From positions 1 through 43,358 of the forward strand of contig CALHAX010000014.1 of assembly GCA_937931785.1 (NCBI GenBank): 43,358 nucleotides of DNA. Reading direction: 5' to 3'. The first letter of the stretch is position 1. Every line of letters begins with the position of its first letter. The position numbers and the translations under genes are program-made. The notes beneath the pieces are model-generated. The model was not told where the DNA came from. It was given only the letters and a program-made list of their open reading frames with translations, and ran no database searches. The stretch is from an uncultured Hyphomicrobiaceae bacterium. GTDB lineage: Bacteria; Pseudomonadota; Alphaproteobacteria; Rhizobiales; CALHAX01. This document shows positions 1-43,358 of this stretch, piece by piece.

Positions 1-13
1 CAAATTGCACGAT

Positions 14-343
14 CTATAGGCCACCAAGAAAGCATACACATTTTTTATTCCGTGAGGATTCAAAATCAAGTCCACTTGCCAAAGGTACTTGTCGGGATCG
101 CGGTTCTAAATATGATCGATGTGAATTTGATATCTGGTTAGCTTCCTTGCTACAGGCAATCACGCAAGTGAACTCTGTATTATCAAACGGCACAATCCCC
201 ACAGGCTTACCTCGCAGATGCGGTCTAGCCTGTTGTTCAACGGATGCAAAGAAGCCGTCAAAATCCAGATACAGATATTCTATTGTCTGAGGCTTTCGCA
301 ACAGATCGTACTCCCATGAACGAATATGAACTAAGGAGAACAA
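14..343 (-). pseudogene. Y-family DNA polymerase (ImpB/MucB/SamB type), N-terminal fragment
   Basis: The 109-residue frame opens like an error-prone Y-family polymerase: residues 23-68 hold the YLDFDGFFASVEQQ metal-binding and fingers start and then a VIACSKEA stretch typical of the palm. After residue 68 the similarity stops. The remaining 40 residues do not continue the family (normally about 400 residues), and a TAG ends the frame at 14-16. It is therefore a remnant broken by deletion or recombination near position 140. The true start may lie at a later codon than the M used here, because family members begin a few residues before YLDFDG. It lies downstream of, and on the same strand as, the XRE repressor gene at 408-647, an arrangement also seen for SOS-type polymerase genes. 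The base composition is AT-rich, unlike the core genes. The family call is firm; the non-functional state is inferred from the truncation. Confidence 0.7.
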
Positions 344-407
344 AATAGGAATAAATACCTAAGAATGTCAATCGGATTTTAATTTCAGAAATAAAATTTC
401 AATTATA

Positions 408-647
408 TTATTTATGCAGCTGTAAATGCTTAATCGCAGAGTTTGGGTCAAAACCAATTGCGTTAGCAAAATCAAATAAATCAACTATGTCTATGCGTCT
501 TTGCCCCGTTTCTACTGTGGCGACAAATGATTGGTGCCTACCTAAAATTTCTGCAACTGCTGTTTGAGTTAAGCCAGCTTCTTTTCGCTTATTAATTATA
601 AAACTAACAAGTTCTAAATGAAGTGGTGAGCCAATGCTCCGCGACAT
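408..647 (-). CDS. Small XRE-family helix-turn-helix transcriptional regulator
   Basis: This 79-residue protein is essentially a lone Cro/C1-type DNA-binding domain. Residues 16-55 form the helix-turn-helix, with the family signs LTQTAVAEILG (helix 2), QSFVATVETGQRRID (recognition helix and following turn) and a short C-terminal helix. There is no sensor or dimerisation domain, so it probably acts as a small homodimeric repressor. It is transcribed away from the gene at 755, and the 107-bp gap between them holds a perfect 7+7 inverted repeat (696-716) that is a natural operator candidate. The polymerase fragment at 14-343 follows it on the same strand. The AT-rich composition fits foreign DNA. 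Which genes it controls is unknown. Confidence 0.85.
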   Translation of the reverse strand: MSRSIGSPLHLELVSFIINKRKEAGLTQTAVAEILGRHQSFVATVETGQRRIDIVDLFDFANAIGFDPNSAIKHLQLHK

Positions 648-695
648 TTGTATTCCTTATTAACAAAAGAACACTTTCAATAATCGCAAAATTAG

Positions 696-716
696 ATTAT
701 CTAAAAATCAGATAAT
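696..716. promoter_or_regulatory. Candidate operator: perfect 7-bp inverted repeat between divergent genes
   Basis: ATTATCT (696-702) and AGATAAT (710-716) are exact reverse complements separated by 7 nt. They lie 49 bp upstream of the XRE gene start and 39 bp upstream of the plus-strand gene at 755. Small XRE repressors usually bind dyads of this size in their own promoter region. The dyad is seen directly; the binding protein is inferred. Confidence 0.5.
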
Positions 717-754
717 TTGAACAAAGAATTGTTATTGTGAAAAGAGAATAACGA

Positions 755-1342
755 ATGAGTTTGAAAAAAAATAATTGGCTTAATCAACGTTGCGGCTATT
801 CAGTTAAGCTGTATCTAGAAAAGTATTGTCCTTTCTCGGGTGTTTTTGAAGTTATCAAATTGATAATAAGAAAAATTATGCATCTTGTGCTCATAACACT
901 ATTAATGATGGTTTCAAGCCTTCATCAATCAGTTGCTCAAGATAAATGTGAGAATATTAGAACGCGTGCTAGTTGCCTGTTTGCAACTGTAAGCTTAAGC
1001 GTTGGTACTCTTAGAGCCCGTAACAGCTTAATAGCATTAAAACAGAAGAATGATATGAATGTAGCGGTGGATAGTGCAAAACAAGAAAATGAGATACCAG
1101 AAAAAAAGAAGTACTTAGTTAATCTATTTCAAACGAAAGCAGAATGTAGATCAAAAATTTATTTAAAAAATATATGCACTAGAATAATCAAACATGTTCT
1201 TTTTATGATAAATCAAGCTTACGTACTTAATCCAAGTTATGAGATATCTACTTCACACAGTGATGTATTAGAATTTATTGAATCAGACAATAAATTGCTA
1301 GAATTACTGTCAGAATATGAGTTGGTTTATTTGGAGCAATAA
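755..1342 (+). CDS. Hypothetical secreted protein, lysine- and asparagine-rich
   Basis: I do not recognise this protein. The full frame is 195 residues. A better start is probably the ATG at 878 (residue 42), because the sequence from there has a classical signal peptide: a short polar start, the hydrophobic run HLVLITLLMMVSSLH and a likely cleavage site after SVAQ. That gives a precursor of 154 residues. The mature part is rich in Lys, Asn, Ile and Cys (Cys in CENI, SCLF, ECRS and ICTR), which could form disulfides in the periplasm. Codon use and base composition are very AT-rich, unlike the core genes, suggesting horizontal transfer. It reads away from the XRE gene with the palindrome 696-716 between them. 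The exact 8-bp inverted repeat GTTGGTTT (1321-1328) / AAACCAAC (1355-1362) spans its 3' end and may form a hairpin, but no T-run follows. Confidence 0.5.
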   Translation: MSLKKNNWLNQRCGYSVKLYLEKYCPFSGVFEVIKLIIRKIMHLVLITLLMMVSSLHQSVAQDKCENIRTRASCLFATVSLSVGTLRARNSLIALKQKNDMNVAVDSAKQENEIPEKKKYLVNLFQTKAECRSKIYLKNICTRIIKHVLFMINQAYVLNPSYEISTSHSDVLEFIESDNKLLELLSEYELVYLEQ

Positions 1343-2460
1343 TAGCTGATTATCAAACCAACTAGCATGCTAAAACGAAAGATAATTACCGTGCTAGATC
1401 AAACAACTTATCACCCATAAATATTCGGTGCCCAACAGCTACTGACGTTAGACACATTTTTCACATCATTACATACAGCAACGACAGCTATGTGCTGTCA
1501 TCTCAATCGGTCAACGCAACACATTGGTTAAGGTTAAATAGTTCGCTTTAGACGAATGAAAGTACTGGTTTAACTATATATGTTGATATCATGTCGCCAA
1601 CGGCCAAAGGAGTTGAAGGGAAGCTTGTAGAAGGCGGTTCAGTGCAAATGTTAGCACTATGGCGCTGGGTATGAATCGGCTCCCTACGAGCTTTAAAATC
1701 AATCCTGCGACAAGAGACGTCCTAGAGATATTTAGTTGTTATTAGAGGACGATCAATTCAAGCGAAATCAGTTTGAAATTAGGCTTTCCACACCGCCAAT
1801 TGATGCAGGAAACCTTAGTGAGAAGTTGTGAATATGACATCGGAAAATGAGTAGTGATATTTAAAAAACCGCAAAATTTTTATCCCACCTCGTACCACTT
1901 TCAAGAATGGCTGAAATCAGGGCTTTTGTGTTACAACTACTCTAAAAAGTAACATTTTGCGTGGTATAAAGCGTTACGGGGCGTTACACAGCGTTACAAA
2001 AACACCCTCTTTTTCGAAATATCACACACAATTGGTCGCTTGTAACACCAAAAACATCACACAAACTATCCATAATTCGACTATAGATTTAATAGTTTTC
2101 CGCCGCACCTTTGAAACTCAGCAATTTCCGGCAAATGTATGGATTTCTCAATGATACATTGTGAACTGTTGTCATGTAAGGAGTGTTGACAGTTAGGATT
2201 GCTAAGAGTGTATCTGGCATATCAATACGCAGGGTATTGGGAGCAAATAGTGTGAAGTTTTTAGTGGGTGGTGGATGTTTGCAAAGGGGCATGCACTTTT
2301 GCCAGTTTAATGTGCTGGTTTTTCCTAGGCTGCTTTTTTAGATGCTCAGAAAGATTAAGCGCAAACTTTATGCAAAGTCATGATAACTAATGAATTAGTG
2401 CTCAGCTTAAGTTATTTTAAAATATAGGATTTTCCTGTTTAGAAACTTTCGAGGTGCTTA
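1343..2460. other. Gene-poor AT-rich stretch of accessory DNA
   Basis: About 1.1 kb without a convincing gene. The open frames here (for example 1957-2154 plus and 2089-2292 minus) are short, lack ribosome-binding sites and show no family I know. The plus-strand frames between about 1590 and 1900 contain short plausible peptide stretches interrupted by stops, so a decayed gene is possible but not identifiable. The only clear structure is the triple GCGTTAC repeat at 1971-1997. The segment ends at the tRNA-Ser fragment, where the composition changes sharply. Confidence 0.6.
1971..1997 (+). repeat. Three GCGTTAC direct repeats at exact 10-bp spacing
   Basis: GCGTTAC occurs at 1971-1977, 1981-1987 and 1991-1997. 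The repeats start exactly 10 bp apart, close to one helical turn, so a protein would contact the same DNA face each time. The unit is shorter than typical replication iterons. No gene starts directly next to it, and the function is unknown. Confidence 0.6.
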
Positions 2461-2501
2461 CCTTAGCAGGGGAGCGCCTTCGACCACTCGGCCACCTCTC
2501 C
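2461..2501 (-). tRNA. Truncated tRNA-Ser(GCU), 5' half only
   Basis: Read on the minus strand from 2501, the sequence has the tRNA-Ser acceptor start GGAGAGG, then TG, the D-arm with GCCGAGTGGTCGAAGGC, and the anticodon stem and loop CTCCC-CTGCTAA with anticodon GCT (2465-2467). The 3' side of the anticodon stem should read GGGAG but reads GGTAA. No variable arm, T-arm (GGTTCGAATCC type) or acceptor 3' strand follows. The gene is therefore cut at about 2460, just beyond the anticodon loop, and cannot give a working tRNA. The anticodon loop is a common crossover site for tyrosine-recombinase integration. The AT-rich DNA begins exactly at the break. An exact inverted repeat, TTAGAAAC (2439-2446) / GTTTCTAA (2508-2515), flanks the fragment and may be chance. 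Confidence 0.75.
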
Positions 2502-2719
2502 ACCGGCGTTTCTAAGGGTTTTGACTGTAAAAACAAGCAAGAACGTGCGGGGAACACACAAGCATTATGCAACGTGACCGATACAAGGTTGCCCATTCCC
2601 GTTCCAACTGCTTTGCTGGCGAAAATGCTCTCCCCCCGTTCACTTGCGACCAAGGCATCACGAACGCGCCACAGGGCAGCGGGACGCTGTCTCCAGTACC
2701 ATGCCCGGAGCCGACCTTC

Positions 2720-3166
2720 ATGATGACTTACTGCGGTGGATGCCAGTGTGGCGCAGTGCGCTTTTCAATCACGGTTCCGGAACTCATTGTCTACGCCTGC
2801 CATTGTCAGGACTGCCAGAAACACACGACATCAGCGTGTGCACTCTCTATTCCGGTAGCTATCTCTGCACTGGAAATCGAGGGACCGTTGAGCATCTTTT
2901 CGCGTGAAACCGACAGCGGCACGACCACAGATTGCCATTTTTGTTCAACCTGCGGCACACGGATTTACCACCAATCGGCGCGTTCCAGGGACATGGTTAC
3001 TTTGAAAGGGGGAACGCTGGACGACACGCGCATGCTTGTCCCGGTCGCACACCTCTGGGTTTCGCGCAAACAATCCTGGATGCAATTGCCTGACGACGTG
3101 CCACAGTTCGAAACACAGCCGGATGACCTGAAAGCATGGCGTGCGGGCTTGATATCGGCGTCTTGA
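2720..3166 (+). CDS. GFA/CENP-V (Mss4-like) zinc-binding protein
   Basis: The 148-residue protein has the full cysteine pattern of the GFA family (glutathione-dependent formaldehyde-activating enzyme/CENP-V fold): Cys8 and Cys10 in GGCQCG, Cys27, Cys29 and Cys32 in CHCQDC, and Cys75 and Cys78 in CSTCG. These bind one or two zinc ions. Family members are annotated as S-(hydroxymethyl)glutathione synthases, but most have no proven substrate, so I give only the family. The ATG at 2720 (or the adjacent 2723) is chosen because the homology starts there and GGAG lies at 2707-2710. The frame is open back to 2567, but that part has no family similarity. It is the first core-type gene right of the truncated tRNA and lies about 115 bp before the ATPase gene on the same strand. 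Confidence 0.85.
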   Translation: MMTYCGGCQCGAVRFSITVPELIVYACHCQDCQKHTTSACALSIPVAISALEIEGPLSIFSRETDSGTTTDCHFCSTCGTRIYHQSARSRDMVTLKGGTLDDTRMLVPVAHLWVSRKQSWMQLPDDVPQFETQPDDLKAWRAGLISAS

Positions 3167-3280
3167 GCCTGAAAAAGCCGTCGTCCCTGGTTGACCGTGA
3201 TCCGACACCGGCGTTTATGGCGGGGATGTCTTCCGCCTTGGCGAGAAGGCGACAGCATCGCAACAATCGGACGCCCCGCC

Positions 3281-4147
3281 ATGAAGTTCAAAACCGGCAA
3301 GGATTTTCTGGATTGGCCCAGCAAGGCGGTGACCGTGTTTGGTATGTCCGGGCTCGGAAAAACATGGCTGGCCAATGAATTGCGGGAGCACGGTTGGTTC
3401 CACTACTCCGCCGACTACCGCATCGGCACGCGGTACATGGGGGAACACATCGTCGACAACTTCAAGCAGGAGGCGATGAAGCTGCCACTGCTCCGCGACC
3501 TCTTGTTGTCAGATTCCATCTACATTTCCTCCAACATGCGGTTCTCGGATCTGTCACCGCTCTCGACCTACCTCGGCAAACCGGGAGACCCGACCAAAGG
3601 CGGGATTTCGTTCGCGGAATACAAACGGCGGCAGGCGCAACATCGCGATGCAGAAATGAACGCCATGCGCGATGTTCCGATGTTCATCGAAAAGGCACGC
3701 ACGATTTATGGGTATGACCATTTCATTTGCGATGCAGGTGGCAGCCTTTGTGAAGTCGTCGATCCGGATAACCCGAATGATCCGGTTCTCAAGGATCTGA
3801 CTGATACAACCGTTCTGGTTCATCTGCGCGGCACTGAAGACGATGCCCGTATGCTTGTTGACCGGTTTTCGAAAGCGCCAAAGCCGATGTACTACAATCC
3901 GGATTTCCTTGATGCGAAGTGGACGGAGTATAAGGCGATGAAAGGGGGGATTGCAGACGATGCTGTTAATCCGGACGACTTTGCCGTTTGGGGTTTCGAG
4001 GAACTTCTGCGTTACCGTCTGCCGATCTATGCCAAAATTGCCGATGGGTTCGGCTATACGATCAACGCTGCCGATCTCGCCGCGGCGAAGACGGACAAAG
4101 ACTTCCTGGCCCTCGTTGCCAGTGCGGTTGATAACGCTGCCGCCTGA
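3281..4147 (+). CDS. P-loop ATPase of unknown function next to metA
   Basis: The 288-residue protein has a clear Walker A motif GMSGLGKT at residues 21-28. The following [19 protein letters not shown] resembles the substrate-facing loop of small-molecule kinases. A hydrophobic strand ending in [13 protein letters not shown] may serve as Walker B. There is no membrane segment, so it should be cytosolic. I recognise it only as an uncharacterised ATPase found near metA in alphaproteobacteria and know no biochemical role. The start at 3281 (MKFKTGKDF) is chosen because the longer frame from 3191 adds 30 residues of low-complexity sequence without family character. metA follows 38 bp downstream on the same strand, so co-transcription is likely and suggests a link to methionine metabolism, which is only inference. 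Confidence 0.8.
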
Positions 4148-4185
4148 TCCCACTTATTGACGACACGCCGATTTGCGAGTTTTCC

Positions 4186-5148
4186 ATGCCCATTCGTATT
4201 GCCAACGACCTGCCCGCACGTCCTGTCCTCGAGACGGAGGGCGTGAATGTAATGTCGGAACTGACGGCAGCGCGCCAGGACATCCGCCCGCTCCGCATCG
4301 CCCTGCTCAACCTCATGCCGACAAAAATCAACACGGAAACCCAGTTTGCGCGACTGATCGGCTCGACTCCGCTTCAGGTCGACCTGTCGCTGGTGCGCAT
4401 GAGCGAGCATGTCTCAAAGAACACGTCGGTCGAACACATGCGGGCGTTCTATCGACCGTGGGACGAGATCAGACACGAGAAATTCGATGGCCTGATCGTA
4501 ACCGGCGCACCGATCGAACTGCTGAACTTCGAGGACGTCGACTATTGGGATGAGTTGTGCCAGATTTTTGACTGGTGCAAGACGAACGTCCATTCGACGT
4601 TGGCTGTGTGCTGGGGGGCCCAGGCGGCATTGCATCATTTCTACGGTGTACCGAAACACGAGTTGACCGAAAAACGTTTCGGGGTGTTCAATCACCAGAA
4701 CCGCCTCCCCGGTTCTCCCATGATGCGTGGCTTTTCCGACCGGTTTTCCATCCCCGTCTCGCGTTGGACGGAAGTGCGCGAAGCCGACTTACCAAAAAAC
4801 TCTGGCCTTGAGGTCCTGATGAGTTCACCGCATGCGGGCCTTTGTCTGGTGAACGATCCAGCGCATCGCGCACTCTACATGTTCAACCATATCGAGTACG
4901 ACACGGATACGCTTGGTGCAGAATACCGGCGTGATATCGAAGCCGGTCGCGAAGCGCGTATGCCACTGGATTATTTTCCCGATGACGATCCAGAGCGCCA
5001 ACCCAGCAATCGCTGGCGTAGCCACGCACATTTGTTTTTCGCGAACTGGATCAATGAAACGTATCAGGGCACGCCCTACGAACTGAACGATATCGGAACC
5101 GGGGCGCAGGGCATGGGCGCGCATGCAGAGCTGCCGGCGGAGGCATAA
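4186..5148 (+). CDS. metA: Homoserine O-acyltransferase, MetA family (predicted O-acetyltransferase)
   Basis: MetA acylates L-homoserine at the start of methionine synthesis in the cytosol. The 320-residue length is close to E. coli MetA (309), and the catalytic triad falls at the same numbers: nucleophile Cys142 in AVCWGAQ, and His235 and Glu237 in FNHIEYD. Residue 111 sets the acyl donor in this family: Gly gives succinyl-CoA use and Glu gives acetyl-CoA use. Here TGAPIELL puts Glu at 111, so I predict a homoserine O-acetyltransferase despite the usual succinyl name. The start ATG at 4186 aligns with the family N-terminus MPIRI. The 38-bp gap upstream is too short for a SAM riboswitch, so if one exists it would be before the ATPase gene. 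ycjX follows 9 bp downstream with its GGCGGAGG ribosome-binding site inside the metA end. Confidence 0.95.
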
Positions 5149-5157
5149 GCGCACGAC

Positions 5158-6627
5158 ATGGTGCTTGATACGGTCACGGACTATGCACGCAGCGCAGCCG
5201 ACAGCGTTTCGGATTTCACTCGCGACCTGCTGACGCCAACAGTTCGCCTTGGTGTTACCGGCCTCTCTCGCGCAGGCAAGACGGTATTCATTACGGCGCT
5301 TGTGGATAATCTCCTGAACGGGGGACGACTGCCATTCTTCGAACCGTCGCGGCAAGGCCGTATCCTGTCCGTGTATCTCGAACCGCAACCGGACGATGCG
5401 GTGCCACGATTCGACTACGAAGCCCATCGCGCACTCTTGCGTGGTACACCGCCTGACGTACCGCCGGATTGGCCTGAAGGTACGACGCAAATCAGCCAGT
5501 TACGCCTGACCTTCGAGTACGAGGCGGAAGGGTTTTGGTCTTCTGCCGTCGAAGCGCTTACAGGGCGTCATGTCTTGCACCTCGACATTGTCGACTACCC
5601 CGGAGAATGGCTGCTGGATCTGCCGTTGCTTGGCATGAGCTATGACGCGTGGTCCCGCGACGCGATGCGACTTGCGCGTGACCCGCTGCGTGCGACGCAA
5701 GCGAAGCAGTGGCTTGCGTTCATTGATGATCTCGATCCAGGTGCAGCACAGGACGAAAGAATAGCCAAGGAGGGCGCTGCAGAGTTCCGTGCCTATCTCG
5801 CCGCATGCCGCAGTGAAAACCATGTCCTCTCAACCATTCCGCCTGGGCGGTTTTTGCTCCCCGGCGACCTTGCAGGCTCTCCTGCTCTCACATTCATGCC
5901 GCTTGATCTGGAAGAGAAAGTCCATCCCGAACCTGGCACTTTGCACGCGATGATGGCGCGACGGTATGAAGCGTACAAGACGAAGGTCGTGAAGCCGTTC
6001 TACACTGATCACTTTGCAAAACTCGATCGCCAGATTGTGCTCGTCGACGCATTGGCTGCCCTGAACGCCGGCCCTGCTGCCGTCAACGATCTGGAACGTG
6101 CGCTTGCAGGTGTCCTCGCTTCTTTCAAGACCGGATCCAATTCATGGCTCTCCTCCATCCTCGGCACACGTATTGATCGATTGATGTTCGCAGCAACGAA
6201 AGCGGACCACTTACACGAGGACAGTCATGACCGATTGAAATCCATCCTCGAGGTTTTGACAGAAAAGGCTCGTGGCGAGGCCGACTTCGCCGGCGCGAAA
6301 ACAGCAATCGAGGCCATTGCCTCTGTTCGTGCAACACGCCAGGCGACGGCGAAGCAGGGAAGTGAAACCCTGCCCTGCATCATCGGAACCCCCATGCCAG
6401 ACGAGGTGATTGGCGGAACTGTATTTCATGGCAACCGGGAAGCTGCAATCTTTCCAGGCGATCTGCCGGATGACCCTGCGGTGGCGCTCGCACGTGCGGA
6501 GAGCTCTACTCATGAAACAGCGTTTGTCCGGTTCCGCCCTCCTGCCACATCAAATGAGAGAGTGCCGTTGCCGCATGTGCGGCTGGATCGCGTCCTGCAA
6601 TTTCTACTGGGGGATCGGCTCGGATGA
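5158..6627 (+). CDS. ycjX: YcjX-like P-loop NTPase (DUF463)
   Basis: The 489-residue protein belongs to the YcjX family, which has a Ras-like nucleotide-binding fold. The P-loop GLSRAGKT is at residues 35-42, within the family signature LGVTGLSRAGKTVFITALV. A later hydrophobic strand HVLHLDIVDYPGEWLLDL matches the switch 2 region (DYPGEW), and FAATKADHL is a degenerate NKxD base-recognition motif. The cellular role is not settled; in enterobacteria ycjX and ycjF belong to the PspF/phage-shock-linked regulon. The start ATG at 5158 has GGCGGAGG 15 bp upstream. The gene overlaps the following ycjF-like gene by 4 nt (ATGA), so the two are translationally coupled. No psp genes are visible in the window. 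Confidence 0.92.
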   Translation: MVLDTVTDYARSAADSVSDFTRDLLTPTVRLGVTGLSRAGKTVFITALVDNLLNGGRLPFFEPSRQGRILSVYLEPQPDDAVPRFDYEAHRALLRGTPPDVPPDWPEGTTQISQLRLTFEYEAEGFWSSAVEALTGRHVLHLDIVDYPGEWLLDLPLLGMSYDAWSRDAMRLARDPLRATQAKQWLAFIDDLDPGAAQDERIAKEGAAEFRAYLAACRSENHVLSTIPPGRFLLPGDLAGSPALTFMPLDLEEKVHPEPGTLHAMMARRYEAYKTKVVKPFYTDHFAKLDRQIVLVDALAALNAGPAAVNDLERALAGVLASFKTGSNSWLSSILGTRIDRLMFAATKADHLHEDSHDRLKSILEVLTEKARGEADFAGAKTAIEAIASVRATRQATAKQGSETLPCIIGTPMPDEVIGGTVFHGNREAAIFPGDLPDDPAVALARAESSTHETAFVRFRPPATSNERVPLPHVRLDRVLQFLLGDRLG

Positions 6628-7670
6628 CGACGAAAGATACAGACGGCAAACGCAAGCCACGCGCATTTGATCCTGCCGACGCCGTTGCAGATGACAGCGA
6701 TGCCATGGCAACGGATCACGCAACGACAGAGGACGAAGACGCATCGCCTCAAGCAGGAGCCGATGGCCCCGCAACATTCGAGACGCCGACGCTGTCGGAC
6801 CTCAAACGCGGTTTCCGATGGGGCGCCTTGTTCTTTGCAGCAGCATCCCTTCTGACCGGCCTCGCGATCAGCCTGTGGTTCGCACGACTTGTGTCTGTCG
6901 CGCTCGAACGGGACGATTGGGTGGGATGGGTATCCGTTGGACTTCTCGGAGCCATGGCGTTGGCCGTTGGCGTGATTGCTTTGCGGGAAATCTTTGGTCT
7001 CCTGCGCTTGCGGGCCATGACGACGCGTCGTCAGCAAGCCGACGAAGCGCTACGCCAGGATGACGCCAGAATGGCCCGACGCGTAGTCGGCGAAGTGCGT
7101 CGCAACTTTCGTGGACGCCACGACATGAAGTGGTCGCTTGCACGTCACAAGGATTTTTACTCCAGTGCACATGATGCGCGTGAGGCTTTGACACTGGCGG
7201 ACCGGGAACTCGTCGCGCCGCTTGATCTCGAAGCGCGCAAGGTCATTGCGCAGTCGGCAAAACGGGTATCGGTGGTGACGGCCCTCAGCCCGGCAACACT
7301 CATAGATGTGTTGTTCGTGCTGGCCGAAAACCTGCGCATGTTGCGACGGTTGGCAACGCTTTACGGGGGGCGCCCAGGTCTGAGCGGAGCCTTTTCCTTC
7401 GGCAAGCGTGTGGTGGGGCATTTGATTGCAACCGGCGGCATTGCGCTGACGGATGATCTGCTGGGTCAGTTCATCGGACAGGATCTTATTCGACGCCTGT
7501 CGCGCCGGATGGGGGAAGGCTTATTCAATGGTGCGCTGACAGCACGAATTGGTGTTGCTGCCGTGGACATGGTGCGTCCGTTACCGCATATCGAGACAAC
7601 GCCGCCAAAGTTCCGCGAGATCGTGAAGGAGATTGCATTTCGGCGGAGCAAAGAGGCGAACGAGAGTTAG
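6624..7670 (+). CDS. ycjF: YcjF-like membrane protein (TIGR01620/DUF697)
   Basis: The 348-residue protein starts with an acidic, disordered stretch (residues 1-60), followed by two membrane helices at about 66-92 and 100-122 separated by the short loop ERDDW. The cytoplasmic C-terminal half carries the DUF697 region, recognisable around LSPATLIDVLFVLAENLRM and the glycine-rich IATGGIALTDDLLG stretch. YcjF homologues sit in the inner membrane as partners of the YcjX NTPase. The ATG at 6624 overlaps the ycjX TGA in ATGA, and no better start is in frame. It is the last gene of the rightward metA-ycjX-ycjF run, with 251 bp of non-coding DNA following before the convergent hydrolase gene. Confidence 0.88.
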   Translation: MTTKDTDGKRKPRAFDPADAVADDSDAMATDHATTEDEDASPQAGADGPATFETPTLSDLKRGFRWGALFFAAASLLTGLAISLWFARLVSVALERDDWVGWVSVGLLGAMALAVGVIALREIFGLLRLRAMTTRRQQADEALRQDDARMARRVVGEVRRNFRGRHDMKWSLARHKDFYSSAHDAREALTLADRELVAPLDLEARKVIAQSAKRVSVVTALSPATLIDVLFVLAENLRMLRRLATLYGGRPGLSGAFSFGKRVVGHLIATGGIALTDDLLGQFIGQDLIRRLSRRMGEGLFNGALTARIGVAAVDMVRPLPHIETTPPKFREIVKEIAFRRSKEANES

Positions 7671-7921
7671 GGTGTGTCCAACTTACAGCGCGTCATGTTT
7701 CCATTTGAATCAGACGCGTTACAGGAACACGTCAGGTTTATGCCGTGATCGATAACCTGCTCCACGTTTGCCTTCTTCGTCGCTTCGGCAATCGACAGCA
7801 AGAGTATGTTCCTCATTCGCAGCAGCACGGCGATTTTCCCTGTCGTGCCCAGGAGCTCAAAGCAAGCTCTATCCGATCGTCCTGAACAATCACCAAAACA
7901 CGCCTCACCGGGCAGCGCGGG
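7671..7921. other. Convergent intergenic region with an imperfect palindromic element
   Basis: No gene is visible between ycjF and the convergent hydrolase gene. CGCGTC (7689-7694) and GACGCG (7713-7718) can pair around an 18-nt loop. The surrounding AGCGCGTCATGTTTCCA...GACGCGTTAC resembles intergenic palindromic mosaic repeats of the RIME type known from rhizobia, though the match is from memory and weak. A role as bidirectional terminator or scattered repeat is possible. No strong T-run follows. Confidence 0.3.
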
Positions 7922-9469
7922 TCATTCTGAATTTTCAACCAGAGATGCCGGGCTGACGTGAAAAATGGGTGAACGCACTGCGCGTACACACATTGTATCG
8001 ACCCTTGCTTCAGGGTTGGCGAGGAACTGCTGAACGATGACTTTTGCGCAATCGTTCGTAAATGTCACTGTGTGGCCGCCAACGGGCAACGTGACCACTT
8101 GCGCATTTGCGAGGGTTTTCGCGGCGTGGTGCGCGCCGGACGGCGGGGTTACCGGGTCGAACTGATCTCCAATCAGAAGCGCTGGTACGTTGGACTTCAC
8201 CGGAGAACGCTCGCGTTTGGCGGCCAATGGTGTTGGCCAGAAGCTGCACGGCACTTTGGTCCAGTACTCCGAGGCCCAGCGCCTGAGGAGGGGGTGTTGA
8301 TCAAGGCGTTTGATATAGGCAGCTGTGGTCGCAGGATCATATTCGTCCGAACATTCGATCGACCAGTATGCCGCTTCATAGAGCGTATTGCTGTAGAGCC
8401 CATCGTAGATCATGGTCGTTGCGTAGGCTGTCAAATTACGGTCGCGGCCTTGGGCCATGTCAGCAATGAACTGCACGACATTGCTGTAGGCCGCATTGCC
8501 GTAGGTGATGTCGAACAGGATCTCCAGGAGCACCGTGTCCGTGACTTGCATGTAGAGTTTATCTCTCCCCGTCCTGTTTTCGATCTCGATGACGACAGGG
8601 TTGGTTGCAAGACGCTGCAATGCCTTTGCCAGGGTCGCGCTGATATCGGGATGTGCCACGGCGCACACAGTTTGTGACCGGCAGAGCGCTCCAATTTTCT
8701 CCAACGCTTCTGCGAAGCTGAACAGGTATTCCTGCGAGACTGCCACATCGGGTGGGGCCACGGAATCCAGCACCATGGCTTCCACCACATCAGAGTGATC
8801 GCGTACATACTTCAGTGCGAGCCGTGTTCCGTTCGAAACGCCATAGGGCACAATCTTGGCATGCCCCAATTGTTTCCGCAGATGTTCAATGTCGCGGATG
8901 ATGTTCGCCGAGTTGTATTGATCGAGATCGACACCATCTGCGAGGAGCCGCGCCCGACACGCCTTGAGCGCTGCGTCGGACAGGCTTGCCCAGGGTGGAA
9001 ACGTCTTCGGATCTCTAGAAAGGCCAACTCTGACAACCGGATCATCCAGTTCCGGGCAATTGAGCGATGGCTTGCTTGATCCCATCCCGCGCTGGTCGAA
9101 CAGGATCACATCGCGATCCGTGGCAAGACCATTCACCCAATTCGTCCAGTATGATGGAGAAAAGTCGGTTGGTCCAACCGTGCCTGTGCCCGGTCCACCG
9201 TCGATGAAAAACACAGGCGCTTTCGACTTATCCGCGCCAGCACGCCGCATGCGGACATACGACATCACGACCTGAGGTCCATTCCGTTGCGCATGGTTTT
9301 CGGGAACCGTGTAGGTTCCGCATGTGGTGAGAAACCCGGGTGTTTGCCCGGCCCAACAGGTCTTTTCCTGACCGGGACTGGCGCCGGTTGCCTTCATGCC
9401 GAGAACACCAGCCGTTGCGATGCCTGCCGCGAGCAAACTTCCGCCAATTGTTCGTCGCGCTGATATCAT
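7922..9469 (-). CDS. Secreted alpha/beta-hydrolase with TAP-like C-terminal domain (peptidase S33-like)
   Basis: The 515-residue protein has an N-terminal export signal (RR at 5-6, a hydrophobic stretch at about 9-29, then a polar region), so it probably acts outside the cytosol. The alpha/beta-hydrolase core shows the DGGPG oxyanion segment at 90-94, DQRGMGSS at 125-132 and the nucleophile elbow GVSNG at 210-214 (Ser212). The C-terminal TAP-like domain supplies the acid in GDQFDP (about Asp438) and the base in GGHT (about His466). Relatives are tripeptidyl or prolyl aminopeptidases and some esterases, so the likely job is cleaving a peptide, amide or ester. It is the last gene of the leftward hyu operon, 36 bp after the class V enzyme, and could release the small substrate that the rest of the operon handles. 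That link is inference. Confidence 0.85.
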   Translation of the reverse strand: MISARRTIGGSLLAAGIATAGVLGMKATGASPGQEKTCWAGQTPGFLTTCGTYTVPENHAQRNGPQVVMSYVRMRRAGADKSKAPVFFIDGGPGTGTVGPTDFSPSYWTNWVNGLATDRDVILFDQRGMGSSKPSLNCPELDDPVVRVGLSRDPKTFPPWASLSDAALKACRARLLADGVDLDQYNSANIIRDIEHLRKQLGHAKIVPYGVSNGTRLALKYVRDHSDVVEAMVLDSVAPPDVAVSQEYLFSFAEALEKIGALCRSQTVCAVAHPDISATLAKALQRLATNPVVIEIENRTGRDKLYMQVTDTVLLEILFDITYGNAAYSNVVQFIADMAQGRDRNLTAYATTMIYDGLYSNTLYEAAYWSIECSDEYDPATTAAYIKRLDQHPLLRRWASEYWTKVPCSFWPTPLAAKRERSPVKSNVPALLIGDQFDPVTPPSGAHHAAKTLANAQVVTLPVGGHTVTFTNDCAKVIVQQFLANPEARVDTMCVRAVRSPIFHVSPASLVENSE

Positions 9470-9505
9470 CGCTGCCTTCCGATACGTTCAACGACGCAAC
9501 ACGCT

Positions 9506-10678
9506 TCACGTCGTGGCCAGTGCGTTGAACAGTCGGTCCAATTCATCTTCTGTATTGTAGTAGTGTGGTGCGACGCGCAACAAGGTTGGCAAACTGCGAG
9601 CCTCCGCGTCGAGGCGTGTACTGGAGGGGTCTGAAGCGCCGATATTGATACCTTGCGCGCGGAGTTTCATGACAGTTTCGCGCGGATCGCGTCCATCAAT
9701 AGTGAAGCTGACGATGGCACAGTGCTCGCGCCCAATGTCACGGACTACGGCTCCAGGGAATTCACGAAGCCGCGCACGAACAGAGTCCGCAAGCTGCCAG
9801 GCGCGTTCCTGAATGACATCCAGCCCGAGATCCATGGCATATTCAACCGCAGCGCCAAGCCCGGCTCGCAACGCGTAGGCATTCTCCCACGTCTCGAAGC
9901 GGCGGGCGTCATCGCGCAATGTGTACGTATCGCAGTCTGTCCATGGCGCGCCGAAGTGATCGATCATGGCGGGTTCGAGTTTCACCAACCAGGGTTCTCG
10001 AACATACAGGAAACCTGTGCCACGTGGCCCACAGAGGAATTTTCGTCCTGTGGCAGAGAGGAAATCACACCCCAATGCTGTCACATCGACCGGCATCTGC
10101 CCGACCGCCTGGCAGGCATCCAGCAAATACGGGATGCCGTGTTTGCGCGCCACCCTTCCCACTTCAGCTGCCGGATTGACGAGGCCACCATTTGTTGGAA
10201 TCCAGGTGATGGCGATCAGAGCCACGCGCTCATCGATCATGGTCTCAAGGGCCGACACGTCGAGCGCACCGTCCACATCACTCGGGATGACGTCAATCAC
10301 GATCCCGTCGCGCTTTTGGCGTTGGAGGAATGCGACGTAGTTGGCCGCGTATTCCGCTTCGCTGGTCAGTATCCGATCACCAGGTTTGAAGGGCAGCGCG
10401 TAGAAGGCATGACACCAGGCGACAGTGGCATTCTCGACAAGCGCGATTTCCCGCGACGTTGCGCCAATCAATCTGGCCACGCTGGCGTACACACCGTCCA
10501 GGCATTCGACTTCCTGAGCCGCGGCCTCGTATCCGCCGATCCGTGCCTCAAGCGCAATATGCTTCTGGAGCGCATCAATCACCGGCTGCGGCATCAGCCC
10601 GGCACCGGACGCGATGAGATGCGCGACGTGTTGTGTGCCGGGTGTGCGAGCACGGATCTTGGCGATGTCGAGTGTCAT
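9506..10678 (-). CDS. Class V aminotransferase-fold PLP enzyme
   Basis: The 390-residue enzyme has the fold of cysteine desulfurases and isopenicillin-N epimerases. The PLP lysine is Lys213 in SATGRKFLCGPRGTGFLYV. Asp188 and Gln190 in LLDACQAVG hold the pyridine ring, and PTNGGLVNP at about 161-169 is the usual substrate loop. A conserved desulfurase active-site Cys loop is not evident, so it is more likely a lyase, epimerase or aminotransferase than an iron-sulfur cluster donor; the reaction cannot be named from sequence. It lies 17 bp after the SDR gene and 36 bp before the hydrolase gene on the same strand. Within the operon it could remove or exchange an amino or thiol group on a breakdown product. 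The ATG at 10678 is the only good start. Confidence 0.88.
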   Translation of the reverse strand: MTLDIAKIRARTPGTQHVAHLIASGAGLMPQPVIDALQKHIALEARIGGYEAAAQEVECLDGVYASVARLIGATSREIALVENATVAWCHAFYALPFKPGDRILTSEAEYAANYVAFLQRQKRDGIVIDVIPSDVDGALDVSALETMIDERVALIAITWIPTNGGLVNPAAEVGRVARKHGIPYLLDACQAVGQMPVDVTALGCDFLSATGRKFLCGPRGTGFLYVREPWLVKLEPAMIDHFGAPWTDCDTYTLRDDARRFETWENAYALRAGLGAAVEYAMDLGLDVIQERAWQLADSVRARLREFPGAVVRDIGREHCAIVSFTIDGRDPRETVMKLRAQGINIGASDPSSTRLDAEARSLPTLLRVAPHYYNTEDELDRLFNALATT

Positions 10679-10695
10679 GAGGAGCTCGTTTTCGA

Positions 10696-11400
10696 TTACA
10701 CCGACTGCGTAAGACCGCCATCCACACGGATGTTCTGGCCTGTCATATAGCTGGACTTGTCGCTGATGAGGAACGCAACAACCTCAGACAACTCCTGAAC
10801 TTTTGCGTAGCGGCCCATCGGGATGCGCGCTACACGGTCCGCCTTTTCCGGCAGGCTGTCGATGAAACCCGGAAGCACATTGTTCATGCGAATGCCCTTT
10901 GCAGCGTACTTGTCTGCATAAAGCTTCGACCACGCGGCAAGCCCTGCGCGAAACACGGCCGAGGTCGGGAAATCGGGATCCGGCTCGAACGTTGCGAACG
11001 TCGAAATGTTCACAATGGAGCCACCACCGTTTTTCTCCATTGCAGGTGTCACAAGGCGCGCAACGCGGATCACATTGAGAAGATAATAATCCATTCCCGT
11101 GTGCCAGTCGTCGTCGAAGATTTCGATAACATCACCCTTTGGACCATGACCGGTGCAGTTCACGACACCATCAATACGGCCCCATGTCTGCATGACCTGA
11201 TTGACAAACGCTTCAAGGTCTGCAGGCACAAGATTGGAACCGGTGTATCCAATGCCACCCAGTTCTTTGCCAAGTGCCTCTCCCTTACCGGAGGATGACA
11301 TGACAGCAACACGGTAACCATCAGTCGCCAGTTTGCGCGCTGCATCCGCCCCAATGCCACTGCCACCACCAACAACAAGCACGACAGGTTGATCAGTCAT
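10696..11400 (-). CDS. Atypical short-chain dehydrogenase/reductase lacking YxxxK
   Basis: The 234-residue protein has the SDR Rossmann start GGGSGIG at residues 11-17, the VNCTG strand (about 80-84), the [10 protein letters not shown] helix, SIVNIS and the C-terminal tail [12 protein letters not shown]. The catalytic YxxxK is missing: where the family has Tyr and Lys, this protein has Ser147 and Arg151 in TSAVFRAGL. Either it uses another mechanism or it is not an active dehydrogenase. The start at 11400 is preferred because GGAG lies just upstream, although the frame opens 4 codons earlier at 11412. It sits between the Udh-like gene (stop 11434) and the class V enzyme gene in the hyu operon. 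The cofactor is probably NAD(P), and the substrate is unknown. Confidence 0.85.
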
Positions 11401-11433
11401 TTCACTCTCCATTCGGTTGTCGACCTGAATACG

Positions 11434-12279
11434 TCAGGTTAATTTTGTATCATCGATGATGTTCATGGTGGCGAGGCCACTTTCGCCGAGTTTGGTCGCT
11501 GCAAACGGGCCGCCATGCCGCGTTTGCGCGAGATCGGTCGGGTCACCAACAGGCGCTTCGGACAAGATTTGAGCCGCAAACTGTTCAGCGTTGTCCTGTG
11601 GTCGATACCCGAGATAATCTGCCGCTGAATTATCCAGTGGCGCGCGATCATTGTTCGACACACCGTAGACGACCGTGAACGCGGTGACCGGTGTATCAAT
11701 AGCGCGCGCGACAAGCTGGACCAGATCGCCGTAGCTGAGCCAGGTTCCAAGCGCGCGTGCATTGGTAACCTGTGCGCAGGAACAGATCCGCAGACATACG
11801 CTTTCAAGCCCACGTTTTTCCCAGTACATCCGTCCAAGGTCTTCCGCGAAGCACTTGGCCAATCCGTAGAACGTGTCCGGACGGTGAGGAACATGGGTGT
11901 CGATGTGTTCGGTTTTCGGATACATGCCAACCGCATGGATCGAACTGGCATAGACGACACGTCGAACGTTGCCGCGATGTGCTGCCTCCCAGACATTGTA
12001 GGCCCCGATGAAGTTTGGCCCAAGCAGCGTCTCGAAATCACGTTCGTCACCGATGGCGCCGAAATGCACGACCATGTCGGCGTCTGCGAGCAGGTCTATC
12101 ATGGCGTCAAGACTTGTGATGTCTGCCCGCACATAGGTTTCGCCCGGGTACAGGTTCCCAATGTCATCGACGATGTCCGACGCAACAAATTCATCCGCCA
12201 TCTTCGAAAGCGGTTCGCGCAAGTGGGAACCCAGTCGACCGGCCGCACCGGTGAGCACAAGCTTCTTGAGTTTTTTCAC
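11434..12279 (-). CDS. NAD-dependent epimerase/dehydratase, uronate dehydrogenase-like
   Basis: The 281-residue extended-SDR protein resembles bacterial uronate dehydrogenase (Udh). The NAD-binding TGAAGRLG motif is at residues 10-17, the catalytic pair Tyr138 and Lys142 is in YGLAK, and the downstream segments GTWLSYGDLVQL and DNSAADYLGYRPQDNAEQF line up with Udh as I remember it. Udh oxidises galacturonate or glucuronate to the aldaric acid lactone with NAD+. This relative may act on another sugar acid or cyclic hemiacetal. It overlaps the upstream aldolase gene by 4 nt (ATGA), so the two are translationally coupled. Family membership is strong; the exact substrate is inference. Confidence 0.85.
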   Translation of the reverse strand: MKKLKKLVLTGAAGRLGSHLREPLSKMADEFVASDIVDDIGNLYPGETYVRADITSLDAMIDLLADADMVVHFGAIGDERDFETLLGPNFIGAYNVWEAAHRGNVRRVVYASSIHAVGMYPKTEHIDTHVPHRPDTFYGLAKCFAEDLGRMYWEKRGLESVCLRICSCAQVTNARALGTWLSYGDLVQLVARAIDTPVTAFTVVYGVSNNDRAPLDNSAADYLGYRPQDNAEQFAAQILSEAPVGDPTDLAQTRHGGPFAATKLGESGLATMNIIDDTKLT

Positions 12280-13052
12280 GAGGATATCTCTTTTCGTACG
12301 TTCGCCAGAAGTTGGTCTGCACCGCGCGCAAGCAGTCCGATATCGCTGCCGCAGGCAACGAACATAAATCCGGAGTTGATCAGGTCGGCGGCTTTGCTCG
12401 CGTCCTGCACGAGGGTTCCGACGGGTTTACCAAGGGCACGCACTTTCTCGGCGGCGGGCAGAATCGCGTCCCACACTTCCGCTGCCATGGGTTTGCCGAG
12501 GTGCCCCATGTCAGCGCCGATGTCTGCCGGACCAAAGAAAACGCCATCGACGCCATCAACCGCCGCAATCGCCGTGACATCGGCAAGCGCTGCGGTCGTT
12601 TCGACCTGAACGATGACGCAGACTTCATCGTTGGCGCGTTCGAAATAATCCGTCACGCGACCGAACTTGTTACCGCGTTGTGCCCCACTCACGCCGCGTA
12701 TGCCATGCGGAGGATAACGGGTGGCGCGCACGGCCGCTTCGGCTTCTTCAGCAGACTGGACCATAGGGAAGAGGAGCGTTGACGCGCCGCAATCCAGCAG
12801 TCGCTTAACGACCACCGCATCGTTCCACATGGGTCGGACCATCGGGACCGTTTTTGTGCCACCGAATGCCTGCATCTGACCCAGAGCGATGCCAACCTCG
12901 TTTGGCGAATGCTCCATGTCGAGCAAAGCCCAGTCGTAGCCGGCCGTGGCAACAACGTCTGCCGCAAAATTGCTGCACAAACTGATCCAGAGACCAATCT
13001 GCGGTTTGCCCGAGGCGATCGCATGCTTGAATGCGTTTTGTGGAAGTTGCAT
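12276..13052 (-). CDS. HpcH/HpaI-family 2-oxo acid aldolase
   Basis: The 258-residue protein is a class II pyruvate-type aldolase of the HpcH/HpaI family, like 4-hydroxy-2-oxoheptanedioate and 2-keto-3-deoxy-L-rhamnonate aldolases. Visible motifs in order are LDMEHSPNE, MVRPMWND, the LDCGASTLLFPMVQSAEEA stretch, the catalytic-loop RYPPHGIRG, the metal-binding Glu in IVQVETTAAL and the metal-binding Asp in FFGPADIGADMG. The enzyme splits a 4-hydroxy-2-oxo acid into pyruvate (or another 2-oxo acid) and an aldehyde. Next to a uronate-dehydrogenase-like gene it suggests breakdown of a sugar-acid-like carbon skeleton. Its start overlaps the FAD enzyme stop by 1 nt and its stop overlaps the Udh-like start by 4 nt. 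The substrate cannot be told from sequence. Confidence 0.9.
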   Translation of the reverse strand: MQLPQNAFKHAIASGKPQIGLWISLCSNFAADVVATAGYDWALLDMEHSPNEVGIALGQMQAFGGTKTVPMVRPMWNDAVVVKRLLDCGASTLLFPMVQSAEEAEAAVRATRYPPHGIRGVSGAQRGNKFGRVTDYFERANDEVCVIVQVETTAALADVTAIAAVDGVDGVFFGPADIGADMGHLGKPMAAEVWDAILPAAEKVRALGKPVGTLVQDASKAADLINSGFMFVACGSDIGLLARGADQLLANVRKEISS

Positions 13053-14269
13053 CAGATGATGGCCTTTTCAATGAACGGCTCGCTCTTTGCGATACGCGCG
13101 TACCCGAGCGGAGACAGGTCCAGTTCTCTGAACTCGCCGTAGGTGAGGTATTCGGCGGTACCGCGGCCGAGCGCTGGTGACTGCTGAAATCCGTGTCCCG
13201 AAAGCCCGTTGATGAAGAGAAAATTGCCAACCTCTGTGTGTGGCCCGACGATCGCGTTTTGATCCAGCGTGTTAAAATCGTAGTGACCAACCCAGGTGTT
13301 CGTCAGTTTGATCCGCTCGAACGCCGGGATGCGGTTCGCAATGGCGGGCCACGCTTTTTCTTCCCACACGCTGTGGTCAATATCGAAGTCGTCAAACCCA
13401 ACCGCGGGATCGTCACCAATCGGTGGACACCCTGCCAGATAGTACTGGCCGTCTGTGCGCACGTGAACACCCGACGGATCGATGGTCAAAGGCAAATCTC
13501 TGTCCAGTGGCTCTGCAGCGTCAAAGATGAATGTGTAGCGACGGCGCGGCTCAATCGGGATATCGATCCCGGCCATCTTCGCCGTAACCGCTCCACGCGT
13601 TCCGGAAGCGTTGACGAGTTGCCCGACACCAATCTTCTCGCCGCTCTTTAGTGTGATGCTTTCGATCCGGTCACCGACACGCTCGATCGCAACAACTTCA
13701 TTCCTGATGTACTCGACACCGTTCCGACGTGCTTTTCGTTTCCACCAATCAAACAGCGTATTGCCGTCGAAATACCCTTCGTCTTTGAGATTATGGGACC
13801 CGGCAACGATATCCTCGACATTGTAGAACGGATAATCGGCCTTGATCTGCTCTGGCGTCATGATCTTCGTACCAGCACCGTTGGCAGCCTGGATCTTCTG
13901 ACATTCTTCAAGGGTCGCGACAAAGTCCGGATCGTCCGCCAGATACATGTATCCATAGCTTTGCAAAATCGGCTCTGGTACATCCGGATCGCCGCCCATG
14001 TACGTGCGGAAATTCTTCACAAACTCTGCGGCGAATTGCGAGATGCGAATGTTGATTTCGGTTGAGAATTGCTGGCGCATGCACGAGTTCGTACGCGCCG
14101 TGGCGGAATTCTCGTAGGTCGGATCCATCTCCACAACGAGCGCTCGCCCGTCGAAATCCGAATTGTTTGATAGGAACCAGGCCGTGGAGGAACCGAGCAT
14201 CGCACCGCCAACAATAATGACGTCGTACGTGTTGTGTTGAGGCGTTTCCAACGTTGAATTCGTGCTCAT
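13052..14269 (-). CDS. FAD-dependent oxidoreductase, DAO (D-amino-acid/sarcosine oxidase-like) family
   Basis: The 405-residue flavoprotein begins with the dinucleotide-binding fold DVIIVGGAMLGSSTAW (about residues 16-31), which replaces the usual GGGxxG with GGAMLG. VVEMDPTYENSATARTNSCMRQQFS follows, as in the FAD-binding part of sarcosine, glycine and dimethylglycine oxidases. The C-terminal FLFINGLSGHGFQQSPALG segment matches the family FAD-closing motif. Such enzymes oxidise the C-N bond of an amino acid or amine, passing electrons to oxygen or quinone. It overlaps hyuB by 4 nt and the aldolase gene by 1 nt. A hydantoinase step before an amino-acid or amine oxidase step makes chemical sense, since ring opening frees such a substrate. 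Confidence 0.88.
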   Translation of the reverse strand: MSTNSTLETPQHNTYDVIIVGGAMLGSSTAWFLSNNSDFDGRALVVEMDPTYENSATARTNSCMRQQFSTEINIRISQFAAEFVKNFRTYMGGDPDVPEPILQSYGYMYLADDPDFVATLEECQKIQAANGAGTKIMTPEQIKADYPFYNVEDIVAGSHNLKDEGYFDGNTLFDWWKRKARRNGVEYIRNEVVAIERVGDRIESITLKSGEKIGVGQLVNASGTRGAVTAKMAGIDIPIEPRRRYTFIFDAAEPLDRDLPLTIDPSGVHVRTDGQYYLAGCPPIGDDPAVGFDDFDIDHSVWEEKAWPAIANRIPAFERIKLTNTWVGHYDFNTLDQNAIVGPHTEVGNFLFINGLSGHGFQQSPALGRGTAEYLTYGEFRELDLSPLGYARIAKSEPFIEKAII

Positions 14270-15981
14270 GCGATATCTCCTCCCTGTTCAAGTTCTCGCA
14301 TCACGTCGGCGACATCATCTTCAGTCAATCCATAGGAAGATTTTGCTGCGTCTGCAGAAATGTAGCCCAGTGCCAGATCCCGTTTGACGGCTTGACGGTC
14401 GCGCTTTGATGCATCTCCGTAGCCGCCCCCACCTGGAAACGCACACATCACCTTACGGCCATGAGGAACGAATTGTTTTCCCTTCCCCCGCATTGGAGAT
14501 TGATCGTCTTGTGCGATCGTGGTTGGCGCACCACTGCTCCCGCCAGCCCGACCACGGGCCGGATGATCGACGCGATCAAACATGGCTGAAAAATCGAACT
14601 CGTGTCCTTCTACGGCACCAATCTCCATGTATTGCCCAAGCCCCCCACGGTGCTGCCCCGCGCCGCCACTGTCCGCTCGCAACTCCTTGCGCCAGATAAT
14701 GACAGGTCCGGTATGCTCTGTGGCTTCAATGGGCATTGTCATGACGCCCGACGGAAAAGCTGTTGCGTTCAGGCCGTCAAGTGTCGGGCGCGCACCGGAA
14801 CCGCCAGAATTGAAACACAGAACCTCGGATCGGCGCGTAGTATCCGGTGGCGTTTCGTCCGTTCGTGGACGCAGGCTGACCTGAAAATTGCACAATGCTC
14901 CCGCACCTTCCGCCTGGATTGTGTCTGGCAAGATCTTGTCGAGCGCCGCGAACACGGTATCCGGTATCATGTGCCCGATGATGTGGCGCAAAGCGACAGG
15001 AGCCGGATGTACTGCGTTCACAATCGTGCCCTCAGGGGCCGTGATTTCGAACGGTGCGAGGGACGCGGCATTGTTCGGAATTTCGGGGGCAATGGCACAT
15101 TTGAGCGCGTAGCACGCATAGGCTTTGGTGTAGACGAGCGGAACGTTGATACCTTTTGGATCGACGCCAGAGGTTCCCGTGAAGTCGGCGATGATGCGGT
15201 CCGCTTCCACGGTCAGCTTGACCTTGAGATTGATCGGTGTGGCGTAACCGTCGATCGTCATCTCGCCCTCGGTGCTCATACGAGGAAGCGCAGCAATCCG
15301 TTCAAGTGTTGCACGACGGGAATTTTCGAGAATGAACGTCGAAATATCCTCCAATCCTTCCATATCGAATTCCTGCAGCATATCCACCAAACGGCGATGT
15401 CCGATTTCATTGCAGGTTGCGAGCGCATAAATGTCGCCAACCAGTTGATCGGGTTCGCGCACGTTCGCGCGCACAACACGTATAAACGCCTGATCGACCT
15501 CTCCGCGTTCCGCAAGTTTCATGATCGGGATCGCAAGACCTTCCTCGTACACCGAGTTCGCGTCTGCCCCGAATCCACGCCCGCCAATATCAACAATATG
15601 GGCGGTACATGCGAAGTAACCGGCCAGCTTGCCTTTGTGAAACGATGGACTGACGACGGTGATGTCATGCAAATGACCGGTGCCTTTCCAGGGATCGTTC
15701 GTGATGTAGACATCGCCCTCGAAAATATTCTCCGCCCCGATCTCGCGGATAAAATGTGGCACCGCGTCGGCCATGGCGTTTACGTGCCCGGGCGTACCCG
15801 TGACGGCCTGGGCGAGCATGCGACCTTCGACATCATAAACCCCGGCGGAGAGATCACCAGCCTCGCGTACGGATGTTGAGAACGCGGTTCGCACAAGCGC
15901 CTGTGCCTGCTCCTCGACAACCGAAATCAGCCGGTTCCACATGACCTGGTTCGATACCGTGCTGAGAGATGTATTGCTCAT
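14266..15981 (-). CDS. hyuB: Hydantoinase B/oxoprolinase family subunit (HyuB)
   Basis: The 571-residue protein is the B subunit of the ATP-dependent hydantoinase/5-oxoprolinase/acetone carboxylase family. Residues 95-106 hold NDPWKGTGHLHD, and about 127-134 hold HIVDIGG, the metal and substrate site of the family. A late GGSGARPTLDGLNATAFPSG loop and the C-terminal FPGGGGYGDASKRD are also typical. HyuB holds the hydrolytic site and works with HyuA, which uses ATP to activate the ring amide. Substrates in the family include 5-oxoproline, N-methylhydantoin and caprolactam. The start overlaps the hyuA stop by 4 nt. The particular substrate cannot be read from the sequence. Confidence 0.93.
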   Translation of the reverse strand: MSNTSLSTVSNQVMWNRLISVVEEQAQALVRTAFSTSVREAGDLSAGVYDVEGRMLAQAVTGTPGHVNAMADAVPHFIREIGAENIFEGDVYITNDPWKGTGHLHDITVVSPSFHKGKLAGYFACTAHIVDIGGRGFGADANSVYEEGLAIPIMKLAERGEVDQAFIRVVRANVREPDQLVGDIYALATCNEIGHRRLVDMLQEFDMEGLEDISTFILENSRRATLERIAALPRMSTEGEMTIDGYATPINLKVKLTVEADRIIADFTGTSGVDPKGINVPLVYTKAYACYALKCAIAPEIPNNAASLAPFEITAPEGTIVNAVHPAPVALRHIIGHMIPDTVFAALDKILPDTIQAEGAGALCNFQVSLRPRTDETPPDTTRRSEVLCFNSGGSGARPTLDGLNATAFPSGVMTMPIEATEHTGPVIIWRKELRADSGGAGQHRGGLGQYMEIGAVEGHEFDFSAMFDRVDHPARGRAGGSSGAPTTIAQDDQSPMRGKGKQFVPHGRKVMCAFPGGGGYGDASKRDRQAVKRDLALGYISADAAKSSYGLTEDDVADVMRELEQGGDIA

Positions 15982-18089
15982 TGGACGGTCTCCTTTGCTG
16001 CGCGCACGATGTCGATGCAGCCGTCTGCGCGATGCGTGGCCACGAAGCCTGTCGGAACGATGATCGTTGTTTCAGATTCAGTCACAGCGGCAGGACCAGT
16101 GACACGATCGCCGTCTGAAAGCTGATCTCGCTCGACAAGTGCTGCATCTGCCAATCCACCGATTGAAGGATCAAATATTCTTCGTGTTCCGGATGTGGAT
16201 GCCGACCTGATGCCTGCTGGTTTCGTGACAGCTTCAGCGGCCGGTACATCCGTGGTGGCGTTGGCGGCCCAGACCGTGATCTCGGTATCGAGCCCGACGA
16301 CCGTGCGGCCAAACAATGCCTCATAGTCTGCTTCGAACAATGCGAGCACCGTTGCGGCATCCGGAGCTTCCGCCTGCTCGGATGTGAGTGCGATAGGGAT
16401 TTCCCATCCTTGTCCGACATAACGCATGTAAATCTTGTACTCGCAGCGTAAATCCGCATGGGCATCGCAACTGCGCACAAATCCCGTCGCTTCGTCGCGT
16501 AATTCTGCAAGGAGTGTTTTCACGGTTATCGCATCGAAGTTTGACATCCGCATGTAGACACTTCGCGTCGCCTCGAAACTGAAAGGTGCCTTCAGAAATC
16601 CAATCGCGGAGCCGACGCCTGCGCCTTGTGGCACGAGCAAACGGTCGATCCCGAGCTTGTCACACAGGCGACCAGCGTGCAGCGGAGCCGCACCGCCGAA
16701 TGCGATCATGGTGTACTCGGTCGGATCTTCGCCATTTTCCACCGCATGAACGCGCGCCGCATTGGCCATGTTTTCATCCACGACCTCCGACACACCGAAT
16801 GCAGCGGTCACCGCATCCATGTCGAGGGCTTCGCCGACATGTGTGTTCAACGCCTGGACCGACGCATCGGCGTGCAGCTTGATCGAGCCCCCTGCAAAGT
16901 TGTCGGGATCGAGCCGACCAAGGGTCAAATCCGCATCAGTGACCGCGGGACGCTCCCCGTCACGGCCATAGCATGCCGGCCCTGGTTCCGATCCGGCACT
17001 CTCCGGCCCGACACGGATCTGACGCATGCTATCGATGTGCGCGAGCGAACCGCCCCCTGCACCAATCTCCACCATGTCGATCACGGGAATGGAAATCGGC
17101 ATCCCCGACCCCTTCTTGAAGCGGTACGTGCGCGCCACTTCGAAAACGCGACTGGTTTTCGGGGCCTGGTTCTTGATGAGGCAGATTTTTGCTGTTGTCC
17201 CCCCCATGTCGAAGCTCAACACCTTGTCGAGGCCATAGCGCGAGGCGATGTGGGCGGCAAAGATTGCGCCGCCTGCCGGCCCGCTCTCGACCAGCCGCAC
17301 CGGGAATTCAGATGCATTTTCGAGTGAAATAATCCCTCCACCGGAGTGCATCAGGAAGATCGGGCAATCTGCCCCCTCCTCCTTCAGGCGATCTGCCAGG
17401 CGCGACAGATAGCTTTTCATCATTGGTTTGACGTACGCGTTGGCCGCCACGGTGTTGAATCGTTCGTACTCGCGCATTTGCGGCGACACTTCCGAACTGA
17501 TCGAGATCGACAACTCCGGAAGGCGAGCAACGAGCGCATCGCGCACCATCTCTTCGTGCGCTGGGTTGAGATAGGAGTGAATCAACCCGACGGCCACGCT
17601 GTGGTAGCCACGTGACGCGATCGTCTCGGCCATGGTGTCGGCTTCATCCCGGCTCAAGGGATGCAGAACCTTGCCATCTGCACCCACGCGTTCATCGACC
17701 ACATAGCGATGATTGCGCGCCAGGAGAGGCGGCGGCAACTGGAGGTTCAGGTCGTATTGTTCGAAGCGGCTCTCCGTGCGCATCTCGATGACATCGCGGA
17801 AGCCCTTCGTGGTTATAAGGGCCGTCTTGGCTCCACGCCGTTCGATCAGTGCATTGGTGGCCAGTGTCGTGCCGTGAATGATCTGGCTAATCGACGACAC
17901 TGCGATGCCCGACGTCGCGCAGACCTGCCGCAAACCATCAAGGATGGCGTCTTCCGGTGCGTTGTATGTGGTCAGAACCTTGGTCGAGAACAGCGCACCG
18001 TCCGGTCCCTGAAGCACCACGTCCGTGAAAGTTCCACCGATATCGACACCGAGTTTGATTTGTTCGTTGCTCACGTTGCTTAGGTCCAT
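15978..18089 (-). CDS. hyuA: Hydantoinase A/oxoprolinase family subunit (HyuA)
   Basis: The 703-residue A subunit carries the ATP-binding parts of the ASKHA fold: phosphate-1 motif DIGGTFTD at residues 16-23, GPAGG at about 270-274, phosphate-2 motif DMGGTTAK at 294-301, and the late GGAAPLHAGRLCDKLGI adenosine-side stretch. It uses ATP to phosphorylate the ring amide for HyuB. The start at 18089 (MDLSNVSNEQ) is preferred to the longer frame from 18143 because the conserved part begins a few residues later. No strong ribosome-binding site is visible. It is the first gene of the leftward eight-gene operon and lies back to back with the LysR gene, 92 bp apart. The operon promoter must lie in or just upstream of that gap. 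Confidence 0.93.
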   Translation of the reverse strand: MDLSNVSNEQIKLGVDIGGTFTDVVLQGPDGALFSTKVLTTYNAPEDAILDGLRQVCATSGIAVSSISQIIHGTTLATNALIERRGAKTALITTKGFRDVIEMRTESRFEQYDLNLQLPPPLLARNHRYVVDERVGADGKVLHPLSRDEADTMAETIASRGYHSVAVGLIHSYLNPAHEEMVRDALVARLPELSISISSEVSPQMREYERFNTVAANAYVKPMMKSYLSRLADRLKEEGADCPIFLMHSGGGIISLENASEFPVRLVESGPAGGAIFAAHIASRYGLDKVLSFDMGGTTAKICLIKNQAPKTSRVFEVARTYRFKKGSGMPISIPVIDMVEIGAGGGSLAHIDSMRQIRVGPESAGSEPGPACYGRDGERPAVTDADLTLGRLDPDNFAGGSIKLHADASVQALNTHVGEALDMDAVTAAFGVSEVVDENMANAARVHAVENGEDPTEYTMIAFGGAAPLHAGRLCDKLGIDRLLVPQGAGVGSAIGFLKAPFSFEATRSVYMRMSNFDAITVKTLLAELRDEATGFVRSCDAHADLRCEYKIYMRYVGQGWEIPIALTSEQAEAPDAATVLALFEADYEALFGRTVVGLDTEITVWAANATTDVPAAEAVTKPAGIRSASTSGTRRIFDPSIGGLADAALVERDQLSDGDRVTGPAAVTESETTIIVPTGFVATHRADGCIDIVRAAKETVQ

Positions 18090-18119
18090 TGCAAAGTTTC
18101 TACGTGACAGTATCCACCG

Positions 18120-18148
18120 TTGACGTGGGGCGACAGCCATCAAATACT
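18120..18148 (+). promoter_or_regulatory. Candidate sigma70 promoter of the LysR gene
   Basis: TTGACG (18120-18125) and AATACT (18143-18148) are separated by 17 bp, matching 5 of 6 and 4 of 6 consensus bases. They lie 34 bp upstream of the LysR start, inside the 92-bp gap shared with hyuA, so regulator binding here could control both directions. No clear T-N11-A dyad stood out by eye. Confidence 0.4.
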
Positions 18149-18181
18149 GCTACCAGCGTTAGATTTCCTCACACGGTTCAT

Positions 18182-19066
18182 ATGCATCTCCCTCCAATGA
18201 ATGCGCTCAAGGCATTCGAAGCCGTATCGCGGCACCTGAGCATGACGGCTGCTGCGAAAGAGTTGCGGGTGAGCCACGGTGCGGTCAGCCAGCAGATGAA
18301 AAATCTGGAGTCCTATCTGGGTTGCGCCTTGCTTGAGCGGACAGGAAATGCGGTCAAGCTCTCATCGCAAGGTACGCAATTTGCCCAGGTGGTCCAGAAA
18401 GCACTTGCGGAGATTGCAAGCGCAACCGCGGCCATGCAGCACGAGGCCGAACGAACACAGTTGCGTGTCTCTGCTCCCCCGACCTTTGCGGTCAAATGGC
18501 TGATCCCCAACCTGCCACGCTTCCACTCGGAGACCGCCAACATCGATGTATCTGTCGACGTCAATTCCAATGTCGTTCGGCTCGGCGCGGGAGGGCCGGA
18601 TGCAGCGATCCGGTTCGGTACCCATCGCGATGAAAATCTCATTTACAGTGAGTTGTATCGCCCCGAGATTCTGATTGTTGCCAGTCCGGACTACCTGACG
18701 CGGCGTGGTTACTTGCGTTCTCTGGACGCCCTGGACCGGCACAACCTGATCCAGTGCATTCCCCCCTCCGGCATTCATACGGAATTGCACCTGCAATGGC
18801 ATAATTTATCTCCCACGGCGCCGCCCGCTTACCTCGAAGTTCCGGAAGAGCATATGGCTCTCTCTGCGGCCATGCAGGGCAAGGGTCTCGTTCTGATGGA
18901 AGATATCTATGTGACGCAAGAGCTTGAGTCGGGACTTCTCGTGAAGGCGCATGATGCCAGTTTTGCAGCCCGCGCCACCTACCGGTTCGTCACGACTGCG
19001 GCTCAGGACAAAGACGTGGCACTGGAAACCTTGTCCGGGTGGTTGTCCGACAGATTGCGTGGCTAG
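18182..19066 (+). CDS. LysR-family transcriptional regulator, GcvA-like
   Basis: The 294-residue protein has the winged helix-turn-helix at about residues 6-65, including NALKAFEAVSRHLSMTAAAKELRVSHGAVSQQMKNLE, which is typical of the GcvA branch. A type 2 periplasmic-binding-protein-like domain follows from about 90 and would sense a small molecule. The start is 18182 or the in-frame ATG at 18197; the longer frame from 18089 would run across the hyuA start and is unlikely. It is divergent from the hyu operon, so it is the natural local regulator, as LysR proteins usually control the neighbouring divergent operon and their own gene. It converges on the MFS gene, with an 18-bp gap and no obvious terminator. 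The inducer is unknown, probably a substrate or intermediate of the operon. Confidence 0.9.
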   Translation: MHLPPMNALKAFEAVSRHLSMTAAAKELRVSHGAVSQQMKNLESYLGCALLERTGNAVKLSSQGTQFAQVVQKALAEIASATAAMQHEAERTQLRVSAPPTFAVKWLIPNLPRFHSETANIDVSVDVNSNVVRLGAGGPDAAIRFGTHRDENLIYSELYRPEILIVASPDYLTRRGYLRSLDALDRHNLIQCIPPSGIHTELHLQWHNLSPTAPPAYLEVPEEHMALSAAMQGKGLVLMEDIYVTQELESGLLVKAHDASFAARATYRFVTTAAQDKDVALETLSGWLSDRLRG

Positions 19067-19084
19067 AACACAGCGATCAAATTG

Positions 19085-20233
19085 CTAGAACTTTCCGGAC
19101 CGGAATAGAACCTGAATACATAACGCTGATAAGCCACTGAGCAGTGCCGCCAGAGTCAGCGCCAAGGTGTAATCAGCGGTTTGGTCGAACATTACGCCTG
19201 CAAGCCACGGAGCAAACAACCCGGCCATGCCCCATGCTGTGAACACCTTGCCATAGACCCTGGTGCTGGATGCAACTCCCACGATTTTGGTAATCACTGC
19301 TGGATAAACCGCGATAATTGCACCGTATGTGAAGCCCACGCATCCCATGCAAACCAAAGCCAACGTCGTTGTGTTCGATAGAGGCAATAGGATCAGTGCA
19401 CTCGCAGACGCCATTGGCAATGCGGTCAGTAACGTCTTTGGCGCCACACGGTCGACGCATAAACCGCCGACGAGGCTTCCACACATGTTGCAGAGCGCAA
19501 CTGTCATTGGTGCAAGCCACAGTCTGTCCGAAAGCCCCATACGCGCTGCAATACCGGTCGCGTGGCCAATGGCCATGAGCCCCGCCGATACCGCGGCACC
19601 GTAGCTGAACCACAGCAAGGCAATCATCCCGGGGGAGGCTATTGTGTCACCACTCTTGCGGGTTGCAACCTTGAATACCGCTTCCGCCCTGGCTATTAGA
19701 ACCGCGCAAAGCGGCGCAACCAGCAGTAAAGCCGCTGCCAATCCCAACATCGCCAAGCGGATGTCGCCCGACGCGAGCCCCCATGCGAACAACGGCGGTG
19801 CAACAGTTGCGCCCAGTGCGTAACAGGCCGTTACAATACCCATCGCGCGGCCTTCGCGCCCTGGATTTGACTGCGCTGCGATCTGCAATCCGAACCCGTA
19901 GCCAAGTCCATTGGCACAACCAAACAGCAGGCTGTACCCTAACCACACGCTGGCAAGTGAGGATGCAAACGCTGCAATTACTGCACCTCCCGCGCCCATC
20001 GTGCAAACAAGGATGATAAATCTTGCTGGAGGCAGGAGCGCGAAAGTACGATGCCCCGTCAGGACGGAAAGTGTCAGGGCAACGAGCGCGAAGGAATATG
20101 TCAGGCTGACCATCGAGCGGGACACATTGAACCGCTGTTCCATGGGCTCAAGGAACACAGAAAAGGCATGTACCGAACCGAGCACGAGACATAACAGCGA
20201 TGCGGAAACCAACACCTTGTTGCCACGTTGCAT
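19085..20233 (-). CDS. MFS transporter (OFA/monocarboxylate-type)
   Basis: The 382-residue protein is a run of about 12 hydrophobic segments. The start, SASLLCLVLGSVHAFSVFLEPMEQRFNVSRSMVSLTYS, matches OFA or monocarboxylate-type porters, with a later GCANGLGYGFGLQ segment and NPGREGRAMGIVTACYALG between membrane helices, as in that family. These carriers move small organic anions such as oxalate, formate or 2-oxo acids across the inner membrane. The VOC gene ends 7 bp before its start, so the two form an operon. It lies next to the LysR gene that faces the hyu operon, so it may supply that pathway with substrate; this is inference from position only. Confidence 0.88.
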   Translation of the reverse strand: MQRGNKVLVSASLLCLVLGSVHAFSVFLEPMEQRFNVSRSMVSLTYSFALVALTLSVLTGHRTFALLPPARFIILVCTMGAGGAVIAAFASSLASVWLGYSLLFGCANGLGYGFGLQIAAQSNPGREGRAMGIVTACYALGATVAPPLFAWGLASGDIRLAMLGLAAALLLVAPLCAVLIARAEAVFKVATRKSGDTIASPGMIALLWFSYGAAVSAGLMAIGHATGIAARMGLSDRLWLAPMTVALCNMCGSLVGGLCVDRVAPKTLLTALPMASASALILLPLSNTTTLALVCMGCVGFTYGAIIAVYPAVITKIVGVASSTRVYGKVFTAWGMAGLFAPWLAGVMFDQTADYTLALTLAALLSGLSALCIQVLFRSGKF

Positions 20234-20240
20234 GATGGGA

Positions 20241-20642
20241 TCAGGCTCCCGACCAGATCAGCTCCAGTCGCAATCCGCCCGGCTCTGCAAACATCATGTG
20301 CTTGCGCGGACCATCACCGACAAGCTCCGGCATGAACTCAATCTCAATCCCGGGCCACGCGGCAATGCGTCTGGAAAGTTCCATCAGTTGAGCCTCGCTT
20401 GCAACCGAGAGCGCGACATGATGCAGACCGATGTTGGCTCGGCGGTCGAAGGACGTGACATGCCCCGAATGATCTACCTGCCACAATGTCAGCCGCATGT
20501 TGCCATCCGTAACCGAATTGCGCGGATAACCTGGATCTCGTGATTTTTCTTCCCATCCCAATACGTCGACGAAGAACGCTGTGGTCTGATCAAGGTTCTT
20601 CACTGTCAAACCCAGATGGTCGAGACCCGTTGTGTGTGCCAT
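20241..20642 (-). CDS. VOC (glyoxalase/bleomycin resistance/dioxygenase) family protein
   Basis: The 133-residue protein contains the two paired beta-alpha-beta-beta-beta units of the vicinal oxygen chelate fold. The likely metal ligands are His9 in GLDHLGLTV, a His in GLHHVALSV and the Glu in LRLELIW. This residue set occurs in glyoxalase I, methylmalonyl-CoA epimerase and extradiol dioxygenases, so the reaction is open. The start at 20642 is chosen because GAGGA lies 7-11 bp upstream. Longer in-frame starts exist at 20648 and 20660. It is followed closely by the MFS gene. A terminator of the ribosomal alpha operon (20670-20693) lies just upstream, so it should have its own promoter or depend on read-through. 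Confidence 0.85.
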   Translation of the reverse strand: MAHTTGLDHLGLTVKNLDQTTAFFVDVLGWEEKSRDPGYPRNSVTDGNMRLTLWQVDHSGHVTSFDRRANIGLHHVALSVASEAQLMELSRRIAAWPGIEIEFMPELVGDGPRKHMMFAEPGGLRLELIWSGA

Positions 20643-20669
20643 TGCCATTCCTCGCTTCACAAACAGAAA

Positions 20670-20693
20670 AGGCGGAGCCCGAAAGCTCCGCCT
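20670..20693 (-). terminator. Rho-independent terminator of the alpha operon
   Basis: Stem AGGCGGAGC (20670-20678) pairs perfectly with GCTCCGCCT (20685-20693) around a 6-nt loop. On the minus strand the hairpin is followed by TTTTCTG. It sits 31 bp after the rplQ stop and separates the ribosomal block from the VOC-MFS pair. Confidence 0.9.
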
Positions 20694-20723
20694 GAAACCC
20701 AGCGACCGTCTTCACAGACAGAC

Positions 20724-21170
20724 TTATGCCGCTGCTTCCGCGGTCTGTGCGTCGACTTCTGCAGCCAATTCCCGCGCATGGCGTTCCTTGTCGTCCTTGC
20801 CCTTGGCATCGACATCTCGGTCGACCAGTTCAATCACCGCCATGGGGGCGCTGTCGCCGTAGCGAAAACCGGCTTTCAGAACGCGCGTGTAACCGCCCGG
20901 CCGATCTGCATAACGTGGTCCGATGACGTCGAAGAGCTTCTTGACGACATCATCGTCCTGGATCTTTGCTGCCGCCTGACGTCGCGAATGCAACGTGTTG
21001 TTTTTGCCAAGCGTGATCACCTTGTCCGCAATGCGGCGCAATTCTTTCGCCTTCGGCAGAGTTGTAACGATCTGCTCATGCCGCAAGAGCGACGCAACCA
21101 TGTTGACGAACATCGCCTTACGGTGGCTCGCCGTGCGGTTCAGTTTTCTGTAGCCGTGACCGTGTCGCAT
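20724..21170 (-). CDS. rplQ: 50S ribosomal protein L17
   Basis: Length is 148 residues. The highly conserved N-terminus [20 protein letters not shown] leads into the L17 core [19 protein letters not shown], which contacts 23S rRNA near the exit tunnel. The C-terminal 30 residues are an Asp/Ala/Glu-rich extension as in other alphaproteobacteria. It is the last gene of the alpha operon, 57 bp after rpoA, and is followed by the terminator at 20670-20693. Confidence 0.97.
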
Positions 21171-21227
21171 TTTTATTCCGTCCTTGACGCAGGGATCAAG
21201 CCGCCGCGTACCTGTTCACAAATGAGC

Positions 21228-22241
21228 CTAGAAGTGGTCTTCGAACCGCTTCGCGAGATCTTCGATGTTGTCTGGCGGCCAGTTTGGCACATCCATACCG
21301 AGGTGCAGCCCCATCGCGGCGAGCACTTCCTTGATCTCGTTGAGCGACTTGCGCCCGAAGTTTGGCGTGCGGAGCATTTCTGCTTCCGTCTTCTGGATGA
21401 GATCACCGATGTAAATGATATTATCGTTCTTCAGGCAGTTGGCCGAACGGACAGACAGTTCCAGTTCGTCGACCTTCTTGAGAAGAGCGGCGTTGAATTC
21501 CAGTTCCGGCTGAGCCTCAACCTGCTGCTCACGTTGCGGCTCTTCGAAGTTGATGAAGATTTGCAACTGATCCTGCAGGATGCGGGCGGCAAGAGCCACA
21601 CTGTCGTCGGCCTTGATGGAGCCGTCTGTCTCAACCGTCATCGTAAGCTTGTCGTAGTCGAGGACAGTACCTTCGCGGGTGTTCTCGACCTTGTAGGAGA
21701 CTTTCTGAACCGGGCTATAGAGGCTGTCGACCGGGATGAGCCCAATCGGCGCATCGTTCGGCCGGTTTTGTTCAGCGGGAACATAGCCCTTGCCGGTGTC
21801 GGCGGTGAATTCCATGCGGATCGATGCGCCTTCATCAAGCGTGCAGATCACGTGATTGGGGTTCAGAACTTCGACTTCAGAGCCGGTTTCGATGTCACCT
21901 GCCGTGGCAACGCCAGGACCTTCCTTGCGCAGCACCATACGTTTGGTGCCCTCCGAGTGTGTTTTCACCGCGATCCCCTTGATGTTGAGGATCATGTTGG
22001 TGACGTCTTCACGCACACCTGGAATGGATGAAAATTCGTGCAGCACACCGTCGATGTGCACGCTCGTGATCGCGCCGCCTTGCAGCGACGAAAGCAGTAC
22101 GCGACGCAGTGCGTTGCCAAGCGTCATGCCGAAGCCGCGCTCGAGCGGTTCTGCGACAACCGTTGCAACGCGGCCAGCGTCACGACCTGCCGTAATTGCC
22201 AGCTTGTTTGGTTTGATCAGGTCTTGCCAGTTCTTCTGCAA
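21228..22241 (-). CDS. rpoA: DNA-directed RNA polymerase subunit alpha (TTG start)
   Basis: The 337-residue alpha subunit assembles the polymerase and, through its C-terminal domain, contacts UP elements and activators. The N-terminal domain shows [23 protein letters not shown] (residues 33-55). The C-terminal domain, from about 255, has [22 protein letters not shown] and the [17 protein letters not shown] helix-hairpin-helix. The start codon is TTG: in-frame codons upstream run back to a TGA with no ATG or GTG between, GAGGA lies 8-12 bp upstream, and the encoded start [12 protein letters not shown] matches the usual family start. The weak start may limit expression relative to the ribosomal genes beside it. 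Confidence 0.97.
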
Positions 22242-22381
22242 AACGTGTCCTCACTTGTTATCCTGTGACGAAATTCGGTGGGCGCCAATTTCGTCGTCTT
22301 GCGGGATGGCGGCTCGACGAATGCCAACCGGAGCCACCGGATGTTTTTCTCCCGACCGTCAGGTCGCGAGCATGCTATGTG

Positions 22382-22771
22382 TCAGACCCGACGTTTCTTG
22401 CGTGGGCGGCAACCGTTGTGCGCGATTGGCGAGACGTCCTGGATCGATGTGATGGTGAAGCCGGCGGCCTGCAATGCGCGCAGGGCAGACTCACGCCCCG
22501 AACCCGGGCCTTTGACCAGAACTTCAAGTGTCTGCATGCCGTGCTCTGCGGCTTTCTTGCCTGCATCCTCGGCTGCAACCTGGGCGGCGTATGGTGTCGA
22601 TTTACGTGAGCCCTTGAACCCCATCGTGCCGGCAGAAGACCACGAAATGGCGTTGCCCTGCGCATCGGCTATGGTGATCATGGTGTTGTTGAACGTCGCG
22701 TTGACGTGCGCCACACCGGAGCTGATATTCTTTTTTACGCGCTTTTTGACGCGCTGGCGATCTTTGGCCAT
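22382..22771 (-). CDS. rpsK: 30S ribosomal protein S11
   Basis: Length is 129 residues. Conserved features are [21 protein letters not shown] near the N-terminus, the [14 protein letters not shown] loop that enters the platform of the 30S subunit, and the C-terminal tail [12 protein letters not shown]. It lies between rpsM and rpoA, as in most bacteria, with 140 bp before rpoA. Confidence 0.97.
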
Positions 22772-22885
22772 TTTTTCTCTCTTTTGTCTCGGCTGCCGGT
22801 GAGTGCTCTCAACCGACCCCTACGGAGGTGGTCATCTCAACCGCAATTCTCACAGCCCGAAGACCATGTTGCGGTTGTCGTCGCG

Positions 22886-23254
22886 TTACTTCTTCTTGCC
22901 GGCGATGGCTTTTGCCGGGCCTTTGCGTGTGCGTGCATTCGTGTGCGTGCGCTGACCGCGAACGGGCAGGCCACGACGGTGACGCAGTCCACGGTAACAA
23001 CCAAGATCCATGAGGCGCTTGATGTTCATTGCCACTTCGCGGCGCAGGTCGCCTTCAACCTGGTAGTCGCGGTCGATGAGTTCACGCACCTGAATGACTT
23101 CAGCTTCGCTCAACTCGTTGACCCGACGTTCGTCAGGAATATTCGCCTGCTTGCAGATATCGCGTGCAAACTGACGGCCAATGCCGTGAATATAGGTCAG
23201 CGCAATCACGACACGCTTGTTCGTTGGAATATTGACGCCTGCAATGCGGGCCAT
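22886..23254 (-). CDS. rpsM: 30S ribosomal protein S13
   Basis: Length is 122 residues from the start at 23254. The head protein shows [15 protein letters not shown] at the start, ALTYIHGIG, the [16 protein letters not shown] loop that contacts tRNA in the P site, and a basic tail ending GKKK. The frame stays open upstream to 23368, but the family start is clearly at MARIAG. It is the first gene of the alpha operon; a 175-bp gap separates it from adk, enough for a promoter. The gene usually found just before it in other bacteria (rpmJ) is absent here. Confidence 0.97.
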
Positions 23255-23429
23255 GTGTCTCTCCTCGGGCGGTTTCGACCGCCATTCCTTCGGTTGGCCT
23301 CCCCGTTCGAGCGAACGTTGAGCCAACACGCAAAAGACCGGATTTGGACCCCGTTTGTGGTCCGGCACCGATCTCCAGATCTCTATTCATTGAGATTACG
23401 GGCAGTCTTAGTGCGACTGCGCAATCCCG

Positions 23430-24131
23430 TCAACCAAAGATGGAACCCAAAAGCCCCCTGGACTGGCTTTTGGCGGAGCCATCGACCTGATCCAATACGT
23501 TCGAAATCGATTTCGTCACTTCATCGATCGTGCCCATACCATCAACCGTTACAAGTTTGCCCTTCGCAAAGTAGTAGCCGATCAAAGGCGATGTCTTCTT
23601 GTAGTAGGCCATCAAACGCGTTGTTACCGTATTCGCATTGTCATCGGCACGACGTTGAAAGTCGCTTACACCGCACACGTCGCAGACCCCTTCAACCGCC
23701 GGCGTCTTGAACCGGTCATGATACCCTTCGCCGCAATTGGCGCATGTAAAACGTCCGACAATGCGAGCGACCATTTCAACATCGTCGACACGCATTTCAA
23801 CCACGGCGTCCAGCGACTTGTTCTTCTCGTCGAGCATGACGTCCAGTGCGGCGGCTTGCTCGAGTGTGCGCGGGAAACCGTCCAGCGCGAAGCCTTTGGC
23901 ACAGTCCGGCTGATCGATCCGTCTTGATATGATGTCCACAACCACGGCGTCCGACACCAGTTCGCCCTTGTCCATCAAAGCCTTTGCATCGATACCGATC
24001 TGGCTGCCAGACTCTGCTGACTGGCGCAACATGTCCCCCGTGGAGAGTTGCACCATGTCACGTTCGCTCGTCAAACGCTTGGCCTGTGTGCCTTTACCGG
24101 CGCCCGGTGCCCCGAGCAAAATGATGTTCAT
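23430..24131 (-). CDS. adk: Adenylate kinase with zinc-type LID
   Basis: The enzyme interconverts ATP, ADP and AMP in the cytosol. The 233-residue protein has the P-loop GAPGAGKGT at residues 7-15, the AMP-binding helix STGDMLR (30-36), the DGFPRT motif (84-89) and a long LID with four zinc cysteines, Cys130, Cys133, Cys150 and Cys153 (CANC, CDVC). The frame runs upstream to 24329, but the start at 24131 fits the family and overlaps the secY stop as ATGA, so translation is coupled. The last 20 or so residues (SAKSQSRGLLGSIFG) are beyond the usual family end. adk after secY is the standard alphaproteobacterial order. Confidence 0.97.
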   Translation of the reverse strand: MNIILLGAPGAGKGTQAKRLTSERDMVQLSTGDMLRQSAESGSQIGIDAKALMDKGELVSDAVVVDIISRRIDQPDCAKGFALDGFPRTLEQAAALDVMLDEKNKSLDAVVEMRVDDVEMVARIVGRFTCANCGEGYHDRFKTPAVEGVCDVCGVSDFQRRADDNANTVTTRLMAYYKKTSPLIGYYFAKGKLVTVDGMGTIDEVTKSISNVLDQVDGSAKSQSRGLLGSIFG

Positions 24132-25486
24132 CGCCTCGTCAGACCACGCTTTCCACGATTGCCTTTGAGCTTTGCATTCTTCATCAACCCTTCGTACTGC
24201 TGGGCGATGAGATGGCTCTGGACCTGTTGCACCGTATCCATCGTCACGCTGACGACGATCAGAAGGGATGTTCCGCCGAAGTAGAACGGAACCGCCAACT
24301 GGCCACGCAAAATTTCCGGAAGTATGCAAACCAGTGCCAAATATGCCGCACCGGCGACCGTCAAGCGAGTCATCACATAGTCGATGTACTCGGCCGTTTT
24401 CTTGCCTGGGCGAATACCGGGAATGAAGCCACCGTACTTCTTCAGGTTCTCAGCCATCTCATCCGGGTTGGACACGATCGCGGTATAGAAGAATGCGAAG
24501 AAAACGATCAGGAGCACGAAGATCGCGAGGTAGAGAAATCCACCTGGTTGAAGCGAGGTCGTTACATACGTTAGCCACTCCGAAGACCCGCCAGCCGCAG
24601 AGAACTGCGCAATCGTGATCGGCAGCAACAGCAATGATGATGCGAAAATCGGAGGGATCACGCCAGCGGTGTTCAGCTTCAACGGCATGTGGGACGACTG
24701 TCCGTCCATCAGCCGGTTGCCCATCTGGCGTTTCGGGTACTGGATCAGGATCCGGCGCTGGGCGCGCTCTATGAACACGATAAACGCAATCACAAGGATA
24801 GCCATGATGAACAGGCCCACAAGAAGCGGCGCAGCAAGTGTACCCTGACGGCTGAGTTCCAATGTGCCGACAAGCGCTGCTGGAAGCTCGGCAACAATAC
24901 CTGCAAAAATGATCAACGAAATCCCGTTGCCAACGCCGCGTGCGGTGATCTGTTCGCCGAGCCACATCAGGAACACCGTACCGCCAACCAGTGTAATCAC
25001 CGTGGTGAGCTGGAAGAATGCGCCCGGATTGATCACAATGCCGCCGGTCGAGCTTTGCAGTCCTACCGATATTCCGTAAGCCTGAAGCGCTGCCAGAACG
25101 ACCGTACCGTAACGTGTGTACTGGTTGATTGTCTTGCGACCTGCCTCGCCCTCTTTCTTGAGTTGCTCAAGATGTGGGGAAACGGTCGTCATCAACTGAA
25201 TGATAATCGACGCCGAAATGTAAGGCATGATGTTCAACGCGAAGATCGCCATCCGGCCCACGGCTCCGCCGGAGAACAGGTTGAACATATCGAAGATGCC
25301 GGCATTGCCCTGATTGAAGGCGTTGGCCAGCGCGAGCGGGTCGATACCCGGGATCGGGATGTACGTTCCGAGCCGGTAGACCAAAAGCGCACCCAGTGTG
25401 AACCAGATGCGCTTCTTGAGTTCTTCAGCCTTGGCAAAGGCCCCGAAATTCAGGTTCGCCGCGAGTTGTTCTGCTGCTGAGGCCAT
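24128..25486 (-). CDS. secY: Protein translocase subunit SecY
   Basis: SecY is the channel of the SecYEG translocon in the inner membrane. The 452-residue protein has ten hydrophobic segments. Recognisable parts are LGTYIPIPGID after the first helix, the plug region FNLFSGGAVGRMAIFALNIMPYISASIIIQL, and the cytoplasmic loop GGFIPGIRPGKKTAEYID. The C-terminus ends NAKLKGNRGKRGLTRR. The ATG at 25486 follows a 103-bp gap after rplO that contains a strong hairpin (25551-25580). The gene overlaps adk by 4 nt. Confidence 0.97.
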   Translation of the reverse strand: MASAAEQLAANLNFGAFAKAEELKKRIWFTLGALLVYRLGTYIPIPGIDPLALANAFNQGNAGIFDMFNLFSGGAVGRMAIFALNIMPYISASIIIQLMTTVSPHLEQLKKEGEAGRKTINQYTRYGTVVLAALQAYGISVGLQSSTGGIVINPGAFFQLTTVITLVGGTVFLMWLGEQITARGVGNGISLIIFAGIVAELPAALVGTLELSRQGTLAAPLLVGLFIMAILVIAFIVFIERAQRRILIQYPKRQMGNRLMDGQSSHMPLKLNTAGVIPPIFASSLLLLPITIAQFSAAGGSSEWLTYVTTSLQPGGFLYLAIFVLLIVFFAFFYTAIVSNPDEMAENLKKYGGFIPGIRPGKKTAEYIDYVMTRLTVAGAAYLALVCILPEILRGQLAVPFYFGGTSLLIVVSVTMDTVQQVQSHLIAQQYEGLMKNAKLKGNRGKRGLTRR

Positions 25487-25550
25487 GGTCGATGTGCTCC
25501 GAAGATCGGTAATCAGGCGCTGCTCTGCCCAGGCTCACCTTGTCTTGCGC

Positions 25551-25580
25551 GACTGAAATACGATTTCCCGTATTCCAGTC
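25551..25580 (-). promoter_or_regulatory. Hairpin in the rplO-secY gap
   Basis: GACTG-A-AATACG (25551-25562) pairs with CGTATT-C-CAGTC (25569-25580), giving 11 pairs, one mismatch and a 6-nt loop. No T-run follows on the minus strand, so it is not a plain terminator. It may mark mRNA processing, stability control or attenuation between the spc ribosomal genes and secY. The structure is seen directly and the role is inferred. Confidence 0.5.
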
Positions 25581-25589
25581 AAATGGGGA

Positions 25590-26138
25590 TCAACTGCTCG
25601 CTTCGCCAGATGCTTCCGCAAATTTACGGCCGCGCGCCTTCTTTGTCCCGACTTTCTTTGCGGTTTTTTCTTCACGTGTTGGTGCGAGTACCGTCACAGA
25701 ACCTCCCGCTTTCTCGACAGCTTCGCGGGCGCCCTTGGTGATGCCTGCAACTTCCAGATCAAGCTTTGCGGTCAATTCGCCATTGGCAAGCACGCGCACG
25801 CCATCTTTCTCGCGGCGAATAACACCAGCAGCCACCATTTCCGTTGCCGTGATCTTGGCGGACGCATCGAGCTTCTTGTCGTCGATGGCCTTTTGCAGCC
25901 GACCAACATTCACCTCGTTGTAGTCCTTGGCGAAAATGTTCGTGAAGCCACGCTTTGGAAGACGACGGTGGATCGGCATCTGGCCGCCCTCGAAGCCCTT
26001 GATCGCGACACCTGAACGAGACTTCTGCCCCTTCACACCACGACCAGCCGTCTTGCCCTTGCCGGAACCGATACCACGACCAACACGCTTGCGCTCGCGT
26101 GTTGCGCCTGGATTGTCTCTGAGCTCATTCAACCGCAT
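25590..26138 (-). CDS. rplO: 50S ribosomal protein L15
   Basis: Length is 182 residues, longer than E. coli L15 (144). It starts [20 protein letters not shown] and contains the glycine-rich [35 protein letters not shown] stretch that threads into 23S rRNA. The extra length is a Lys/Ala-rich C-terminal extension. The start at 26138 is chosen over the longer frame (26186) because the family begins at MRLNEL. Confidence 0.97.
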
Positions 26139-26217
26139 CGGTCTTCGTCCTTCAATCTGGCCGCGGTTCGCCCGCTGGCCGGTCATTCATATTCCGGAAC
26201 CTGCAAAGAGGCCCAAT

Positions 26218-26403
26218 CTAGTCTTCGACGATCCGCACCATGTGCTGAACCTTGTTGATCATCCCGCGTACCGCAGGTGTGTCTTCAAGTGTCCGGCGGC
26301 GACGCAGTTTACCGAGACCAAGCCCCGCGAGTGTCGCGTGCTGGTCTTTCGGGCGGCGAATGGCGCTGCCGGTTTGCTCGATCGTAATGGTCTTCTTGGC
26401 CAT
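26218..26403 (-). CDS. rpmD: 50S ribosomal protein L30
   Basis: Length is 61 residues, typical of bacterial L30. [20 protein letters not shown] at the start and [22 protein letters not shown] follow the family. The start at 26403 is preferred to the frame opening at 26436. It sits between rpsE and rplO, as is usual in the spc operon. Confidence 0.95.
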
Positions 26404-26456
26404 CTTGTCCTCTTTCACCCGTGCCTCTGGCGACACGGGCGTTGTTCTTCAATCCG

Positions 26457-27074
26457 TTACGCCGCAGCAGGTTCAGCGCCTTCACCAGCAGCGGACTCGC
26501 TGTCGTCTCCAGCGCCATCACGACGACGGCCGACAATCTCACTGACTTTCTTGCCGCGGCGCGCCGCAACAGAACGTGGGCTGTCTTCCTGTGTCAACGC
26601 ATCGATCGTGGCGCGCACCATGTTGTAGGGGTTCGACGACCCGAGCGACTTGGCCACGACATCCTGCACGCCCAGTGTTTCAAACACGGCGCGCATTGGA
26701 CCCCCCGCAATGATACCGGTACCAGGAGGCGCTGCACGGAGCACAACCCGACCTGCACCATGACGCCCAGTGACATCGTGGTGCAATGTCCGGCCTTCGC
26801 GCAACGGCACCTTGATCAGCGCGCGCTTTGCGGCTTCACTGGCTTTGCGGATCGCTTCCGGCACTTCACGGGCCTTGCCCTTGCCGAAGCCGACGCGCCC
26901 TTTCTTGTCACCGATGACGACGAGAGCGGCAAAACCGAAACGGCGCCCCCCCTTCACAACTTTCGCAACGCGATTGATATGAACGAGCTTGTCTTCAAAC
27001 TCGCTCTGTTCCTCGCGCTGGCGTCCGCCGCGATCGCCTTTACGGCCTCCACCTCTTTCAGGACTGCGTGCCAC
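26457..27074 (-). CDS. rpsE: 30S ribosomal protein S5 (GTG start)
   Basis: Length is 205 residues. The double-stranded-RNA-binding region shows [24 protein letters not shown], with [17 protein letters not shown] following; this part affects decoding accuracy. The C-terminal half has [12 protein letters not shown] and [20 protein letters not shown]. The start codon is GTG with GGAAGGGG about 6 bp upstream. A Gly/Arg-rich N-terminus and an acidic Ser/Ala tail are extra parts seen in alphaproteobacteria. Confidence 0.97.
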
Positions 27075-27101
27075 GTTGGCCCCTTCCGTATCCTACGAAT
27101 T

Positions 27102-27464
27102 CTAAAATTTGAGACCGCCGTCACGCGCAGCATCCGCCAGCGCCTTGACACGACCATGATAGATGTAAGAACCGCGATCGAAGATCACATCCGTGACCCC
27201 GGCCTTACTTGCACGCTCTGCAACCAGTTTCCCGACAGCTGATGCTGCCTCCTTGTCGGCACCCGTTTTGACAGAACCCTTAAGGTCCTTGTCCAGGGTG
27301 GACGCAGCTGCAACCGTTTTACCTGACGCGTCGTCAATGACCTGCGCGTAGATGTGTTTCGACGACCGGAAGACCGAAAGCCGGGGCCGTCCATTGGCCC
27401 GTTTCCGGATCTGCCGACGCACACGCGCCTTGCGGGCGTCAATCTTGCTTTTGAGCGATGCCAT
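27102..27464 (-). CDS. rplR: 50S ribosomal protein L18
   Basis: Length is 120 residues, as expected. It has a basic start ([16 protein letters not shown]), the [18 protein letters not shown] strand that binds 5S rRNA, and the ending [20 protein letters not shown]. Together with L5 it anchors 5S rRNA. It lies between rplF and rpsE. Confidence 0.97.
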
Positions 27465-27521
27465 AATTCTGTCTCGCGCTTCTTTCGCACATCGGGGCCG
27501 AAAACCGGAACCCGAACAACC

Positions 27522-28055
27522 CTATTTCTTCTTGCCTTCCTTGCGGAAGATATACTCGTCTGAGTACTTGATGCCCTTGCCCTTGTACGGCTCGGGTGGA
27601 CGGTAGCCGCGCACTTCCGCGCAGAACTGCCCTACAATCTGTTTTTCGATGCCGGAGACGACAATCTCGGTCGGCTTCGTCACCTTGACGTCGAGACCCT
27701 GCGGGATCGGATGCACCACGTCATGGCTCAAACCGAGTTGCAGCTGCAGGTTCTGACCTTGCATCGATGCCCGATATCCAACGCCGTTGATTTCAAGCGT
27801 TTTTGTAAACCCATCGGTCACACCGGTGACCAGGTTCTGAACCAATGTCCGCGACATGCCCCACATGGACCGGGAGCGTTTGCTCTGGTCTTTTGGTTCC
27901 ACGACAACCGCGCCGTCTTCCATCTTGACGACGACGTCGTTTACGAGCGTCACTTCAAGCTGGCCTTTCGATCCCTTGACCTTGACGGTCTGTCCCGAGA
28001 CATTTGCCTCGACACCGGAAGGGATTTCGATCGGTTTCTTGCCAATCCTCGACAT
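27522..28055 (-). CDS. rplF: 50S ribosomal protein L6
   Basis: Length is 177 residues, the usual size. It begins [20 protein letters not shown] and has the two repeated beta domains, with [19 protein letters not shown] in the middle and the conserved end [16 protein letters not shown]. It lies near the factor-binding site of the large subunit. The open frame continues to 28208, but that part would run into rpsH and has no family similarity. Confidence 0.97.
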
Positions 28056-28110
28056 GTCTTCTTCCTCTGTGCGCCTGACCAAAAGCCCGGCACCTAACAA
28101 TTTCGCAGCA

Positions 28111-28509
28111 CTAGAAGATGCTGCAGAGAACCTCGCCGCCGACCTGCTCTTCGCGGGCCTGCGTATCGGACATAACACCTTTTGGCGTCGACAGGATGGA
28201 GACACCAAGACCGTTCATCACGGTTGGAATGTCCTTCACTGACGAGTAGACGCGCCGTCCCGGTTTCGAAACACGTTTGAGCTGTTTAATCACTGGCTCG
28301 TTGTTGTGATATTTCAGCTCGATCTCGAGTTCCGGCTGTGCGCCCTTCACTTCGATTTCGCTATAGCCACGGATGTAGCCTTCCGACGCCAACACATCAA
28401 GCACGCGTGCGCGCAACTTGGAGGCTGGTGTCGACACTTTTGATTTCTTACGCATCTGCGCATTGCGAATGCGCGTCAGCATATCTCCGATCGGATCCGA
28501 TACAGGCAT
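28111..28509 (-). CDS. rpsH: 30S ribosomal protein S8
   Basis: Length is 132 residues. It starts [19 protein letters not shown] and has [36 protein letters not shown], the segment that binds helix 21 of 16S rRNA. In E. coli S8 represses the spc operon by binding a 16S-like site at the rplX-rplE junction; I did not identify such a site here. Confidence 0.97.
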
Positions 28510-28524
28510 TGTCCAGACCCTCCT

Positions 28525-28830
28525 TTACCAGCTCGACTTGACCATACCCGGCAGCATTCCCTGTGAGGTCAGCTCCCGAAGTGCAATCCGCGATAATTTC
28601 AGTTTGCGATAATAACCGCGCGGGCGTCCTGTCAGGTCGCAGCGGTTGCGTACGCGTGTCTTCGATGAGTCGCGCGGCAGTGCGGCGAGCTTCAGCGTGG
28701 CCTTGAAGCGATCTTCGCGGGACGTGTTCTCGTCCTTGATGACAGCTTTCAGGGCCGCGCGCTTTGCGGCGAACTGCTGCGACAGCTTGCGCCGGCGCTT
28801 GTTTTTCTCAACGGCACTCGTCTTGGCCAT
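28525..28830 (-). CDS. rpsN: 30S ribosomal protein S14, long zinc-free form
   Basis: Length is 101 residues, the C-minus form without the CxxC zinc pairs of the 61-residue type. It has the basic start [17 protein letters not shown] and the conserved [35 protein letters not shown]. It lies 15 bp before rpsH in the spc operon, as in other alphaproteobacteria. A zinc-free S14 needs no backup copy under zinc shortage. Confidence 0.97.
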
Positions 28831-28883
28831 TTTTCCCCCTCAAGGAGTTTTCCGGTTCAGTTCAAGGCTAACAGTTGCGAGGA

Positions 28884-29459
28884 TCAATCCTCTTGCTTCT
28901 GTCCCGTGAACGGAAAGTTGAAAGCTTTCAGAAGCGCGCGCGCCTCGTCGTCGGTTTTTGCGGTCGTACACACGATCACGTCCATGCCCAGGATCTCATC
29001 GACCTTGTCGTAGTCGATTTCCGGAAACACGATGTGTTCCTTGATACCCATGGCGTAGTTGCCGCGACCGTCGAAACTTTTCGGGTTCAACCCGCGAAAG
29101 TCCTTCACGCGTGGCAATGCGATCGTCACAAGACGATCCATGAATTCGTACATGCGCTGGCGGCGCAACGTGACCTTCACGCCAATCGCCATTTCTTCAC
29201 GCAACTTGAACGTCGCAATGGATTTGCGCGCCTGGGTCGTGATCGGCTTCTGGCCCGCAATCAGCGTCAGGTCATTGACAGCTGCATCGATCTTCTTGCG
29301 ATCGTTCACAGCACCACCGACGCCCATGTTCAGCACGATCTTATCGAGCTTCGGGACTTCCATTGGGTTCTTGTAGCCGAACTCTTCGGTCAGTTGACCA
29401 CGGATTGCGTCGTCATACTGGGTCCGCAGGCGCGGCATGTATCCGTTGGCACTAGCCAT
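28884..29459 (-). CDS. rplE: 50S ribosomal protein L5
   Basis: Length is 191 residues. It begins near [27 protein letters not shown] and continues [17 protein letters not shown] and [22 protein letters not shown]5 binds 5S rRNA and touches S13 and P-site tRNA. The start at 29459 overlaps the rplX end by 8 nt, which favours translational coupling. The much longer frame up to 29804 is a shadow of rplX. Confidence 0.97.
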
Positions 29460-29775
29460 CGATCGTTTCTCCTGAACGCTTGGCAATTCGAACTTTTTTG
29501 CCATCTTCGAGCGTTTTGTAACCAACCCGGGTCGGCTTGCCGTCCTTGGGGTCTTCATGTGCAAGATTGGAAATGTGAATCGACGCTTCCATCGGGACGA
29601 TGCCCGCTTCCTGGCTTGGCGTCTGACGCTGGTGCTTGCGCACGACGTTGACACCTTGCACGAGCGCACGGTTTTCCTTTGGCATGACCTTGAGGACCAT
29701 GCCTTTCTTTCCCTTGTCCTTACCGGACAGAACAACCACGTGGTCGTTCTTCTTGATCTTGAGTTTCGCAGCCAT
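29452..29775 (-). CDS. rplX: 50S ribosomal protein L24
   Basis: Length is 107 residues. It has the KOW motif [25 protein letters not shown] near the start, [22 protein letters not shown] and the end [20 protein letters not shown]24 is an early assembly protein of the large subunit. It directly abuts rplN (no gap) and overlaps rplE by 8 nt. Confidence 0.97.
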
Positions 29776-30144
29776 CTACAGAACCTCCGGCGCGAGCGAG
29801 ACAATCTTCATATGTTTCTTGCCGCGCAGTTCACGGGTTACCGGCCCGAAGATGCGCGTACCGATTGGCTCGTTGTTGTTGTTGATCAGAACCGCCGCAT
29901 TGCTGTCGAAGCGGATCAGGCTGCCATCCTGGCGACGCACACCTGCAGCGGTCCGCACGACCACGGCCTTCATGACCTGACCTTTCTTCACCCGACCGCG
30001 CGGAATGGCTTCCTTCACGCTGACAACAATAATGTCGCCAACGGACGCATACTTCCGCTTGGAGCCGCCCAGCACCTTGATGCACTGCACGCGGCGTGCA
30101 CCGGAGTTGTCGGCGACCTCGAGATTTGTCTCGTCCTGAATCAT
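29776..30144 (-). CDS. rplN: 50S ribosomal protein L14
   Basis: Length is 122 residues, exact for the family. It starts [19 protein letters not shown] and shows [20 protein letters not shown] and the end [16 protein letters not shown]. It lies at the subunit interface. By E. coli convention it opens the spc operon; here 86 bp separate it from rpsQ. Confidence 0.97.
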
Positions 30145-30230
30145 TGGCCCTTGCCTTTCGTATCGTCTTCGCGAACCGCACCGGTCGCGAGCGCCCGATA
30201 CGTGTCGTCAGTTTCGTGTGGAGATCGCGC

Positions 30231-30476
30231 TCAACCGGCTGCGCTCTCGTCTGCCATTACGGTCCATCGCTTGTTCTTCGAGATCGGTGCACACTCGATG
30301 ATGCGAACCTGCTGGCCGATCTTGTGTGCATTGCTCTCGTCGTGCGCCTGATAGCGCTTTGAACGACGGACAACCTTCTTGTAGAGCGGGTGCGTGAATC
30401 GGCGTTCGACTTTTACAACGACCGTCTTGTCGTTCTTGTCCGACACGACCGTGCCCTGAAGAATTCGTTTTGGCAT
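30231..30476 (-). CDS. rpsQ: 30S ribosomal protein S17
   Basis: Length is 81 residues. The OB-fold protein starts [20 protein letters not shown] and has the conserved [24 protein letters not shown] and [19 protein letters not shown]. It binds the 5' domain of 16S rRNA early in assembly. It is the last gene of the S10 group here. Confidence 0.97.
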
Positions 30477-30528
30477 TTTCTGTTCTCGTTCCTTGCCGAC
30501 GCGTTCGTTTTCGCGCCGTTCAATTCCG

Positions 30529-30738
30529 TTAGCTCGCCGGCGCTTCTGCGGCCTGCTTGCGTTGCTTGGTCACCGTCTGAACGCGCGCAATACTACGGCG
30601 CACCTGACGGATGCGTGCTGTGTTCTCAAGCTGTCCGGTTGCGGTCTGGAACCGCAGGTTGAACTGCTCTTTCTTCAATTTCACCAGCTCGTCCTCGAGT
30701 TGGTCGGGCGTCAAATCCCTGATCTCAGCGATCTTCAT
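30529..30738 (-). CDS. rpmC: 50S ribosomal protein L29
   Basis: Length is 69 residues of mostly helical coiled-coil character: [20 protein letters not shown] then [28 protein letters not shown]. It sits at the tunnel exit next to L23, where the signal recognition particle and trigger factor dock. It lies between rplP and rpsQ. Confidence 0.96.
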
Positions 30739-30784
30739 CGATCCGTCCTCTTAACTCCGCGCCGCGGCACGGTCGTCGAAATAT

Positions 30785-31198
30785 CTAATCACCAAGCCGC
30801 TTGATGATGCGGGTCTTGATCGGCAGCTTGGCAGCAGCCAGTGAAAGCGCTTCACGTGCAATCGGCTCGGACACACCGTCGATCTCGAACATGATGCGAC
30901 CTGGCTTGACTTTCGCAGCCCAGAACTCAACCGAGCCCTTGCCTTTACCCATGCGCACTTCCGTCGGCTTTTTCGTCACCGGTACATCCGGGAAGATCCG
31001 GATCCACACGCGACCGACACGTTTCATCTGACGGGTCATGGCACGACGCGCCGCTTCGATCTGACGTGCTGTGATCCGCTCAGGTTCCATGGCCTTGAGG
31101 CCGAACGAGCCGAAGTTCAGCTCCGTACCGCCTTTGGCAGCGCCCTTGATCCGGCCCTTGTGAGCCTTGCGGAATTTGGTGCGTTTTGGTTGCAACAT
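30785..31198 (-). CDS. rplP: 50S ribosomal protein L16
   Basis: Length is 137 residues, as in E. coli (136). It has [16 protein letters not shown] at the start, [22 protein letters not shown], then [24 protein letters not shown]16 helps position A-site tRNA. It lies 45 bp after rpsC. Confidence 0.97.
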
Positions 31199-31243
31199 GG
31201 TTCTGTACCTTGATTATTCTCTTCGTGAGCTTCGACGCGCACT

Positions 31244-31981
31244 CTAGCGCCCGCCGGGAGCTCCACCATCCCGATCCTGACGTCGAGGGCGTCCACCGCC
31301 ACCGCCGCCTTCCTGGGCTTCGAGGTGACGCTTCTCGTGCGCCATGGGATCATGTTCCATGATCTCCCCCTTGAAGATCCAGACCTTGATTCCGATGATG
31401 CCATATGCCGTCGTACCAAGCGCTGTGCCGTAGTCGATGTCTGCGCGCAGGGTGTGAAGCGGCACGCGACCTTCGCGATACCATTCGACCCGCGCAATCT
31501 CGGCACCGCCAAGACGACCGCCGCAGTTGATCCGGATACCCAAGGCGCCCAGACGCATGGCCGACTGCACGGCGCGTTTCATGGCGCGACGAAATGCAAC
31601 GCGGCGCTCCAGCTGCTGCGCGATGTTCTCGGCAACGAGCGTTGCGTCAACTTCAGGCTTGCGGATCTCGACGATGTTCAGGTGAACTTCGCTCTCCGTG
31701 TATTTCGCCAGTTTCTTGCGCAAGGTCTCGATGTCCGAGCCCTTCTTGCCAATCAGGATACCCGGGCGCGCAGAATGAACTGTGATCCGGCATTTCTTGT
31801 GCGGACGCTCGATGACCACCTTGGAGATTCCAGCCGCGCGGCGCATTTTCATGATGTGCTCGCGGATGCGCATGTCTTCGTGAAGCAGAATGCCGTATTC
31901 GTTCTTGTCGGCATACCAGCGGGAGTCAGCGGTCCGGTTGATACCAAGACGCAGGCCGATCGGGTTTACTTTCTGTCCCAT
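31244..31981 (-). CDS. rpsC: 30S ribosomal protein S3
   Basis: Length is 245 residues. It starts [20 protein letters not shown]. It contains the KH domain with [20 protein letters not shown], and the C-terminal domain with [31 protein letters not shown]. The Gly/Arg tail [15 protein letters not shown] is an extension. S3 forms part of the mRNA entry channel. It lies 2 bp from rplV. Confidence 0.97.
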
Positions 31982-31983
31982 AC

Positions 31984-32379
31984 TTATTCCGCCCCTTTGG
32001 CGTCGACTTCCTCGACTTCACGGACGATGACCGTGAGGTGGGAAAACGGTTTCTGGATCCGTCCAATGCGGCCACGCGCACGGGCTTTCCAGCGTTTCAT
32101 GACCATGCTCTTGCCGACATGCGCTTCAGCGACAACCAGAGAGTCCACGTCGAGGTTGTGGTTGTTCTCCGCGTTCGCGATCGCACTTTCCACGACCTTC
32201 TTCACGTCGTGCGCTATCCGCTTGCGCGAAAACTGCAGGCTCGCAAGTGCCTTGTCGACCGGAAGACCACGGATGGTTTCAGCGACCAGGTTCAATTTCT
32301 GCGGCGAGATCCGAACATTGCGAAGCACAGCTTGTGCCTCGTTGTCCTTGAGCACGCGTTCGCGTTTTTCCTTGCCCAT
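31984..32379 (-). CDS. rplV: 50S ribosomal protein L22
   Basis: Length is 131 residues from the start at 32379. The core has [19 protein letters not shown] and the beta hairpin arm near [23 protein letters not shown] that lines the exit tunnel where macrolides bind. The frame opens earlier (32448), but that part overlaps rpsS and is not part of the family. The gap to rpsS is 4 bp. Confidence 0.97.
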
Positions 32380-32383
32380 GGCT

Positions 32384-32662
32384 CTAGCGCCTCTTTGCTT
32401 TCTTGTCGGCCGCATGACCGAAGTAGGTCCGTGTCGGCGAGAATTCACCGAACTTGTGGCCGATCATGTCTTCCGTGACCGCAACGGGCACGTGCTTCTT
32501 GCCGTTGTAGACGCCGAACGTCAGGCCGACGAACTGCGGAAGGATCGTGGAGCGGCGGCTCCAGATCTTGATGATATCCTTGCGACCGCTTTCACGTGCG
32601 ACTTCTGCTTTCTTGAGCAGATAGCCGTCAACAAACGGGCCTTTCCAGACGGAACGTGTCAT
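32384..32662 (-). CDS. rpsS: 30S ribosomal protein S19
   Basis: Length is 92 residues, the usual size. It starts [19 protein letters not shown] and has [30 protein letters not shown] and [22 protein letters not shown]19 pairs with S13 in the small-subunit head. It lies 12 bp after rplB and 4 bp before rplV. Confidence 0.97.
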
Positions 32663-32674
32663 CGGAGCAAAATC

Positions 32675-33511
32675 CTACCGTTTCTTCTTCATGTGACGTG
32701 AGCGAACAATGAGTTTGTCCGTCGTCTTGTTCGAGCGTGTCCGCTTGCCTTTGGTTGGCTTGCCCCACGGGCTCACCGGGTGACGACCGCCGGATGTGCG
32801 GCCTTCGCCACCACCATGCGGGTGATCAACCGGGTTCATTGCAACACCGCGAACGGCCGGGCGTTTGCCCAACCAGCGCTTGCGGCCAGCCTTGCCAAGC
32901 TTGATGTTCGAGTGATCCGAGTTCGAGACTGCGCCGACGGTTGCCATGCACTCGGCACGCACCATCCGCGTCTCGCCAGACGAAAGCTTCAAAATCGCAT
33001 AACCAGCATCGCGGCCCGCGAGTTGCACATACGTGCCTGCAGATCGGGCAATCTGTCCGCCCTTACCGACTTTCATCTCCACGTTGTGGATGATGGTTCC
33101 AATCGGCATGGACGCCATCGGCATCGCATTGCCGGGCTTCACGTCCACGCGCTCGCCAGAAATAACACTGTCGCCAACATTGAGACGTTGCGGCGCCAGG
33201 ATGTAGTTCAGCGTGCCATCTTCATATTTGATGAGCGCGATGAATGCGGTCCGGTTCGGATCGTACTCGAGCCGCTCGACGGTCGCAGGCATGTCGTGCT
33301 TGAGACGTTTGAAATCGATGATCCGGTAGGTTTGTTTGTGCCCGCCACCGCGACGACGTGCCGTGATGCGCCCGTGGTTGTTACGACCACCGTTCTTGGT
33401 GAGCCCCTGGGTCAATTTCTTGACCGGCTTTTCTTTCGAAAGCTGGCTGCGATCAACCAGGACCAGATTGCGCTGGCCTGGTGTCATCGGTTTGTAGGTC
33501 TTCAATGCCAT
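32675..33511 (-). CDS. rplB: 50S ribosomal protein L2
   Basis: Length is 278 residues. The family start [17 protein letters not shown] is followed by the [19 protein letters not shown] basic segment, and the conserved late region [29 protein letters not shown] with the His essential for peptidyl transfer in E. coli. A 47-bp gap separates it from rplW and carries a small hairpin (33531-33558). Confidence 0.98.
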
Positions 33512-33530
33512 CGTTCTATTCCACTATAAT

Positions 33531-33558
33531 TGCGCGCCACCAAGATGGTGTCAGCGCA
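33531..33558 (-). promoter_or_regulatory. Small intercistronic hairpin between rplW and rplB
   Basis: TGCGC (33531-33535) pairs with GCGCA (33554-33558), and CACC (33538-33541) pairs with GGTG (33547-33550), with a small internal loop and a 5-nt end loop. It starts immediately after the rplW stop codon, and no T-run follows. It may affect translation coupling or mRNA cleavage. The role is unproven. Confidence 0.35.
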
Positions 33559-33852
33559 TTAAAGTCCCGTCGTGATATCGATCGTCTGTCCGTCCTTGAG
33601 CGTGACAATCGCTTTCTTCATGTCAGCCTGTTTGCCCTTGATGCCCTTGAACCGCTTGTTCTTGCCTTTGCGGTTCAACGTATTCACGGCCTTCACTTCC
33701 ACCGAGAAAATCCGCTCGATCGCCGCCTTGATATCCGGCTTGCTCGCAGTCTTGGCGACCTTGAAAATCACCTGATTGTTCTCCGACGCTTCCGTCGATT
33801 TCTCCGTGATGACCGGAGCGAGAATAATGTCGTAAGCCTGAGCGTCGTTCAT
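33559..33852 (-). CDS. rplW: 50S ribosomal protein L23
   Basis: Length is 97 residues from the start at 33852. It has [55 protein letters not shown] and the end [13 protein letters not shown]23 docks trigger factor and the signal recognition particle at the tunnel exit. The frame opens at 33924, but that would overlap rplD and is not family sequence. The gap to rplD is 40 bp. Confidence 0.96.
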
Positions 33853-33892
33853 CTCATCACCCTGGAATGCGGTTGAGCCGCAATCCCAATCC

Positions 33893-34516
33893 TTATGCGC
33901 CGAACCGTGCTTCAAGAGCGCCAAGGGCGTCCTTCGTCAGCACAAGTTTCTCGTGTTTCAGAATGTCATAGACGTTGATGCCTTCAACCGGCAGCACGTC
34001 GATGTTCGGAATGTTCTGTGCGGCCATACCGAAGTTTGCATCAATGTCACCGCTTTCGATGATCAACGCAGACTTCGCACCAAGTGCACCAAGACTTTTG
34101 CGAAGTTCCGCCGTTTTCGGTGCAGACATCTTGGCTTCGCCGATCACGATCAATTCGTCAGATTTCGCCTTGGCGGACAAGGCATGCTTCAGCGCAAGCG
34201 CCCGCACCTTCTTCGGCAGATCAATCGCATGGCTACGTGCCTTCGGACCAAATGCCTTGGCACCACCGCGAAACAGCGGAGCCTTGCGGTTGCCGTGACG
34301 TGCGCCACCGCTCCCTTTTTGTTTCACAAATTTCTTCTGCGTACCGTTGACGTCGGAACGCCCCTGCGTGTGGTGTGTCCCTGCCTGGCGTTTGGCCATC
34401 TGATAGCGCACCATACGGTGCAGAATGTCAGCACGTGGCTCCAGGCCGAAGATTTCATCCTGCAGATCAACTGATCCGGCGGACGACGCATCGAGGTTCT
34501 TGATATCGGCTTTCAT
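33893..34516 (-). CDS. rplD: 50S ribosomal protein L4
   Basis: Length is 207 residues. It has [54 protein letters not shown], the long loop that reaches into the exit tunnel, and the end [16 protein letters not shown]. In E. coli L4 represses its own S10 operon; no matching leader was identified here. Its start overlaps the rplC stop by 1 nt (TGATG). Confidence 0.97.
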
Positions 34517-35259
34517 CAGGCCTCACTCGCCTCCTCGGCTGCAGCATCTTGCGCTGGCGCTTCTTTAGCGACGCCCGCACCTTCCGGCATGCGGAACGCA
34601 CCCGGCGTCGGTGCATCGTCAGGCCGTGCACGTTTGACCGCGTCCTTGACCAGAACCCAGCCACCTTTCGACCCAGGCACCGCACCGCGTACGAGAACCA
34701 GGCCCCGCTCAGGATCGGTTTTCACGATCGTGAGGTTTTGGGTCGTGACGCGCTCGGCCCCCATGTGGCCAGCCATCTTCTTGCCTTTAAAGACCTTGCC
34801 AGGATCCTGACACTGCCCGGTTGAACCATGCGAACGGTGCGAAATCGAAACACCGTGCGAGGCGCGCAAGCCACCAAAGTTGTGACGCTTCATGGCACCG
34901 GCAAAACCTTTACCGATGCTTGTGCCCGTTACATCGACGCGTTGGCCGGGAACGAAATGATCGGCCGTAATTTCTGCGCCTACGTCGATCATATTGTCCG
35001 CTGACACGCGAAACTCGGCAACCTTGCTCTTCGGCTCGACGTTTGCCTTGGCAAAGTGTCCACGCTCGGCTTTCGAGACATTCTTCACCTTGCGCATGCC
35101 AACCCCCAGTTGCAGCGCCGTGTAGCCATTCTTTTCCTGCGTGCGATGCGCGACAACCTGCAGCCCATCCATTTTCAGGACAGTAACCGGCACGTGTTCG
35201 CCTGCATCGGTGAAGATCCGGGTCATACCCATCTTCTGCGCTATAATTCCTGACCGCAT
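34516..35259 (-). CDS. rplC: 50S ribosomal protein L3
   Basis: Length is 247 residues, longer than E. coli L3 (209) because of an Ala/Glu/Pro-rich C-terminal tail ([20 protein letters not shown]). The core has [35 protein letters not shown] and [24 protein letters not shown], which holds the Gln that PrmB methylates. The start at 35259 follows the family; the frame opens at 35316. It lies 100 bp after rpsJ. Confidence 0.97.
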
Positions 35260-35359
35260 GGGTCTTCTCTCTTTTTCGTCCGTCGGAGCTTGTGGAGAAA
35301 ATCTCCAACTCCTCAAACCGTCACAAAACCATCATCTGAAAGGTCGATGGCCGGACGTG

Positions 35360-35668
35360 TTAAAGCTTGATTTCAACGTCAACACCCGCAGCCAGGTCGA
35401 GCTTCATAAGCGCGTCCACAGTTTGCGGTGTCGGATCGACGATATCGAGGATGCGCTTGTGTGTACGCATTTCGAATTGCTCGCGACTCTTCTTGTTCAC
35501 GTGCGGAGACCGGTTCACCGTGAATTTCTCAATTCGCGTTGGAAGCGGGATCGGACCACGTACGTCAGCACCTGTACGGCGTGCCGTGTTGACGATCTCC
35601 TTCGTCGACGCATCAAGAATTCGATGATCGAAAGCCTTGAGACGTATTCTTATGTTCTGGCTTTGCAT
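35360..35668 (-). CDS. rpsJ: 30S ribosomal protein S10 (NusE)
   Basis: Length is 102 residues. It has [60 protein letters not shown] and a C-terminal beta strand. S10 is also the NusB partner NusE in transcription antitermination. It opens the S10 operon here and lies 130 bp after the tuf stop, with the tuf hairpin at 35757-35785 between them. Confidence 0.97.
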
Positions 35669-35756
35669 CGCCTCAACTCACCTGATGTCCGCATCGTTTG
35701 ACAATTATCGCCGCTTGTCCGGCCACAAAGTCATTCGCGTTGAAATCCAAAAGTTT

Positions 35757-35785
35757 GGGGCGCTTCCTTTTCGGGGAAGCGCCCC
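35757..35785 (-). terminator. Terminator-like hairpin after tuf
   Basis: GGGGCGCTTCC (35757-35767) pairs perfectly over 11 bp with GGAAGCGCCCC (35775-35785) around a 7-nt loop. On the minus strand it is followed by AAACTTTTGGATTT, a weak T-run, so termination may be partial and let some transcription pass into rpsJ. It sits 13 bp after the tuf stop. Confidence 0.7.
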
Positions 35786-35798
35786 TTTGTCGTTCGAT

Positions 35799-36974
35799 CT
35801 ACTCGATGATCTTTGCAACCACGCCGGCACCGACTGTGCGGCCACCTTCGCGAATCGCGAAACGGAGATTGTCTTCCATGGCGATCGGCACAATCAGCTC
35901 TACTTCGACAGAGCAGTTGTCACCCGGCATCACCATTTCCGTACCTTCCGGCAACTTTACAACACCCGTCACGTCTGTCGTTCGGAAATAGAACTGCGGA
36001 CGGTAGTTCGTGAAGAACGGCGTGTGACGTCCACCCTCGTCTTTCTTGAGGATGTAGGCTTCTGCCGTAAACTTCGTGTGCGGCGTGACCGAACCTGGCT
36101 TGCAGAGAACCTGCCCACGCTCGACTTCTTCACGCTTCGTACCACGAAGCAGCACACCGACGTTGTCGCCAGCTTCGCCGCTGTCGAGCAGCTTGCGGAA
36201 CATTTCGACGCCCGTGCACGTTGTCTTTTGCGTGTCCTTGATGCCAATGATTTCGATTTCTTCACCGACTTTGATGATACCGCGCTCGATACGACCTGTT
36301 GTCACCGTTCCGCGACCAGAAATCGAGAACACGTCTTCAATCGGCATCAGGAATGGCATGTCCACTGGACGTTCCGGCTGAGGAATATAGCTGTCGACAG
36401 CTTCCATCAGAGCCTTGATCGATGTTTCGCCGATTGCCTCATCGCGACCCTCAAGTGCGGCAAGTGCAGAACCCTTGATGATTGGAATATCGTCGCCCGG
36501 GAAATCGTACGAAGAAAGAAGTTCACGAACTTCCATTTCAACCAGCTCGAGAAGCTCTTCGTCGTCGACCTGATCGACCTTGTTCATGTAAACGACGAGT
36601 GCCGGCACGCCAACCTGACGCGCAAGCAGAATGTGCTCACGTGTCTGCGGCATTGGACCGTCAGCAGCGTTCACCACGAGGATCGCGCCATCCATCTGGG
36701 CTGCACCCGTGATCATGTTCTTCACATAGTCAGCGTGGCCCGGGCAATCGACGTGCGCGTAGTGGCGAGCATCTGTTTCGTATTCGACGTGCGCCGTAGA
36801 GATCGTGATGCCGCGCGCTTTTTCTTCCGGCGCCTTGTCGATCTGGTCGTAATCCTGGAAATCACCAAAGTATTTGGTGATCGCAGCTGTCAACGTCGTC
36901 TTGCCGTGGTCAACGTGACCGATCGTGCCGATGTTGCAGTGCGGTTTATTGCGTTCAAACTTTTCCTTGGCCAT
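35799..36974 (-). CDS. tuf: Elongation factor Tu
   Basis: EF-Tu carries aminoacyl-tRNA to the ribosome. The 391-residue protein has the G-domain motifs GHVDHGKTT (residues 18-26), DCPGHADY, the NKVD base motif and the SAL segment (GSALAALEG). The RGITI effector loop and EF-Tu domain 2 start ([25 protein letters not shown]) follow. The start at 36974 gives [22 protein letters not shown], as in other alphaproteobacteria. It follows fusA in the str operon, and a second tuf copy, common in proteobacteria, is not in this window. Confidence 0.98.
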
Positions 36975-37034
36975 CTCATAGGCTCCTTCGTCTAGGTATC
37001 CGACGAAACGTCGTTTCTACTGGATTTCAATCGA

Positions 37035-37052
37035 GGGACGATCAATCGTCCC
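37035..37052 (-). promoter_or_regulatory. Perfect hairpin directly after the fusA stop
   Basis: GGGACGAT (37035-37042) and ATCGTCCC (37045-37052) form a perfect 8-bp inverted repeat with a 2-nt centre. It begins immediately after the fusA stop codon and 61 bp before the tuf start. It lacks a T-run, so it is more likely an mRNA processing or stability element that lets tuf be expressed more than fusA than a full terminator. Confidence 0.45.
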
Positions 37053-39161
<2,109 letters not shown>

Positions 39162-39190
39162 CGTGCCGTATCCCTAAGAGAAAGAGTGGA

Positions 39191-39661
39191 CTACCACCGG
39201 TAGTGCGAGAACGCCTTGTTGGCGTCTGCCATGCGGTGTGTATCTTCACGCTTCTTTACTGCTGACCCACGCCCGTTTGCCGCATCGAGCAGCTCCCCGG
39301 ACAAACGCTCAACCATCGTATTCTCGTTCCGCGCACGTGCCGCGGCAATCAACCAGCGCAGCGCCAGCGCCTGACGGCGACCAGTACGCACTTCGACCGG
39401 CACCTGATAGGTCGCACCACCAACACGGCGGGAGCGCACCTCGACAGACGGCGCAATATTTTCAAGCGCCTCGTGGAACACTTCCACCGGATTGCGCTTC
39501 ATCTTTTCCTCGACCGTGTCGAGTGCGCCGTAGACGATGGTCTCGGCCGCGGATTTCTTGCCGTGCTTCATCACGGAATTCATCAGTTTCGGCAGGACAA
39601 GATCACCGAACTTCGGGTCCGGAATGATATCCCGCTTAACTGCACTGTGCCGACGTGACAT
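39191..39661 (-). CDS. rpsG: 30S ribosomal protein S7
   Basis: Length is 156 residues. It has [39 protein letters not shown] and the beta hairpin [19 protein letters not shown] that lies at the E site. In E. coli S7 represses translation of its own operon through the rpsL-rpsG gap, and the hairpin at 39709-39730 here is in that position. It lies 29 bp before fusA. Confidence 0.97.
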
Positions 39662-39708
39662 CTGGCTGATCCTCTAATGCGTCAATCTCAGTGACGTAGA
39701 ACGTGTAA

Positions 39709-39730
39709 GGCGCCGGAAGTTTCCAGCGCC
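39709..39730 (-). promoter_or_regulatory. Hairpin in the rpsL-rpsG gap, possible S7 control site
   Basis: GGCGC-C-GGAA (39709-39718) pairs with TTCC-A-GCGCC (39721-39730), nine pairs with one mismatch and a very short centre. It lies in the 88-bp gap between rpsL and rpsG, where S7 binds its own mRNA in E. coli. No T-run follows. The structure is seen; the S7 role is inferred from position and not from sequence match. Confidence 0.4.
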
Positions 39731-39749
39731 CAAATCCAAAATCGATGAC

Positions 39750-40121
39750 CTACTTCGGTCGCTTTGCACCGTACTTCGAGCGGCGCTGCTTGCGGTTCGC
39801 CACACCCTGTGTGTCGAGCACACCGCGAATGGTGTGATAGCGCACACCCGGCAAATCCTTCACGCGGCCGCCGCGGATCAGCACAACAGAGTGCTCCTGA
39901 AGGTTGTGCCCCTCACCCGGAATGTAGCTCGTGACCTCGAAACCGTTCGTCAGACGCACACGCGCGACCTTGCGCAGCGCGGAGTTCGGCTTTTTCGGTG
40001 TCGTCGTGTAGACCCGTGTACAAACGCCACGTTTTTGCGGACATGCCTCCATCGCCGGAACCTTGTTCCGTTTAACGGGCGCCTTGCGCGGCTTGCGAAC
40101 GAGCTGTTGAATAGTTGGCAT
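39750..40121 (-). CDS. rpsL: 30S ribosomal protein S12
   Basis: Length is 123 residues. The start [37 protein letters not shown] and [13 protein letters not shown] are conserved. The lysines whose change gives streptomycin resistance are wild type, both in TPKKPNSA and in RVKDLPG, so no resistance mutation is present. The start at 40121 follows the family. It opens the str operon. In most proteobacteria rpoC lies just upstream; here it does not. Confidence 0.98.
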
Positions 40122-40351
40122 ACTATCAAGACCCTGCGTTTCCGGTGCCCCACCTCATTGCGAGGCCCGAAGTGTAGATGCGTCAAAGCCCCGGATGTGC
40201 CAACGGCGCCTTCCAAAAAGAAGACGTCCGCCAAATGCCCTCCGGGGCGATCAGCAAAAGCTCAGAGGATCCGTTGTGGCCCGAGAGCCGTGGCGGATCA
40301 TGATCCAATGATGTTCAACGATGACGACGACTGCGTTTAGCCAAAACAAAA

Positions 40352-40366
40352 GGCGCCACAAGCGCC
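40352..40366 (-). terminator. Rho-independent terminator upstream of rpsL
   Basis: On the minus strand GGCGC-TTGTG-GCGCC is followed by TTTTGTTTT, a good T-run. Only 5 bp pair. It would stop transcription coming leftward from DNA right of rpsL, but no leftward gene is visible until the AraC gene. It may be the leftover terminator of a lost upstream gene, perhaps rpoC. Confidence 0.6.
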
Positions 40367-40461
40367 CCGCTACGACTACCACCAATCGTTAATCAAGTGC
40401 CATATACGCCTGTGGATTCGCTGCGTCAACAGGTTGTGTGAGGTTTTTTGGCTGGGGGGTG

Positions 40462-40554
40462 ATGGATGGCGATGTCGATTACAATCAACTCGTGACGCTC
40501 TTTTACAACATGACTGAAGACGTGACTGTCGTGGATCATCTCAATCTCGTGTGA
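40462..40554 (+). CDS. Possible small acidic peptide gene, 30 codons
   Basis: An ATG with GGGGGGTG directly upstream opens a 30-residue frame (MDGDVDYNQLVTLFYNMTED start, TGA at 40552-40554). The peptide is acidic with no membrane segment and no known family. Frames this short arise often by chance, so the call is weak; the purine-rich site before the start is the only support. Confidence 0.2.
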   Translation: MDGDVDYNQLVTLFYNMTEDVTVVDHLNLV

Positions 40555-40724
40555 TCCCGCCAACCCCGCTTTCGGACTCACCCAGCATGAGTTCAAGTAT
40601 CAATACCTTGCTGGAATACAGCCACACATCACGCGACGTCGATACATTGACGGAAACAAGCACTCGTGTGCACGATGCTGTGAATACTAAGGTTTGATTG
40701 TTTTTTGTTGTGGGTGGTTCGTTG

Positions 40725-41351
40725 ATGCGTTCGTGTCCGCTTCAGAAACGCTGGTCGTTGAGACGCAAGGTGGGACTGTCGCTTCTGGCGGTACTGGGGT
40801 TTTGCGTTGTCGGCCTCTACACCGTTCCGAATTTTCCGTTCGGGCCTTACACCCTCTACGGTGACATGAAGGCGGAGGAACGGGCGGCGAATATCCCGTA
40901 TGAGCGGCTGTCCAGTGAAGAAACGCGACCGTTGATGATTGCCGGCAAGAATGGGCCTTTTCCTCCTTTCGCAAATGCGGTTGTAAAATTTGCTGATGTT
41001 CGAAGCTGCCTCGTTCGCTCAGAGCAACACCGCAAACAACCCGATTTACGACTGATCGATTGGTTCATTGTTTCCAACACAAAGCAAGCACGTGTATGCA
41101 TTTGGCGAATCTTCACCAGTTTTGAAGCTGACCAGACTTTGACGATCCAACGCGTTGTCGCTTGGATGCAGTTCCATGACCTGCAACCTCAGATCATTCG
41201 TAATCCTGTATCTATTTATCCGGACGCCCCGCCGATCATAATCATAAAAGTGTACCGACCCAGTGAAACTCTGCTCATGCTACAAGGAGGATTTGGTAGC
41301 GATGAGTATGACGATGGAAGAAGGGTTCAAGCGCTGGACGGCGAAGCGTAA
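40725..41351 (+). pseudogene. Unknown membrane-anchored protein, 3' end replaced by an IS remnant
   Basis: I do not recognise this protein. From the ATG at 40725 it starts with a basic segment (PLQKRWSLRRK) and one hydrophobic helix (VGLSLLAVLGFCVVGLYTV), which predicts a single N-terminal membrane anchor with the rest in the periplasm. The visible globular part runs to about IIIIK at 41250. From 41251 the DNA reads as the left end of an insertion sequence, so the final residues of the frame (VYRPSETLLML onward) are IS-derived and the real C-terminus is lost. A TTG at 40698 would add nine residues but gives no better signal. No neighbour suggests a function. Confidence 0.5.
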
Positions 41352-41405
41352 ATCAGCGCTGGTTGTCGAGATCATGCAGGGCAAAACGACGGTTGCGGAG
41401 GCGGC
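41251..41405 (+). mobile_element. IS3-type insertion sequence remnant, left end
   Basis: The segment from about 41251 (TGTACCGACCCAGTGAAACT) reads as the left end of an IS3-like element, with a strong AAGGAGG ribosome-binding site at 41284-41290 before the transposase OrfA start. Homology to OrfA ends at about 41403, so the right part, the catalytic OrfB and the right end are missing. The left boundary is set by where the resident gene stops making sense and is approximate. Confidence 0.6.
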
Positions 41406-41430
41406 ATGTAGGCTGCGCTCGCGGCCTTAA
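41302..41430 (+). pseudogene. Transposase OrfA fragment (DUF1153-type, IS3 family)
   Basis: The 42-residue frame starts MSMTMEEGFKRWTAKRKSAL and continues VVEIMQGKTTVAEA, the helix-turn-helix start of an IS3-group OrfA. Full OrfA would continue with SRAYDLTPSEIEEWV-like sequence, but here it changes to ACRLRSRP and ends. The stop at 41428-41430 overlaps the AraC stop (41427-41429) on the other strand, so the deletion end point lies almost at the AraC gene end. It cannot support transposition. Confidence 0.75.
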
Positions 41431-42272
41431 GAAAGGATGATGGAGCGATATCGTCCTGGAGTCGTGCCTAACAAGCGACGGAAGGTTTCTGTCATGTGAC
41501 TTTGGGAAGAAAAACCAACTTCGTAGGCAATTTCGGCGATCGACCGATTTTTATCCGCCAAGAGCTGTTTGGCGCGATCGATTCTGTGCTGCAACACGAA
41601 CTGATGTGGTGGCAGACCCGTTTCCAGTTTGAACATCTTGGAAAAATGGAACGCACTCACACCAACCATGTCAGCCATTTTCTGGAGGCTGAGCTCATCG
41701 TCGCTGTTTTCTGCAATGTACGTTGTAACTAGTCTGATCTTTTCTCTTCCGAGAGCGAGTTTGTCTTCACTGGTCTGAGAGCGCTCTGCCTCCTGCAGGA
41801 AATCACTCATGATGAGGCTCACGAGAGAATTCGCCTTCATCTCACCACCGAACCCGTCGGAAGCCAGGAACTGGAGCAGCATCCGGGACAATGCCTTGTG
41901 GTTGGGAACACGGCGCCCCTGCATGCTATCAAGATCGAAGTCATGGTTTGCGCCCACTTCGTCCTGAAACTGCTTTCTGAGTTCCTGATCAAAACTCACA
42001 TAGAGCAACTCTGCAGATCGATCTGTCTGACAATAATTGTCTACGCCCTGGGGCACGTAAGAACTTTCATCGGGAGAGACAATGACTTCCCGCTTCCTGG
42101 ACGTTCCGATACTCCCGATACACTTGAAGCCTGATTGATAGAGGACGATAATGTCGGTTGGAGCCGAGTAATCCGCTTCCAGGTTTTCAATAGGCGGCGC
42201 AAAACCCAACGCAATACGGTCGTTGGCCCACCTCATCTCCGGTAGAGGGAAAAATTTCTTATCTGATGTCAA
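41427..42272 (-). CDS. AraC-family transcriptional regulator
   Basis: The 281-residue protein has an N-terminal sensor half (about 1-165), which I do not assign to a ligand, and the two C-terminal helix-turn-helix motifs of the AraC/XylS family: LSLQKMADMVGVSAFHFSKMFKLETGLPPHQFV and RSIAEIAYEVGFSSQSHMTETFRRLLGTTPGRYR. The frame opens with TTG at 42272. The first in-frame ATG is at 42236 (MRWANDR), and neither has a convincing ribosome-binding site, so the start is uncertain. AGAGT-TGAC-ACTCT (42272-42285) is a small dyad at the TTG and may be an autoregulatory site. The 3' end abuts the IS remnant, so the extreme C-terminus could be affected. Confidence 0.88.
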   Translation of the reverse strand: MTSDKKFFPLPEMRWANDRIALGFAPPIENLEADYSAPTDIIVLYQSGFKCIGSIGTSRKREVIVSPDESSYVPQGVDNYCQTDRSAELLYVSFDQELRKQFQDEVGANHDFDLDSMQGRRVPNHKALSRMLLQFLASDGFGGEMKANSLVSLIMSDFLQEAERSQTSEDKLALGREKIRLVTTYIAENSDDELSLQKMADMVGVSAFHFSKMFKLETGLPPHQFVLQHRIDRAKQLLADKNRSIAEIAYEVGFSSQSHMTETFRRLLGTTPGRYRSIILS

Positions 42273-42537
42273 GAGTTGACACTCTATTGTGGGGGGTAAT
42301 GCCTACGTCATCTCAGTGGATGCAACGTTATCACGTTGTATACTTATCAACAAGCTGTGGTCGGAATGATAAAGTTGATCATCTATAGATCAGTTTGTTG
42401 TTTGATAGGTTTAACGCGCGGTCGCCTTTCGACGAGCTGGCTAGTACGGACAACCACAGGACCGTCGGTTCACGAAAATATGACTTGTCTTGAAATGTTG
42501 TCAGCATTCTCGTGCGGCAAATTCACGATTCCACTGT
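42273..42537. other. Intergenic region upstream of the AraC gene
   Basis: The 265 bp hold no convincing gene. The short plus-strand frame (42336-42590) has no known family and overlaps the end of the PAS gene. It should contain the promoter of the AraC gene and the terminator of the PAS gene, but neither was clear by eye. Confidence 0.5.
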
Positions 42538-43041
42538 TCAGTTTTTCCATTGTTTCGGAGGTGTCGGAAGGCAAAGAGGCGCTTCGGTGATATGAAGAGA
42601 GAACGTCATGTAAATGGCAGAGTGGTCCGTTTCATCCGAATCGGTAATGTCAAGACGCGTACCAATAACCAACGCCTCATACGCTGAGCCATCCTTTCGA
42701 TAATTGATCAAGCAGATCAGACCTTGCCCACTTTCTTCAAGATTGTCTCGAAACGTGCGGGTATCTTCGATGTCGGTATCGATGCCTTGCAAAATCTTTG
42801 GGGACTGGCCGAGTGGCTCATCCTGCGTATACCCGCACATATCGCAAAACGCTTTATTCGCCGCAATGATCTGTGGCGCGTTCAAGCCACGTTTGCCATC
42901 CGTTATGATGCATGGGACGGACACGGCGTATGCAAACTGCATCGCTTGCTCGAGGGTCAGTGGCTTTTGGAATGAAGAAAGGTCGATGACACTATCTCGC
43001 TGCTGATCGTCTTCTGCTCTAATAGTAGCGTTGCTTTGCAT
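42538..43041 (-). CDS. Stand-alone LOV-like PAS domain without the photoactive cysteine
   Basis: The 167-residue protein is a single PAS domain whose best match by eye is the LOV subclass: VPCIITDGKRGLNAPQIIAANKAFCDMCGYT (about 43-72), a GxNCRFLQ-like segment at 78-86 reading GQSPKILQG, and NYRKDGSAYEALVIGTRL (113-130). In true LOV proteins the Cys in this segment bonds the flavin in light. Here Asn and Cys are replaced by Ser80 and Pro81, and the Asn after NYRKDGxxF is missing too, so classical flavin photochemistry is unlikely. No output domain (kinase, HTH, GGDEF) is attached, so it would act through a partner. The start at 43041 is the only good ATG. A perfect 16-bp palindrome lies 20 bp upstream. 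Confidence 0.75.
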   Translation of the reverse strand: MQSNATIRAEDDQQRDSVIDLSSFQKPLTLEQAMQFAYAVSVPCIITDGKRGLNAPQIIAANKAFCDMCGYTQDEPLGQSPKILQGIDTDIEDTRTFRDNLEESGQGLICLINYRKDGSAYEALVIGTRLDITDSDETDHSAIYMTFSLHITEAPLCLPTPPKQWKN

Positions 43042-43060
43042 GTTTCAGACTGTGCAAACA

Positions 43061-43076
43061 CATCCTACGTAGGATG
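43061..43076. promoter_or_regulatory. Perfect 16-bp palindrome upstream of the PAS gene
   Basis: CATCCTACGTAGGATG is an exact palindrome with no spacer, 20 bp upstream of the PAS gene start. Its size and position fit an operator for a dimeric regulator. A cruciform or restriction-related role cannot be excluded. The binding protein is unknown. Confidence 0.55.
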
Positions 43077-43358
43077 ATCAAGATTTCTGAATCCCCGGCA
43101 GCACGCACTCACCAATATTCAGCGAGCAAAATTACTGGCGTGGTCAGATCAAACTACATTAATTGCATTTGCGCCATGGATCACAAAAACACAACAGCGA
43201 ACGCAACAAATGGCAATACTCCGATAAGATTCAACAAAAATACGGATTCAGACAAGCAAACGCAGCGCGGAGTGTGCACAAATCCTGTAAACCTGAAGCC
43301 ATGACATCACAATGCAGGTTACGCGCAAAGCCTTCGACACTCAAATTCTTAGCGCCTA
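43077..43358. other. Right-edge region without a recognisable gene
   Basis: About 280 bp of mixed composition. The 76-codon plus-strand frame starting at 43074 has low-complexity Asn/Thr-rich sequence, no ribosome-binding site and no known family, so I do not call it. A gene may begin beyond the window. Confidence 0.5.

What the first reader, a model, noticed from the sequence alone, without database searches (positions are those of the whole stretch)
2439..2515. AT-rich DNA ends precisely inside a half tRNA-Ser(GCU)
Seen: only the 5' 41 nt of the tRNA gene remain, ending just past the anticodon loop. The sequence left of the break is AT-rich accessory DNA and the right side is core. An exact 8-bp inverted repeat flanks the fragment. 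Known: tyrosine integrases often cross over at tRNA anticodon loops. Inference: this is an island boundary or a deletion scar, and an intact tRNA-Ser(GCU) should exist at another end or elsewhere.
Basis: partly seen in the sequence, partly recalled or inferred. Interest (0 to 1): 0.6.

Follow-up and report, generated by a model that had tools for sequence, protein, structure and literature searches.

The report
Displaced 5' half of tRNA-Ser gene
A mobile DNA element appears to have inserted at the anticodon of a serine tRNA gene and pushed the gene's original front half aside; this is an uncommon but already known mode of insertion, and here it marks the edge of an island whose other end is missing from the draft genome.

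Summary
The 41-nt 5' half of tRNA-Ser(GCU), with its promoter, lies on the minus strand at 2501-2461. Beyond it the DNA is unrelated and AT-rich (36% vs 57% GC).

The break, two bases past the anticodon loop (CTGCTAAGG|), recurs elsewhere. I found 66 similar broken halves (50 distinct flanking arms) in viral contigs and alphaproteobacterial genomes. Most have a tyrosine integrase directly beside the break. Controls for breaks elsewhere in the gene found none. In 15 of 16 genomes with such a half, an intact tRNA-Ser(GCU) also exists. In all 7 where both lie on one contig, the half is upstream on the same strand, 0.5-41 kb away.

So this is most likely the displaced 5' half left by an element whose attP carries promoter plus 5' half (a 'reverse-polarity' anticodon-loop integration; 5' fragments are 159 of 3919 islands in Islander). 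The integrase and regenerated tRNA are not in this 134-contig draft; several other essential tRNAs are missing too. The 8-bp inverted repeat is real but not conserved, so probably chance. It is a new member of a known kind. A mildly interesting by-product: two integrase clades, with int on opposite sides of attP, use this same site.

The parts
2461..2501 (-). 5' half (41 nt) of tRNA-Ser(GCU), displaced fragment of the target gene
   Evidence: sequence; identical to intact genes in relatives up to ...CTGCTAAGG
2461..2469 (-). CTGCTAAGG: anticodon loop (overlap region) plus two stem bases; break right after it, the inferred crossover zone
   Evidence: same break class in 66 other broken halves
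2502..2536 (-). retained host tRNA promoter: -35 TTGTTT (2536-2531), -10 TAGAAA (2514-2509), leader CGCCGGT
   Evidence: spacing and CCGGTGG leader shared with relatives
1..2460 (.). AT-rich element-side arm, truncated by the contig end
   Evidence: 36.4% GC vs 57.1%; no other copy in the genome; no phage DNA match, and in plasmids only the polymerase fragment matches
14..343 (-). fragment of a Y-family (IMS/ImpB type) DNA polymerase gene, only about 45 residues align
   Evidence: Pfam PF00817 E=9e-10, PHROG 1268
408..647 (-). XRE-type helix-turn-helix regulator
   Evidence: Pfam HTH_31/HTH_3, PHROG 1373 transcriptional regulator
755..1342 (+). orphan 195-aa ORF, possibly secreted
   Evidence: no Pfam match, no viral relative, no relative in 396 other genomes of the order
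2567..5148 (+). core flank: GFA-domain gene, P-loop protein (3191-4147), homoserine O-succinyltransferase (4186-5148)
   Evidence: Pfam; P-loop-HTS neighbourhood conserved in 8 order-level relatives

Best explanation
This is one attachment junction of an integrated, possibly decayed, genomic island or prophage. A tyrosine integrase recombined an element attP carrying a tRNA promoter plus the 5' half of tRNA-Ser(GCU) with the intact host gene, crossing over in the anticodon loop. The element's promoter and 5' half were joined to the host 3' half, regenerating the tRNA at the far end of the island. The host's own promoter and 5' half were left here as a 41-nt relic facing the element. Shown: the half gene, its promoter, the compositional step, the recurrent break position, and the complete arrangement in other genomes. 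Inferred: that this genome's left arm is the rest of such an element, and that the regenerated tRNA and integrase lie beyond the contig end.
For: The half ends exactly where relatives' intact genes continue. Scans of viral contigs for breaks around the loop give 1 (after AA), 5 (after G), 23 (after GG) and 21 (after GGG), while scans for breaks just before the loop or at the start of the anticodon stem give 0 true cases. An integrase was found at a fixed place beside the break in most of these loci; six that were tested are all PF00589. 41 of 50 distinct broken halves keep promoter-like hexamers. In 15 of 16 genomes with a half, an intact tRNA-Ser(GCU) exists; in 7 of 7 same-contig cases the half is upstream on the same strand with 0.5-41 kb between. 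The right flank is a conserved core block. Islander lists 159 islands with 5' fragments and 2083 with anticodon-centred sites (PMC4383910).
Against: No intact tRNA-Ser(GCU), no 3' half and no integrase other than two Xer-like proteins are in the assembled genome. No integrase remnant lies in the 2.46 kb captured. None of the 15 order-level relatives examined has this tRNA next to the same core block, so no empty site could be compared.
Confidence: 0.83

Rival explanations
1. Deletion or rearrangement scar: a second tRNA-Ser(GCU) copy covers the function and this copy lost its 3' half by a deletion or other rearrangement not caused by an integrase.
For: No integrase in the 2.46 kb arm; the arm holds a broken polymerase gene and no hallmark mobile gene. 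Short half-to-intact intervals without an integrase exist (L199, L200).
Against: The break falls at the position used by dozens of integrase-bearing elements, which a random deletion would hit only a few per cent of the time. The integrase-free examples still have the half upstream of an intact gene, as a decayed island would.
Confidence: 0.09
2. Assembly chimera or misbinned contig: the AT-rich 2.46 kb was wrongly joined at the half tRNA.
For: Fragmented draft of 134 contigs; the AT-rich DNA is at a contig edge and has no other copy in the genome.
Against: The join falls exactly at a recombination-type break and not at a repeated word: the best other genomic match to the half is a 35-nt stretch of tRNA-Ser(GGA) that does not reach the break.
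Confidence: 0.06
3. A functional split or intron-bearing tRNA whose 3' half is transcribed elsewhere or lies beyond an intron.
For: Promoter and 5' half look intact, and no full-length gene is assembled.
Against: No 3' half anywhere in the assembly; no group I/II intron match; no T-arm in the 2.46 kb; other genomes with the same break have an intact gene.
Confidence: 0.02

Closest known systems
Islands with 5' tDNA fragments at anticodon-centred sites (Islander class; Zhao and Williams 2002 reverse orientation)
   Same: Displaced 5' fragment with host flank, crossover at the anticodon loop, intact gene downstream of the island in comparison genomes
   Different: Here the far end (regenerated tRNA, integrase) is not assembled, so the island itself cannot be delimited
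Viral-contig attP sites carrying promoter plus tRNA-Ser(GCU) 5' half, with an integrase just upstream (L118-L130, L120/L127 group)
   Same: Same half gene, same break after CTGCTAAGG
   Different: No sequence similarity seen between their arms and the window's arm; the window has no integrase in the captured part
Roseobacter-type islands with an integrase directly behind the displaced half (L098, L108, L111, L115, L117)
   Same: Displaced half with host promoter, intact tRNA-Ser(GCU) elsewhere in the genome (on the same contig, further on, in L098, L115 and L117)
   Different: They carry the integrase within 1.3 kb of the displaced half; the window does not

Membership tests
tRNA-targeted genomic island with 5' fragment (Islander definition) | Terminal tDNA fragment next to foreign DNA | tested here: met
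   41-nt 5' half at the AT-rich/core border
tRNA-targeted genomic island with 5' fragment (Islander definition) | Break at a known attachment sub-site (anticodon loop) | tested here: met
   Break two bases past the loop, a recurrent position
tRNA-targeted genomic island with 5' fragment (Islander definition) | Intact cognate tRNA gene at the other end, same orientation, fragment upstream | tested here: inconclusive
   Not in the draft; met in 7 of 7 same-contig cases in other genomes
tRNA-targeted genomic island with 5' fragment (Islander definition) | Tyrosine integrase gene inside the island | tested here: inconclusive
   None in the 2.46 kb captured or elsewhere in the draft besides two Xer-like proteins; the rest of the island is not assembled

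The most novel reading that the evidence does not exclude
The tRNA-Ser(GCU) anticodon loop is a recurrent site in Alphaproteobacteria and their marine phages for elements that replace the promoter and 5' half of this essential tRNA gene. It is used by two separate integrase clades that place int on opposite sides of the attachment core, so a lysogen's only AGY-decoding tRNA runs from a phage-supplied promoter.
Probability: 0.55. Interest if true: 0.42.

Novelty: new member of a known kind. Interest (0 to 1): 0.3.

Why it matters
It gives an exact island boundary in a genome that is the only one held for its family, and shows that a half tRNA at a contig edge can be read as an attachment site even when the rest of the island is unassembled. 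The survey points to a site where phages take over the promoter of an essential host tRNA, which could be tested for effects on AGY codon decoding in lysogens.

Tried and rejected
8-bp inverted repeat as a functional feature: about 1% chance per site, overlaps the -10 box, not conserved. Group I/II intron or split tRNA: no Rfam hit and no 3' half. Integrase remnant in the AT-rich arm: only noise. Relatives of the orphan ORF: none in viral contigs or in 396 other genomes of the order. Homologous junction arm in viral contigs: none. Empty site in relatives: none of 15 carries the tRNA near the same core block. Terminator behind the break: strong in one roseobacter island family only, and not in the window. 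Zhao and Williams 2002 could not be read and is cited through PMC6563490.

Full report
What is there. The window is one whole contig (C14, 43,358 bp) of a 3.66-Mb draft in 134 contigs, 99.3% complete, and the only genome held for its family. On the minus strand, 2501 to 2461 reads GGAGAGGTGGCCGAGTGGTCGAAGGCGCTCCC-CTGCTAAGG, the first 41 nt of tRNA-Ser(GCU), ending two bases past the anticodon loop. Upstream it keeps a promoter in tRNA position and the CCGGTGG leader seen in relatives. Intact genes in order-level relatives continue with GGGAGTA, the variable arm, TTCGAATCC and the acceptor stem; the window continues with unrelated AT-rich sequence. GC is 36.4% left of the break and 57.1% on the right. 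The right flank is core: the P-loop gene and homoserine O-succinyltransferase are neighbours in eight relatives.

The rest of the gene. Neither an intact tRNA-Ser(GCU) nor a 3' half is in the assembly, by tRNA model, by ARAGORN or by T-arm/acceptor pattern. The assembled serine tRNAs are UGA, GGA and CGA. AGY codons make up 171 of 560 serine codons in 28 window ORFs, so the cell should need this tRNA. Asn, Cys, Ile, Ala(TGC) and Arg(ACG) tRNAs are missing from the same list, so the draft is incomplete at tRNA loci.

The same break elsewhere. A pattern for a 5' half ending after GG and not followed by G matched 20 genome loci, 4 of which are tRNA genes with an intact 3' part, and 23 viral contigs. 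Viral breaks one base earlier or later gave 5 and 21, directly after the loop 1. Patterns for breaks just before the loop or at the start of the anticodon stem gave 0 and 3, and the 3 are intact tRNA genes with other anticodons. In all, 66 broken halves with 50 distinct arms were compared; 41 of 50 keep promoter-like hexamers at 16-19 nt spacing. The break is therefore a recurrent event in the anticodon-loop region. Because the patterns fixed the 5' half, other break positions beyond the loop were not sampled.

Integrases. Most of these loci have a tyrosine integrase at a fixed place beside the break. It lies either 0.1-1.3 kb upstream of the promoter and half, pointing to it (arrangement U, viral contigs), or within 1.3 kb behind the break, pointing back to it (arrangement D, islands and some viral contigs). 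Six tested proteins are PF00589. In a tree of 34 integrases U and D separate with one change (support 89/91); long branches make the deep order uncertain.

The complete arrangement. Fifteen of the 16 genomes with a true broken half also hold an intact tRNA-Ser(GCU); the exception is a MAG. In the seven where both lie on one contig, the half is always upstream on the same strand, with 0.5, 2.1, 2.6, 11.5, 34, 38 and 41 kb between. An integrase sits behind the half in four of the six intervals fetched, a fragment in one of these; the 41-kb case has one too. The 2.1- and 2.6-kb intervals have none, so decayed islands of this kind exist.

Interpretation. The window half is best read as the displaced 5' fragment of such an integration. 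Since no integrase lies within 2.46 kb of the break, the element would be of arrangement U, with its integrase at the far end, or decayed. The arm carries a broken Y-family polymerase fragment, an XRE regulator and an orphan ORF, which fits accessory DNA but does not prove a mobile element.

Known ground. Islander counts 159 islands with 5' fragments against 3760 with 3' fragments, and 2083 anticodon-centred sites (PMC4383910). Recombination with the 5' region is described as considerably less frequent, citing Zhao and Williams 2002 (PMC6563490). Lower island yields and split islands in fragmented MAGs are described in PMC9580842. The finding is thus a new member of a known kind. I found no paper in the held library that describes tRNA-Ser(GCU) as a 5'-replacing site of two integrase clades, but only five searches were made.

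Noticed in passing
window 3191-4147: A 318-aa P-loop-like protein without any Pfam match sits next to homoserine O-succinyltransferase and is conserved there at 44-64% identity in eight order-level relatives.
   Followed up: partly
L118-L140, L172-L197: Viral contigs carry a tRNA promoter plus the 5' half of tRNA-Ser(GCU) as attP, with the integrase on either side; the two placements match two integrase clades.
   Followed up: partly
L181, 2297 and flanks: One viral contig has integrase genes of both arrangements on the two sides of the same half tRNA, perhaps a tandem or mosaic element.
   Followed up: no
L099, L107, L108, about 17-45 nt behind the break: A strong hairpin with a T-run follows the displaced half in one roseobacter island family, placed to stop transcription from the orphan tRNA promoter into the facing integrase gene.
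   Followed up: partly
window 14-343: Y-family polymerase reading frame keeps only about 45 matching residues before the similarity stops, close to the contig end.
   Followed up: no
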